From Pseudo-nitzschia pungens (Eukaryota > Bacillariophyta > Bacillariophyceae > Bacillariales > Bacillariaceae), in NCBI GenBank assembly GCA_037355855.1, contig CM074762.1, positions 2,046,001 through 2,110,000 of the forward strand: a stretch of DNA of 64,000 bases, written 5' to 3'. The translations under genes and the position numbers were made by a program. Positions 1-64,000 of the stretch are shown piece by piece. The notes under the pieces are model-generated. The model saw nothing but the letters and a program-made list of their open reading frames with translations, searched no databases and had not been told where the DNA came from. How positions within the stretch are numbered: position 1 is the stretch's first letter; the number at the start of each line of letters is the position of its first letter.

Positions 1-704
1 GTTTCACCAGGGATACGGCGGCGTCGACTACCGACGAGACAACCACTTGACCGAACGCCATTCCGAAAGAAAACTATAGGAACGAACCTCTTGTTTTCGT
101 ACCTCCCTTGCTCACTAAGGATGACTGACTGACTCATTGCATTGCCTTGGTGGATGCCGACAAACCAGCTTGTGAACATCCTCGCAGCGATGTTCTTGGT
201 GTCGACGATACATGCTGTACCAGGTAAGCCTTGCCCGTAGATGAATTCCTCTTTTCTACCGTATCTCTCCAACATGAATAAGGAAAATCGCAAAAACCGA
301 GAATTTCCGCGATTTTCGTGTGCAACGGTTGTTCGCACGAAAGTCAAGATCGAAAGCAAAGTCAGTCACGTCATCCGGTCAGTCCGTCAGTCACTTCATC
401 CATCTACCGGTAAAAAACCTTACGGTAATTTACCGGTAACCTTAAGGCTTACCCGGTATCGGTACCGGTAGGGAAATCACGATGATCCGAAACATTGAAA
501 AACACATTGTCCTAGTTTTGAATTTTCTCGGTTCTCCCTTTCTTCATACCCCACATCATCAGCAGAAGCATACAGCATACCGTCTCACATACAGAAGTAC
601 AAGTAAGTCCAAGTAAGTCTTACTCTCCATCAAGGATACACAACTGCGTCCCGAGAGAATACTTGCATTCCCTTTCCATTCCACTGTGAGAGAAACAAAA
701 AACA
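1..704. other. Intergenic, no gene seen
   Basis: No convincing coding sequence. The stretch around 405-475 is dense in overlapping TACCGGTA and CCTTACGGTAA words, which recur in most intergenic regions of this window. The last 40 bases before 705 are probably the leader of the next gene. Confidence 0.6.
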
Positions 705-1187
705 ATGGCGTCCAACGCGTTCAAAAAGCTCCCCCCGGAAGTGCGACGAGAACTCCTGCGGCACGTCAAGCCGTCGTCGTCGACGACGTCCTTTTCGAAG
801 CAGACCGCCGAGCAACTCCGGCGGAAACAGGAACGCCTGGAAGCCGTCGGAAACCACCGCTCCAAGTCCGCCAAATACTGGCTGGCGGGGTGCGTCGGCT
901 TCGTCGGAGCGGCCGCCACCCTGCCCTATTTCGCCACCAAGAACATCGGAAACCTGACGGATCGGGACGAGGCGCTGACCGCGGCGCAGGTCCGGCGGGG
1001 GGCCTTCAACAATTCCGGCAGCCGCGACGCCGGAAAGGATCCCAACTGGGACCTGAAAACGGGGCGCTACGTGTATCCGAAGGGCTTTGCGGAGCACCTC
1101 AAGATGCAGGATCCGAACGAGATCGATCTGGGGCCGGACATGGGACCGATAGTGCAGGCGGAAAAGAAACAACGAACCCAGCAATAG
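705..1187 (+). CDS. Small conserved-looking protein with one membrane segment
   Basis: A 160-residue protein starting MASNAFKKLPPEVRREL. The ATG follows an AC-rich leader (AAAAACA before ATG), a good eukaryotic context. Residues 1-58 are charged and helical, residues about 64-82 form one hydrophobic segment (YWLAGCVGFVGAAATLPYF), and the remainder is polar with RRGAFNNSGSRDAGKDPNW. Size and architecture resemble small organelle inner-membrane proteins, but I do not recognise a named family. It stands alone on the + strand. That it is real rests on codon composition, start context and the single TM segment. Function is unknown. Confidence 0.75.
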   Translation: MASNAFKKLPPEVRRELLRHVKPSSSTTSFSKQTAEQLRRKQERLEAVGNHRSKSAKYWLAGCVGFVGAAATLPYFATKNIGNLTDRDEALTAAQVRRGAFNNSGSRDAGKDPNWDLKTGRYVYPKGFAEHLKMQDPNEIDLGPDMGPIVQAEKKQRTQQ

Positions 1188-3053
1188 CAATATCAATAGC
1201 AATATCAAAACAAAACAAAACCAATATCATGAGCAACAACAACAATATCATGAGCAATGCGTAGGAGCGGAACCCGAGATCGATACAGCAACACCACCGG
1301 TGAGAGACGAACTCAGGTTGCGCAATCCGATCGGCTCGGAATTCAGAACGCGATTGTGTCGACGAATTGTTATCGGCCTCCTCCGAAACCGCACCCGTTG
1401 CGAAAGAGTGCTGAGAACGAAATTCGAACGAACGCACACCGACAGGCTTGCGTGACATCAATCTCGAAAAGAATGACCCCGAAACGCGAACTTTGACACC
1501 GGAATATCCACTCCTGTCGATTATGATAATCCCCGTGAATAACTAGACTGTACATTAAATTATTGAACTAATGCGTGCTTCGCATCCAATCCCGTCGTGA
1601 TTGTTCCGTCTGAAAAAGGATTTGTTCGTTCCAGCCCACAATCAACCGAAGCAATCCGCTGGGATGTGACTGCGGTTGCGGTTGAGTTGTTGGATGTACC
1701 AAGATCGACGAAAGCGCGGATTCCCATCGCTGCGATACCATGACCGAGCCGTGGCAATGTCACCGATCGGACCTGAAGTTTCCACGGACATGTTTGGTAC
1801 AATTGTCGTAGTAATACTAGCACATTTTTTATTGCGATTCCACTCGCACAATGGACGCATCGATTGACTTGCACTCCGAGTTGGGTCGGGAAACCGGTCG
1901 TCGCTTTCTCATCCCAATGTGTTCAACGTCCAAACATGGCAACCCGGAGTCAACTACTGTCGGAATTCACAACTCCCCGTAACGATACGCATCATATTAT
2001 TTACGGTACTAGAAGTATGTTGCTTGCAATTGCTTCGTTCCATCATACTACACAACTCTGTTTTGGGTGGTGCTGTGCAACGCTGTTGTTGCTCTTCTTC
2101 ATCTCCCAACTAAACTCGGGTGGCAAGCCCGGATGCAGTGTCTCTTATCGGTAGAAGGTTCGCAACCGCATCATCTGATTGTTGACCGTGTTACGAAATT
2201 GGGCAAACTTTTGCTCCTTCTCCAACCTTCGGAATTTGTGCAAAAAATTCCAAAAGCAGTCGGCAAAGGGGAGCGCTGGAGTTGTGATGACATTGGAAAT
2301 CTTAAACGCAATAGTTGCATCCAGACCACAATAAGAAGCAATTTGACTGGTATGATGCACATACGATCCTGAAAGAAACATGATGGTGGAGATCAGTTCC
2401 AAAGTCCTTAATTTTGTTGTAAAAGTGTCTTCTGCTGTGCTAGTAGTATGGAGCACTATTGGAAGTAATTGGGATTTAGGCTGGGTTTTGGTTACTGCTG
2501 GGTCGTCTTCTGATTTTACTTGTATTGAACTTCCTTGTTCTGTTCAATTATTTTTCAATTTCTTATTTCATGGCTTCTTGCATCTCGCTGTCTCATGCAC
2601 ACACTAGTATAACTACTACTACTAGTAGTACTACTAATCACAAACTTACTTTCACACCACCTGCGTATACATTACTATCAATAGGAGAACGACAGAAAGT
2701 CAGAACAAGCAACTTGCAGGATATGAACAACTTGGATACATTCAACTAAATTAGAGAAGTAATCTTACTTCTTGTCTTTAATGACGAATTTTTGGCATTA
2801 GGGTTGAGGATTCTCAGGTGCAAACATCAACGGTCAGTTTTTCCCGAAATTTTGTGTCGATAACTATGACGGAGGAAAAAGCCTGGGAAAAAACTTTTTC
2901 ACACGAATCTGATGACCGATTAGAGACATGACAGGAAAGAGAGTTGCATCGTTAACGAGGCACTGGTAATCTTACTGCTGTGCGGAATGGGGAGAAGGGG
3001 TGAACGAACAACCCAAATTACATAGCATTCAATAGGACCGAAGAAAGTGAAAG
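1188..3053. other. Intergenic, no gene seen
   Basis: About 1.9 kb of AT-richer DNA with only short open frames on both strands, none with recognisable protein character. The last 50 bases are presumably the leader of the gene at 3054. Confidence 0.55.
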
Positions 3054-4607
3054 ATGGTGGCATTATCAAAGAGCGTTATCGAAAAACAGAGGTCGACGAT
3101 GGCAAAAACAAAGCTGATGATTTCGTTTCTGAAGGTGTTCTTGGTGATCGTTACCGGCGCCATCATTGGAACGAATTTCGGAGCCTACGAGCTCAGATCC
3201 GGAGCCCGATCGCCGCAAAAAACTTACACACAAAGCGATAACAGCAAGGGTGCAAGTTCTGCACTCGTAGACAAGAACAGCAGCAACAATGACAACGACG
3301 AAGCCAACAATATTCACGTCGTCTTTTCAACGGCGTGCTCCTTGTCTCACGATTGGCAGTCCTATTTGTTCTTCTTCCACGCGATGCTTCACGGCCAAAA
3401 GGGAACCGTGACAAGGATTGTGTCCGGATGCAGTCCCGAGGACGAAATCAAAATGAGAGAACTCCACAAGAAACAATTCTCGGTCATGAACCCCAATTTC
3501 TTGGTCCACTTCACGCCGGAATACGGAAAACAGCTGGCGGATGAAGGATTCAGCTATCAACAAACCAAGTACTGGAACAAACCCTTCGGGCTGAGACACT
3601 GGATGGAAAATCATTTTGGATACCAATGGAGTGACAACGACGAGGAAATTACCGTCCCCGAATGGGATGACCACATCATTGTCTTGGTGGATCCCGACAT
3701 GCTCATGCAGCGTCCATTCGTCAACGATTTTTCGAACATGCCCCTGAACCAATGGAACAAATTCTTTCGGAAATTGGGACACGAGGACGAACTCGTAGGC
3801 AAGGTGACGCAGGGCCATCCAGCGGCACAGGATTATTCCTTTGGTAGCAAGTGGATGAATCCGGTCAAGGAGCACCTCACCGACATTGTCGGTCCGGACA
3901 GTCCGGTCCACGACGTGACGGAGGAAGAAGCTAACTTAGTCTTTGCGGCCGGACCACCCTACTGGATGACGGCCCGCGATGCCTTCCGCATCAGTTACAA
4001 GTGGACGGAATTCTTGCCGGGGATCTTCCGGCACCATCCCGTCTTCATGGCGGAGATGTATGGATACTGCATGGCGGCGGCACATCTGGGCTTGCGGCAC
4101 CAAATGGCGCGCGGGATGATGATTTCCAACGTCGACATGACCGAAGGCGAGGGATGGGCCTTTTTGCCAAAAGACACGGAGGTTTGCGACGTTTCTCGGT
4201 ACTCGGAGACCGTTCCGCACGTGGTTCATTTCTGCCAGCGATACTCGATCGGGGACTTTTTCATCAACAAGTATCTGTTCCCGACCGAAATTTTCAGCTG
4301 CGAACACCCCCTCTTGGAACTTCCCCCCTCGAACATAATGGAAGACACCTGGTTCTCGCATTACGGCGACGGGAGTGTCGAGGAGTGGGCGAAAGAAAAA
4401 GACAGCATCAAGAGGTATCGAAACGCCTTTATGATTTGTTCTCTTTTCCCGGCGATCAACGCAGCCGCGAAATTTTACAAGGACCAGCATTGCAAGGACG
4501 ATCCGAACACCGTCTATGACCTTACGTGGAATCACTTTCGAAGCGAAAAAGGGATCGAACTGGAGAAGAGAGGTCTCGCCAAGGCAGCGAGGGAGAAAAA
4601 GGCGTGA
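3054..4607 (+). CDS. Peptidyl serine alpha-galactosyltransferase-like enzyme (GT96-like)
   Basis: A 517-residue type II membrane protein. A hydrophobic anchor covers residues about 21-42; a second Met at residue 16 (base 3099) is an alternative start. The luminal part has the order typical of plant serine galactosyltransferases and hydroxyproline arabinosyltransferases: HVVFSTACSLSHDWQS near residue 85, then GTVTRIVSGC, then NKPFGLRHWMENHF, then the nucleotide-sugar metal site HIIVLVDPDMLMQRPF (DPD acting as DxD). The family transfers galactose to Ser of secreted extensin-like glycoproteins in the Golgi/ER. That it is a glycosyltransferase of this clan I regard as firm; the acceptor is inferred. 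No introns or breaks seen. Confidence 0.85.
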   Translation: MVALSKSVIEKQRSTMAKTKLMISFLKVFLVIVTGAIIGTNFGAYELRSGARSPQKTYTQSDNSKGASSALVDKNSSNNDNDEANNIHVVFSTACSLSHDWQSYLFFFHAMLHGQKGTVTRIVSGCSPEDEIKMRELHKKQFSVMNPNFLVHFTPEYGKQLADEGFSYQQTKYWNKPFGLRHWMENHFGYQWSDNDEEITVPEWDDHIIVLVDPDMLMQRPFVNDFSNMPLNQWNKFFRKLGHEDELVGKVTQGHPAAQDYSFGSKWMNPVKEHLTDIVGPDSPVHDVTEEEANLVFAAGPPYWMTARDAFRISYKWTEFLPGIFRHHPVFMAEMYGYCMAAAHLGLRHQMARGMMISNVDMTEGEGWAFLPKDTEVCDVSRYSETVPHVVHFCQRYSIGDFFINKYLFPTEIFSCEHPLLELPPSNIMEDTWFSHYGDGSVEEWAKEKDSIKRYRNAFMICSLFPAINAAAKFYKDQHCKDDPNTVYDLTWNHFRSEKGIELEKRGLAKAAREKKA

Positions 4608-5220
4608 CACAAAACGGCACGGGCAAAGCGATGAATCGAAAAATGGTTCGACGGAAAATAGTTACTTCGTATTAGATTTATGGAAAATATGTTTTTGTAG
4701 CAAGTTGCATCATTCGTCATCCGACGAGATCGGAGTCCACGCCGTTGCTCTCGGCGCAAAGATGACGAACGAATCAAAGGGTGCCATGCTGTCTCTCTCT
4801 CCAAAAATGCGTCATGGAAATTTTTTTCGCTTGCTGCGAGCAATCTTCTGATAGCGCAACTTGCTTGCCTGGTTCAAAAAAAAAAAAACTGCAATCGAAT
4901 GCTGATCAGGTGGCGTTTGTCTGTCTCGTGGTTTGTTTGTTAGCTTGGATCATTCATCATTTGATCAATTAAAAAAAAAGTAGTACGAAGAATGAAAATA
5001 ACAAATGATCGAAGAAAGCCATAGTCTCACTAGTACTTTCGAGAATGAATTCAGACCAAAGGTAGAGATAGCCATTGACCACAGATGATGTGAGTGCAAC
5101 CCTGTTTCAATAATGATGACCGAGAACTGAGAATAAAAAATTGTTGATTGATATCATTGCACAAATGGAATGCGCCATGGCAACAGCGTCGAATTGTCGG
5201 AGGGTATTGGAAGGCCGAAC
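4608..5220. other. Intergenic, 3' flank
   Basis: Downstream of the GT96-like gene, with A-rich runs at 4877-4888 and 4971-4979 but no coding signal. It ends at the TTTT stretch (minus strand) that closes the tRNA unit. Confidence 0.5.
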
Positions 5221-5224
5221 AAAA
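5221..5224 (-). terminator. Probable Pol III terminator of the permuted tRNA gene
   Basis: On the minus strand, TTTT begins six bases after the anticodon loop of the 5' half ends. In a permuted tRNA gene the 5' half is transcribed last, so the terminator belongs here rather than after the acceptor 3' strand. A T4 run is the minimal Pol III signal. Confidence 0.6.
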
Positions 5225-5229
5225 GATTA

Positions 5230-5306
5230 TTCGTAGTCAGACGCCTTACCGTTGGGCCAAAGGGTCAGTCTAAACCCTCCCGGGAATCGAACCCGGAATC
5301 TTCTGA
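5230..5306 (-). tRNA. trnR-ACG: Circularly permuted tRNA-Arg (anticodon ACG)
   Basis: Reading the minus strand, bases 5306-5272 encode the 3' half: anticodon stem 3' strand TCAGA, variable AGATT, T stem and loop CCGGG-TTCGATT-CCCGG, acceptor 3' strand GAGGGTT, then T. A 5-base linker (AGACT) follows, then 5266-5230 encode the 5' half: acceptor GACCCTT, TG, D arm GCC-CAACGGTAA-GGC, G, anticodon stem TCTGA and loop CTACGAA. Joining the 5' half to the 3' half gives a 72-nt cloverleaf with all stems paired (G-U at both acceptor ends) and the ACG anticodon. The A box (TGGCCCAACGG) and B box (GGTTCGATTCC) are intact but in reversed order. The break falls at about 37/38, the canonical tRNA intron site. 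No ordinary-order partner halves occur nearby. The U at position 73 is unusual for Arg. Confidence 0.85.
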
Positions 5307-6257
5307 TTGCTGTTGATTGAAAACCGACTTTTGTCTTTATATAGTTGTATCAAACGAGGGAAAAATGGCTGAGTTCCCCCTTGAATCACCACGTAATTTA
5401 CCGGTAACGTATGTAAAAGAGATAGCTCTCTCTCGCCTAGCGAATACCTGTTTTACACCTGGTGGATTGGGCAGCGTGGTGAGGCTTGAATTTGGTAACT
5501 CCACGGAGGTCTACAAGTAATAGTACTAGTACTACTATTTCTAGTGCTTCCTCTGTTGCCTTCTCTAACATCTGCCAGCAGCTGCGATCGAGTAGTCTAT
5601 TAGTACTACTAGTACGCAACCTTACCAATAAATATCAATCACCTTATTATGTATGTTACGGTGCATGTTATTGTGCATATTACTGTGCATGTTACTGTGC
5701 ATGTTACGTGTGCACGCAATATTGCCCTACTGTCGAGCATATAGTTGGAAATATCATCTGTTTTCATTACCAGATTTGCGTACCTGATTCATCCCCATTT
5801 TGGTTTTACCCTATCTGCGTTCCCTTCGACTTCGTTTGTCGTACCTGCGTTCCTAGCTCCGTACGGTATATGTTTAACTTTCCATAATATTATTTCTTCG
5901 TCAGAGGTACGGTACCGGTAAGTGGTAAGTAACTTACGAAATACCGGTAGATCTTACCTACCTTACTGACGATATCATTCGTTTCCCCGTCGCTATGCAC
6001 CGTACCACTGGAAGATGATGTTTGGGTTCTTGGATCATACCGATAGGGCTGCATGCGGTAACTACGGTATGTAGTCATTATTAATCGCGACAGACGCAAT
6101 ACTATCCTGGGCTTGATCCCGTCGCGAGATAAGAGTTTCAATAGTTTTTAATATTTAACATTGAGAATTCCGGCATTGAAGTTTGATCCAATGAATTAGT
6201 TTGACCCAATGTAGAGCGTCTTGGTTGCCCGGTCTCACGACCAATGTTTGAGAACCG
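5307..6257. other. Intergenic, no gene seen
   Basis: Contains the leader side of the permuted tRNA unit, an ATGTTA(C/T)(T/G)GTGCAT-type degenerate repeat at about 5649-5710, and several TACCGGTA words around 5920-5950. No coding signal. Confidence 0.5.
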
Positions 6258-6258
6258 G

Positions 6259-6354
6259 TACTACAAAGTTCTTATCAGCTGTCCCCGGGTTCTACGTCCC
6301 CGACTACTAATTTCTACTGAAACCCGGGGACAGCTGATAGGAATTCTGTATTAC
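6259..6354. mobile_element. Small inverted-repeat element (MITE-like), copy 1
   Basis: A near-perfect inverted repeat. The left arm starts TACTACAAAGTTCTTATCAG and the right arm, reverse complemented, starts TAATACAGAATTCCTATCAG. The inner part CAGCTGTCCCCGGGTT pairs exactly with AACCCGGGGACAGCTG around a 28-base loop. A second copy in opposite orientation lies at 41081-41163, which shows it is a dispersed element and not a local hairpin. No open frame, so non-autonomous. Confidence 0.75.
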
Positions 6355-7279
6355 ACGCCATCAAGATGTCATTGGAACATTGAGTTTCATTAAGTACAAA
6401 CAAGATAAAAAACACGTGTTTAACTTCCGGTAAGAACACGACGATAAATAGGATTACTTGTACCCTGTCAACCTTTTTTGTTCCTAGAGATTCCATACAG
6501 TTCTACGAATTCCGCACTATTATTTTTCAAGCTGCCTCGGTTCGAGCTTGAATCGAATCATCACAGGATTCGTCTGCGTCGGAGTTCATTCGTCAAATGA
6601 ATGGGAATGTCTCCACTTTTTCGTAAATGCTTTGGGACCTACCAATTGTAATAGCCCTCCTTAAAAATAATCAATCGCGGACAAATGCTAATCCTCAAAA
6701 GTATTTGATTATGGAACCTGGCCCGCTGGTGCAGTGACTCATTCGGCTCATATGTACGAAGTATTGTTTATTGTTTTCAATTTCTGTTCGCCTCTTCATC
6801 CTTCGGATTTACTTGAAGATCAACTTCACCGTAACACTCAGAAGTCTCGATAGTTTGCTTCATGCACTCTTATTCTTTGTACACACTTTTGAATAATAAT
6901 CTTACCGTTCGAAGGGCCCGACAGAGTGATACCGAACAGTAATTACGGTAAGTTACCGGTAATCTTAGCGCATCGATCCTACAACGAAACTCTTCACAAG
7001 AATTAGATACCGATACGAAACAATTCCGAGTAACAGCAAGAACACAACTACTGCTTCATAGAATACGATAGATTCTTCCGAAGTCACCCACCCACCCACC
7101 CACTCACCCACCAACACAAAAAAGTTGCACCGAGCCAAACTATTCTTACACGTACAAGTAGTTGTATTCATTATTCACTATTCACACACGTTCGGTTACA
7201 CTCACAATCAACAACAACAACAAACGGTAATCCTTCAATACCGTACAGTACAGTACAGTACAGCACCATCGAAACAATC
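6355..7279. other. Intergenic, leader of the histidine kinase gene
   Basis: No coding signal. It holds a (CACC)n-type run at 7086-7112 and a (GTACA)n run at 7246-7263 directly before the kinase ATG, both probably in the 5' leader. Confidence 0.5.
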
Positions 7280-10200
7280 ATGATTCAAAAGCTCGCATTC
7301 GATCTTCCAAATAGTACACGCACGGTTTCCTCCAATTCGCCATCACACGATGATACGGCTAGCATAAGCACCTTTGGTGCGAGCGTCTGCCGTGACCGTT
7401 ACCCCGGAAACAGTGGTGGAAGACAAGGAAGAAACCGAAGAAGACACCGCTCTGGCAAACAGAGCATTGTTTCCCTCGCCGTCATCATTGTTACCTTTGG
7501 ACTCATCGCCGGAATCGTCTTCTCCATGATTTTCTGGCGCGCCGAAAACATTTCTCGCCGCAACGAATTCGAAAGCGGTGCTTCCATCACCGTGGCGAAA
7601 ATCAGTGATTCCTTCCACGAATACGCCGACGTTGCTTCTCTCATACACGGAAGGTGTCGCCACCGGCCCCGATTCAACGCATCCGCCTTCGAGAGCGACC
7701 CGGAAGGCTACACGGAAAGCTACAACGAATGGTCCGGGTCCTTTCGAAGAGATTTTCGCGAACTGTACGAATACATCAATGCCTCCGGTCTCAAGTTCAA
7801 GGCCATGCAATTCGATCCCAACATTACCAATCTCGAACGACCCCTCGCCGAAGCCGAAGCCCAGACCTTTTACACCGAGCACTACCCCTGGGTCAACTAC
7901 ACCGGCTTTCGTGGATTCAACGGTGATTCAAAAAAGCTGCTGCCGAGGTGGCGGAACCAATCCTTCTACTTTCCAATCCACTACATGGAACCCATCGAGG
8001 GCAACGAGGCAGCGATCGATCTCGATTACTACTCGAGCGAGACGCGGATACGAGCCGTGGAGGCCTTGTTTTCGACCCAACGCCCCTCTCTGACGGACCG
8101 GTTGTCTCTGGTCAAGCAAAAGGGTCAGGTGAGCCGATGCAGCACCGGAAACGATCTCCTATCGACGTACACCGGCCCGTCCTACGGCGTGGTTCTGATG
8201 CATCCGGGGGTTCGGTTGAGTCAAGACGATGAAACCAGCTGGCCGAGGGATTTCTCTTCCATTGTCCTGTGCATCTCCGACCTCATGAAACGAGCGGCCC
8301 TGCACCAGAACAAAAAGGTGTCCGTGTACATTCACGATTTGTCCGATCCGACCAAGAGCGAGCCGGAGTTTATGGGAGCGGCGAGAATCAACGGCAACGA
8401 TACCAATGGCCACGAGAACCAGGGCACTGCTCCCTCGTTCAAACTCATCGAGGAAGTCAAACTGCACGAGCTAGACTGCGACAACGATGTCTCGTGCTAT
8501 CGGAAAACCATTTCCATCGCCAACCGGGAATGGACGGTTACCGTGATGAACGAAGAAGGTCTCGATCGGGTCCAGTTGATCATTGTCGTTTTCATTGGTC
8601 TGCTCATCTTTCTGGCCTTTGTGGGTCTGGCGGTCTGGGTGGTGGCCAACGACCGTCGGAACCGGACCTATTCGGCCCTCAGGTCCAGGGCGGCGGCCGA
8701 ACGAAACGCCCTGGTGCTCGAAAACGCAAACAAGGCGGCCCAGACCGAACGCGAACTCAACGACTTCTTGGCACACGAGGTGCGGAATCCGCTGTCGGCC
8801 GCCATGGCCGCGACCCAGTTTTTGCGAACGGAATTGAATCGCAGAAACAGAAGCCACGGCGAGAGCGAAACCGAAACCAAAACCGAAAACAACAACAACA
8901 ATAATAAAAATCATGCGGATCACAATGATAGTATCCATGATGATCCGGAAGAGAATGTATTCGGGAGAAGGACCAGTAAACTGATGTCTTCCCTATCCGA
9001 GTTCATTGTCGACCCCGGTAGTGACGAAGACGATATTGATACGGTGGAAGCAGAACACGGTGGCTTTATGGAGTCGATAACGGAGCTTAGGGATTCTAGC
9101 ATCAAGTCTCTTTCCTCACCCAGGCTCCTTCAAGCCAGGGAGGATATCCAAGTCGTGGACCACGCACTGCACTTTATCAACGACCTCTTGCGCAACATGC
9201 TCGACATGAATCGAGCTGCAAGCAAGAAGCTCAAGGTGAAACTCGCTCAGGCCGATTTGTTGCAAGACATTCTGGAACCCATTGCGGGAATGCTCCATCG
9301 AGGAGGAGAAAACATTGGCGGGGGAAACGGCGAAAGCAAGGTCCAGATCATTGTTGACTGCCCGGAGAATATCACCGTGGAAACGGACATCTTGCGGCTC
9401 AAGCAAGTAATTCTGAACCTGAGCCGGAACAGTGTCAAATTTATCAACGAGGGATTCATCCGGCTTCGGGCAGAGGTCGTGGAACTCGGCGACAGTGGTG
9501 ACGACTGGAGTTTGTCGAGCCACGAGACGTATTCCAAAACCTTTGACATCGAAGCCAACCGCTATGGTTCGAGCACGGTGCGAATATATGTCGAGGATTC
9601 GGGATCGGGCATTCCAATCGAAAAACAAGAGAACTTGTTCAACAAGTACCAAGAATCTCTCGATCTTCTCAGCCAAGGAACGGTAAGAGAACGACGCGAT
9701 GCAACAGACATTGTTTGCACTTGATTTTGTATCTCATTCATTGTTTTCTTCTCTCCTCCCACTGATTTGTTTCACCTCGCTACAAAAGGGTATCGGGCTG
9801 CATCTATGCAAAACTCTGGTAGAGTTGATGGGGGGCGAAATTAGTTTGGACACTACTTACGACAGCGGGGTTCCAGGAAATCCTGGTGCCCGTTTCGTCA
9901 TCGATCTCAAGTCTAGTCCCGTAACATTGCCTTGTTCGACTAACTTTGGGTTTGATGTGGTCGGTCAGGGTGAGCGCAATGCGTTTGAGAACAGGGAAGG
10001 AACCGTCGGCAACGAAGAAAAAGAGGACGCGCCCTCCGCTTTGCAACTCGAGCTCCCCAAGTCTCTCAAGGTATTGTTCGTGGATGACGACCGAATCCTC
10101 AGAAAACTCTTCACACGAACCATCAAGACGGTCGCACCCGACTGGGTTATCCGAGAGGCGGCCAATGGCGAAACGGCAATCTTGCTGGCGAACGAAGAAC

Positions 10201-10457
10201 ACTTTGATCTGATTTTTTGTGACATGTACATGGCGAGCGTCGAAAAGCAACTATTGGGTACCGAAACCGTGGCCGAGATGCGTGCGAATGGGATCACGAG
10301 TCGCATCTGTGGGCTGTCGGCCAACGACAAGGAAATGGAATTCCTCGAGGCTGGGAGCGATGCCTTTCTCTTCAAACCAATGCCGTGCGATGCAAATGCT
10401 TTAAGAAAAACCCTCCACAATGTTCTTTACGGAGAACACGAGAGTCGAGTTTCATAG
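7280..10457 (+). CDS. CHASE-domain hybrid histidine kinase, one intron
   Basis: Joining 7280-9682 and 9789-10457 gives 1023 residues. A TM segment at about 62-86 and another at about 433-457 bracket an extracytoplasmic CHASE domain; its signature region FYFPIHYMEPIEGNEAAIDL is near residues 228-247. The kinase core follows: H box FLAHEVRNPLSAA with His499, N box LNLSRNSVKFI, G1 VEDSGSGIP, F box NLFNKYQ, and G2 GIGLHLCKTLVELMGG, which is only restored by splicing. A receiver domain closes the protein: acidic VDDD, phospho-acceptor Asp946 in FCDMYM, Ser in GLSAN and Lys in FLFKPMP. All phosphorelay residues are present, so it should autophosphorylate and pass phosphate internally in response to a small extracellular ligand. 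CHASE domains bind cytokinin-like ligands in plants; the ligand here is unknown. A low-complexity Glu/Asn insert lies between the H and N boxes. Confidence 0.9.
9683..9788 (+). other. Spliceosomal intron, 106 bp, phase 0
   Basis: GTAAGAG donor after the Thr codon ACG and TACAAAAG acceptor before GGT. Removal joins SQGT to GIGLHLCK, recreating the kinase G2 box, and removes in-frame stops. A pyrimidine-rich stretch precedes the acceptor. It is the only intron in the window that I can prove from protein continuity. Confidence 0.92.
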
Positions 10458-10859
10458 GACACTGCATGAATATGCCTATTTATAATAGTGCTAAATAATA
10501 TTCTAATAATAGATGTAAAGTATTCCATTGGCACATTTATTACGTGTACAATTGTATTATAAAATAATAATAGTCACAATGTAATACAAAAGTGAAAGTT
10601 CAGTGATTGACTCGTTGTTGGATTATTTGATTCTTAAATTCAGGTTACGTGTATGTATTTCTCTACTATTGTAATAAATTGCATACGTATAGCATAGTAT
10701 TCATTTGTAAGATCTTTGATTCCTCTTCTTTCTGAAATCCCTTGACAACGCCCTTCCCCATTAGCAATAGCTACCGTATGAACAACCTTGAGCATTGTGT
10801 TACGGAAGTGACTGTTCACCGTTCGCAGCTATTTCATTTTGTAGAGACGGCAAGGTCTG
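10458..10859. other. Convergent intergenic region
   Basis: AT-rich space between the 3' ends of the kinase (+) and the DMT transporter (-). It presumably contains both polyadenylation regions; I see no gene. Confidence 0.5.
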
Positions 10860-12293
10860 TCATCGAGAAGAAGTAACGGGAGAACCAGGAGAACAAGAAG
10901 GATGATCATTTGGATCTGGACCGCAGCTGGCAATGATGGAGGCAATAGTAATGAGGAAACCTCCAGCCAATTCTTGGAGCGAGGGGATCTCTCCCAAGAC
11001 TAGAAATCCGAGAAGGGTGGTAAACACGGGTTCCAAAGACAGAATCACGTTGGTCTCTGCCGCGGAAACAGAGGCCTGTGCCTTTTGCTGACAAACATCG
11101 GCAAGGGTGCACGGGCCAAGTGCATTGTAAAAGAGAATGATCCAGACAATGGGGTCTTTCCATCCATCCCACAGCATATTGGGAGAATCGGGATCACCCT
11201 TATTCTCGTCAGCACCGCTGCCGTAGTATTGACCATGAGCCTTCTTTTGAACGAATGAAAGCAGCATCCAGACCGTGTAGCAAATGGCCACAACGCTGTT
11301 CTTGACAAATTGGGTGGCGGTTTCGTCGAAAAACTCTGCCCAGGCGCTCATTCGGTAAATGTAGAAACTCCAGCAAAGAGCCGCCAACAAACAGCCCCAA
11401 TCGCCCCAGGTGAAGGTCAACGAGGACAGGGACGAAGTCGACGATGGCGAGAGGCAAAGGTTCGAGACGCTGCTATTGGTTGTGGAATTATCCTCCCAAC
11501 AGAGGTCACTACCATTCGCAGGTTCGATTTGGTGTTCTTGGTGGTCCGATGATTGCGAGAGGACGAACAAACCCGCCAGGGCCACAAAACAGGCCATCCA
11601 TGCCTGTTTGTGCACTCGTTGCTTGCCCAACAGAACCGAGACAACGGGAGTGAAGACCACGCTCATCTGGATAAGGAACGAAGCTCTTGCACCCGGAGTC
11701 GCCATGAGACTCATGTTGATAAGGGCCTGGGTTCCAAAGTCGATCAGAGCGAGTTCCAGGGCGAATCGCCAGAAGGAGGGTTGTGTTCGAGGGCTGCCGT
11801 CGATCGTGGTAGTGTCACTGGTTGGTGGTAAGATGGCGTTGTTCTTGCATCGGCTCTTTCTCCACAAGAGGGGCATGAAACAAATCACGGAAAACCATCC
11901 TTGGATCGTGGACGAGACGCTTGCGTCCGGTGGATTGGGACGGGCAAAGACCAGACGGGTGCTCACATTGAGTGACCCGTAGGCCATGGCCAGAACCAAC
12001 AACACGAGCCGACCGTTTTGCAAAGGCGAGAAAGAGAGCCAAGAAAAGAAGAGAGCATCGTTTTGGACGGTCTCGTTTCCCAAAAAGACAAAAGAATCGC
12101 CATCCGCTAGAAGTTTCTCGGTTTCAGCTGCTACGGCCACGTCTGTATTTTCAATGATGACGGAAGTGACTTCTACCTTGTTGATGCCATCTTCCGGCAT
12201 TTCTTTTCTATCGTCGGACGTGACACTGGACGAAGACCACGACCCGACATCGTCGTCGAGGCTCTCGAGCAAAGGCAAGGAAGAAACGGTCAT
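10860..12293 (-). CDS. DMT-superfamily (EamA-type) transporter
   Basis: A 477-residue polytopic membrane protein. A cytosolic N-terminus of about 85 residues precedes two EamA-like halves. The first half starts LVLLVLAMAYGSLNVSTRLVF and includes LINMSLMATPGARASFLIQM followed by a VVFTPVVSVLLG helix. The second half includes TFTWGDWGCLLAALCWSFYIYRM and ends LVLGEIPSLQELAGGFLITIASII. This Gly/Pro pattern and roughly ten TM segments are those of drug/metabolite exporters and of algal metabolite carriers. Substrate and membrane are not predictable. The start is the ATG at 12293. A 47-bp direct duplication lies immediately upstream in the leader. Confidence 0.85.
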   Translation of the reverse strand: MTVSSLPLLESLDDDVGSWSSSSVTSDDRKEMPEDGINKVEVTSVIIENTDVAVAAETEKLLADGDSFVFLGNETVQNDALFFSWLSFSPLQNGRLVLLVLAMAYGSLNVSTRLVFARPNPPDASVSSTIQGWFSVICFMPLLWRKSRCKNNAILPPTSDTTTIDGSPRTQPSFWRFALELALIDFGTQALINMSLMATPGARASFLIQMSVVFTPVVSVLLGKQRVHKQAWMACFVALAGLFVLSQSSDHQEHQIEPANGSDLCWEDNSTTNSSVSNLCLSPSSTSSLSSLTFTWGDWGCLLAALCWSFYIYRMSAWAEFFDETATQFVKNSVVAICYTVWMLLSFVQKKAHGQYYGSGADENKGDPDSPNMLWDGWKDPIVWIILFYNALGPCTLADVCQQKAQASVSAAETNVILSLEPVFTTLLGFLVLGEIPSLQELAGGFLITIASIIASCGPDPNDHPSCSPGSPVTSSR

Positions 12294-13693
12294 GTTGATG
12301 TTTTATGCTATAACATGAAGCTTTGTGTCAAATTGAAAAAAATAACGTTGTATGCTATAACATGAAGCTTTGTGTCAAATTGAAAAAAAGTAACGAGGTG
12401 TTTGTGCTTGAATCGCGTCTTCTCTCTTTCGCATTAGCTTTGCATGTCAAACCGTGCGGCTTGCGTTTGTTGACAATTCTGCTGTATTTGTGCGGGAAGA
12501 AAAAAGGACGGAGTTGCAACGCATCATTTGTTACAGCGAAAGCATGGGGTTTACCAGGTGGCAGGGGTTGCAACGACAAACGATTGGAATTTGGAATGCA
12601 AATTTTTAATAATAGGTGTCTGTACAGCGCCATCAAATACGTGAATCGTTTCTCGTTTCACCTGTTGGACCGGTAGGTGTATGAGTAAATCTTCATCGGT
12701 TCCAATTTCAATTGGATGAATGGTTGTCTGACGTCTTCAACAGCCACTCGAGAAATGTAAGATATTTTTACTGTATTTAGTGACGTTGGTGTCCAGGGAA
12801 ACTGATGGAAACTGTTTTCATGGTTCAAATTTTCTTCTAGGTCAATCCCATGAGTGCCTGAAACCGGGTCGCATTTAAAGCCATGACTGAACGATCCGAT
12901 CGTTTTGGGGATGAAGAAAAACTCCTACATCGTTCATCAAAAGCACCAGCACAATTTGCTCCTTTAACGAGATGGGTTCATCTCATTCTTTCCTGGACAC
13001 TTTCTGTTTCTACATTCTACCCCTATTCAGTCACTTAAGGTAGGTAACCTTAGTGTTCTTTGGAGTTCGCAAAGAGAAGTGTAAAAATTGCATCCAAATT
13101 GTCAAACTAATCGCGTTCCCCGATTGTTCGCATTACTTCGAAGTATTTGAGAGCAATAATGCAATGGCATTCATAGAACCCTCAAAGCATTAACCTTAGT
13201 AAAACCTCACCGAGAATTGATGACAATGATACGGTAACCTTAGATAGATACCGTACGGTAAACCTTACCGTAACCTTAGCACTAAGAGTACTAATATTCC
13301 ATTGAAAGAAGAGGCTGGAGTAAGGTTATTATTATTATTTTTTCATACCGAGAATGAATCAGAAACAAGTACGGTAACCTTACCAGTAATTTCCGGTAAA
13401 GACGATCTAACGTGAGACAACAAGGAAAAGAAGTGACATCAATTGAATGAAAGAACCAGTCACTCAACGACCGAAGAGGCCCAGCGTTTCCATATCGCAA
13501 GCCGGACTTAATGTTGAAAGAAAGCGAGCGTAATTCTGCAGGAGAATAAAGGACTGTAGCAGCAGAAGTGGCTTGTAAAGCACTTTTTACAATCCAAGGC
13601 ACGAAAGGTCAGACCGAGATCTTGTTCTGTTTCAGAAGTAAAGTGCGGCTCCAACGTGCTGGTTGGAATGAAGAGAATCCAAATCAAACTGTT
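12294..13693. other. Divergent intergenic region
   Basis: It separates the DMT transporter (-) from the coiled-coil gene (+), so both promoters should lie here. It contains the 47-bp tandem duplication near 12304 and a cluster of GGTAACCTTA / TACCGTACGGTA words at 13230-13400. No gene seen. Confidence 0.5.
12304..12397. repeat. 47-bp tandem duplication
   Basis: Two adjacent copies beginning TATGCTATAACATGAAGC at 12304 and 12351, nearly identical over 44 bases and directly upstream of the DMT transporter start. Confidence 0.85.
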
Positions 13694-14755
13694 ATGAGCC
13701 GTCATACCAATCCAAGTTCGGGACGCAATCCCTACGGAGACTACGGCGGAAGCAGCAACGGCAACGACAACCACCAGAATGGTAATCCCAACGATGCCAA
13801 CAACAACTACCATCTCCGCAACCCATATACTCAGAGTGCCGAAGCAAATCAGCATCGCCAGCAGCAGCAACAGCTTCAGAATCAGAATCATCCCGGTTCT
13901 CATATGCCCCGAAATCCTTACGCCCGAACGACGCAGCAATATCAACAGCAACAGAAACCAGTGGAGCAATCTCAGTATGGAAGCTCCATAACCAACAGCT
14001 ACGGCATCAAGCGACAACCAAGGATTGGATCGGATATAACGGCGTCATCATCTTCGTTTGCGATCAACCCCGTGCCACCACAGCATCGACAACCACAGCC
14101 ACCACCACAACCACAGCTTCAACGACAACCACAACAGTACCGGGAACACGAACCAATCCACAATGCCGATCGATCTGCCACTCTGTCGTCATCGTTCTCG
14201 TCCTCACAGGTCCATGCTCCTAGTGCTCCCATACAACAAGAGGCGAACCACAACTCTACCATTACTCACCACGAACAGAATGACACCATTCATACTCCCA
14301 CAAATAGTGCTGCTCTCCATCAGCACTCGGAGCGGGAGCAACTGCTCGAGAAACTACGCAGCGAACTCGACCAGTCCACCGAATCCAATTTCGAGCTAGA
14401 GGCCTCCGTGGTGGCACTGGAGGCCGAATTGAAACACACGCGAAAGACGCTCACGGATCAAGCCCAGCAAGAAAAGTCCAAGCTGGAACACGAATTGCGA
14501 TTGGCGCAGCAGGAAGCCAAGCGGTGGAAGATCCTGGCCCAACAACAGCAGCAACAATCCAACCAGGGCCGGAGCATAGTCTCGGATGCCGGAGTTGGCG
14601 GTGACGCCTTTTCGAGCCGCTTGTTTGGGAATCCCGCAAACCTGCACCCGTCAAAGCCGGCAAGAGAAGCGTTCCCAGCGGAATCCTCTCACGGCATTGA
14701 TTACGATGCTTCCTCATCGTCCTCAGAAGAAACCGAAAAACGACAGCACGACTAG
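13694..14755 (+). CDS. Gln/Asn-rich protein with coiled coil, possibly the N-terminal part of the next frame
   Basis: 353 residues from the ATG at 13694. The first 250 residues are low-complexity Asn/Gln/Pro/Ser and contain three RNPY motifs at residues 11, 42 and 73, spaced exactly 31 apart. A charged coiled coil covers about 258-320 (REQLLEKLRSELDQSTES onward), ending in a poly-Gln stretch, then a Ser/Glu tail (SSSSSEETEKRQHD). The stop TAG is at 14753-14755. A different frame is open from 14701 and runs into the gene at 14899 with protein-like composition, so the two may be one gene of 1131 residues. The architecture (coiled coil then a long helical region) recalls checkpoint adaptor proteins, but I do not claim an identity. 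Confidence 0.6.
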   Translation: MSRHTNPSSGRNPYGDYGGSSNGNDNHQNGNPNDANNNYHLRNPYTQSAEANQHRQQQQQLQNQNHPGSHMPRNPYARTTQQYQQQQKPVEQSQYGSSITNSYGIKRQPRIGSDITASSSSFAINPVPPQHRQPQPPPQPQLQRQPQQYREHEPIHNADRSATLSSSFSSSQVHAPSAPIQQEANHNSTITHHEQNDTIHTPTNSAALHQHSEREQLLEKLRSELDQSTESNFELEASVVALEAELKHTRKTLTDQAQQEKSKLEHELRLAQQEAKRWKILAQQQQQQSNQGRSIVSDAGVGGDAFSSRLFGNPANLHPSKPAREAFPAESSHGIDYDASSSSSEETEKRQHD

Positions 14756-14898
14756 GCACCGGGAACGATTGCGCAGGAAGGAATGACATTGGTGAAAACG
14801 ATTCGCCCCGATCAACTCCCGGAAGAAAAGTTCCGCAAAACCCTCCAATTGTTCGCTTGGCACTCAATCTTTTGGCGCAGCTGGAACCTGCAGTATCC

Positions 14899-17091
14899 AT
14901 GACGAAGTTCAAAAACAAAGCGAAAGAGAAGACGCCGACTCACCACAACAATGCGATGACAACGGGTAGAGAAGACCATGAAAATGGTAACCAGGACGGA
15001 GACGACAGTGTCATTCGTCAAGTCTTGCTCTCGATCGCCACACCGCCTTCCGTGTCTGTTCAACAGTTTCGAGCTACCGTGAGTGCCAACAACAACAATC
15101 ATGACTCCTCTTCGTCTTCGTCATTTCCTTCTGCGTATCGTTGGACCGAAGGAGATCTGCTCGAATGGTTGGTTCGAAAATCTTCCTTTGAATCTGCGGA
15201 TCGATATTGGTCAACACTCTTGCTCCAATCTCCAGAAGCTCGGAACCATGTTGTGGAACGAGTTGCAAGATCCGAGAAAGGCTCGAACAGTGCCGACATC
15301 TTTCATCCCCAAGAAAAGCAGCAACAGACAGATTCCTCCACTACCATTAATCGTCGTAGCCGACGAAAGGATCGGATCCGATTCGCTTGTGATAAAAACG
15401 AGACAATAGGTCAGGATCAAAGACTCAAGCAAATTCGAGCAGCACTAAGAAATCCATTGTGGGATCCAAACGAAAATCAAGCGGGTATCAACGAAACTAC
15501 AAAACAGAATGCCAAGGTGTACTCAATATCTTCGGCAGCTTGCTCGTCATCGCTCTTGCGCAATTGGGTCCAATGGTTGGCATCATCGCAAGATCCAGTA
15601 CACCTCCAAACCCTCCGAATTCTCTTGGCGGAGGCGGCCGGAAGAAATCGAATGGCAGCCACTGCTGTCGCAAACGGCAACGCCGACGAGTCCAACACGA
15701 CAAACAGTGGCGCGGAATCATGGTGGAATTTGTGCTATCCGCCCATAGCTACCACGATTCAAAGAATAGCTTATCGAAAATTGATCCGTTCCAGAAAGAA
15801 GAACTCGAATGAGTTCCATGGCAATCGGCGCAAGAAAAATGCCGTCACAAAAAGAAATGATACCGATTTCCGTCGACGACCTCGACGTCGCATTGGCAAG
15901 TTCGAAGATCGCCTGGCGCAGCTTCCAAGCCTCGGAGTCATAGTCGCACCAAGCGAGAAGGAAAACAAAGAAACAACGAACACGGAGATAGACAGTGACA
16001 AACTCGTGGAACCCGATGCAACCGATCCGAAACGAAAGTCTATTAGTTCGAAATTGGAAGGGGAAGACAGGCGCTTTTGTCTCGAGGGTAATGTGAACGG
16101 CACCGATAACTTCGTTTCGCAGGCGGTAGAGGATCGAGTTTTTGAATTGACTCTGACTGTATGGGTGGGACTTTTGGAAGTAGCCTCTCCTCGCCAGCTT
16201 TGTGCTTGGTACAAGAATCGAAGCGGTCTTGGCACCGACCAATCATGGAAAAAGAACAAAACGCATTATGTGACTTCAAAATCGCCTCCTCCATCTAATG
16301 GACTCTTCATGATGAGTCTTCTTTTGGATTTGTTCGAAGAGTTGCAATTTGGACAGTGGATGCGTGACGAAGAGGCGTCGGGCAATACTTCAATGTCCTT
16401 CTCGCAAATTTTGTCCAATGGAGTCAATTCGGATGTCATTCATTGTACAGGTGATTTGAATGCAATAGGCGGGAACAAGAAAAGTGCATATCTCTCTCAT
16501 TCCAGGAAAATCGAACGTGACAGTTCTAACAAATACAGCGGTGATGGCTCTTCGTCGCCCTCGGCAATACCACAGTGGTACAATGCAGCAATCGCTGTCC
16601 TGACTCAAGTGGGTCGAACAGAAAAGGGAATGGAGATCTTGCGGACCCGTTTGCCCGACAGTCGGAAGAGCGATTGGATGGGCAATGCATTGGATGTGTC
16701 AATCCGGCAATTGCACACACTTGTCCTGAACTTAAATTACGTTCGCACGCGTCACGGATCTATAGTGCGACTCGGGGAGTGCACTTGCACCCGCGACGAA
16801 GACTACGACACTGATGACATTATCAACGACGACCCTCATGCCGCTCGTCTTTGTCGCGGTGTGGAGGCCTGGGTCCGGTTGTGGCATCAAGTCTTGCTGT
16901 TCGTGCAATCAAAAGAAACAATATCTTTTCGGTCGCTTGTATTGGACCAACGGGACTGGTTCACGAGTTCTTGTGCGACACTCCTCACCTCAGAAGAAAT
17001 TCGTCCAGAGATTAAATCAATGATACGATGGCAACTGGATGAGCTGGTCATGGATGAAGAAGACTACGAGGAATCAAAACATCAGCCTTGA
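14899..17091 (+). CDS. Large helical protein of unknown function, probably continuous with the upstream frame
   Basis: 730 residues from the first ATG (MTKFKNKAKEKTPTHHNN). The same frame is open without an ATG back to 14701 and reads like coding DNA there (NDIGENDSPRSTPGRK, then PQNPPIVRLALNLLAQLEP), so the true N-terminus probably lies upstream. The body is rich in Leu/Trp helices (LRNWVQWLASSQDPVHLQTL, FELTLTVWVGLLEVASPRQL, WVRLWHQVLLFVQS), suggesting an alpha-solenoid, with a basic stretch near residue 320. It ends in an acidic tail (LVMDEEDYEESKHQP). I recognise no catalytic motif. Confidence 0.65.
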   Translation: MTKFKNKAKEKTPTHHNNAMTTGREDHENGNQDGDDSVIRQVLLSIATPPSVSVQQFRATVSANNNNHDSSSSSSFPSAYRWTEGDLLEWLVRKSSFESADRYWSTLLLQSPEARNHVVERVARSEKGSNSADIFHPQEKQQQTDSSTTINRRSRRKDRIRFACDKNETIGQDQRLKQIRAALRNPLWDPNENQAGINETTKQNAKVYSISSAACSSSLLRNWVQWLASSQDPVHLQTLRILLAEAAGRNRMAATAVANGNADESNTTNSGAESWWNLCYPPIATTIQRIAYRKLIRSRKKNSNEFHGNRRKKNAVTKRNDTDFRRRPRRRIGKFEDRLAQLPSLGVIVAPSEKENKETTNTEIDSDKLVEPDATDPKRKSISSKLEGEDRRFCLEGNVNGTDNFVSQAVEDRVFELTLTVWVGLLEVASPRQLCAWYKNRSGLGTDQSWKKNKTHYVTSKSPPPSNGLFMMSLLLDLFEELQFGQWMRDEEASGNTSMSFSQILSNGVNSDVIHCTGDLNAIGGNKKSAYLSHSRKIERDSSNKYSGDGSSSPSAIPQWYNAAIAVLTQVGRTEKGMEILRTRLPDSRKSDWMGNALDVSIRQLHTLVLNLNYVRTRHGSIVRLGECTCTRDEDYDTDDIINDDPHAARLCRGVEAWVRLWHQVLLFVQSKETISFRSLVLDQRDWFTSSCATLLTSEEIRPEIKSMIRWQLDELVMDEEDYEESKHQP

Positions 17092-17912
17092 TAACTATCG
17101 TGAAAGTTTTGTAATCTTGCGTATCGATGCACCATTCAATCCATAGGGGTTAGCTTCTCTGTAGAGAAATAGAGAAATAGCAAGAGTTTTGACTTTCATT
17201 TTCTGGTGCTCCAATGACAAAACTCTTGTCGGTTTCTTTCAGTCTGCTTTAGATGATGTATCGCGATAGAATAGCTTTCGTACAATTTTTTTTCTTGATT
17301 GTTCTTTTGTTTCGGTCGCAACACATGGACACAACCCGTACCAAAAAGTGCGTTGACAAAAACTTTGGAATTTGATAATGATAGTTTATAGTTTCAATAT
17401 CTCTCGACTTGTTGATCCACTTCAAAACAAGTCCAACGACGGTGTGCTGCTATTTATTTTGAGACAAGACAGTTGCGCAAAGGTAGTGAAGGTGCAAGTT
17501 CAAACTAAAGAGACTTTCAGAGACGCTGCCGAGTCTGAAAAAAGTTATAACGTGAACCGTTTGGTTGCCACACTGGCATGGTTGCGACCGACACGTTAGT
17601 AAGCACACTTCACCAACTCTCAGGTGCCACAACAAAGTCTCGATGATCGGTTAGGTTCTGATTCGACATCGCTGTAAAATGCAGACCAATCTGTCGTTCG
17701 ATGAACGTCTTCCATTCTTTTGGAATCGGTGTAAATGGATTCCAAAGAATATTGGTGAACGACTCAAGAAAGAGACAACAGCTACCACGTGAAATCAATC
17801 CACCTCCTTGGTTTTCCATATCGATCTATTGTCTCGAAAAAACGGATCATTTTACTAGTAGAGTGCTGTTCCGTAACGGATTGGTTCACTGTTCGCAATA
17901 TCCTTTTTATCC
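17092..17912. other. Convergent intergenic region
   Basis: Lies between convergent genes. No coding signal; AT-rich with short direct repeats (GAGAAATA) near 17163-17180. Confidence 0.5.
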
Positions 17913-18530
17913 TTACAATCCATTCGTCACGAATCCCATTGCTTTGAGGACCAATCCGCTGCAGGATCGCAAGGCACCATCCACATCACCTCCGCTGTCG
18001 TCTTCGTCGTTGAGCCGTTGCATCGCCGCTCGATCCTCGTCCGTCGGATTCAACTTGTCGAACCGTGCCTTCATATCCCGAAGCAAAAACAGATTTCCGG
18101 TGCTGCCCTCTTCGTAGCGCCTGGCATCCGCCATGGTGGCCAGCACGTCGCCGTATCCTCCCCATCCACCGTCGGAACCGTCCCACCGACCCCTCTGCCA
18201 TGCCAGTGCCATAATCAGCTTGACCTCTTCCAGGTCTGTTGTTTCGGAGCCCGACACCAGTGCATCGACCAGGGCCGATCGTTCGTCCCGAGTCGAGTAC
18301 TTTCTCCGGCAAATGGCGGCGCAATCGTGGCCCGTCCCGGAGGCGTATCCCCAGTTCCACTCCGGTGACGTCCAACCCGAATTGGGCACGCCGTAGATCG
18401 TCTTGCTGCCCGACGGGGTTTGTGACGACATGGAAAAGGCCTCCGTCGCACAGAAATTGCTTGTGCCGATGGTTGCAATCGACCCGGCGAGAAACACCAG
18501 TCTGAAAAGTTTGTCAACAAAATGGATCAT
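17913..18530 (-). CDS. Plastid-targeted protein of unknown function
   Basis: 205 residues from the ATG at 18530 (MIHFVDKLFRLVFLAG). A hydrophobic signal region at residues 5-25 is followed by CATEA/FSMSSQTPSGS. A cleavage site with Phe directly after it is the diatom bipartite plastid presequence pattern. The mature part has YGVPNSGWTSPEWNWGYASG then GHDCAAICRRKYS, a helical LVDALVSGSETTDLEEVKLIMALAWQ region, and a Trp/Gly stretch WQRGRWDGSDGGWGGYGDV. I do not recognise a characterised family. Plastid location is inferred from the presequence only. Confidence 0.75.
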   Translation of the reverse strand: MIHFVDKLFRLVFLAGSIATIGTSNFCATEAFSMSSQTPSGSKTIYGVPNSGWTSPEWNWGYASGTGHDCAAICRRKYSTRDERSALVDALVSGSETTDLEEVKLIMALAWQRGRWDGSDGGWGGYGDVLATMADARRYEEGSTGNLFLLRDMKARFDKLNPTDEDRAAMQRLNDEDDSGGDVDGALRSCSGLVLKAMGFVTNGL

Positions 18531-19725
18531 TGTGTTGACGCGCAAACGCTGCGAGATTGTAACGACCGTGAATCCAAATCAAAATCCGAATCCAAATCCA
18601 AATCCCAAGCAACACAGAATCTGGTTAGATTACGTAACTCGTTCATTGGCACTTACGATGATGCTTCAGATTTTCATGTCTCTGCGAGTAAGGTTACGTA
18701 CCGGTACCAGTACTTGTACGAGTATGCTTCTTAGATTTAGCGGTACGTATGTTCTGTACCGGTACGGTAGACAAGAGAGCAGTAAGTGAGTGAGTGAGTC
18801 CTTTTCTGTCTCTGACGCACTACAGTAAAATAAAATCTTCCGTTCGTACTTCGTACGATACCCGAGTCAATACACCAAATAGAAAATAATTTTTGGTGAC
18901 ATAGGACTTCTCGAAGATCATTGAAACTGTTTCTCGGATCGCCGCAACACCCTCGCACGGGTAAGCCTCCTATCTCTCTTCGCCTCTTGGCTTTGATCTT
19001 GTGTAGTAACTGTTCTAATAAATTTAACAATTTATTGGGGGCATTGCCCCTTCTTGTTAAACTATTCTTTGCACACTGCGGTGCTATGTTGCTTGCAACA
19101 CCACTGCGCGCATGGTCTTGGCATTTCACTCACCGCCTCGAACTGTGCACCCCCCCTCTCACTTTTTCCATCCCCCCCCAACACCAACCCAATCTACCCC
19201 AATGGTAGTCGGTTTCGGAAGTCTGCTTCCCCTGGACGCAGCTCCTGGCAGCAGCTGCTCCACCAACCCCCATCCGATCCGCTTCATTCATTTACCGGCT
19301 CGATAATGGATCTCAGGTTCTCAGGTTGACTATCTATCATCGATAACACAGGAGACCAACGACACGACACGATGAAAATCTATTCTGTGCCATATTCGAA
19401 ACGTCATCAGAAATTTTACAACCCTAATTGAATGTTATGGCTAAGGTCACTTCGTATTTCTTTTTATGTGGAACATCCAATAGCTCGAGAGCGATTGGAT
19501 AATTCTATGGTTGTATCTGTGTTTCGACGGACGACTGCATCGCATTCTTCGAGCATAATTCGTTCGCGACCGGTCCAAATCGTTTCGTCCTCGTTTTCTC
19601 GCGGTCCGTTCGAGTCCGAAAGCGATGCGGCGCTCCGCGTCGGTCTCTCGCCCGGAGGGGAACGAACGGCCGCACGCGCGCGCTGGTTCGCTTCCCCCGG
19701 TCGCTCCGCGTCGTCTCGCAACGGT
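18531..19725. other. Intergenic region
   Basis: Contains an imperfect (AAATCC)n run at 18572-18608 and TACCGGTA words at 18699-18770. The 3' end (19500-19725) is GC-rich trailer of the SDR gene. No gene seen. Confidence 0.5.
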
Positions 19726-20574
19726 CTACAGAAACGGATTGACGCCGTCGTATTCGGGTTCGCCCGGGTTTCTCATAAAGTGATACTGGGACCGGACGCC
19801 GTCGCTTCCGTAGTACCAACCGCTCCCGTGCGTCAGCGGATCGAAGAGCGCCCTGCGGATCGCGAGGGTTCCCTGCTCGGGCGTCTTGGAGGCGCCCCAT
19901 CCCGCCGTCATCTGGGTGTCGATGAATCCCGGCGTGACGCAGCTGACGGCCAGGTTGGGGTGCTCCCGCGCCAGCAGGCCGCTGTAGCAGGACAGGAGGG
20001 CCTTGCTCAGGCCGTAGGGGTCTCCCGAGCCGTCGAGGTTGTTTCTGGCGTGTTCCTCGATGTCCTCCCAGGTGCAGGTTCCCTCCGGTCCGGAGCAGAG
20101 CATGGCCCGGTCCTCCCTGCTGCGCACCGAGGCCACGTACATGGGACCGGAGCCGCTTCCGAGGTTGACGATCCGGCCGGAAGTCTCGTCGAGGAGCGGG
20201 ACAAAGTGCTCGCAGACGCGCCTGGGCCCGTGCAGGTTGGTGTTGAGGATGTCACCGGTGTGTCCCGTGTTGAGACCGATCCCGGCGTTGTTGACGATGG
20301 CACCCAGCTTGGTCGCTCCGAGACCTCCCCCCGAAGCGACCGCGGCGGCGGCCGCCGCCACGGACTCGTCGCTCGAGGTGTCGAGTTCGACGAAATCGAC
20401 CGATCCCCTGCATCCCGGGGTCTTTCCGATGGCGGTCTCGATCTTCGACACGGCGTCCAATCCCTTTTTCTGCGAACGAGCCGACAGCAGGACGTGGCAG
20501 TTGTGTTCCAGAGCGAGCTGCCGACAAAGGGCGAACCCGATGCCCTGGTTTCCTCCGGTGACCAAAACCTTCAT
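19726..20574 (-). CDS. Short-chain dehydrogenase/reductase, carbonyl-reductase-like
   Basis: 282 residues, the usual length of a single-domain classical SDR. The Rossmann motif TGGNQGIG is at residues 6-13, NNAG at 95-98, the catalytic Ser in IVNLGSGSG near residue 140, and the YGLSK catalytic pair is Tyr187 and Lys191. VTPGFIDTQMTAGWG follows. The insert between Ser and Tyr (about 45 residues, with TWEDIEEHARNN) and the SKALLSCYSGLLAREHP stretch resemble the monomeric carbonyl reductase subgroup, which reduces small carbonyls with NADPH. No targeting sequence, so probably cytosolic. The leader has a TGCTGTG-type repeat at 20600-20646. Confidence 0.88.
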   Translation of the reverse strand: MKVLVTGGNQGIGFALCRQLALEHNCHVLLSARSQKKGLDAVSKIETAIGKTPGCRGSVDFVELDTSSDESVAAAAAAVASGGGLGATKLGAIVNNAGIGLNTGHTGDILNTNLHGPRRVCEHFVPLLDETSGRIVNLGSGSGPMYVASVRSREDRAMLCSGPEGTCTWEDIEEHARNNLDGSGDPYGLSKALLSCYSGLLAREHPNLAVSCVTPGFIDTQMTAGWGASKTPEQGTLAIRRALFDPLTHGSGWYYGSDGVRSQYHFMRNPGEPEYDGVNPFL

Positions 20575-21021
20575 TGGTGTTTTGCTTGTTCTTGCGCTGC
20601 GCTGTGCTGTGCCGTGATGTGCTGTGCTGTGATGTGCTGTGCTGTAGTTGCTGATCTAGTGCGATCGGCAAGTTCTATGATTCTACCGTGGTATGATCTA
20701 CGTTTCGTTCATCAGCGATGTTTGTTGCGAGTGTGATGATCATTAGCTATTAGCTCATGAGCTGTTGCCGTCGCCGTTGCGTTGCCGTTGATCTGCCGAT
20801 GATGATGATGATGATGCTGCACCAGATAATTTTATCGTAGAATACGTAAGGTTTACGATACAGTAGTAGGTGTCCAGTACGAGTACCTCTTGTACCGTAA
20901 CCTTAATGCACATACAGTAAAAAAAAGTACGATTATGATGTTTTCATCTCACTTTTTCCGTTCGAATGAGTCTGAGGGAAATTATACTTTCCTACAGTTG
21001 GTCCTCCAAAAAACATGTGTT

Positions 21022-21243
21022 GTCCCCGTAGAAGCAAAAAACGCTCCCACAGAGGCAGAAAACGCTCCCGCAGAAGCAAAAAAACTCCCGCAGCTGAGGG
21101 AAATTAAAAAAATTCCCGCAGCCACCAATTTCAAAATTGGTGGCTGCGGGAATTTTTTTCATTTCCCTCAGCTGAAGGAAAGTTTTTTGCTTCTGCGGGA
21201 GCGTTTTCTGCCTCTGTGGGAGCGTTTTTTCTTCTGCGGGAAC
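21022..21243. repeat. Long foldback (inverted repeat) with about 110-bp arms
   Basis: The arms pair around a centre at 21132/21133. The inner GCAGCCACCAATTT pairs with AAATTGGTGGCTGC, the middle parts are GCTGAGGG against CCCTCAGC, and the outer parts repeat GCAGAAGCAAAAAACG-type units against their complement. The arms carry a degenerate internal unit of about 20-25 bases (CGGGAGCGTTTT...) that continues to the right past 21243. A partial second copy of the centre is at 21465-21520. Confidence 0.85.
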
Positions 21244-21329
21244 GTTTTAACACTGCGGGAATATTTTTAACTCTACGGGAACGGTTAAGTGTAGTAATAC
21301 ATTTGAACGCCGCTACTTTTGATAAGCTT

Positions 21330-21430
21330 GCTCCAGTATATTTAAACCCTGATCCAATTTATTTATGCTTGATCCGGTGTATTAAAGCCTGATCCGATTT
21401 TTTATAAGCTGGTTCAGTTTTTTCGAACTT
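21330..21430. repeat. Degenerate about 25-bp tandem repeat
   Basis: Four or five units resembling GCTTGATCCGGTGTATTAAA (CTGATCCAATTTATTTAT, CTGATCCGATTTTTTATAAG and others) run between the foldback and its partial copy. Confidence 0.6.
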
Positions 21431-22034
21431 TCCTGCAGCCTGCCGGAATTATTTTTTTTTCCCGCAGCCACCAATTTTGTTTTTGTGGGCTGCGGGAATT
21501 TTTTTCGTTTCCCTCAGCTGCAGGAGTTTTTTATTTTTAGGGAGAAACGGTAAGGGGAGCAACTCGTTCATTTTGGAAAATATTTCTACTACTTTCGTGA
21601 AAAATGATAAATTCCCGCAGACTCAATGCGTCATTCCTCCATCAACTCGTTTCTCATTCATTCTCAATTCAGTCGCGCAAAATATCATCAAAATCGAAAC
21701 GTTCTTCGAATTTCTTGCGTGCGGTAAATCACGCGTGGCATTTTTCCTGTCAATCCTGTTTTTGTCAAACTCAGACGAAAACAAAAAAAAAATCGAAAGA
21801 ATCCAATAGAAAAGATGTGTCACCAACGAACGTCTATTCCTACGAAAATCTCGTATTCTCCGTGTCAACGGCATTGCGGTGTTGCCGTTCCAGAACAAAA
21901 CGATCACGCACAACGCAACGCAACGCAACGCAACACAACGTAACGCATCACAAATCAAATCAAATCAAATCGAAACAAACTCGCAAACTCGCAAACAGTG
22001 AAACGAACCAAGCAAAACAATTGGGAATCGAACC

Positions 22035-23774
22035 ATGGGAAGAATCGTGGTTGCCGGACGACGAAGCGTTCCAAAGGCGACGCGCAGCTCGCCGCTCTCG
22101 AGGAATAGTGGTGGTTGGGTGCTGCTGTCGCTTCTTCTTCCCGCTGCCCGATCGTTTTCGAGCCCGAGCCATCGATCGTTCCGCCACGGTTTGGATCGAC
22201 AAAAGTCTCGAGAACATCATCATCTATTGCCCGGAAAAGAAGGACCTCCCGTCTCGTGTTGGGATCCCTTTTCGGATTCGAGCACCCGCAGCGAGAATCT
22301 TCCGACCCCGGGTATCCCTCTGAATATGCACTCCACGATTGCGATTACGAGCGCGAGCGCGAGGAATACCAATACCCGACTCTCCTACCGAAAAACCGAC
22401 TTTGAAGACGCCCACGAATCTCTTTCCTCCGATCGCGGATTCGCGAAGGACCCTCGCGCCCCCGAAACCGCCGACGGGCTCTCCTCGGTGGACACGGACA
22501 CCCGTCGCACGTTTTTCGGATCCTCCATGCAACACGGCTGGATCGGCCTGAAACAACTCTTTTCGTTTCCCACGGGTGCAGCAAAGACGGCCACTGTCAC
22601 GGTCAAGCGTCGAAGCCGCAGCAGCAGCAGCAGCAGCATTAGTAGCAGCATTAGTAGCAACAACATCGACTCGATCGAGCTGGGTTCCGCGAGGGATGGG
22701 GGCGAAACGGCCGTGGCTGTGTTCGAGGGATTGCCACTGGCTCGGACACGGAAGAGCACCGCCTGGACGCCATCGCCAATGGTCATCCAACCCAAACGGC
22801 TCTTCTCGTCGTCGTCGTCGTCGTCGTCGTCATCCTCCGTTCTCCGCGAGATTGTCGAACACAATCGATCCTGGATCCAGCTGCAGATTGTCAAGCACGG
22901 TGCGGTCGTTTTCCGGGGGTTTGACCTTTTGAAAACCGACAGGGGCTCGGACGCCATCCGAGAGATTGCTCGGATGTTGGAGCATTCCATTTCGAATCAA
23001 TCTCGAAACGGTGGATTCCAAACCTACCTCGTGGTTTCCTCTCCCAAAAAAGACGGCCGCCAACAACAACCGAACCGCTGGATCGAAAGCTCGCCGTCCA
23101 ACGAGCGGTGCTGGGAGGAAATCGGTACCGATGCGAGAATCACCGATTTCCGAGCCGTTCACCGGGACCTTCCCGCGGACCTGAGTGCCAAGCTGACGGC
23201 CAAAAAGCTCCTGTACACCCGCATCGACGCTTCCGACGACACGCAAGCATCCGATCCACACCGCTTCCGGCGCAGCAATGGCGACAGCGACAGCGCGCGG
23301 GGACGGTCTCAGCTATTTGGAACGACCAACACAAAGTCGTTCGAGCGAGTCTACAAACGATTCCGGGGTGCTGCTCGTGGTGCTGCTGCTGGAACGAGAC
23401 GGTCCGAGTTCGAGTCCGAGGCCTTTCTGCCCCACCCCATCACGCGCGAAAAGCTCTGGTTCCCGCTCGCTCACACCTATCACTGGACGTCGGCTCCCGC
23501 GGAGCGCTGGGACGAATTCTTGCGGACCAAGAAAATGTCGGCCCTGGGCCGCGCGCTGAAGGTGGGCGCCCGGTCGCTGTGGAGGCACGGGATCCGGGGG
23601 AAATCCACCGCGCCCGTGGCCGTGACCTACGGAGACGGAACGCCGATTTCCGTTCGGGAAATGCGCCGGATCTCGAGAACGATACGGCGCAATACCAGTG
23701 CGGCGCGCGATTGGTTTCGGGTGGGGGATCTCTGGATCGTGGACGGTTGGAGCGCGGGGGTGCAATGGAATTGA
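22035..23774 (+). CDS. TauD/TfdA (SyrP-like) dioxygenase fold protein lacking the Fe ligands
   Basis: 579 residues from MGRIVVAGRRSVPKATR. A hydrophobic segment (WVLLSLLLPAARS/FSSPS) fits a signal or plastid presequence. A Ser-rich linker leads to the fold: HGAVVFRGF at about 288-296, FRAVHRDLPADLSAKL near 372, LFGTTNTKSFERVYKRF, WFPLAHTYHW at about 475, and TYGDGTPIS at about 531. These match the SyrP-like family in order and spacing. In active members a HxD/E pair in an FHxEMSY-like motif and a distal His in a DNxxVAHGR-like motif bind Fe(II). Here the first region reads WEEIGTDARITDFRAVH and the last reads VDGWSAGVQWN before the stop, so both are absent. I conclude a catalytically dead homologue or a truncated gene. 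Confidence 0.65.
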   Translation: MGRIVVAGRRSVPKATRSSPLSRNSGGWVLLSLLLPAARSFSSPSHRSFRHGLDRQKSREHHHLLPGKEGPPVSCWDPFSDSSTRSENLPTPGIPLNMHSTIAITSASARNTNTRLSYRKTDFEDAHESLSSDRGFAKDPRAPETADGLSSVDTDTRRTFFGSSMQHGWIGLKQLFSFPTGAAKTATVTVKRRSRSSSSSSISSSISSNNIDSIELGSARDGGETAVAVFEGLPLARTRKSTAWTPSPMVIQPKRLFSSSSSSSSSSSVLREIVEHNRSWIQLQIVKHGAVVFRGFDLLKTDRGSDAIREIARMLEHSISNQSRNGGFQTYLVVSSPKKDGRQQQPNRWIESSPSNERCWEEIGTDARITDFRAVHRDLPADLSAKLTAKKLLYTRIDASDDTQASDPHRFRRSNGDSDSARGRSQLFGTTNTKSFERVYKRFRGAARGAAAGTRRSEFESEAFLPHPITREKLWFPLAHTYHWTSAPAERWDEFLRTKKMSALGRALKVGARSLWRHGIRGKSTAPVAVTYGDGTPISVREMRRISRTIRRNTSAARDWFRVGDLWIVDGWSAGVQWN

Positions 23775-25906
23775 CGGCTGCCGTACCGCTACCGTACCGT
23801 AGCATACTGCACTGCGACGAAAACGCGGGAGTGTCAATGAAACAAATCGAATAATTAATAATTAATAACTAATAATAATACTTCCGAGGAATTGAATTTC
23901 CGTCTCGAAGCAACAAAAGTCTATCCTGGGTTCCGTAGGTTGTCGTCTCACTGCTGCCAATACGGCACATTGTTTATTTATCAATCTCGGTAATTTCCGT
24001 CCACCCGTTGTTCATCGCGTTTGTATCTCGCAGGTTCCGCTTTGAATTGTAGGTTCAAAGCAAGTCCATCCCGTTGAAACCGGTCCCTGCCAAGAACTTT
24101 CTTCGGAGGACGTGTCGGAGAGAATCGAGCGGTCCGTAAACGGCGCAATGCGGGGGATCCGGAGCCGGAGGGAATCCGAGAGAGCGCGAGGAGGCCTTCC
24201 GCGACGCGGTCGTTCCGGAGACGCTCCGGAGCGGCCGCGTTGTCCGGTCCGGTCCGGCCCGGTGGCCTCGCCGGACGCCGCGTCGTTTCGATCCGGGCCG
24301 GGATCCCGCCGAGAGGTTTCAAGCGTGTCGCGAGGTTCCAAAGTCGGCTCCGGCGACTCGTTCGCGTTCGCGGTCGACGCACGCTCAAAGGCGCGCCGTT
24401 TCGAGAGAGAGAGGGGGATTCGAGCTTCGTCTCGACGCGCTCCGGGTTCGCCGAGTCCCTTTTCGAGCGGGCTTCGCCCAAAAGTGCTCCCCCGGAACCT
24501 TTCCCGACGCTTCCGTTTGTACGATCCCGATCGATGGCTCTTCCTCGAAACCCGCTGCACGAGCGCCCCGCAAGTCCAAGCAGGGACCTAGTTGCCACAA
24601 CGTGATCCTTTTTGTTCCGACCCAACAGGCCTTTGGCCGAACTAATTCGAATTTCCATTGGCTCCACCGTTTCGAGGGCATTGAATTCTCTTGCTGATAG
24701 TGCATGTCTCACTGTGATAGCGATTCCTTTGGGCAGGTGGAAGTCTATTTGTATCTCTTACGTCTTTCGGTCTAGCCCATTCAACAATGAAACGTCCGTC
24801 CCAAGATCCTCCCAACGTTTCATGGGCTGGCCGAATCGTTCCGGCCTGGCGGTCATCCGGTATCCAGCTCGAAATTTCACTCCCACCGACTGATCGGTTC
24901 CGTTTGTTTCTTCTTATTGATGCCCGGGTGAACAATCCAACGCGATGTAGAATCAGAAACTCCAATGACCCGTTGTTCCATGCTTGGAGAAGGATGCTGT
25001 TCCACGGTCCTTCACGAACGACGACTGACCGGTGGAAGGTCCTGCATCTGAGCTCCAAGCTCGAACCGCGCGGGATTTCCGTTTCGAGGATCGGGGGTGT
25101 TCCCCCCGCTGAGTACGCACGGAACGTCTCCCAGCAAGATGACGGCATGCCACGACCACGACGGGAACTTGCTTGCGATTATTCCCTACTGGATTTCCTC
25201 GCTTCTGGATCACAACTTTAGCGCTGGTGCGTACGAGTCCTTCGCGATTCATCACGGAACGAGCTACGTCTTTTCTCCTTTTCCACGGAGACCGGGGGGT
25301 GCTGCGACGGTGCGATTTTGCCTTTTTTAGAAGGGCTGCTTCGGTGATCTAGTCACTTTTGCTTCTCCACTCGTCGTTTTAGAGCGCGGTGCTCGGAATG
25401 CGGCAGAGCTTTCTGAATTTGTCCTCCATCGCTCGGATCGTCTTCTCGTCTCGTCGTCTTCCGACCGCTCCGTTCCGCACGGGTTTTCATTATTTCGGAC
25501 GTTCCGGGACGCCGGGTGGGCCGAGAAGCACCATCCACGAACGGCGCGAGACGGAATCCGATCCGAATGTTCGATCGAGATGCGTGCGAGTACGTGCGAG
25601 TTCCTTCATCGAAAGCGCACGTCTTGTTCCGGGTCCAATGAGCGACGATGGTGCACGCAACCGACAAGGCGGAGCCAACCACCGCGGTCCGTGTAGTCTG
25701 GTTTGGATCCCAATGCTCGATTCCCAATTGTCCTCGTGGCCTTGACTGTTCCGCACGGTGTTCCTCCACATGGTTGCCAAACCATGGTATTTGGTTTCGA
25801 GTTGCAACCGGAACGGAACTCTTGCGGGGCGGACATTTGGGTTCGTTTCGTTTCTCTTTGTTTGGTTTCGTTTCGCTTCGCTTCCTTGCGCTGTTCGGAC
25901 TCCCTG
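23775..25906. other. GC-rich region without a supported gene
   Basis: Long open frames exist on both strands (for example 23981-24712 minus and 24240-24605 plus) but high GC makes these easy to get by chance. On the plus strand, pieces such as CHNVILFVPTQQAFGRTNSN (about 24593), FRLFLLIDARVNNPTRCRIR (about 24899) and LLAIIPYWISSLLDHNFSAG (about 25169) look protein-like but lie in successive frames. It may hold a broken gene; see findings. Confidence 0.4.
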
Positions 25907-27484
25907 CTACGCCACCGCCTCGTGCCGGAGGTAGTAGGGATCCGTTTTGGCCAATTCCTCCAGCTGCCCCTCGTGGCAAGGAAAGATGTCGCTGTCGGGG
26001 CAAGCGCTGTAATCGAAAAATTCCCAGTGGTACATGTCTACCTTGTCGCTCTTGCCACCATCGCCATTGTCGTTCGCGTTGTTGTTGTTGTTGTTGTTGT
26101 TGTTGTCGTTGTCGTTGCTGTTCCTGCCAACGGGCCAGATCCCGCGATGGGGTTCCATGCACCGGGGAAGGTACCGTGCCGGTCTCATCAGGACGCCCTT
26201 GTCCTTGGTCTTCTTCTTTTTCCCCCCGAGCGTCTGTTCCGGCTCGCGCGACGAAAACTCCGGGTCGGGCTCGTACAGGGCCGCGATCGAGTCGGCGTCC
26301 TCCGTGGTTCCAACGAGGATCGAGTGCGACGTGAGGTAGCGCCTCGTCACGGACCAGTCCCGCTTTCGCTTCAGCAGGAGCGCCGCAACGGCGTCCGGTT
26401 CGAGCCTTTCCTCGGGCGTCAGCTCGCCGGCGGCGTCCCCTTCGACGACCAGGGTCCTCCAGAATCCGACCAGATCCCTCAGGAACCGAGACTTCACGAT
26501 CCACCCGCTCGCGCCGATCCCCGTCGACACAAAGTACCGCTCGCACCGAAACGCCAGGTCCCGGATTTCCTCCAGCGGGACGCACAGATCGTTGTCGGAT
26601 TCCATGTAGAAATAATAATACTCCACGCCTTCCGAGCGGCGTTCGAGAGACAAGAGATAGTCCGCGACCCTGAGAAACTTGGCGCGGTAGCATTTTTTGG
26701 AATACCCCCGGCAATCCTCTTCTTTTTCCGCGTTTTCGTTTTCGTTTTCGCTGTCGTTTTCGTTGTCGTTGTTGTTTCTTCCGCGGGGAGGAACCAGGTG
26801 GCCGTTGTGAAAGAGAGAGGCCCCCGGGGAGGAAGCGATCGTTTGGTTCCGATCCTCGCCGGACGCGTGCAAATCGATGAAATCAAAGACGTGAAAGCCG
26901 TGGGGGATCTGAACCGGCACCGTTCGCTGGGCGTCCCGGATGGTAAACGGAACAAACACCCTTCCCCCGCCGCCGTTCGCGTTCGAGGGATCCTTAAATC
27001 CGCGGTTTTGCCCGGGATCCGCCGCGTCGACCCAGTAGAAGGACGGGTCGGATCGTTCCTTTTCCGCAATCTCTCGTTCCAGGCCTTCCCTCACGCGCTC
27101 GAGCCGGTTTCGCAAGTCCTCCAGCTCGGCCCGGAGCGATGCCCCCGCGGGGGGTTCCTCCGGTGCTTGCAATCGTGCTTGTTGCAATTGTGTTTGTAAT
27201 TGTAATCCTTGCTGCTCCCCACTCCGCGGGGAATCCTCCCCTTCCGAACCCGAACGATCCTCTCGGGACGAGCGCGGGCGCAGGCGCAGAGGAAATCGAC
27301 TCCCGTTCCCCCGGGGATCGTTCCGGTGGGCCCAAAAGTAGGCAAAGGCGTTGGCGACGATTTGCAGCCAGCACGCGGCGAACACGAACAGGCCGTACAG
27401 CAGCAAACGGTTTTTGCGACCGCTGCCGCGCCGGGATGGTGGTTGGAATGGAGGTTCGTGGGGTGGTTGGGTTCCGGGAACCAT
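25907..27484 (-). CDS. Type II membrane protein, glycosyltransferase-like family (paralogue 1 of 3)
   Basis: 525 residues from the ATG at 27484. A short cytosolic tail, an anchor at about 23-44 (LLLYGLFVFAACWLQIVANA), a stem with a coiled coil (LRAELEDLRNRLERVREGLE), then a luminal domain shared with the genes at 43680 and 48258: RDAQRTVPVQIPHGFHVFDF, a Cys pair in CRGYSKKCY, EYYYFYMESDNDLCVPLEE, YFVSTGIGASGWIVKSRF, RRYLTSHS, LPRCMEPHRGIW and FFDYSACPDSDIFPCHEG. The ESDNDLC motif could be a DxD-type nucleotide-sugar site. I do not recognise a CAZy family. Poly-Asn tracts lie near the middle and near residue 485. A Golgi location is inferred from topology. Confidence 0.75.
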   Translation of the reverse strand: MVPGTQPPHEPPFQPPSRRGSGRKNRLLLYGLFVFAACWLQIVANAFAYFWAHRNDPRGNGSRFPLRLRPRSSREDRSGSEGEDSPRSGEQQGLQLQTQLQQARLQAPEEPPAGASLRAELEDLRNRLERVREGLEREIAEKERSDPSFYWVDAADPGQNRGFKDPSNANGGGGRVFVPFTIRDAQRTVPVQIPHGFHVFDFIDLHASGEDRNQTIASSPGASLFHNGHLVPPRGRNNNDNENDSENENENAEKEEDCRGYSKKCYRAKFLRVADYLLSLERRSEGVEYYYFYMESDNDLCVPLEEIRDLAFRCERYFVSTGIGASGWIVKSRFLRDLVGFWRTLVVEGDAAGELTPEERLEPDAVAALLLKRKRDWSVTRRYLTSHSILVGTTEDADSIAALYEPDPEFSSREPEQTLGGKKKKTKDKGVLMRPARYLPRCMEPHRGIWPVGRNSNDNDNNNNNNNNNANDNGDGGKSDKVDMYHWEFFDYSACPDSDIFPCHEGQLEELAKTDPYYLRHEAVA

Positions 27485-28733
27485 GATGGTCTGTGCGGAG
27501 TGGGATTGGGGTGGGGTGGGGTGGGGGGTTCGTCGAATGGCACCAATGGAGTCGGTTTGTTCAATTAGAGGCACAACGACGGAGTCAGTCAGTCGGTTTG
27601 TTGCTAGACGTCAATTATTTTTTGTTCGCATAGGCGCAACAATGGAGTCGGTATGTGAACATTGAACATACCAGTAACTTACGGTACTTTAAAGGCGTGT
27701 GCTAGTAACTTGTAATTTTTACTACACGTAATTACTTCGTATTATTTTTGTTGGAAATGCCCGACAGCCGGGGGGGCTTGATGGTATGATACCATGCACA
27801 TACCACATTCATTTACTAGTATGTATGTTACGAGCACATGATTGGAACCGACGTGATGGTGGAACATGGATCAAGGCCTTACGGTACTTGTACAAGTATC
27901 TTACTTCAGAGTGCTCTCATCTCAAGAAAATGAATGACACTCGTAAGGTTACTCGTACCGTACTCACAAAATATGCACGCCATCATGATATTACTAAGTA
28001 CGTACTACGTATTTTGTATCATGTGCCCGGTAAGATTGCGTTCTCGTAAGATTTTAATTACTTTTCTTTGTACCGGTAAAATACGAAAATCATTATTTTT
28101 CAAATCAATCCACAATCCACAACTTCTTTTCCAAATCGGAACCCACAACCGGATCACAAGTCAGCATCCACGTGCCTCTTTCATGGGACACCAAGAGAGT
28201 GACTGACTCCGAGTGATACAGGACAACCATGAAATAATGCGCTTTCGAGATGCATCGATAGTATCGATATCGATATCGAATCGGACGACTGCCGAGGTAC
28301 CAGGATTGTACGTACTACTACTACTACTACTACGGTATGTTGTCAGGATTACTCGTTTTCCTTGTGGATGCGAGGCGACTGACTGACTCCATGCGATCCC
28401 GGTGAAGGAATGAATGAAGGAATCAATCAATCAATCAGTCCGATGACGCGTGCGTGCGCTCCCATTCCTTGACGGAGAATGAATCCGAATGGGATCCAGT
28501 GGAACGGACGGGATTCGATTCGATTCGATTCGCACTGGGACACGGCGTGTTCCCTCTTGCGCTCGCAAGAACCCTTCCGAGACAAAGAGTACCGCATATT
28601 CGTAGGGGTGCGCACGCACTCCCTTGCGACCCCGAATGGGATCTCGGAGGTTCGTTGCTTCGTTGCGGAGCGGCCACCGGTTGCGTCGATCCCACCACAG
28701 CGGTCCATAAACCGGAGAGAGAGAGAGAAAGAG

Positions 28734-28771
<38 letters not shown>

Positions 28772-28791
28772 GCAAAACAAGCAGATCCAGA
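27485..28791. other. Divergent intergenic region
   Basis: It should hold promoters for both flanking genes. TACCGGTA/GTAAGGTTAC words occur around 27945-28080, an ATCGAT run at 28256-28277 and a (TAC)n run at 28314-28335. The GA microsatellite at 28719-28772 is immediately before the next start. No gene seen. Confidence 0.5.
28719..28772. repeat. GA/GAAA microsatellite in a 5' leader
   Basis: Runs of GAGAGA and GAAAGAAAG between 28719 and 28772, ending 20 bases before the ATG of the tandem TTL gene. Confidence 0.9.
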
Positions 28792-31700
28792 ATGCCCCGA
28801 ACTCTCTCGGGCTCGTCGCTCGCAACGAGCGGAAGGTCTCCCAACGGGGCGGTGCCGCGCCCGAGAGCGCGTCGGTGGTTCCCGGGATTTTGTCTCGCAC
28901 CGATTCTGGTGTGCCAGCTCCGGATGGTTTGCACGGTTTACGATCGCGAGCGGTCGCAGCTCCTGGAGCACCTCCGGCGAACGGACGAAAACGATCCGTA
29001 CCTGCCACCGCATGAGCGGCAAGACTCGCGGCAGCGATCGGTTGCCGCGGCGCCTCGATCCGGATCGGAGACGGCCGCGGCGGAACCCATCGAACAAGCA
29101 GCCTTCCACGAACCCGCGACGGAACGGAGAGTTTCCTCCGGATCCACCCCGCCGTCGGCGTCACTGTCACTGTCAATGTCAACCCCACCGTCGGCGTCGC
29201 TATCGTCACGAGCAGGACCCACATCGCCACTGGCGGTACCATCGTCCTCCTTATCGAAAGGAAAAGTCTTCGCTCCGTGCCCCGAAGAATCCCGGAAATT
29301 GGTTTGGTTCCGGCGTCCTCCAAACAGAAAGTTGTACGAACCCGCCTACCGGGCCTTTCACTCGAGGGGCTGGTCCGTCACCAGGGACATTTCTCGGGCG
29401 CACGTCTTGTGGGCCGACCAGCCCTCGGGGTTTTTCGACGACGGTCTCCTCGAGCCCTGGCAGCGCTTCAACCAGTTTCCGGGCACGCACCTGTGGGACG
29501 ACAAGGACCTGCTGGCACTCACCATGTCCCGCTACTACCACAGCGGAGGAGACGCCACCACCGAAACGCGAGAGCCCGAAGCATCGCTGGGCCGGCGGCG
29601 AACGCCTCTGCACAGTTTTCCGGAATCCTACGTCCTCCATCTGCCCGAAGGGATGGAGGCCTTTCGCGATCGATTGAGGGAAGAAAACGGCGGGCTCGAC
29701 GTTCCGTGGGTCTTGAAGAAACCCACGAGCAACGGGGGCAAGGGGGTCACCATCCTGGCACCCCGATCCGAGGCATTGATGCGCCTGGTGGGTCGCATCG
29801 AAAAGCAGCGAGAAGAGTTCTCGGCGAGAGCCGGAGAACGACGACGCGCACGAACGATCGAGGACGGGGATCGTCTCGGTGGCGAGGAAGGGTTTCCCAC
29901 CCATGGCGACACCGAGGGAAGCTACGGAGAGGCGGACGAGCACGAGGACGAGGACGAGGAGACACCGGAACGCCTGGTGGTGCAAAAATACATTTGCGAC
30001 GAAATGACCTACGAGCATCGAAAATTCGACGTTCGCGTCTATTGGACCGTGGCTTCCGTGGATCCCCTGATCGCATTGGTGCACACCCGACAAAACTACG
30101 TGCGGGTCGGGCACGCGGTGTACGACGAATCCAATTTCAGCCACTCCACCCGGACCCATCTCACGACCCACACCTTTGCGTCGACCGAAACCAAGGCCAC
30201 CTGGGACGAATTCCGGGAGCACATCGAGCGCCACGTGTGGGACCCGGGCTCGAACAACGGCCACCGCTTTCGCACTTCCGGCGGGGTTGCTGCCGGCAAG
30301 AACCAAACGGCCCTCTCGTCCACCCTGGAGGCCATCCAAACCGATCCCTTCCGACACGTTCAAAACCAGATGAACACCGCGATTGCGCACCTGGTGGATG
30401 CGTACAGGGGCCTCACGTTCCACGGCCGATCCATTCCGGGCGAAAACGGATTTTCCTGGCACGCGGCGGACATGATCGTCGACAACAACCTCGACGTCTA
30501 CGTCATCGAGGGGACGGACGGCCCGGGAAAGGACGAAGACTACGATTTTCGCATCGCGATGCACGACGAGTTGCTGGGAAGCGTGGTGGACATTCTGGAG
30601 GAGATTGTGGGTCGCCAGGAAGAAGGCCGACCCCTGGACGTTGTCGAAATGGCGGCCAGCGGGGTCTTTGGAGGATACGAAGTGGTCTACGACGACGGAC
30701 GAATGCTCGATTATCGCTACGAGCGACTCCCCCAAAAGGGATGCGGAGCTGCGGAGGGGAAACCGCCGAAACACGACGGAAAAGGCGATGCAAGCGCGGT
30801 GCCGTCGTCGTTTCCGAAGCGAACGATTGTACCCGCGAGTTTTCGGGCGCTCCCAAAGAAGAAACACGAATCCGGCGGTAGCTATTCCGACAAAACAAAG
30901 ACCTTTTGGATGCACAGCCGAACGAGACGGACCTGTGAACCCGTGGCACGATCCCTCCGGCGAAACGGTTGGACTCCGGTGGACCGCCCCGAAGAGGCTC
31001 AATTGGTATACCTTTTGGACAAGGACGAAGACTATGATCCACTTGCCTGGCAGTTTGTAAATTATCTTCCGTCGCAAGATTCTTTTTTTGAATTCGAATA
31101 TCTGAAGCATCTGGATTCCATGTCCGTCCCTTCCGTCGGAGAAAGCGAGGAAGAAGACAAGAGTGGGGTTTGCCGACCTATTGTGCACCAAGGGCAGCGA
31201 ATTCAGGTACAAGTCTACTGGTTGGTTCTTTCCCTTGATCCACTGACGGTGCTGTATCACGACGGATACGTCGAGTTTATGTATTCTACGGAATACGAGA
31301 ATGAGTTCCTGGCCTTGCCCATCACGGACAAAGACGGAAGACCGGCAGTCAAGCGCGCTTGGCGGGGATCATGGTCCGCTCTCGAGCACTACGTCAACAC
31401 CACCCATGCAAATCTTGTCTCTATTTCGCAGCAAACCAGAAACAGCAGGCCAAACAGCCCGGAGTTGGCCGCGACAAGAATTCGATCGGATCCCGCGTCT
31501 CACGTGAAGAACCAAATGAAACAGGCACTGGTCCTCATGGCCAAGGGATTGCACACGAACGCGAACCAGTCGACGAAATCCGGGTCATCATCCCCAACCC
31601 ACTCTTCTTTCGCATTGTTCTCTGCCCTGTTCGAGATCGACCAAAACCTCAATGTTTTCTTCAAAGACTCGTATCCTTACGACGTCAGAGGCGAAGAGTT

Positions 31701-31950
31701 TTCCGATATTGTGAACCTGCACGATGACGTTTATGGTTCCGCATTTCAACTATTGGAGCACTTTAACGGTACGACGATGGAGATCTTTGATCCACCAAGC
31801 GGAACACTGATGGGACGATACGAATGGTTAGCGCACGCAAGCTCTCCGCAAAGCGGGATATCCAACAAGAGAAGGAAAAGCAATCAGAACGAGCGTCTGT
31901 GGGAATTTCACTACGACTGGCGCCACAAGGCCAAAACGTGTGTCGAGTAA
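28792..31950 (+). CDS. Tandem tubulin-tyrosine-ligase (TTL) domain protein; second domain degenerate
   Basis: 1052 residues. A hydrophobic segment at about 30-46 and a low-complexity linker precede TTL domain 1 (about 160-620). That domain has all ATP-grasp landmarks: WDDKDLLAL, WVLKKPTSNGGKGV (ATP lysine and Gly loop), LVVQKYI, KFDVRVYWTV, NGFSWHAADMIVDNN and VYVIEGTDGP. Domain 2 (about 690-1035) repeats the periphery: FWMHSRTRRTCEPVARSLRR, DKDEDYDPLAWQFVNYLP, IQVQVYWLVLSLDPLTVLYH, FALFSALFEIDQNLNVFF and the LHDDVYGSAFQLLEHFNG tail. It lacks the lysine/Gly-loop core and the final acidic metal ligands. TTL enzymes ligate Tyr, Glu or Gly to proteins. A hydrophobic N-terminus is unusual for a tubulin modifier and suggests a secretory or membrane-bound role. 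Confidence 0.8.
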   Translation: MPRTLSGSSLATSGRSPNGAVPRPRARRWFPGFCLAPILVCQLRMVCTVYDRERSQLLEHLRRTDENDPYLPPHERQDSRQRSVAAAPRSGSETAAAEPIEQAAFHEPATERRVSSGSTPPSASLSLSMSTPPSASLSSRAGPTSPLAVPSSSLSKGKVFAPCPEESRKLVWFRRPPNRKLYEPAYRAFHSRGWSVTRDISRAHVLWADQPSGFFDDGLLEPWQRFNQFPGTHLWDDKDLLALTMSRYYHSGGDATTETREPEASLGRRRTPLHSFPESYVLHLPEGMEAFRDRLREENGGLDVPWVLKKPTSNGGKGVTILAPRSEALMRLVGRIEKQREEFSARAGERRRARTIEDGDRLGGEEGFPTHGDTEGSYGEADEHEDEDEETPERLVVQKYICDEMTYEHRKFDVRVYWTVASVDPLIALVHTRQNYVRVGHAVYDESNFSHSTRTHLTTHTFASTETKATWDEFREHIERHVWDPGSNNGHRFRTSGGVAAGKNQTALSSTLEAIQTDPFRHVQNQMNTAIAHLVDAYRGLTFHGRSIPGENGFSWHAADMIVDNNLDVYVIEGTDGPGKDEDYDFRIAMHDELLGSVVDILEEIVGRQEEGRPLDVVEMAASGVFGGYEVVYDDGRMLDYRYERLPQKGCGAAEGKPPKHDGKGDASAVPSSFPKRTIVPASFRALPKKKHESGGSYSDKTKTFWMHSRTRRTCEPVARSLRRNGWTPVDRPEEAQLVYLLDKDEDYDPLAWQFVNYLPSQDSFFEFEYLKHLDSMSVPSVGESEEEDKSGVCRPIVHQGQRIQVQVYWLVLSLDPLTVLYHDGYVEFMYSTEYENEFLALPITDKDGRPAVKRAWRGSWSALEHYVNTTHANLVSISQQTRNSRPNSPELAATRIRSDPASHVKNQMKQALVLMAKGLHTNANQSTKSGSSSPTHSSFALFSALFEIDQNLNVFFKDSYPYDVRGEEFSDIVNLHDDVYGSAFQLLEHFNGTTMEIFDPPSGTLMGRYEWLAHASSPQSGISNKRRKSNQNERLWEFHYDWRHKAKTCVE

Positions 31951-32104
31951 CATCAGTAGCACCAAATAATTATTTTGCAAGGGTAGTTGTCGAGTTCGGA
32001 GTGTCTGCTCCGTCCCTACAGACGTGTGTGTACGGCGGGTACAAAAGTTTCGACTCTTTCCCCACTCTGTTCTCTACTCCTGTTTTTCCTCGATTGTTTT
32101 TGGT

Positions 32105-32735
32105 TTACAGAATGCTATCCTCCCCGATGGTTTCAATGAACCCTCCCCATCTTCCGTCCGACACGCTCTCCTTTTTCTTGACAATCGACAGCGTGATCAG
32201 CGGCGTTCGATCGTATCCTTCCTGGATTTGGTAGGTGGCCGATTCCGGCACGCATTCTCCGCGGAGGACGCAACTCCAGACGGCGTATCCAAACACCGTC
32301 ACGGTGCACGTCGTCTCGGAGAAGGCCAGGTCCATAGCCGCTACCGGCTGACCGCGCAATCCCTCGATGGAAAGGGTGACGTCGATAGGCATCCCCGGAT
32401 TCTTCCCAGAGACATCCCTCGTCATCCACGGACTCGACCCGCGAAGTGCTCTGGTATCCGCTCGTCGTGACCTTAAAATCGCCAAAGAGCTCGGTGGGGA
32501 TCGGTTTGTCCAAATCTTCCATGGTCAAACCGAGATCACTCACGTCGATGCTGCTCACCGGTGCACTCTCGGGGTTGGCCGAACTGCTGCCGCCGGCGAG
32601 GGTGATACCACAGCGGGTTTGGTGGGTCGACCGAGATGGAGAGAAGGCCACGACCAATCCCCATCGGAGTGAAACCATCCAAAACAGGGAGACTAGGACA
32701 GTGGTGAAGGTATGGGTAGCGCTAAACCGACTCAT
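32105..32735 (-). CDS. Plastid-type CS-domain (p23/NudC-like) protein, interrupted by one +1 frame change
   Basis: The start ATG is at 32735. Signal region (LVSLFWMVSLRWGLVVA) then FSPSRS, a plastid presequence pattern. An acidic linker (SSIDVSDLGLTMEDLDKPIP) leads to the CS domain opening GCLWEESG. The frame then changes by +1 between about 32380 and 32400 and continues IDVTLSIEGLRGQP, TCTVTVFGYAVWSCVL, ITLSIVKKKESVSDGRWGGF and ends DSIL. Without the change the frame runs into an Arg-rich tail unlike any CS protein. Skipping one base (for example one C of the C4 run at 32393-32396) gives 209 residues. CS domains act as co-chaperones or interaction modules. It may be a decayed gene, an assembly error or a recoded gene. 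Confidence 0.65.
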
Positions 32736-34056
32736 CGCTGCTGTTGTGTTCTGTTCTGTTGTTCTGTTCGTTTGTTGTCGTTCGGATTGGATTACGACTA
32801 TCTGTCAAACAACCACAACACAATGGAATCATTATTCTGGCAACCATCCGATATCCTAGTAAGAACGAGGAACAATGTTACGAGGCGCGAAGGTACGAAA
32901 CCTCAACCTCTATCATCACAAACCACGTAATACAGTAATGAAAACGAAGTGAGGTTGCATGATGTGATATTTTTCTCGGGTTTTGGTGAAGCTGACTGAG
33001 TCACTAAAAGAGGTCCAGTATGTATTTAGCTAGCATAAGAAGAGTATGCAGTTCTGGTTGGTAGAGTACGTATGGCTCGCAATTGATAGTTAACAGTCTG
33101 TCTTTTGTTTCACCACGTGAAACTCTTCCCGAATGGAAACATGCTGCTGAAACTGGTGTAATCGTAAGGCTTAGCCACAAAGGAAAAGATGATGATTACA
33201 GGGAACAGAATGGCGTCTCATTGAAAAAAAAAACAAGATTAAAAAATTAATTAAGGTTTACTTCCTCCTCTCTTTGGTAGAAAAGGCGCTTTCGTTGGTT
33301 GTAATATTATTAGAAGAAAAGGCCTTTCGTTGACTGTATTTCAACTCACATACCGGTACATGACCATCAGCGGAAGGGTATCTTTTAATCCTTTGTACCA
33401 TGATCGAAGAAAAGCAATAGACAATACTGGTAATATGACGCAGTAACGTGAAAGTAATGGAAGTAATTGATAGATAATAATATGATATCTAAATGATGCT
33501 TCTACCTAAGAATTTCAACGACCATCATTCTATATTGCCGCATTGGGCTTCGCTCCAACTATGGCGACAACTTTTGTTTCTTTCCGCTGCAGTCAAATCA
33601 CGGCCTCGGTAGTAGTACCGCAGGGTCGCAACTGCTCACCATGCAACTAGCGAATACAATTGCACTCGCCATTCAAGTTGCGGTAGTTCGGTAGAATTAC
33701 CAGCAGATTGCACAAAATCTAGTTTCTCGAAAACAATACGTAGTTTTTTGTTTTCTCTGTCCAGTCGTTCGTTCCTGTAGCTTTGGTGCTCTGTGCAAGT
33801 GTGTATTCAGGTCATCATCGATTTACTCAATGATGACATCGTTGCTCTTGCACTTCGGCATTCCATTTACATCATTCGCTTGGCGTCTTGTTCCGTACGG
33901 GATGCTGCAACTCATGCATTTCGCGACGCCTGAATGTCTCATTCATTTCGGCGCGCCAGTACACATTGGCTTGGCACGAATTGTGCTTTCTTTGAAATTC
34001 AATTCCAAACTAATTCTGTGCGTTTGCGAACGTGTCTCATCCCGCATGAGTAGAAT
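32736..34056. other. Intergenic, no gene seen
   Basis: AT-rich DNA with short frames only (for example 33830-34246 plus, which overlaps the true 3' end of the next gene antisense). TACCGGTA-type words near 33352. Confidence 0.5.
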
Positions 34057-35854
34057 TCAGCTGGACATGATATTCTTCTTGTCAAAGTTGCAAAGAAAGT
34101 CGCATCGATTTGTATTGTACATGGATCCGTCAAACGTAGGGCGCAGGGGAGTGTTTTCGGCCGGGAGTTCCATCCTCATCTTTTGCGCCATTCGTGCTGC
34201 CTTGCGCCGCTTCCGAATGCCGGTCAAGAGCTGGGTGATTTTGTGACGAAGCACGTTTTCGTCTGTGATTTCCTGTGTACCACAAGTTTACCTTGTCGTA
34301 TTCCATGTACACAAAATTGCGCAAGCGACCCTCCTCGATTATGTAATCGTTGTATCTGTCTCCTTTCAGCGCAAAATTCTTCGGACGAGTCTCGCGTTCG
34401 AATTCCTTCTCTTCAATGAGATCCCGAAACTCGATGTTGCCGGGATGATCCCAAGCCATTGCCTTGTTGCCAAACAATATACAGTTCACTTCGGGACATT
34501 CGACACCGCAGATTTCTCCATTGTCCGCATCTTCGTCCAATTCGGATTCCGTTTCGAGTTTCTTCCGGTAGTTATCAATGGCCGTTCGAACCTTGACAAA
34601 TCGAGCCCAGTTCTTGGTTTTGACCATGGACGTATAGGTTCGCGGAATGTCCTTGACATTGATGCCATAGCTGGAAAGTTCGTAATCGACTTCGACCGGA
34701 GAACCGGTATGAACCCGGCACACTCGTCGGCCCTCGGCTCCAATGAGTACCAAACACAACGATCGCACCATGTTCATGATAGGTAGATTCGGTATGCAGA
34801 AATGAATAGCGGTAAATCTCAATGGCAGCGTGTTGATGGCTTGATTGAGTTTCTTGGCGGATTGTTTGGCCATGCTGGATTCTTCGAAGGAAGGGAATAT
34901 CAACACAACGACTCCCTTTATTTGAGTGGTAACATCTTCCGCCAAAACGCTCCAAGTCAAGTATATTATCAGTCGAAAGGCCGCAAAGTATTCTTCGGGT
35001 GTATTCGCATCGTGCCGACCAATGAATACAAAAACCCTCCTCCCAATCCGATCGCGGGAGGGTAGCACCTGAATATTGCCGTCGCGAAGGAATTTGTGTT
35101 CCAAGGCGGTAAGATCACTGGCGTACAGTTGTCTTCGAAAGATCTTTTCACCAAAGTACTTCATGAGTAGGTCCAAACAATCGCAATAACGCACAGCGGC
35201 CTTCCGGGGATTGAATCGATCGGCTCGCAAAAACTTCAGTCTAAACTCTGGGGTACAAATGTATTTACTCTTCAACTCGAGGCCTCTTCGGTATCCACGG
35301 TAGGTGATTCTTCGACGATCGTTATTGTTGCCATTGTTGCCATTGTTTTCTGAAATAATTGACCCCGGAGGAACCAGTTCGTCAAGGACGGTTTGCATCT
35401 CCTTCAATGCCTGGGCAGTCTTTTCCGGGCATTCTTTGCTTTTTTCGTTCCAACCGAGACTGATTTCACGGTGTCGAGCCTGGCTTTCGAATTCCACGCC
35501 GTGCAATTCGTTGATTGCAGCTTCCCGTTCTTCGGGCTTCATTTCGTACAATTCCCTTTCCAAGACTTTCTCCATAAGGCTTGGATTTTCCAGGACATCA
35601 TCCATAACCTCGTCCGACAATCCGTCCGACACCGAATAAGATGTCGTTGATAGGGTAGACCGACGAGAAAACCCGGCCATCCCTCCGAACACTTTCTTAC
35701 GGAATCTTTCATCGATTCCCCCCTCGTTGCTGTCGCCGTCGTTCATGTCTGTAAAAGTGTCCGTGTCCGTATCCATGTCTGCAAGCATCATCTCGTCATC
35801 TACAAAGGAATCGCCGCGTTTGCTATCCACCGTTCCAAGGGACAAATCCATCAT
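34057..35854 (-). CDS. CRAL-TRIO (Sec14-like) protein with C-terminal DUF6824 domain, one +1 frame change near the end
   Basis: 598 residues if one base is skipped. An acidic N-terminus of about 110 residues, then a CRAL-TRIO N lobe (FRLKFLRADRFNPRKAAVRY) and lipid-binding lobe: RDGNIQVLPSRDRIGRRVFV, IKGVVVLIFPSFEESS, INTLPLRFTAIHFCIPNLP and the CRVHTGSPVEVDYELSSYGI region. A DUF6824 domain follows: VNCILFGNKAMAWDHPGNIE, FRDLIEEKEF, then NFVYMEYDKVNLWYT. After WYT the frame reads NHRRKRASSQNHPALD, which is not domain-like; +1 gives EITDENVLRHKITQLLTGIR and RKRRKAARMAQK, the expected domain end, stopping at 34057. The unshifted stop is at 34130. CRAL-TRIO domains bind phosphoinositides or retinoid-like lipids. 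The shift lies between about 34255 and 34300. Confidence 0.8.
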
Positions 35855-37839
35855 CGTATCGCAACGGTTCTATCGCGTATCGCGAGGTCTGCCTGACTCG
35901 TTCGCTTCGAATGTGATGGATTATTAAATTTGAAAAATGATAATGTCACTCAACAACTTTCGACATTCGACACTTTAAAAGATTGCGATAGCACTTCGTG
36001 ATGAATTATTAACTTTATCGCAGTGAAGGAATGAACGGCTCTGTTGGGTAAATCTTAAGACCTTACCATATTATGATCCAATGATGTTCTTCTTGCCATT
36101 GTGAAATTAAAATGTAACCCGTGGTTGTTACGATTTTCCGTAGTTGCCATAGCAGGTACGAACGTAATTTTTACGTGTAATGGTGTCGAATCATCAAAAT
36201 CATGCTGTCTCTTTTTTCTTTCTGCAACATACGGTAATTACCGTGTGGAAATACGTAAGCAACCGGTATCAGAATTACCTTCATAAAACCTTGGCGAACA
36301 AATTGATATGCCCGAATAGCGAAGTCATCGTTGTATGTCACTACGCCTAGAAAGTTAGCGAACAACTTCCAAATGACAAACTTTCGAAATGCTTCCTCCG
36401 TTTTAAAACAGAATTTTTTGTTAATTGTTGTTGATAGTAAAAAATGAGAGAATGTAATAAAACAGTTTTGTACAATACTTTATTTTTAAAGAGGTTCTTG
36501 ACCTTCTTAGCATGCTTGCACGGTACTACAATAGAGAACCATGCTGTTCATTTCAAAACGGTTTCTGGTTTCTATTCTCTTTTCATCAAAACGCTTTCGA
36601 GAGGCGGACGGTTCTCCAGTCCCATCATTCCGTAACAGCCCAGGCTGCCACTTTCGAATCTTTGACATTCCATGGTCCATATTATGATGGTACCCTTACT
36701 CTTACATAACGTACGCTGTTCACTTCAAAACGGTTTCTAGTGTTTTTTAAACGCTTTTCGAGAGACGGACGGTTCTCCAGTCCCATCATTCCGTAACAGC
36801 CCAGGCTGCTACTTTTGAATCTTTGAGAATCTTTGACATTCCATGGTCCATATCAGTAGTCTTACGTACGCTGTTCACTTCAAAACGGTTTCTAGAGTTC
36901 TAAAACGCTTTTCGAGAGGCGGACGCTTCTCCAGTCCCATCATTCCGTAACAGCCCAGGCTGCTACTTCAATGTTTGATATTCCATGGTCCATATGAGTA
37001 AGGTCACGTAACTTAACCCGAGCGACAACAATGTTTCGACGCAGAACATAATCTATGAAATTAGAATGAAAGAAGCCAAAAGAGCGTCCCTTTTGACTCG
37101 CCGAAGATGCAACTGAATTACAACGACAGGTACAATACTAAACAAATTCAGTAATGCTTTACGCAGAAGCAATTGCCTAGCTGAAAGGCATGTTTACACC
37201 GGTTAATACGGTACGGCAGCAGAAAAGTCCGACTTTTCGTGAGATATTCGTATTATTCATGCATCGTGCAAGTGATGGTCGAAAAGAGCAGCATTGATCG
37301 AGTTTAATTGAGGGAGTCCAGTAATGTACACTCTGAGCTATCTGCCATCATAAAGTTGCCAATGATTCAACCTCTGTTGATTAGGTACTCGTTCGTTATC
37401 AATAGAAATCAATCACAGGGTGACTGCTGATCACATACAGCCTCCACTGCAAGGTGCCACTGAATTGGAGATCATTCTGTGCTACACCAATGAAATAACC
37501 AGAAATGAAATTTTACTTTGGATGATCCATTGATTCGTGCTTCCTTGAGATGTCTTGGTGTATCGGAAATTTGGAATTTCATCGACGTATATGCCAAAAA
37601 ATGGAAAACTTGTATCGAGTCTCTCCACATTATTGTTTGCTCGCAGTTTGTAAAGCTCCCATCCCAAATTGCACAAATCGTTTGCAGAAATTCAAAATCA
37701 ATCTTCCTTGGAATGCAAACATTACATGGTGCTTTCTCGATCGAATAGTATTCTTCGTCACACCTTATCATAAGTGTATTCACTAGGCAGATTTTCGGCA
37801 TAACCAAAATTGTTTCTTCGTTAAAAAACCAAACTTCCG
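35855..37839. other. Intergenic region with tandem repeat
   Basis: Holds the three-copy tandem repeat at 36541-37008. The remainder is AT-rich with no supported gene; a 123-codon frame at 37472-37843 (minus) overlaps the end of the next gene and I do not call it. Confidence 0.5.
36541..37008. repeat. Three-copy tandem repeat, period about 155-172 bp
   Basis: Copies start at 36541, 36713 and 36868 with (A/C)TGCTGTTCA or ACGCTGTTCA. Each contains ACGGTTTCT, CTTTTCGAGAG(A/G)CGGACG, TTCTCCAGTCCCATCATTCC, GTAACAGCCCAGGCTGC and ATTCCATGGTCCATAT in the same order. Copies 2 and 3 are closest; copy 1 has an insertion near its start. Confidence 0.9.
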
Positions 37840-40353
37840 TCACTCTTCATATTCAACGTTGTCACGCTCTTCTGGATCGGGTTGTTGCCTAGTTTGTGGC
37901 AGCGGCGGCACCGATTGAGGAACATGGGATTCGCGCGGAGGCGCTTTTATTTGGGTTCCGGCCGTGTTTTTCTTTTCACTCTGTCGAATCCTGCAAGCGA
38001 GCTGTTCGACTTGTTCTTTGTTGACGAAGTGGTCCATAGATAAGCCCGTCTTTTTCTTTGCCGAGTTCTCGATGGTTGCGTACTTCTGCCAGTGTCACAG
38101 CAACTTGATGCTTCTTCTCTTGGAGCTCGAACAATGTCTGTGCCATCAAGGAGACACATTCATTCTTCATCCTATCAACGTTCCCCGTTCTGGGTTTGTT
38201 GCACATCTGAATTTGATGTACGCGGACAAGCTGCAGTTATCTTTGCTTCTACATTCATAACAACATTTTCGTCATAGTCACCGTAGTCATCATTTATGTC
38301 GATGGGTTGTGTCTTTGTTCCGGTTGACGGTTTATCTTTGCTGATTCGCCCTTGCCGAACTTGGGCCATGATTCTCCGTTGTCTGAATACTTTCTTGTGT
38401 GTCGTCCACTCGTTCCAAAATGGAACCAGTCATCCTCATCAACATCTTATTGGGCATTGCTTTCCCACTTACGAGAACTTCTATTGAATTTGAGGAATCT
38501 AGCCATCTTGCCCCCTGATTGCAGAAATAACGGATTGGCATACTCGGCGTCTTTTTTCGTCCGAATCGCACGCTCGGTATCTACTCTTGTTGCACTTTAT
38601 CAAAGAACGGTAGGCTTGGTTGCCAGGATGTTTCGAGGCTTCATTCGATAAGACGCCAAAAAGGACATCCATCTCGAGGGGAATTAGAGGAGCAGCAGCA
38701 GTAGCGGCGTGCTTGGTAACTTTTTGAATAGCATTGATTTGTTCCTGTTGCTTCTTTGCAACATGGCGCTTGAGACTTCCTCGCGCTTCGTGAATTGCAC
38801 GCAAAGTTTTCTCAAATGCCTCTTCCGGTGAAAGTGCTCTCCACATAATCTTGTTTTTGTCTATCTTGTCGAATCCTGCCGCCTCTAGGAATCTGCCACT
38901 ACGATCCTCCATTATCGCGTTTACAATCGAACTACTCGCAATCCTCAGTTTCACCTCGTCCCACTGTAGGACGCACGGATCTTGCATCGCGGCTACAACC
39001 ATTTCGCGAAAAACTGCGTTCCCAGGATGACTTTTCTCGCTCTTTGCCCATAATACATCTTCCAATTTCGGAACGATCGGTAACGCGTTTTCAACTGGAC
39101 TTCCATACGAAGTGTCGCGATGCAAACCAACCATCACCATGCCCCCTTTTTGTTCCTTTCTGAAAATATCCGTTATGATATTTATGGTCCACGCGATAGC
39201 GTCAGCATTTCCTACATCATGCCAAACGTGTTTCAATAGGGTGCCATCCTCTAATTCAAAGGGTCGTTTTTCCAGGAACCGCCCACTGCGATCGCGAATT
39301 TCTGCCACAACGATTTGCGCAATGTGTTTGAGGATGTCGCCACCATTTCCAGTACACGAGTCGAAGAGTTGCCGGTTTTCCAAAATCAATTTCTCGAACT
39401 CGATGTTCCCTCTGTTATTATTCCACGTTGCGGAGTCAGTACCCCTTACTATAACATCGCATTCGGTGATTCTCTGAAGTTTCACGGGGCGGGCTCTCTC
39501 AACGTGCCCTTCTTGATCAATTTTTTTTTGGTCCGGCAATGGGCACATGTTGTCGTCGTTGTTGCTGTACGGAACTCTGCTGTTGGGGAGAAGCGATGCC
39601 TTGCTGTTCCCATTCCCGTTGTTTTTGTATCATCAAAATTTTTTCCTCTATATCTTGTGTTTCCAGCGTAACCCGTTCTAAGTTGCATTCCGATGCCTGT
39701 TGCATGGCCGAAAAACAGTTCCTCCCGACCGAGTGAGCGTCCGAGGGGAGTGCACTTGTCCTTCCCGGTGCACATATAGCTTGCATGATCCGATTATGCT
39801 TTTGACGCAACATCAGTTCGTTCCGTAATAGTTCTTCCTCTTTATTTAACTGATCAATAGCCCGTCTCTTTCGCTCGTCGCCTAGAGCCGTGAGCATTGT
39901 TGTATCGCCGCCGTGACCGTTGATGCTAATCATATTCCCGATATTTGTGATATTGGTTATGTTGTTGTTTGTGTTCTCTTCAAGGTTGTTGTTCTTCTTA
40001 AAAGTAGTCGTTGTTTCGTCGCCTGCTAGACGCTCCGTCGTTCTGAGAATTGCCTCCGAACTATTTAGAATACGCAAATCATTCTCGTTTGAGTCGCAAT
40101 ATTCCAGGAACCTGCCGCCCTTTTCCCAGATGGTCTTGACAATCGATTCCACGATTGTTTCTTTCACAGTGGCATGCTTGTTGTTCGTATATCTTACTTC
40201 GAAGATCTCGACTAATTTGTCAAACATAACATTGCCAGGATGATTCGGAAGAGTCTTCCCACTCGCAGTGAAGACAACGTCTGATACTCGAGGAACCGGG
40301 TTCTCGGAGGGTGCAAGTAGATTTTGCCAGGGTTTGGTGTACGGTGAAGTCAT
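37840..40353 (-). CDS. Protein with four tandem DUF6824 domains, interrupted by six +1 frame changes
   Basis: The start ATG is at 40353 (MTSPYTKPWQNLLAPSENPV). Domain 1: DVVFTASGKTLPNHPGNVMF to GGRFLEYC. A Gln/Asn/Thr linker with a helix (AIDQLNKEEELLRNELMLRQ) follows. Domain 2: NRGNIEF to RSGRFLEKR. Domain 3: KSHPGNAVFREM to RSGRFLEAA. Domain 4: MDVLFGVLSNEASKHPGNQA to G/RFLKFNRSSRKWESN. A charged C-terminal region (MAQVRQGRISKD, DYGDYDENVV, LMAQTLFELQEKKHQVAVTL) follows. Frames change near 39520-39548, at 38501, about 38445-38462, about 38337-38371, about 38172-38190 and about 37970-38035, always +1. The second is fixed by GRFL: GGC, TAG skipped to AGA. Skipping six bases gives 835 residues in one chain. 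The domain is common in diatoms and of unknown function. Confidence 0.7.
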
Positions 40354-41080
40354 TATTTCATATTGCACTGTGCTATTGAATTACTGTATAGCACACACTA
40401 AACTGGATGCCGTGCCAAATTTCTCTGTCACGGCGCTTTTCCGTGTTGCTGCTGTAGGTGAGCAGGTGAGCACAACTTTATTCGTTCGTTTCAATCCAAT
40501 TCAATGATTACGAATCTAACGATGCTGTCAGAGCCACAACAGTATCCATTCGTGGTTAAGCTCCTGGTAGGTATTGGCGTCGAAACTGTTGTACCTGTCC
40601 ACGATGTTGATGCCATAGATGATGAATTGTCCTACAGTAAATTAATGTGGCGATCTTCGATCTTGACGGAACGAGGAAAAAAATTCAACTGCTTGTACCC
40701 TTCACAGGTTTTACTCGATTACTCGATGCACTCTCTGTCTCTTCTGCGAGCTTGGTCGGAAGTTTAGATTATTATGCTTGTGCTGGTTTCTGTTTTGATT
40801 GCTCGGGCTGGAATTTGTAATTCGTACTTTGTAACCTTGTTCGTTCACGTTCCTTCTATCAGATCTAGTTTCCTGAATCAAAATAGATACGAAGTAACCT
40901 TACTTCGTAATTGATTGAATTCTTACTTGTGAAGTATTTCTCGAAGAATTACCTTGCTGCAATCGATTGAGACCCTAAATGGTGGAATGTCATAAAAATT
41001 ACATACCGTATTGGTGTATCAGTCAGTGGTATCATCGTAGAGAAGGTTCTTGTACGGGAAAGTGAATTTTATTTATGGTG

Positions 41081-41163
41081 CTACTACAGAATTCCTATCA
41101 GAGTAGAAATTAGTAGTCGGGGACGTAGAACCGGGAGACAGCTGATAAGACATTTTGTAGTAG
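41081..41163. mobile_element. Small inverted-repeat element (MITE-like), copy 2
   Basis: Opposite orientation to the copy at 6259. Terminal arms are CTACTACAGAATTCCTATCAG-like (left) and the complement of CTACTACAAAATGTCTTATC (right). The central AGTAGAAATTAGTAGTCGGG GACGTAGAA core is shared with the first copy, but the inner CTGTCCCCGGG arm is deleted on the left. Confidence 0.75.
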
Positions 41164-42054
41164 ACAGAAAACATAATATGTCGTACGTGTTCGACAACAA
41201 TTTAGACTCGGTTTAACGCTCTATCGGTGCAACGATTCAGACTTTTTTTGTCGTTGCAAATCGCTCAATTCAGAACGAGTCTCAATGGTTAGCGAACGCG
41301 TAGTAGTAATCGTTCCGTTGCTACTATTACTACCACTACTGTTGTGGACAACTAGTATTGCTTCTCAACAACAAAAATAAGTCACAGTTGCTTCGTGCCC
41401 TTTTATTACTAGTATGTCTAGATGAATGGAGGTAACCTGGACAACAATGCGTTCTGTCGCTGAATTCGAGAATTGATTGCGAATTTCCTTGAAGTCTCGT
41501 CGTTCCACTACTAGAGTAGTAGTACCGTAGTACCGCCGGTACTCAAACATTATTTAGAGGTTCAAGGTGGTTCCTCTGTGGGATGAGGATGAGTAAGGCT
41601 TATGTGTATCAACTACTGTAAGATTACTTCATACGTAGTCGCACGAGTAATAAGGCTTAAGGTTTACTTCGCATTCGGAAATTCGAAAAAAAAAATCGAG
41701 GAGAGCGGGGCGCCCAGGATTGATTCTTCGGGAAGCATGAATGACGATATTTCTTTCTTTTTTAAAAATTTTTCATCAAAAAATTATATTTTTAATTTTG
41801 CTCAACTTTCCCCTCTCCGTGTGATCTATGCCGTGTCCCACTATTCGTGTACAAGTAACCCATTACAGTAAGCTTGCTTTGGATCGGAGAGGACCAGAGC
41901 AGACCGACTGGGATGCAACGAGACACGACGCGCTAGACGGATCGGGGTTTGTGATCGAGATTAAATAGCCGAAGCCCACGACCGATCTGCTCATCGTTGA
42001 TTGTCAAACCATTGCGCTCTGCACAGGAGCCGAACGAAATTGAAACAAGGTACT

Positions 42055-42140
42055 GAATTGAATTGAATTGAATTGAATTGAATTGAACCGAATCGAATCG
42101 AATCGAATCGATTTGAGCTGACTTGAACTGAGCTGAACTG
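42055..42140. repeat. Pentanucleotide (GAATT/GAATC)n run
   Basis: About six GAATT units, then four GAATC units, grading into CTGAACTGAGCTGAA. It lies 110 bases before the carrier ATG, probably in the leader. Similar runs precede or follow other genes at 21950, 47826 and 60283. Confidence 0.85.
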
Positions 42141-42248
42141 AACTCTATCCAGTGAAGTTGAATTTGGTTGCAGCCAACCAGCATTTCAGATCAATATCAC
42201 AGCGACGCGACATTTGGTGTGGAGGAGAACAGAACGCAATAAAGCGAC

Positions 42249-43382
42249 ATGAGCAACAATGAAACCAAACCGGTGCGTCGAACTCTCTCCACGGGGTCCC
42301 TGGAATTGAATTTCCAGGAGGAAGGGAAGCAACGTCAACAAGAAAACCGAAACCAACGCGACCACGTCCATTATATTTCGACGTTGGTTGCGGGAGTAGG
42401 AAGCGGTGCGCTATCGAGCTTTGTTTGCGCTCCGCTCGATTTGATACGAACGAGGATGCAGGTGTGGGGAGACATTCAGCGGGAACAAGAGGTGAAACGG
42501 GCTAGGCAACCAAACTCCGGGCGAAACGGTCCGACGAAATCCATCACTCCGACGGAAGCATTTCGGGTGATTCTGAAAAAGGAAGGTCCGAGGGGGATGT
42601 TTCGTGGATTGGGAGCTACCATGGTGACGGTTCCCTTGTTTTGGGGTGTCTACTTTCCCCTTTACGACGAGACCAAGCATTTGTTGCAAACCAGCCGGGT
42701 GCCCCGTGAGCACTTTGGAGTCGATCTGGCGGACTACCATCCGGGAGTTGTCCACTGCATGTCCGCAATATCCACCGGTGCCGTTGCCGACTTGATTTGC
42801 AACCCCTTGTTCGTTGTCCGAACGCGGCTGCAAACACAAGCCCTGCACGACCTGACGGGCACAACGACTCCCGGAAACGTCGCGTCCAGCGGTCGAATAT
42901 CCATGATCCAAATGGCGAGCCGGTTGCGGGCGCAAAACGGCATGTCCATTTTTTGGAGGGGCATGACGGCCAACCTCATTGGATTGTCCCATTGCGCGGT
43001 TCAGTTCCCGGCCTACGAATTTCTAAAGGGATACCTCCGCGAGCGGCGGCACCACCAGAGCGGCGATTCCGGCGATCCCCCGACCGAGAACACGGTGAGC
43101 GAATTGCTGCTGGCATCGGCACTGGCAAAAATGACCGCCAGCTTGCTCTCCTACCCGCACGAAGTCCTGCGGAGTCGGATGCACGACAGTCGGGCGTCCG
43201 TGGCACCCACGCTTTCGGGCACCGCGAAACACATCTTCCGCAACGAGGGTTTTCTGGGCTTTTACACCGGGCTGGGGGTAACGTTGCTGAGAGTCATTCC
43301 CAATTGTTGCATCACCTTTTTGTCCTATGAAATGATACTGAAGCACTCCAAGGCATATTTCGGGAACACCAACGCGAGCTAG
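42249..43382 (+). CDS. Mitochondrial carrier family protein, NAD+/folate/pyrimidine-nucleotide carrier branch
   Basis: 377 residues with three SLC25 repeats marked by PLDLIRTRMQ (62), PLFVVRTRLQ (186) and PHEVLRSRMH (303), each followed by the [DE]Gx-type second helix (GPRGMFRGLGATM, GMSIFWRGMTANL, GFLGFYTGLGVTLLRVIP). The PHEVLR third motif is typical of the NAD+, FAD/folate and pyrimidine-nucleotide carriers rather than ADP/ATP or phosphate carriers. A polar N-terminus of about 40 residues has no obvious presequence. It would exchange a nucleotide-type metabolite across the mitochondrial (or plastid/peroxisomal) inner membrane. The exact substrate is not determinable by eye. No introns or breaks. 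Confidence 0.88.
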   Translation: MSNNETKPVRRTLSTGSLELNFQEEGKQRQQENRNQRDHVHYISTLVAGVGSGALSSFVCAPLDLIRTRMQVWGDIQREQEVKRARQPNSGRNGPTKSITPTEAFRVILKKEGPRGMFRGLGATMVTVPLFWGVYFPLYDETKHLLQTSRVPREHFGVDLADYHPGVVHCMSAISTGAVADLICNPLFVVRTRLQTQALHDLTGTTTPGNVASSGRISMIQMASRLRAQNGMSIFWRGMTANLIGLSHCAVQFPAYEFLKGYLRERRHHQSGDSGDPPTENTVSELLLASALAKMTASLLSYPHEVLRSRMHDSRASVAPTLSGTAKHIFRNEGFLGFYTGLGVTLLRVIPNCCITFLSYEMILKHSKAYFGNTNAS

Positions 43383-43679
43383 CAGCGATAAGTGACGAAG
43401 CAATCCACGGTTGCAATTTCAATTTCAATAATGAATAAGACGAAAGCCGATGTGAGCGATTGGGTCTAGCGAAAAAATGGGTTTGTGTCTATAGTGTTGT
43501 GATCATGTAGAGTGGTATGATATTGTTATTCTGTCTAGTTTGGCGGGACGGGCAATGAGCAGCAATTTTGTGGCGCCTTCGTCGCCGTTGCTATTTCGCA
43601 TTACCTTGCTGCTGCTGCTGTTGCTGTCGCTGTTGCTGTTGCTGTCGCTGTTGCTGTCGCTGCTGCTGCCTTTGCATGG

Positions 43680-45446
43680 CTACTCGTGACGTCCCATCGC
43701 AAGCTGGATCCTTCGATCCAGCAACTGGTTTGCCTTTTCCTGGACGAGGGTCAGCTCGGGCTTTGCCTGGCCGGTCGCGCTCGCTTTCGCTTTCTCATTC
43801 GTCTTCGCCTTTTCCGCCGCGGCCGCCGCCTGCGCGGCTTGCCGCTGGCGCCTCTTTTCCGCCACCAGCTGTTCGTGAGCGATCGCCCCCGTCTCGTTCG
43901 CGACCCGGTAGTCGTCCAGGACGAGTTTTTGGAGCTGCTCCGGCCCCCCGCAGGGAAAGAGGAGGGAATCCGGGCAGACCTCGTAGTCGAAATAGTCCCA
44001 CCCGAAGACGTCGCGCGGGTCCAGGTAGGGTTTCCTCCGCGAAACCTTCCACTTGGCCCGTCGGGGTTCGAGGCACCGCGGCAGGTGCTTGTCGAGCTTG
44101 AGGCGTTTCCCCGTCTCGTTCGTCCGGCGGTCCGGGACCGTCAGCGATGCCATGCCGAGGGATTCCAGCGTCGTGTGGCTGACCCAGTACTGCCTCGTCA
44201 CCGTCCAGGCCCGCTTGTCGGTCAGGTAGTAGCTGGCCAGGACGTCGGGGCGGATCTCGGGGGGAACCGCGACGGTTTTGTTGGTCAGGGGATCGATCTT
44301 GGTGGTCGCTTTGTTCAGGGTGGAGTTGCCGTAGAGGCGCAAAAAGTCGCCCATGAATTCGCGGCTCATGATCCATCCCGAAAATCCGATCCCCGTGTTG
44401 ATGAAATACCGCCGTTCGTTCAGCGCCAGGTCCTTGACCATGGTCATGGGAACGCACAGATCGTTGTCCGCCTCGACGTAGAAATAGTATTCGACGCTCG
44501 GAAATTTTCGGAGAACGTACGAAAAGACCTGCAATATCTTTTGGCGGTAGCATTCCAGCGAGTACTTCTGGCAGGGAGCCTCGTACTTTTCGGGCGGACC
44601 GGATTTTTTGCGCCGGGTCTCTTTGGCGTTTGCGTTTGCGGTTCCGGTTGCGCTCGCCGCTTCCCGGCGCCGGGCCTCGAGCTCCTCGTCGACCACGATC
44701 CTGGCGTTGTGGAGGAGCTGGGCGTGCACCGACTTGGGCTGCTGGGCCTGGTTGAGGTCGACGTAGTCGAATACGTGAAAGTCGGGGTCGACCTGCACCG
44801 GGGTGAGGTGCCTCGAATCGCGAATGACAAAGGGGAAAAACCGCGGGTCGTCGACGTACTTTTGCGACTTGGATTCGAGTTGCCGGATCTGGGAGCGCAG
44901 ATTGTCGATTTCACCCCGCAGCAGAGCCAGGTTCTCCGGATTTCCCCCGCGATTGTTGTTGTTGTCGTTGTTGTCGTTGTTGTTGTCGTTGTCGTTGCTG
45001 CGGGGAAGGTCGTATCGGATGGTATTCTTGAGGAGATTGTCGTACGAGTTGTCCAATCGCCGGCCGGTGGACTCGTCGCCCGGACCGATGGGATTGCGTC
45101 TCCGCAGATTGTTGGCGTCGGTGGTAAGAAATCCTTGGTTCCCACTCCCATTCCCATTCCCATTCCCACTTCTATTTTCATTCCCGTACAACATCGAATT
45201 TACCACAAGCTGTATGGACACCACCAGAGTGACAAGGATCACGACAAAGGGAAGGATTCGGCGGAGATCGTCATTGCTGTTGCCGTTGCCACTGCTACCG
45301 TTCTTGATGCGACGCTTGTGGTTGTGGTTGTGGTTGTGGACGTGGATCTGGTCAGTAATGTTGCTGTGCCCTCCACCACCAGCGACGGCTGCCTCCGCCG
45401 AAGATTGACTCGCGCTCGTTCCGGATTTGGCCTGGCGTTGTCTCAT
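43680..45446 (-). CDS. Type II membrane protein, glycosyltransferase-like family (paralogue 2 of 3)
   Basis: 588 residues from the ATG at 45446 (MRQRQAKSGTSASQSS). The frame is open for 52 more codons upstream without ATG. A His/Asn-rich cytosolic tail (HVHNHNHNHKRRIKNG), an anchor (LPFVVILVTLVVSIQLVVNS), an Asn-rich stem, then the shared luminal domain: FFPFVIRDSRHLTPVQVDPD, FHVFDYVDLNQ, KYSLECYRQKILQVFSYVLR, EYYFYVEADNDLCVPMTM, RRYFINTGIGFSGWIMSREF, WTVTRQYWVSHTTLESLG, LPRCLEPRRAKW, GWDYFDYEVCPDSLLFPCGG. This is the longest and best-preserved copy. The C-terminus is an Ala/Lys-rich helix of about 70 residues. Putative Golgi glycosyltransferase by topology and the acidic EADND motif; the family is not named. 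Confidence 0.78.
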   Translation of the reverse strand: MRQRQAKSGTSASQSSAEAAVAGGGGHSNITDQIHVHNHNHNHKRRIKNGSSGNGNSNDDLRRILPFVVILVTLVVSIQLVVNSMLYGNENRSGNGNGNGSGNQGFLTTDANNLRRRNPIGPGDESTGRRLDNSYDNLLKNTIRYDLPRSNDNDNNNDNNDNNNNRGGNPENLALLRGEIDNLRSQIRQLESKSQKYVDDPRFFPFVIRDSRHLTPVQVDPDFHVFDYVDLNQAQQPKSVHAQLLHNARIVVDEELEARRREAASATGTANANAKETRRKKSGPPEKYEAPCQKYSLECYRQKILQVFSYVLRKFPSVEYYFYVEADNDLCVPMTMVKDLALNERRYFINTGIGFSGWIMSREFMGDFLRLYGNSTLNKATTKIDPLTNKTVAVPPEIRPDVLASYYLTDKRAWTVTRQYWVSHTTLESLGMASLTVPDRRTNETGKRLKLDKHLPRCLEPRRAKWKVSRRKPYLDPRDVFGWDYFDYEVCPDSLLFPCGGPEQLQKLVLDDYRVANETGAIAHEQLVAEKRRQRQAAQAAAAAEKAKTNEKAKASATGQAKPELTLVQEKANQLLDRRIQLAMGRHE

Positions 45447-46565
45447 CGTAGGGATAGACGAGGCACGCGTTGTAGCCAATGCGAGGCCGTGGGTGCGGTT
45501 GCCACTGCTGTCTCCGGAGGAAGTGCCGAGAGCGGAGCTTCGGGTTGCTTCGTTGTCGATCCTTGTTCCGTTCTCGGCGCGACCGGCGGAAGCAACACAC
45601 ACACCGGCGGCAGGAATACCACGGAGCGCCGATCGATCGATCGATCGAACGATTGGGGTACGAATGCTTGCTGCACCTCTAGTATGGAGGACAGCAATCG
45701 GGATGACCGGCGTTTTCGGTTGCGAGGATTGTTTTTAGAGGAGATAGAAGATTGAGTTTGCTGTCATTCGTCATTCATTATTTCGTATCATTCTCAATTC
45801 ATCATACTGTTCTGGTAAGGTTTTAAGTTACTCCAACATTGGAAAAAACTAGTATCGAGTTGCTTTTTTTCTACCGGTACGTAAGTTAGTTGCACCAGGT
45901 AACTGATCTGTACCGTAACCTTACCTACTACCTACCGTACCGTTCCCGAGCCAATTCGTGTTATGCCCGTCCGTTCGAACCACGACCTTACTCGTACTTT
46001 ACGTACCATTACCCCTGCCATACCATACTAAATAGGCTAATTACTTGTACTCGTAAGATCTTACTACGAAGAAGTAAAAGGGAACCAGTGGTCGCGTTTC
46101 GAAGTGCACGAACAAAAAAGTTTGAAATCACTCTCGAAACTAAAATCACCGTCCAAACCGAACCACCATGAACCATGAACCAGGTCACTCCAAAATTATT
46201 TTCGACTGTATTTTCGTCTTCGACCCCCAACCAAATCATAACTTTTGACTTTTGATTGACAACCAACCCCTTACCATAACCTTACAGTGACTGACTTTTC
46301 TGCGAGTAACAGACTGAAGTTTTTGCAAAACGGAACGCATCTCACAACCAGATCAAAGACGAACCTTCACTAACCTTACGCAGTCACACCATATTCATAA
46401 GAACATCAACATCAACAACATCAATAGCACTGGAAACAAAAAATACAAGCACGCAGTGAATCAAATAAAAAAAAAATAATAATAATACTACCTACGAAGT
46501 AAGATTACTTCGCACGTGTAATACCCAAACAAACAAACAAACAAACAAACAACCAACAAGCCGCC
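45447..46565. other. Divergent intergenic region
   Basis: Holds ATCGATCG repeats at 45632-45650, a dense cluster of TACCGGTA / GTAACCTTAC words at 45870-46060 and an (AAAC)n run at 46527-46552 directly before the next ATG. Promoters for both flanking genes should be here. No gene seen. Confidence 0.5.
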
Positions 46566-47462
46566 ATGCCCGCCACCGCCGGACGCGTGAGGATGCCTCA
46601 CAACAACCGCATGTGCACGTCGGACGCACTGAAAACCCACGGCATCTGGTCCAAGACGATCGGCACCGGTGCCGGGCGGGACGACCGGGAAATCCCCTCG
46701 GCCGAAACCGCCGAGAAGGTCAAGAACGTCATGGAACTGGCGCGGACCCAGAACGTCACGGACGGAGCGGACCGGGAGGGATTCACCGCCAAGCTCTATC
46801 TGGGACTCAAGCGCGGAAAGGTCCGGAGAACGGGGGGGGACGTCCCCGGCGCGAACCGAGGTGGCATCGGAAACGGAAACGGAATCGTGGATCCGAACCT
46901 GCGGCGACTCCTGGACGATCCGGACAGCAGCAGCGAGGAGGAATTCGTGGAGGAAGAAACGGACGAAGAAGCCGAGGAGGAGAACGACGGAGGCGGCGAC
47001 GACGAGAAAAAACTAGCCGCCAAACGCAGGGATCGAGATCGAGACCGAGACCGAGACCGAGATCGTGGAAGCAAGAGATCCTCCGGGGAGGACCGCAAAC
47101 GCAAGAAAAAACGACGAAAACACCGCAAACGTCGTCGTCACCGTCGCCGTTCCGACGACAGCAGCAGCAGCAGCAGCAGCGATTCCGACGATGGCAGCAG
47201 CAGCAGCACCAGCAGCAGTTCCGACGAATCCGAGAGGCGGCGCAGAAAACGACGAAAGCGACGCAAGCACGAATCGTCGTCGTCCAGACGCGGACGGTCC
47301 TCTCGAAAGGAACGGACACGAAGCCGGAGCCGGAGCCGTCGCGACGATACCGGTGGCGATTCCGACGATCATTCTTCCTCGTCGGAACGCGACCGCCGAC
47401 GCCGCCGAACCGAATCCTCCGATCGCAAACGGGGCAGTGGCGAGGGGGGGAGGGACCGGTAG
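46566..47462 (+). CDS. RS/Arg-rich nuclear-type protein
   Basis: 298 residues. The start sits in a strong context (GCCGCCATGC). The N-terminal 90 residues are conserved-looking and globular: MPHNNRMCTSDALKTHGIWS, ETAEKVKNVMELARTQNVTD and GFTAKLYLGLKRGKVRRTGG. An acidic stretch (SSSEEEFVEEETDEEAEEEN), then RD dipeptide repeats, a KKKRRKHRKRRRHRRR block and Ser/Arg tracts follow. This pattern fits SR-like splicing or RNA-processing accessory proteins. I cannot assign a family from the N-terminal domain. No break seen. Confidence 0.75.
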   Translation: MPATAGRVRMPHNNRMCTSDALKTHGIWSKTIGTGAGRDDREIPSAETAEKVKNVMELARTQNVTDGADREGFTAKLYLGLKRGKVRRTGGDVPGANRGGIGNGNGIVDPNLRRLLDDPDSSSEEEFVEEETDEEAEEENDGGGDDEKKLAAKRRDRDRDRDRDRDRGSKRSSGEDRKRKKKRRKHRKRRRHRRRSDDSSSSSSSDSDDGSSSSTSSSSDESERRRRKRRKRRKHESSSSRRGRSSRKERTRSRSRSRRDDTGGDSDDHSSSSERDRRRRRTESSDRKRGSGEGGRDR

Positions 47463-48257
47463 TGGCAACAGGGCGTGCATGCGCTGTTATCATTACTTTT
47501 ATTATTATTATTATTGTTGTTGTTGTTGTTGTTACGGTGACTGTGACTGGTACAATTACTATTACTGGTACAATCCATCATGTCGGCAGCGACTGCACAA
47601 CGGCATCAAGAAATGGGGACAATCAACCTCCAACGTCGGATCTCGCGGAAGGGATTTCCGGGAGAGACACGAAACACGGAATCAATCGGTAGGGCGTCGT
47701 TTTGCATTCCTTGTCCCAACAGAAACGAACAGGTGCCACAATAATTTAACACCCGCACAGCAGCGCAACGCAGCAGCACCGTCGATAGCGTTCCTCCATT
47801 GTGCCACGTTCGTCTCGCTGTCACGAATCAAATCAAATCGAATCGAATCGAATCAAATCAAATCAAATCAAATCAAATCAAATCAATACGGATTGACTTT
47901 GGAAAGCCACTGCTCTTGCAACCGATGGATCAACGAAGAACATTCCAATGCACCCAACAAATTTACTAGAGTAAACGAATGCGGATGAAATTCTTAGTAT
48001 CCCGTACACGTGAAGTATTATTGTACGGGAATACAAGGACACGAGGACATGTGCGGTAGAATAGTATCATTGTTGAAAATTTATGATCGGTACGTGTACG
48101 TACCGAACTTGAACGTGTGGATCACTGTATTAGTATTAAAATATATAATATTACATAATATTGTAGATTTCACGCATGAATACTTGGAGGCCGAGATCCG
48201 ATTTTCGTAGCCAGGCTCGTGTGTTTCTTTCCTGATTCTTGGAGCCATTGCGACGAT
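47463..48257. other. Convergent intergenic region
   Basis: Holds a (TTA)n(TTG)n run at 47500-47533 and a (AAATC/GAATC)n pentamer run at 47826-47886. The rest is AT-rich, with no supported gene. Confidence 0.55.
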
Positions 48258-49386
48258 TCATTTTTGTGATGGTATTTGAATTTGGACCGACAACACTTGA
48301 ATATTTGGAGCGTTTCCTTGCACTTGCTTCGCAGCCTCTAGTTCAAGAGTTTCCATGGCCTTTTTTCTGTTTTCGTCTCGAACCCGTTCATCGTTCTCTC
48401 TCAATTCCTTCAGCTGCTTTTTTCCTCCGCAAGGAAAAATCATTGCGTCGGGACAACTTTTGTAGTCAAAAAAATCCCATCCGAATTCATCCCTGGGGTC
48501 CAGATCGTTTATCGGCCACTTGGCCCTGCGGGGTTCCAAACACCGTGGCAGATGCTTTCCATCGCTCGTGCCAACGGTCAAAGCATTGCTGCCACGGGAT
48601 TCGAGAGTCGTGTGACTCGTCCAATATTGCCGCGTGACTGCCCAAGAATCCTGTTCGATCAAGTGCAGACTGGCGACGACATCGGGTCGTATTTCCGAAG
48701 CATCGGGAGCACGGTAGATCTCGAGAAAGTTTACCATGAACTCCCGACTCATGATCCAGCCCGAGGCGCCAATTCCAAGGGAAATGAAATAACGCCGTTC
48801 CGTGAGTGCCAAATCCTTGACCATGGTCCATTGTGACGCACAGATCGGTGTCCGCTTCGATGTAAAAAAAGTATTCCACGCGCGGAAACTTCTGGAGCAG
48901 GATGGTAAAAATCTGCAAGATTTTTTTCTTGTAGCATTCAAGGGAGTACTCTTGGCAGGGGACCTCTTCGTGGTCACTCAAGAGCACTCCGTCGAGAAAT
49001 AACTGGGCATGCTGTGATTCCTGCTTTGCCACACTTACATCCACGTAATCGAATACGTGAAACTGGTGGTCGACCCGCACCGGCGAAAGTTTCCTCGCAT
49101 CACGCATAACAAAGGGGAAGAATCTCGGATCATTGGTATACCCGGGGGCATTGAGTCGGTTTTCAACAAAATTGGGTACCATGAAACGAGGATCTCCATG
49201 ATGTGTGATAGACGTGATGGTGTGATGCCACATTATGGCTATATTCGTCAGCAGAAGAATCACCCCGATCACGATTAACAGAACAAGAAGAAAATGAGAT
49301 GTGGACGGCGCCAACATTCTCCTCGCATACTTTTGTCCGAACACAGCGGATGCTGTTGATACCGGGCTTTGACCAAAAGGATTCAT
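48258..49386 (-). CDS. Type II membrane protein, glycosyltransferase-like family (paralogue 3 of 3), one +1 frame change
   Basis: The start ATG is at 49386 (MNPFGQSPVSTASAVFG). Anchor FLLVLLIVIGVILLLTNIAI, then FFPFVMRDARKLSPVRVD, FHVFDYVDVS, YSLECYKKKILQIFTILLQ and EYFFYIEADTDLCVTM. At this point the frame breaks. Skipping one base (the CC at 48828-48829 on the + strand) gives TMVKDLALTERRYFISLGIG, ASGWIMSREFMVNFLEIY, WAVTRQYWTSHTTLESRG, LPRCLEPRRAKW and FFDYKSCPDAMIFPCGG, matching paralogue 2 (LCVPM-TMVKDLAL) residue for residue. The shifted chain has 375 residues. Everything outside that base is intact, so this is either a very recent lesion, a sequence error or a recoding site. The short stem lacks the Asn tracts of the other two. 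Confidence 0.72.
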
Positions 49387-50316
49387 GTTGATTTTGATAT
49401 CAGACAATTTTTTGATCACTTTCCGGTAAGGTTACCTATCCGATGATCGAAAGGTTTGTGTGAAAAATATGTAGAATTTGTACGCATTTACTGTAGCGGT
49501 ACACTTATCACAAACACAGAAAGTTGAAAAGTTCAGTTTTTTCCCCATGATACGAGTATTTTAGTACTCGTACCCCGTGTAAACACACATGCCCACAAGT
49601 TGAGATTTGCTGAATGAAAATGGAACATACCGGTAATTACCGCACCTTAATTAAGTTACTCAATACCTTACGGACAAAATGGATCTCTCTCAGCTTTCGA
49701 AAGAACACTTAGAACTCTTTCAACTCTCCCGCGTTATTTCATCGAAGTCTAATAAGTGGATGCATATCTGGCGTTGATCAAACTGTCTTGCTGTTTTTTT
49801 TTTTTTAAAAACAGCAAGACAGTTTGGGGTTGAAAGTATTCTCCGATGTTCCATCAAAATATAAAAAAATGGATACTACGTATAAATAAAAATCATAAGT
49901 GTGAGGCATAGGTAAGCTTAGTTAAAAAATAGAGAACTTTCGGCAAAGAAAAGCTCAGAGGAACCAACAATTGTACATTGAACGAAAAAACAATCTCAAA
50001 GATTTTCTTTTTCAAAACAAAAAAAGCTGCAGAATTCGTTTAGCAGTATTAGTATTACTATGAATCGTATGCTATGATATCGTTCTTGACAATGACATCA
50101 ACCAGAAGATATTGGTCCCTCTCCCCCAGCAACACCCATAGCAACACTGATTGGAGCTGCAATGATTGTGAAAAAACAGAAAGCTCATCTCCTCTCTTCA
50201 AAAACAAAAACACCTCAGTCACCCAGAGACAAAGGTCTGGATGCCCTTAAATCCAGGACAAGATTCATTCCCGGCTATGCTGCAACGGGTGAGATCTCTC
50301 CGACACTTATCGTTCG
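49387..50316. other. Intergenic region with a hairpin
   Basis: AT-rich, with no gene. Contains the perfect inverted repeat at 49780-49825 and TACCGGTAATTACCG-type words near 49629. Confidence 0.5.
49780..49825. repeat. Perfect short hairpin
   Basis: AAACTGTCTTGCTGTTTTT (49780-49798) is exactly complementary to AAAAACAGCAAGACAGTTT (49807-49825) around a T-rich loop. Confidence 0.9.
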
Positions 50317-52209
50317 CTAAAACCTATACACCCCCCCGACCGAAACAATGCCGTTGTAAACATATGTGTTGTCGAGCGGGACGTATTGGCCCGTCACAAT
50401 CTTGACGGCCTCCTGCGATGCCACCCCACCAACCACGCTAGCGACAGTGTGGATTTCGGCGTTTCCGTATCTCGCCAGTTCCTTGCAAATCGAATCCGCG
50501 TTGCTCCGAAGCAGTTCCTCGTCGGAGAGCCCGTAGTGAGGCATAACAGTGTCCCCTGAAGATTTCGGATAACAGAGAGGCGTCCTCCTCCAATTGGTGG
50601 TCGTTGCCGTCGCACGCAGCGATGCATCCTGGATATCGACCTTTTCGATGGAAAAAAATACTGGCTGCACGAACTCCTAGATACCAACAAAATGGAGTGT
50701 GAATAGGCACTTCGTACGCATCCATGAGGGCCATCTTCCAATCGTCCATCAGTTCATCAATGTCGACGCCGCCGCTGGAAGGAGCATTTCCGTACTCCTC
50801 GAGGAGGCTTCGGGTCATGGCGTGCCCGACTGTGTAAACATTGGCGCAGAAATTCGCAATGTCCTCGTCCGTCACAAGCTCAGGGTCACCGCCGTTGTCA
50901 TCTTCCCGTATTTGCTCTTGTTGGCTCCGAAGGATTTCGGTCATCTTTTGGAGGTCTTCTTCGGCTTGGGTTCGGTACAATTGCTGCAATCCGCACGTAC
51001 ATGTCGGTAGAAGCCGTCATGTCGGGAACACTCCCATTGATGGGCGGCCGATGGTCGGGATGTTCTTCGATGAAGGTTTTGAGGGCGCGTTTCAGCTGAC
51101 CAAGCTTGGATTCTTCGGTAAGATTGGTCAGCAAGTCCATCCATCCCAGATCCCGTTCGGTATAGGCTAGGTAGGCATTGGAAACGGCCTCTTGAAAGTT
51201 GAGTTGCATGTCATAATCTCTGGCCATGGGTTTGACGTAGTTGTTGACAAAGTCTTCTTTTTCCGCAAAGGTTTGGGGAAAGAGACGTTTGTCGCCCATA
51301 ACAATCGTTCGGCTCCTTGGATTTCGATTCGATGTAATTGTCCATCGCCTTCGCCAACAAGACCGGGTAGGGAACGTGCCCATGTTGCTGGCTGTTCATC
51401 AGTTGCAGAGAATCACCACCGGCAATCGTTTCAACAAACTCCCGAAAGGCGGGAAACGATGTGACTAGTCGCAAATCGGGCGGCGAATTGGTCGGTTTGG
51501 GCTGCAACAACACAGCACCGGTTTTGGGAAGCTGCAATCGAACCGATCCGATGAGTCCGTAGGAGGTGACAACGATCAGAGGGTATCCCGATCTCCAGCA
51601 AGCATCGGCCAGCGCCTCCAAAATCGGCGGTACCAGCGTCGGAAGCAACTACCAATAGATTTTTATGTTGTTGATGTTGTTGTTTTTGTTGCTGTCGTTG
51701 ATTTGCCCCTGGGGTTTCAGTGTGAACATCCATCTCTCCGGATTCCGATGTGTCCATCGTGGTTCCCTCTGTGCGCAGGGATTCTTCGGCGAATAATTTC
51801 GTCCAATATTCGGGAGTGTCGGGTCCGTTTTCATTGTCGGATGGGTCCTTCAAGCAGAGGTTGCGGTACGATCCACTGACGTCGGGATTCAATTCCTTGA
51901 GGTGCTTGCAGGCACCCTCGGCTTTCGTAGCGTTTCTCCATCGGCAAAAAAAAGTTCGAAGATGCGTCGAGGTCCGTTATGTACCCAGTCGCTGCAACGG
52001 AAGAAGGAGACTTGTCGTTGTTTTCCGCAGCCTCGTCGACGAAATCCATCACCGTGAAGGCGCCAACCCCGGGAAGGACGAGATTTTTCAGAGTCTCCGT
52101 TCCGGCCGCGGAGGTTCCAACACAAACCACGCGGGTCTCGCCCAAGGCGCGTTGTCCCTGAGCGCCCCACAACCGAAGCTGTCCGGTCGTATTTATCGTT
52201 CGTGGCCAT
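50317..52209 (-). CDS. NAE1: NEDD8-activating enzyme E1 regulatory subunit (NAE1/AXR1-like), six +1 frame changes
   Basis: The start ATG is at 52209: MATNDKYDR, then QLRLWGAQGQRALGETRVVC in the next frame. Further blocks in order: ETLKNLVLPGVGAFTVMDFV, KAEGACKHLKELNPDVSGSY, a poly-Gln insert, LLVVAS / TLVPPILEALADACWRSGYP, LLAKAMDNYIESKSK, LFPQTFAEKEDFVNNYVKPM, VNNYVKPMARDYDMQLNFQE, YRTQAEEDLQKMTEILRSQQ, FFHRKGRYPG, and the C-terminus ELARYGNAEIHTVASVVGGV / NTYVYNGIVSVGGVYRF. These match the APPBP1 half of the heterodimer that adenylates and transfers NEDD8 to UBC12 for cullin activation. Frame changes occur at 52182, about 51925-51953, 51640-51648, 51287-51318, 50978-50991 and 50541-50565, all +1. 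Skipping six bases gives 628 residues. No nonsense codons occur within blocks. Confidence 0.82.
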
Positions 52210-53402
52210 TTTCTTCGTCTCAGAACAATCGATGGATTGCTTTCGGAATGACTAAACAACAATGAAAAGTATCGAACCCTCGTGGATCTAAGCGAGGAAA
52301 CAAGTCAACGAGGTGGTTTCTAACTGTGAAGATCACGGCGGGAACGGTGAGCCGTTTCGATCTCAACGAATTCGATGCTGATTTCAATGCTGATGCTGGA
52401 GACTTTGTTGGACTTGCTTTGATCGTACCGTACTGATACTGAATCGTATCGTGACACCAGATGCTGAATAAAGTAGATATACACAGTACCAATACGTACA
52501 GGTACAAAGGAGTTGTTAGTAGGTTCAGTGTTCACTTGTTGAGAGTCGCACAGACTGATGCTTGGCCTCAGTCATGTTCTCCCTTTTCACTTTGTGCCAT
52601 TGCGAGATTTCGAGAATGCATGGAACGGTCATGATTCCTACTGCGTACAGTTCAAGACGTACCGTAGACTTACGGGACCTGGTAAGGTTACTGGTACTAA
52701 ACGGACCTTGTACTACAGTACGTACTGCAGATTAAATAATAATACTACTAATACAGTAAGTTAGTCAATGATCCCGTTGATCTAGAGTAATAGTGAAGCT
52801 AGTATGAGCAAGGCAATCATGCAGCCAACAAATTCCTCCTCGCTCATTTGTTTTCGTAGTAGTGATCCTCCTCAAGCTCCAACAAAAGAAGCAACGAGAA
52901 GGTGATGCTAGTACTACTAGTACTAATACTACTACTAGAAGAGGATCTACTAGTACTACTGCTAGTATTCCTAGTAGTACTGCCACTACTACCACTAGTA
53001 CTTAACTTCTTGCGAGGAGCTGCTGCTGGAGGAGCAAGAAGGAACAACAAGAACCCATGTGACAATATGATTGAAAACCACGAGCAAGGCAATGCGGGTG
53101 CATCAATTCAATAAAGGGTGGCCAAAGCATAACAAAGCTTGGGGAGAATGACCCAGAAGTTGTTTGATACACGAGAACGGTGTCCGATTTGATCTAAGTC
53201 ACGACCGACCTGTTTGATACTCAAGCTACTACTACAAGCTATGTGTAATCAATACATCCCATCTGTTGAGCACTCATCAAACTTGCTTCGAGCAAAGCAA
53301 AATGAAAGAAAAAGATCCGAATGATTTGAGAATCGAGTTTTGAGCAAAGCGAGTCGAGCAAGTCATTTGATATGAAGGTACGTCTCCTATTGGACACCAA
53401 AG
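52210..53402. other. Intergenic, no gene seen
   Basis: TACTAGTA-type palindromic runs at 52741-52760 and 52906-53005 (ACTAGTACTA repeats on both strands). The rest has only short frames. Confidence 0.5.
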
Positions 53403-54023
53403 TTATGAACAAGAAAAGATGTAGAATTTGTTTGATACTCCAGCTATCTGCGAGGGAATTGGGATATCTTCAAGTTTGATGCTCAACAAGCCTTCAAGAC
53501 GCGAGCAAGTTAATGCGCAACTGTAGTTCCATGCTCGTAGCTTGATCATAGAGGAGGAGGAGATACAACTGTTCTTTACTGTCATAAATGATTGATATTC
53601 GAGCACCAACCCAGCGATCATGTACCCGCGGGAACCTTTGTTCGCCTCAATGGTAAGACGTGCTCCGCTGTATGAGAACTGGTGCGAAACAAATCCTGTA
53701 ATTTTTTTTGTTTTCAACATTCCCCACTGATTGATCTGTTGTAGCATTATTTTGTATGCGAGGGATTGCTCCTCATCTTCAATATTCTGTGCCATGCTGT
53801 TTGTATACAGAGTGATATGAGCGAATGATGGCAATTGCGCCGAGGAGTTGTCCTGTTTTATTTCTTGAACTGCATCGTTCGTGTTCGGCACATCACACAC
53901 GATTCCGAAAGGCATTCCATTGCATACCATCAACAGCCTTCTTCGCAGGTCATTCAAATGTATCAGTGAATGACATTCCAATCCAATGCAATATTTCATA
54001 TCTTTCCAAGCAACACATCTCAT
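53403..54023 (-). CDS. Hypothetical protein, weak
   Basis: 206 codons from the ATG at 54023 (MRCVAWKDMKYCIGLECHSL), open without interruption in an AT-rich region. Composition is mixed, with a helical stretch (IEDEEQSLAYKIMLQQINQW) and SYSGARLTIEANKGSRGYMI. I do not recognise a family. An opposing frame exists at 53825-54250. Length in AT-rich DNA argues mildly for a gene or a gene fragment; it could also be chance. Confidence 0.35.
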   Translation of the reverse strand: MRCVAWKDMKYCIGLECHSLIHLNDLRRRLLMVCNGMPFGIVCDVPNTNDAVQEIKQDNSSAQLPSFAHITLYTNSMAQNIEDEEQSLAYKIMLQQINQWGMLKTKKITGFVSHQFSYSGARLTIEANKGSRGYMIAGLVLEYQSFMTVKNSCISSSSMIKLRAWNYSCALTCSRLEGLLSIKLEDIPIPSQIAGVSNKFYIFSCS

Positions 54024-54246
54024 TACTTTCTGTAGCTGTCGATTTTTGTTCACATCGATCTATCTCGTCTCTATCGTGTGTTTCACCAAACGATCACCTG
54101 TTTTCTTCGTATTTGGCTATGGATTTTTTGCTTTGGACGACACCGACTCCGTTTTGTTCTGGTCGCTTTCCGATGGAAACATTTCGAACCGGTATCTTGT
54201 TTTGTCTATTCCACCATCTATTCCATTGCAGCTATCATCACCGTCT

Positions 54247-55050
54247 CTAATCATTCCTGCGTTTCGTTGATGACGAACAGGAGGAGGTGTTGCAGCAAGA
54301 GGAGCAGTCGACTTCGTTCGAGCGGACGGTCCATTCGAACTTGTCGGCGCTGCAACCATAAATGGAGTCACCAATCGTGCACTGGTACGGAGCCAGTTCG
54401 CTTCCACACAGCCTCTTTCGCTCACACCATTGCTTGGGGCACTCAACGTCGCAGTGATCCACCGGGATATTACTGTTACTGTTACTGCCGTCCGTTAGGC
54501 TCGACTCCTCGAGTTTTGAGAGCCGGTGGGCACACACCGAGGCATCGCACTGATCGGCGCAAACCTCGTGCGTCCAGGGCGTGGCGCCGCATCCTCCCCG
54601 CACGTTGGTGTTGTGCTGGAGTGTCAAGCAAGCAAAGCGCGTGGATTTCGAGTCCTGGCAGGGCGAGGAAATACATTCCTCGATGGAACACGGGCGAATC
54701 CCGAAGACGATCTCCGCAAACGAGGCCGAGGATCCCCACAGCGTACCGAATGCATCGTCGTCATCGTCGCCGTCGCCGTTGTCATTCGGAAAGCTGGTCG
54801 CCGATCCGGCAGTTTCGTTGCTTCGCAAGATCAGCAAAAAGGGCGATAATTCTAAGGTCATAATGGCGACCCAGAACAAAAGAGCCACAACCATAGAGAT
54901 CTTCATCCCTCTCTTCGTTCTTGGCGACACTGCTTGGACGCGAGGGGAAAAAAGCATTTCGTCGCCCACATTCAGCGGGGTCGCATCATCACCGCCGGTC
55001 GGCACTGATCTCGATTCGTTCTCTGGGTTTTGGTAGCTACTGTGGTACAT
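54247..55050 (-). CDS. Type II membrane protein with Cys-rich extracellular domain
   Basis: 267 residues from the ATG at 55050 (MYHSSYQNPENESRS). The frame is open upstream to about 55247 with no ATG, so a spliced upstream exon is possible. A TM segment (ISMVVALLFWVAIMTLELSPFLL) near residues 50-75, an Asp-rich stretch (NDNGDGDDDDDAFG), then about 18 Cys in pairs: CSIEECISSPC, GGCGATPWTHEVCADQCD, CDVECPKQWCERKRLC, CSSCCNTSSC. The spacing suggests a disulfide-rich extracellular module. No catalytic motif. Unknown function, with surface or secretory location inferred. Confidence 0.68.
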   Translation of the reverse strand: MYHSSYQNPENESRSVPTGGDDATPLNVGDEMLFSPRVQAVSPRTKRGMKISMVVALLFWVAIMTLELSPFLLILRSNETAGSATSFPNDNGDGDDDDDAFGTLWGSSASFAEIVFGIRPCSIEECISSPCQDSKSTRFACLTLQHNTNVRGGCGATPWTHEVCADQCDASVCAHRLSKLEESSLTDGSNSNSNIPVDHCDVECPKQWCERKRLCGSELAPYQCTIGDSIYGCSADKFEWTVRSNEVDCSSCCNTSSCSSSTKRRND

Positions 55051-56330
55051 CGTGCTGGAATACGTTTTTGTGATTGATGGTGTTCGGTCGCTAGCGTCAA
55101 ACTCTTGTAAGGAACGATTAGTACCGGTATTTATGTCGGAGATCGAGTTGTTCGGAAGGTTCTTTGGACGGCTGTTTGTTGCCACTGTGTCTGACGATTG
55201 GTTCGCGTCTTGACACTCTACATTACTTTCAACAGCACAATCGTAAGATTAAGGTAAGGCTTACTCAAAGCTTCGATATTAATTTTGGAAAATATCCTTT
55301 TCGTCCAATAAGTGCACTCAGGTTTTCTTGAACTAGCGATGACTCGAGGAATGCTCATCAAACTTATTCCCTAGGAGGCAAGGGAACTTGTGGTGTCTAC
55401 GGCAAAGTATTTACAGTAATTACTCCTTACGGTAAGGATAACGTGCCACACGCAAATATCCACCGATGCGAAATTTAGTTTCGTCGCAGGAACACGAATG
55501 ATGATAATGAAAGCGCGACCATTTGGGCATGACTGTTGACGGATGGTGTTGATAAGCCCAATTGAAAGGTTCCGGAAGGCAAGCGTGCGTACGTAGTCTA
55601 CAACGTTACCACGTTGTCGATAGCGACATAAGAATCAATCATCAATCACCGCAATTGTTGTTGTGTTTTCGAGATTCATTCGAGATTCATTCAGATTCTA
55701 TTTGCGACATCAGAATCAATCATCAATCACCGGAATTGTTGTTGTGTTTTCGAGATTCATTCGAGATTCATTCAGATTCTACCGGTATTTAATTTTTTAA
55801 AATGATTGATTCGTTTGAGATTCATTCATTCATTATTGATTTCGCACAATTAAGGTTACTTCCATGGTTTAGTCGATGTAATCATTTTTTTCAATTTCCT
55901 GTACTCTTGTATACCGTACTATACATATGATATTATCGTATGGTATTACGTTTGACGGAGTGTACCGTACAATGTGAAGAGAACTCATAACTTTTTACGA
56001 AGTATCTTCGATCTTCGATGTTGACTGTTGACTATTGAAGCGGTGAAATAATAAGAGATTATTGATAAGTGAGAGAGACAAGACTTGTCGGACTATTCTC
56101 GACTGCATCAATCATCGTAGTTCTGCGTTCCCCATCGTTGATAGGCCCAGGCAAAGGCCAGCTTCTAAGCACCACCACAAACACAACTACGATTTTTCGC
56201 TACAGAGGAACGATGAATCACCGGCGTTTTTCGATCTTCATAGGGGACGGTTCTCGCCCTTCTTTTCTTCCCGCAACAGCAGGAAGCAGATGCATTCTGG
56301 GTGTCGAAAACCGCGGCGAGATCGACATCT
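55051..56330. other. Divergent intergenic region
   Basis: It includes a two-copy 81-bp tandem duplication (55623-55783) and a GATTCATTC-type repeat continuing to about 55840. Promoters for both flanking genes should be here. No gene seen. Confidence 0.5.
55623..55783. repeat. 81-bp tandem duplication
   Basis: GCGACAT(A/C)AGAATCAATC begins at 55623 and 55704. The copies are nearly identical over about 78 bases and each ends in two GAGATTCATTC units plus AGATTCTA. Confidence 0.88.
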
Positions 56331-57318
56331 ATGCTGTTCCGCAAACACATAAAATCCTTGCATCAGGACCCGAACAACGAGATCGAGAAACCAAACTACT
56401 TTGTGTCGTTCCGGGGAGGTAGCACTCTCGCAAGCAACGCAGAAAACGCAGAAGACACCAAGCAGGAGGAGGTATCCTCAACAGCAGCAACCACAGCGGA
56501 TACGTATTACTTGATTTGGTCTCCCGGATTTACAAAGAAACTCGCCCTGGCAACAATCTTTCTCACTGTGGTCTGCCATCTTTCCGAGTGGGAATACTTT
56601 CGGTTCTTCGCCCAGCACAGCCGTCTTTCGTTTTCCGCGGTGGTCCACCACTCCGATCTCGTCTCCAATCTGGCGCTGCCCCTATTATCGAGTTCTTGCT
56701 GCGCAATACAGCTCTTAATCAACGCGGTGTCGACCATGCTCGGTGCCGGCGTTGGGTGTGTTGGATTCAATACTGTTTTCGGTCCCTTCCGGCCCTATTT
56801 GCTGGCAATCATGCTGGTCTTCACCAATACCAGGGGCATATCCTCGACCCTTGGCTCGATCGCAACCCTTGTTCTCAGGTACGCCATTGCTTTTTTGCCG
56901 GAACTCGTGTTTTGGCAAAACAAAGTCCTTCGTGCACGATGGAAGCACCGGAGGAGCGGTGGTCAAAACGAAGCAGCGGCTGCGGGACAGGGAAACGAGG
57001 CAACGGTTGCGGTCCCGCTGTTGCGGGCGACACTGGTCGTGGACGTCCCGACCATGGGCTGCGTGGCTTGCATCAACAAGATTGAATCGAGTTTGCGGCA
57101 GTGCTCGCCAAAGAACATCGACGGGGCTACCTCCTGGCTGAACGACGACAAAAGCAACAACCTACAAAAGAACGGAAAGAAGGGTGGTCGCGCTCGAATA
57201 GAGGTCTGCGCCGAGTCCCAAGACGAGTTGACCTACCGTGACCCAATCCGTCATTGGTGCCATCGAAGCGGCAGGATTCGGAGGGACGTCGGTGCAGAGC
57301 TTGGACATGAAGAACTAA
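56331..57318 (+). CDS. MerT-like metal transporter fused to a C-terminal HMA domain, one +1 frame change
   Basis: Starts at the ATG at 56331 (MLFRKHIKSLHQDPNNEIEK). TM segments: LALATIFLTVVCHLSEWEYF, then LVSNLALPLLSSSCCAIQLL with the vicinal Cys pair typical of MerT mercuric transporters, VGCVGFNTVFGPFRPYLLAI, and TLGSIATLVLRYAIAFLPEL. A soluble HMA domain follows: RATLVVDVPTMGCVACINKI with the CxxC metal site, then GRARIEVCAESQDELTYR. Here the frame breaks: +1 gives TQSVIGAIEAAGFGG, the expected last HMA helix and strand, ending LDMKN at 57318 (328 residues). The unshifted frame runs on as an Arg/His-rich tail to 57380. The layout matches bacterial MerTP-type fusions. It would move soft metal ions across a membrane; metal and membrane unknown. 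The shift lies between about 57228 and 57252. Confidence 0.78.
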
Positions 57319-58454
57319 AATTACAACACAAACGGGTTAAATCTTGTTTCAAACAAAAACTGCTGTGGCGGCGAAGGTAAACGGAGGTACTGGTTAATGC
57401 TCTGTTGCTTTGACAACGTAAAGTTACGCCCAGTTTGGGAAACTGAGTTTCATGGAGCCGTACAATAATGCGGTTCACGATCGTACAACAAGCACTGTTT
57501 TTGGATTCGTCTTTCTCTATCTCTATTGTGGTTCAAAGGAAAACTGATTCGAACAGATACAGCAAATATGGCACAAATACATGCTCTCCTCATGAACAAT
57601 TGCTGTTCAGATTGATTAAAATCTCTCTCCTTCACAATTTGTTACAGCACTTTGTGTGGAAGATGAAATAATGCAGTGGACAACACTCCCTGATGCCACG
57701 AACGAAAGTAGAGCCACGCCAGAGTAAGTTGAGTTCTGGTGATCCCGAAAGGTAGTCAATGTTACCTTTTTAAAATGGTATTTTTGAACGGAAACGTAGA
57801 CAATAAATACTTTTTTCAAATTGGCATTTATGAAAAGTACTTCACACAGTACTTCATACACGTACACATAGTGTGCGTCCTTGCAAAGAAAGGCTTGGCC
57901 ATCACAACGATAAACATGGTTTTAGTCACCAGAATTGAATAGAATAATGAATGCATTGGTATTCAAACCTAATAAAGAATAAAAAAATCATTATGTTGTA
58001 GAGTGAGTCGCCAGTCAAGGAAAATGCGAACGGCACTCGATGTATTCCGTCACATACCGTAAGGTTACGGTACCGAACGTACAAGTAAGTTACCTTAACG
58101 CTACACGTACGGTACGTGTTTATGTGATGGCAACAAAGATCGCCATGTGCACGTCCTCTCGTTCTCTGAAAAGGTCCCCCGGCGCTGTTTTTAGTAGTAA
58201 ATAGAATAAGTGACAGTTTCTTCGTTTGTAACAAATCATCTCACAAAATAAAAAATACCGGTATTTCGAAGACGTTTGAATGCCGTACCGGTATGTGATC
58301 CAGCAGTTCCGAACCGACAACATCAGAAATAATCAGAACAATTTGTTTTGGCAGGAGTAAGATTGCGCACCGCATGCCAACGGCGACTGCACTCTGACGT
58401 TAACAATCACACCATATTCTGATAAGCAAGCTTGCCGCTGACCACCGATTCGAA
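57319..58454. other. Intergenic, no gene seen
   Basis: AT-rich; a dense cluster of GTAAGGTTACGG / CGTACGGTACG words lies at 58055-58120. No coding signal. Confidence 0.5.
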
Positions 58455-59850
58455 ATGAAGACGACAATCATCGGTTTGCACCTCAAGCTGAGTACTTGCA
58501 TACTCTTCGCCGTTGTTGCGACGATTTGTTTTCCTCCTCCATCATGCTCCGCAACATTCCGTGAATCCGAAGTGACGGTGAATACTTCGGGAGAAGTAAC
58601 AGTTCGGAACGGCGATGATCACATCTATTGGGAATTCGTGGGACTAGAGGACTTTCCGTATTATCCCGAAGAATTCGATGCAGCGAACAACAAGAATCGA
58701 AATCCCATGGATGTCGTATACGAAAACATGAAAGAGGAAGGCATCAAGGTCGGTCATTACGTCCTCAGTGATTTCGTAGTGGGAGGTATCAACCTTGCCG
58801 AATACGAAATGGCGCACCCCCCCTTTGAACTCTACGAAGATTTCGATATCAGTTCCCATGTCAATGGATGCACGAGGGAAATTGAGCTGGAAGCAGATGA
58901 TGAAGATCCGGAACGGCTTGAAACGACCGAGTCTGAGCTGGTACGTGGACAAGGTCGCTCGGAAACGATGGTTCAATGAACAGGGTATCTTCCCGCAACC
59001 AACAACCTACTTTGCAGCCTACAAGGACGAACTCGGCGAGACGGGAAGGAAACAAGACGAGACGGAGATCATCCTCGAAAACCTTCCGACCGGTGTCGGA
59101 TTTTGCGCCAAGCCAACGCACATGTCCATGACGATGGGCACCTGGTTGGTCGATATCCCCCCCGATCGATACGTCAGGGACGACAAAGAGCTCAAGTACA
59201 CCAGCCGAGCCCAGAGATTGTCCAGCGACGGGCGATACGACCCGAGGGTGTGCGCCGATAGCCTGGCCGAGGGATTGCAACGCGAGGCGACCGAGATCGA
59301 ATCGTGGGCCCTCAAGAACGTGAGGCCGGGGATCGTCGTCGAGCAACTCTACTCGAACCAAGAGGATCGGGATCTCCCGCCCCACGAATTTTGCATGTTC
59401 GTCGTTTGGGGGAAGGTCTACGTCGGCCAGTGGAATCTGGTTGGCGAGGACCGGTACATGGGTGGATTTTTCTACCGGGACGGACGAGCCGCACCCGGTT
59501 GCCCGATGAACGAGCTCGAGGACTGGATTCCGTGGAATCGATTGGTGGAGATCGCCGAGAAACTCTCCGAGCACAAGGACATGTTCCGGGTGGACATGTT
59601 CGTCGGCGTTCCGAAATACAGCGAGGCGGGCTCCGAACCGAGGATCGTGGTTTCGGAGAGCGAAATCCATCCCACGACCATGTTTTGCAACCCGTTCATC
59701 GCCGAAGAAATGGCCCGGCTCTGGATCGCCGGGTACGCGATCGGAAATTACATCGTGATTCCCAACGACGAGGTCCCCGGCGACTTTTACGGCAAGGATG
59801 CCCTCGGGGTCACCGAAAGCGGTGCAATCGAGAGCGACTCGATTCCGTGA
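58455..59850 (+). CDS. Secreted TupA-like ATP-grasp protein, one +1 frame change
   Basis: Starts at the ATG at 58455. Signal peptide LSTCILFAVVATICFPPPSCSA, then a 120-residue N-terminal region (DDHIYWEFVGLEDFPYYPEE). After ETTESEL the frame is interrupted; +1 gives WYVDKVARKRWFNEQGIFPQ, then ENLPTGVGFCAKPTHMSMTM (ATP-binding Lys and loop), VRPGIVVEQLYSN, HEFCMFVVWGKVYVGQWN, FRVDMFVG and IVVSESEIHPTTMFCNP, the order of TupA-like ATP-grasp proteins. The unshifted frame stops at 58977-58979. Skipping one base gives 464 residues. TupA relatives make amide or peptide-type linkages in cell-surface polymers; a secretory-pathway role is inferred. The shift lies between about 58935 and 58979. Confidence 0.75.
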
Positions 59851-60361
59851 TCGATTCGCAGCGTTCGCGGCGGTTTCGACATCGCGCCGAGTTCGCGTGT
59901 TACATTGCTACGCTTCGTATTATATTATATTATATTGTAGTCATTGTTGTTGTTATTATCATTCTTATTCTTATTCCGTGACGGATATTCGTATGATCTC
60001 TCTGCGAACGGTCGCATACGCATACGCATCGTAACGCAACGCAACGCAAATCGATTCGTGTTGTACCGTCACCGGAATCGATCGTACCAGGCAGCGGCCA
60101 CACAATCATCAACGGGAATGCTTTTCCAACTGCACACTACGTGTATTGTCTTTGTTGTTATCATAACACTACGTTTCTTTTTTGCTATTTTGCATTTGTT
60201 ATATCTACCGTACTGTACATTAGTCTCAATAGTATTGTATTGTTTGATTGCTTGATTGATTGATTCCCTCCGTGTGTCATATCGCATCGCATCCCATCGC
60301 ACCACGTCACACCGAATCGCATCGCGTCGCATCGCACCAAATCGCATCGCATCGCATCCCG
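59851..60361. other. Convergent intergenic region
   Basis: Contains (TTATA)n near 59920 and a (CGCAT)n-type pentamer run at 60283-60358 that abuts the end of the next gene. No gene seen. Confidence 0.5.
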
Positions 60362-61450
60362 TCACCTGCCGTAGCCCCCGATCCTCTGCAACCACGGCAC
60401 CGCGCCGGTATCGGACGGCGCACCGCTCTTGGTGCCCGCCGAACCACTCGTTACGGATTTCATGATGGAATCCCGAAACGTCACGGCGGAAACCTCGTCG
60501 TCCATGGTGTTGTTGTGGTTGATGCCGTTGTTGTTGTTGCTGTAAATGTTGTTGTTGCCGTTGCCGTCTTCGGCAGCAACCGTCCGGAGTATGACGTCGA
60601 CGAATTCCGGGAGCCGGAACTGGGCCGTTTGGTTCGCGTCGTTCCGGTGGAGTTCGTGTGCGCGTCCGTGTTCGCCTTCTCCGTACGGATCCTGGTATCC
60701 GAGTCCGTTGGCGTCCATGATCGCCCGCACCAACCGCTGCACCCTGCCGTCGAGTCTGTAGTATCGAACGTGTCCGTACATCAAGACAAACAGGGAGAGC
60801 ACGTAGGACAGTCCCAGGAGGACGGGCAACATTCCCTTGTCGTGGCTGTTGCTGCCGCCACCGTTGTTGCTGTTGTTGTTGTTGCTGTTGTTGTTGTTGC
60901 TGTGTTGGATGTCGGCTCCCAGCACCACGCCGTAGAGCAACCAAAAACCAATCGAGAGGATCCAGTAGCCAAACACGCAGGTGCTGATTTGATTGGCCCG
61001 CGTCCCGGAGAGCGACCGCCTCCGGAGCAGGTCGGAGACTTCCCGGCGATCGGCGGGAGTTGGCCACGGCAAGCCCATCACCACGTCGTCCTCCAGATCT
61101 TTCAGGTAGTCGCGATGCAGCCGTCGAAATCCGCCGGCGAAATTGCCCGGCTGGGGATGCATCATGTTGTTGTAGCTGTTGTTGTTGTTGCTGCTGCTTG
61201 CAGCCGCCATTCCCCCAGGATTGTAGTTGTTGTGAGTGTTCATGTTCATGTTCGTGTTGTTGCTGCCGCCAGGAACAATGGGGATCTCCCCTTGCTCGGC
61301 CATGGAGAGGGCCATTCTCGCCGACTGGAGGGAAGCATCGTTGTTGGCACTGACGTAGTCGACGTCGACCACCGAATCGGAATGGTTGTTGTTGATGCTG
61401 CGGAAGCTGTTTTCATAACTTCGATTGCTCATGCTCATGCTCATGCTCAT
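60362..61450 (-). CDS. Asn-rich protein with two membrane segments
   Basis: 362 residues from the ATG at 61450 (MSMSMSMSNRSYENSFRS). The N-terminal 100 residues are Asn/Ser/Met-rich. A conserved-looking core follows: HRDYLKDLEDDVVMGLPWPT, DRREVSDLLRRRSLSGTRAN, TM1 (STCVFGYWILSIGFWLLYGVVLG), a poly-Asn/Gly loop, TM2 (MLPVLLGLSYVLSLFVLMYGHV), then YYRLDGRVQRLVRAIMDANG. The C-terminus (EFVDVILRTVAAEDG, FRDSIMKSVTSGSAG) is partly low complexity. No known motif; unknown function. Poly-Asn tracts are encoded by AAC repeats, as in several neighbours. Confidence 0.7.
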   Translation of the reverse strand: MSMSMSMSNRSYENSFRSINNNHSDSVVDVDYVSANNDASLQSARMALSMAEQGEIPIVPGGSNNTNMNMNTHNNYNPGGMAAASSSNNNNSYNNMMHPQPGNFAGGFRRLHRDYLKDLEDDVVMGLPWPTPADRREVSDLLRRRSLSGTRANQISTCVFGYWILSIGFWLLYGVVLGADIQHSNNNNSNNNNSNNGGGSNSHDKGMLPVLLGLSYVLSLFVLMYGHVRYYRLDGRVQRLVRAIMDANGLGYQDPYGEGEHGRAHELHRNDANQTAQFRLPEFVDVILRTVAAEDGNGNNNIYSNNNNGINHNNTMDDEVSAVTFRDSIMKSVTSGSAGTKSGAPSDTGAVPWLQRIGGYGR

Positions 61451-62374
61451 GCTGGTGCTCAAGCCGATGATGGTTGGCTCTGGCTCTAGTCCGGGAAGTA
61501 ATGCCGTTGTATACCGGTATTGGTAGTGTTGCGATCGGGACTCTCGTGACCGGGACGAGCTATTGGCGATGGCGGACCGGCGATTGCCAATGTTGGTGCG
61601 ATTGGATGGCGCTGTACCGTACCGAAATTCGTACTTGCGAAAGATGCCGGTAAGCCTTACCGGTACGAGTATGAAAAGTTGGATGATATATGATTTAGAT
61701 GTTCCTTCGGTTTTGACCGGATAAAAATGCTGTTTGTGTGTGTTTCGTACACTGTATAACGCACGAGTACGGTACAGGTCTTAAAGTCTCATAATATTCG
61801 GTGCGGTATGTATTACGGTGTTGGTACTGGAACTGGTAGCATGATGTGCGGTAGCATATCACACCGGACCACACAAATAAACAATCGGGCAGTTCTACCG
61901 TACGAGTAAGGCTTTACTTGTTTGTATCTTCGTTTGTTTCGATGATCGGAAAAAAATGATGAGGAGACGATGGCCCGGAATGGATGCTTGATTTGACGTT
62001 CTCGCTCGCGTCGGTATTCTTGTGAAATCGCAGAACGGGTCGTGTTTCGGGTTTTGGCGCGCAAATTCTTTCGACTTGTGCTTTCTACGGGCATTCCAGT
62101 GATCCATTCCTATTCTTCATATCCTTGATAGATAATCTTCATACGTATTATACTTACATATGATAGGAACAGCTTTCACACTCCTTCGTTTTTCGGAGAG
62201 ACTGAAAATGTTTGAGATCGATTGAGATTCATTGATTTGATGTTGATGACAGGTGACGATGGTGATGCTCCATCAGTACACTAACGCAACATTCAGGGAA
62301 CCAGGTACAGAATACGAGTACGGGTACCAGTACACAGATCACAGATACGAACGCTGGGCCCAGATTTTCTCTCG
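61451..62374. other. Divergent intergenic region
   Basis: TACCGGTA / GGTAAGCCTTACCGG words at 61610-61665 and 61890-61915. Should hold promoters for both flanking genes. No gene seen. Confidence 0.5.
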
Positions 62375-64000
62375 ATGAGCGGTGTGGCGAAACGGCGGCT
62401 GGCGACGCCTGCTCATGCTCATGCTCATGCTCGCAGCGGTAGCGGTAGCACCAGGCGTCGGAGCAAGATCCACATCGTCGTTTGTCTATTCGCAGCGGCG
62501 TACTTATCTATCTGGTTTTACATCGAGGGCATGATCATCATCGATCAACAAAGCGACGAACGGAACGGCGTTTCTTCCGCTCGGGTCCCTTTGGCACCCG
62601 CCGCCGACGCCTACCTCAACAACTTTCCATTGTATCTGCGAGATACCAACAGCGATGGCAAAAGCAACAGTGGCAACAGTGGCAACAGTGGCAACGACGA
62701 GAAGAGCGGTTCCACCAAACACACCGGCGGTGGAAGCACGTTCGGCAACGGGTTTCACTCGTCCGTGCACTGCGCCGGAGAAACCCACAACGAAACGACG
62801 GCGTGGAAGCACAGGAGCTGCAGCTACGTACACCTCTGTCTGGATTTTTCGTCGTCGGCGTCGTCCTCCTCGTCGGCGCCGGAATTCTTCGTCGTTTCCT
62901 CTCCCCTCGAGCGAGAATTTTCGGGTCGATTCGGGGTTGGCGGTGGCGGTGGCAGCGGTGGCGATCGGAACGGGGGGAACGACCCGCTGTGGTTGTACTC
63001 TTCTACCGAGTTGGAACGCAGCGTGGCCCTGGGAGCCATCGACCCATCGTGGGAGCGCCTGCCGCAACACAACGGGCGGCTGCCCTACGGATACGGGTTC
63101 GACACCATTCGGTGGGCGCCCAGGGTGTACGACGCCATGCCCTCTCGCAGGTACTACGAGTTGGATCCCGACGTGGTGTTGGTTCCCTTTCACGCCATGG
63201 CGGCGGACAATGTCGGGCACTTGGTGTGGGACAATTTTCTGCCCATTTACAATCTCTTGAGGATCTTTGGGTTCGAACGGAACAACAACAACAACAACGA
63301 CAGCAACGACAGCAACAGCAACAAAGGCTTTCGCCACTTTCTCATACGGATCGACACGATGCCACCCTTGTTTGCCACGTGCGACCTGAGACCCAAGAAG
63401 AAGGAGGCCTGCCGAAAAAGCTTTCAGAAATTCCTGCCCCTGCTGGGGGTGGATCCCGACACCTTTTCGACGGTCTCCGAGCTGCGGCTCACAAAGTCCC
63501 AAACATCGCCGAGCTCCGGCGGCGGCGGCAGCCGCAGCAGCAGCAAACGCGGCGGGGACGACGGGAGCGCGCACACGCACACGCACACGTATCCCGTGTG
63601 CGCAAAACACGCCGTTGCCGGAATGGGATGGTTGTCCGATCACGGAATCCGTGGGTCTCACGGGTGGAAGGCAAACCGCGAAAAACACTCCCTCGATGTG
63701 GCCCTCGCCAGGAATCTCGGACGGGGTCCGGAACTCTACGCCTTTCGGAACTTTGTGCTCCGAAACATGGGATTGGAACCCTTTCCGACCACCGCGAGCC
63801 AGAGCGGCAACGGAAATCGCAACAACGGTGCCGACAACGCAAAACCGATCGCCTTTCGCATAGTGCTCAGCGCCCATTCGTCCACGTACGCGGACCGAAG
63901 TTTTGGCCTGGAAGAACAACGGAGGGCTCTGGTCGAGGCCTTTCCGAACACGCGCGTCTCGAGCGTCACGCTGGCGGAATTGCCCCTGAAAGAGCAGCTC
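62375..64000 (+). CDS. GT61-like glycosyltransferase, cut by the window end
   Basis: 542 codons from the ATG at 62375 (MSGVAKRRLATPAHAHAHAR), open to the last base, so the C-terminus is missing. Short cytosolic tail, anchor (IHIVVCLFAAAYLSIWFYIEG), a Ser/Asn/Gly stem, then a luminal domain: CAGETHNETTAWKHRSCSYV / HLCLDF, a typical N-terminal Cys-rich start of GT61 proteins; DVVLVPFHAMAADNVGHLVW and DNFLPIYNLLRIFG, matching the GT61 hallmark GHxxxDNFLPLY. Further on: VCAKHAVAGMGWLSDHGI and AFRNFVLRNMGLEP. GT61 enzymes add xylose, arabinose or GlcNAc in the secretory pathway. AAC and AGC repeats encode Asn/Ser tracts. A long antisense frame (62504-63919) is its shadow. Confidence 0.82.
   Translation, partial: MSGVAKRRLATPAHAHAHARSGSGSTRRRSKIHIVVCLFAAAYLSIWFYIEGMIIIDQQSDERNGVSSARVPLAPAADAYLNNFPLYLRDTNSDGKSNSGNSGNSGNDEKSGSTKHTGGGSTFGNGFHSSVHCAGETHNETTAWKHRSCSYVHLCLDFSSSASSSSSAPEFFVVSSPLEREFSGRFGVGGGGGSGGDRNGGNDPLWLYSSTELERSVALGAIDPSWERLPQHNGRLPYGYGFDTIRWAPRVYDAMPSRRYYELDPDVVLVPFHAMAADNVGHLVWDNFLPIYNLLRIFGFERNNNNNNDSNDSNSNKGFRHFLIRIDTMPPLFATCDLRPKKKEACRKSFQKFLPLLGVDPDTFSTVSELRLTKSQTSPSSGGGGSRSSSKRGGDDGSAHTHTHTYPVCAKHAVAGMGWLSDHGIRGSHGWKANREKHSLDVALARNLGRGPELYAFRNFVLRNMGLEPFPTTASQSGNGNRNNGADNAKPIAFRIVLSAHSSTYADRSFGLEEQRRALVEAFPNTRVSSVTLAELPLKEQL

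Follow-up and report, generated by a model that had tools for sequence, protein, structure and literature searches.

The question raised by this locus is whether a short minus-strand segment of the window (the whole 64-kb stretch of DNA analysed), which the initial annotation described as a circularly permuted tRNA-Arg(ACG) gene, is a working gene that encodes the two halves of its tRNA in swapped order or the remains of a rearrangement. Its elements are as follows:

5335..5343, minus strand: TATA box (TATATAAAG), predicted Pol III upstream element, starting 36 nt 5′ of A38
5308..5320, minus strand: leader, whose CAG adjoining the junction is able to pair with C32-U33; only two pairs in the window copy
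5272..5307, minus strand: 3′ half, A38 to U73 (ATCAGAAGATTCCGGGTTCGATTCCCGGGAGGGTTT), identical in seven of eight copies
5283..5293, minus strand: B box (GGTTCGATTCC), from a pattern match
5267..5271, minus strand: 5-nt linker AGACT, joining the acceptor 3′ strand to the acceptor 5′ strand; length 5 in all eight copies, sequence unconserved
5231..5266, minus strand: 5′ half, G1 to A37 (GACCCTTTGGCCCAACGGTAAGGCGTCTGACTACGA), identical in six of eight copies
5249..5259, minus strand: A box region (TGGCCCAACGG), read from the sequence and placed downstream of the B box, the reverse of the usual order
5232..5234, minus strand: anticodon ACG (34–36), from the sequence and the ARAGORN call of Arg(acg) on the rejoined string
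5225..5230, minus strand: trailer ATAATC, from the sequence
5221..5224, minus strand: TTTT, predicted Pol III terminator; a TTTT lies no more than 10 nt past the 5′ half in seven of eight copies

The leading 3′ half comprises the 3′ strand of the anticodon stem, the variable loop, the T arm, and the 3′ strand of the acceptor stem, and the 5′ half comprises the acceptor 5′ strand, the D arm, the 5′ strand of the anticodon stem, and its loop up to A37. This is the arrangement originally proposed (5306–5272 and 5266–5230), but two of its ends were off by one and lie at 5307 and 5231. When the two 36-nt blocks are rejoined, the resulting 72-nt tRNA is predicted to fold into a full cloverleaf with acceptor, D, anticodon, and T stems of 7, 3, 5, and 5 bp, an anticodon loop CUACGAA, and the discriminator U73, and ARAGORN identifies it as tRNA-Arg(acg), in agreement with the complete cloverleaf and ACG anticodon claimed for it; the Pol III signal reported after the 5′ half is also present, at 5224–5221. 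The acceptor stem contains two wobble pairs, G1-U72 and U7-G66. A G1-U72 pair and U73 are unusual for a eukaryotic tRNA-Arg; both the pair (5266 and 5273) and the discriminator (5272), which had already been remarked on, are invariant in the eight copies of the gene described below. In the unaltered window, ARAGORN detects no tRNA, nor does it detect one at the other seven permuted sites, and at its cut-off Rfam returns no tRNA in the window but only a U2 spliceosomal RNA gene (18970–19155, plus strand, 118 bits). Near the tRNA locus, a large open reading frame (7280–9721, plus strand) encodes a sensor histidine kinase, recognized by its CHASE and HATPase domains and, weakly, by HisKA.

To assess the possibility of a chance arrangement, a covariance model (R2) was trained on 12 tRNAs of the same genome, nuclear and organelle-type with no Arg(ACG) among them, whose halves had been exchanged and separated by 5-nt linkers. 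R2 gave a single match up to an E-value of 10 in the 64-kb window, at 5307–5231 (54 bits; E = 1.9e-13, a rough value because the calibration was short), and it matched all eight copies at 52.7–59.5 bits. The training alignment left out the Gly, Gln, Asp, and Glu tRNAs, whose shorter variable loop was misplaced by MAFFT, together with two Arg copies; the training set of a related model, R1, included two of the eight Arg copies, whereas that of R2 included none. Over 35 sources (186,265 bases), R1 gave 84 matches up to E = 10, of which 14 represent the eight Arg genes through overlapping loci, and the next match consists of two neighboring ordinary tRNAs (Ile and Ala). Half-swapped models thus respond to ordinary tRNAs arranged in tandem as well (up to 49.7 bits for R1), and the case for permutation therefore depends in addition on the absence of outer halves and on the comparison of the eight copies. 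The ordinary nuclear tRNA genes (L050–L058; e.g. L052:903–1159 and L058:992–1243) form head-to-tail clusters with short spacers, such as Ala-Met-Leu and Arg(TCG)-Asp-Thr, in which TTTT mostly follows the last gene only, a pattern that suggests polycistronic tRNA transcripts; such tandem pairs would offer an obvious origin for permuted genes.

A search of the 66.9-Mb assembly (28 contigs) with the rejoined tRNA returned 16 half-matches at eight places on six contigs (two each on C5 and C10, and one each on C6, C7, C9, and C12), the order always being 3′ half and then 5′ half. A pattern search conducted for each half with up to three mismatches recovered eight 5′ halves and eight 3′ halves at the same loci, all with 0 or 1 mismatch, and the reversed-pattern controls for each half gave no matches; at none of the eight loci does the 5′ half lie upstream of the 3′ half, which is the order of an ordinary or intron-containing gene. 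Five of the eight copies are identical across 72 positions, and a single change is present in each of the remainder: C49 to U in L009, where pairing with G65 is kept as G-U, and substitution of the D-loop base U20 by A or C in L014 and L016. Mean pairwise identity among the copies is 0.993 for the 3′ half and 0.987 for the 5′ half, as compared with 0.384 for the 12 leader bases nearest the junction, 0.399 for the six trailer bases that follow the 5′ half, 0.314 for the linkers, 0.26–0.27 for the far flanks, and 0.25 for random segments.

These values bear on the alternative of a dead tRNA pseudogene produced by rearrangement, with the tRNA itself supplied by an ordinary tRNA-Arg(ACG) gene. Seen alone, the window copy could be taken for a product of decay on account of its weak splicing motif and its odd U73 and G1-U72, but eight copies with halves about 99% identical amid near-random surroundings, with all pairing kept and no ordinary copy within three mismatches, make this explanation extremely improbable. 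The initial annotation had named a normal gene elsewhere and decay of this copy among the signs of a pseudogene; the genome instead contains eight conserved permuted copies and, at up to three mismatches, no intact tRNA-Arg(ACG) gene, although such a search would miss a gene with more than three mismatches in the anticodon arm or one located in an assembly gap. The search for the intact anticodon arm with the same limit gave one match, at C2:919686, which has three mismatches, is altered at A34, and is followed by no T arm; ARAGORN finds no tRNA in the surrounding 3 kb, and no decayed copies were found around the permuted family within three mismatches. Queries with human and plant tRNA-Arg(ACG) gave no candidates but also missed the permuted eight and are uninformative on intact copies; the survey of ordinary tRNAs covered the best 63 of 4671 Rfam tRNA candidates and is an incomplete set. 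A scan of contigs from viruses and from prokaryote genomes detected neither the permuted gene nor its 3′ half. The silicon transporter family PF03842 has 11 matches in the genome, on C3, C6, and C8, all above the cut-off (best 775 bits), and C6 carries both silicon transporter and permuted gene sequences; the host is therefore a diatom and the permuted genes are nuclear. With eight conserved copies in a genome that encodes silicon transporters, the proposal that a diatom carries a permuted tRNA-Arg(ACG) gene is supported.

In the window copy alone, the position of the junction is ambiguous, there being A's on both sides. In the alignment of the eight copies, A37 and A38 never change but the bases flanking them do, which points to a junction at 37/38, the split first proposed. 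A junction at 36/37, which would give strict two-base helix spacing in six copies, was ruled out on the basis that G36 is followed by A in all eight but A38 is preceded by a variable base (C, T, A, G, T, T, T, T). Six of the leaders have GUAG and three further bases before A38, and GUAG is complementary to C32-U33-A34-C35. Contiguous leader pairs counted from C32 number four in six copies, three in L016, and two in the window copy (L011), and four pairs are reached by 1.2% of random 12-mers from the window, but it should be noted that the copies are related and that these counts, like those of the folds, are not independent. A leader AG able to pair with C32-U33 is present in all eight. In six copies, three leader bases rather than two separate the helix from A38, making the bulge one base longer than in the strict motif. 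With the cloverleaf enforced, a 4-bp leader helix is predicted in six copies (L009, L010, and L012–L015), and an added outer helix completes the bulge-helix-bulge in L012 and L013; the leader of L016 is paired in another register, and L011 has no leader helix. Unconstrained folds are the same for L010, L012, L013, and L015 and similar for L009 and L016, but L011 and L014 prefer other structures. The window copy has the weakest junction motif of the eight.

The linker is 5 nt in length in all copies, despite indels in the adjoining leader, and ends in C or T in each of them; since a purine at this position could pair with U73, the pyrimidine may reflect selection for clean cutting. Seven of the eight linkers do not begin with CCA, the exception being L010 (CCAGC), which indicates that CCA is not encoded, as in eukaryotes. 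The constant spacing also bears on whether this is a split tRNA, in which halves from different loci are joined in trans and the cis order is incidental. Joining in trans could not be told from joining in cis by the mature sequence, as the halves are nearly identical everywhere, but at all eight loci each half lies 5 nt from its partner with no terminator between them, and in cis the acceptor stem folds with the 5-nt linker as its loop; a trans mechanism has, in our estimation, next to no likelihood.

Rfam searches raise a different alternative, that the linear transcripts are tRNA-mimic noncoding RNAs resembling the bacterial YrlA Y RNA, with an end stem replacing the anticodon stem. RF02553 (YrlA) is the best match at all eight copies, with scores of 20.7–31.3 bits, and YrlA, as described in PMC8394870, has a tRNA-like module closed by pairing of both ends. 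The diatom genes have in common with YrlA a tRNA-like module closed by the two ends of the RNA, but YrlA is bacterial and is not a tRNA gene. All eight scores are far below the 69-bit Rfam gathering cut-off, and the anticodon loop, which would be useless in such an RNA, is invariant in every copy, whereas the leader and trailer that would form the end stem vary. A six-frame search of the genome gave no match for TROVE/Ro60 (with 1 of 14 controls detected), and tRNA-Arg(ACG) would then need another source. A YrlA-like function is therefore considered very unlikely, and the best reading of the family, based on the comparisons of its sequences, is that its members are working type II circularly permuted tRNA genes.

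Seven of the eight copies have a TATA element starting 36–44 nt upstream of A38; L016 has none near −40 and has one at −83. By the same test, such an element is present in only 2 of 34 intact nuclear tRNA genes and, of the 20 genes that lead a cluster, in 2 (or in 4 when any TATA is accepted), and it occurs at 0.4% of background positions. Fisher's test of the permuted copies gives 1e-5 against 2/34, 2e-4 against 2/20, and 2e-3 against 4/20, but the intact set consists of the best Rfam matches and the neighborhoods of permuted genes and is not random, and the permuted copies are related. A TATA box is associated with permutation in the host genome. In L014, the first TTTT is 28 nt past the 5′ half, in contrast to the 10 nt or less in the other seven. 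Inverted A and B boxes are thought to be unsuitable for TFIIIC, and in Cyanidioschyzon merolae TATA-like elements are found at both permuted and ordinary tRNA genes (PMC3978253).

The gene is, with high probability, a half-swapped tRNA-Arg(ACG) gene, one of eight copies with a 37/38 junction that likely supply the only cytosolic tRNA for CGU and CGC. Decoding of these codons would require an ACG (inosine) tRNA. This need has been stated for bacteria (PMC10454642). In the examined stretches, ARAGORN identified arginine tRNAs of two kinds, Arg(TCG) and Arg(TCT), the latter organelle-type, and the permuted copies are likely to be the only source of tRNA-Arg(ACG). In two silicon transporter open reading frames, CGT or CGC represents 17 of 20 and 20 of 22 arginine codons; the share is lower elsewhere, being 10 of 30 in a third transporter open reading frame and 133 of 436 in nine open reading frames of the window, which are not all proven genes and in which CGA is also common.

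By analogy with red and green algae, maturation is likely to proceed through a circular RNA, and the pathway suggested here follows the circular-intermediate model of algal permuted tRNAs (PMC3978253). TATA-driven Pol III would produce a single transcript containing leader, 3′ half, 5-nt linker, 5′ half, and trailer and ending at TTTT, in which the anticodon stem and a short leader helix would form an h-bulge-helix splicing motif. Cleavage by the tRNA splicing endonuclease on the 3′ side of A37 and the 5′ side of A38 would leave two ends for a tRNA ligase to join, generating a circular pre-tRNA with an acceptor stem closed by the linker; excision of the linker by RNase P and tRNase Z would be followed by addition of CCA, and A34 would presumably be deaminated to inosine. 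With respect to the machinery, a splicing endonuclease catalytic domain (PF01974, 57 bits) is encoded on C2, and every PDB entry that it matches is named as a tRNA-splicing or tRNA endonuclease, including two Sen2 entries at E = 0.06; this domain is the sole match, and other subunits of the splicing endonuclease were not found in the genome search. There was no match in the genome for the ligase RtcB, with 9 of 14 controls detected, and none for the Trl1-type families PF09511 and PF08302, for which no control was detected either.

A more inclusive interpretation, favored with moderate confidence, is that the whole tRNA-Arg(ACG) family is permuted, has shifted as a class to TATA promoters, and has spread as permuted units. 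Each cytosolic CGU or CGC codon would then be read by a tRNA that had once been circular; the B-before-A order would disable the internal promoter, so that the class, but not most ordinary genes, would have moved to an upstream TATA; and the dispersal of permuted units could possibly have involved reverse transcription of the precursor RNA.

Permuted tRNA genes have been described in a single red alga, in some green algae, in a nucleomorph, and in an archaeon (PMC3978253; PMC12636532). The type II genes of Ostreococcus, Micromonas, and C. merolae likewise have the 3′ half first, a 37/38 junction, an upstream TATA-like or AT-rich stretch, and a downstream T run, and they have an hBH-type motif, to which the leader pairing of most diatom copies may correspond (PMC3978253). 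In contrast, Arg(ACG) is absent among the 34 genes of Table 1 of that paper, and the host here is a diatom; the sole repeat in the same table is C. merolae Gly(CCC), with two copies, as compared with eight copies of one isoacceptor here, and a further difference is the uniform linker length of 5 nt in the diatom copies. Such a linker had been regarded as extreme, a view that does not hold, since linkers are 5 nt in the Bigelowiella natans nucleomorph genes and 1 nt in Thermofilum pendens Tyr (PMC3978253). The B. natans permuted tRNA-Ser also has a 37/38 junction in common with the diatom genes but differs in being tRNA-Ser, in comprising two genes, and in residing in a nucleomorph of green-algal origin (same source). 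In the green alga Auxenochlorella, nuclear permuted tRNA genes are similarly absent from the tRNAscan-SE set (PMC12636532).

A search of the titles and opening lines of abstracts in the literature, mostly outside subscription journals, found no permuted tRNA gene in a diatom, and none is reported in the available parts of PMC4090602, PMC8450103, PMC12636532, and PMC13353863. The kind of gene is known; what appears to be new, within the reach of that search, is its occurrence in a diatom, the number of copies, and the seemingly complete displacement of the ordinary gene. The diatom case would add another major eukaryotic lineage to those with permuted tRNA genes and, if no ordinary copy exists, would represent an essential multicopy tRNA dependent on RNA circularization. 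Standard tRNA annotation would call tRNA-Arg(ACG) missing. With eight copies that differ naturally in leader, linker, and trailer but encode nearly the same tRNA, the genome provides an experiment of its own, from which rules of splicing, linker removal, and promoter choice could be read.

Several other features of the genome were observed. The silicon transporter open reading frame at C3:7803825–7808126 encodes 1696 aa with several transporter domains in series. The top tRNA matches recur in organelle-type sequence at C7:4.80–5.22 Mb, C5:5.86–5.98 Mb, and C2:7.11–7.16 Mb, stretches that we infer to be organelle DNA inserted or misassembled into nuclear contigs. A tRNA-Phe(GAA) gene of 86 nt (L063:6218–6303, minus strand) has an apparent short intron in the anticodon loop, and ordinary tRNA introns therefore seem to be present in this genome.
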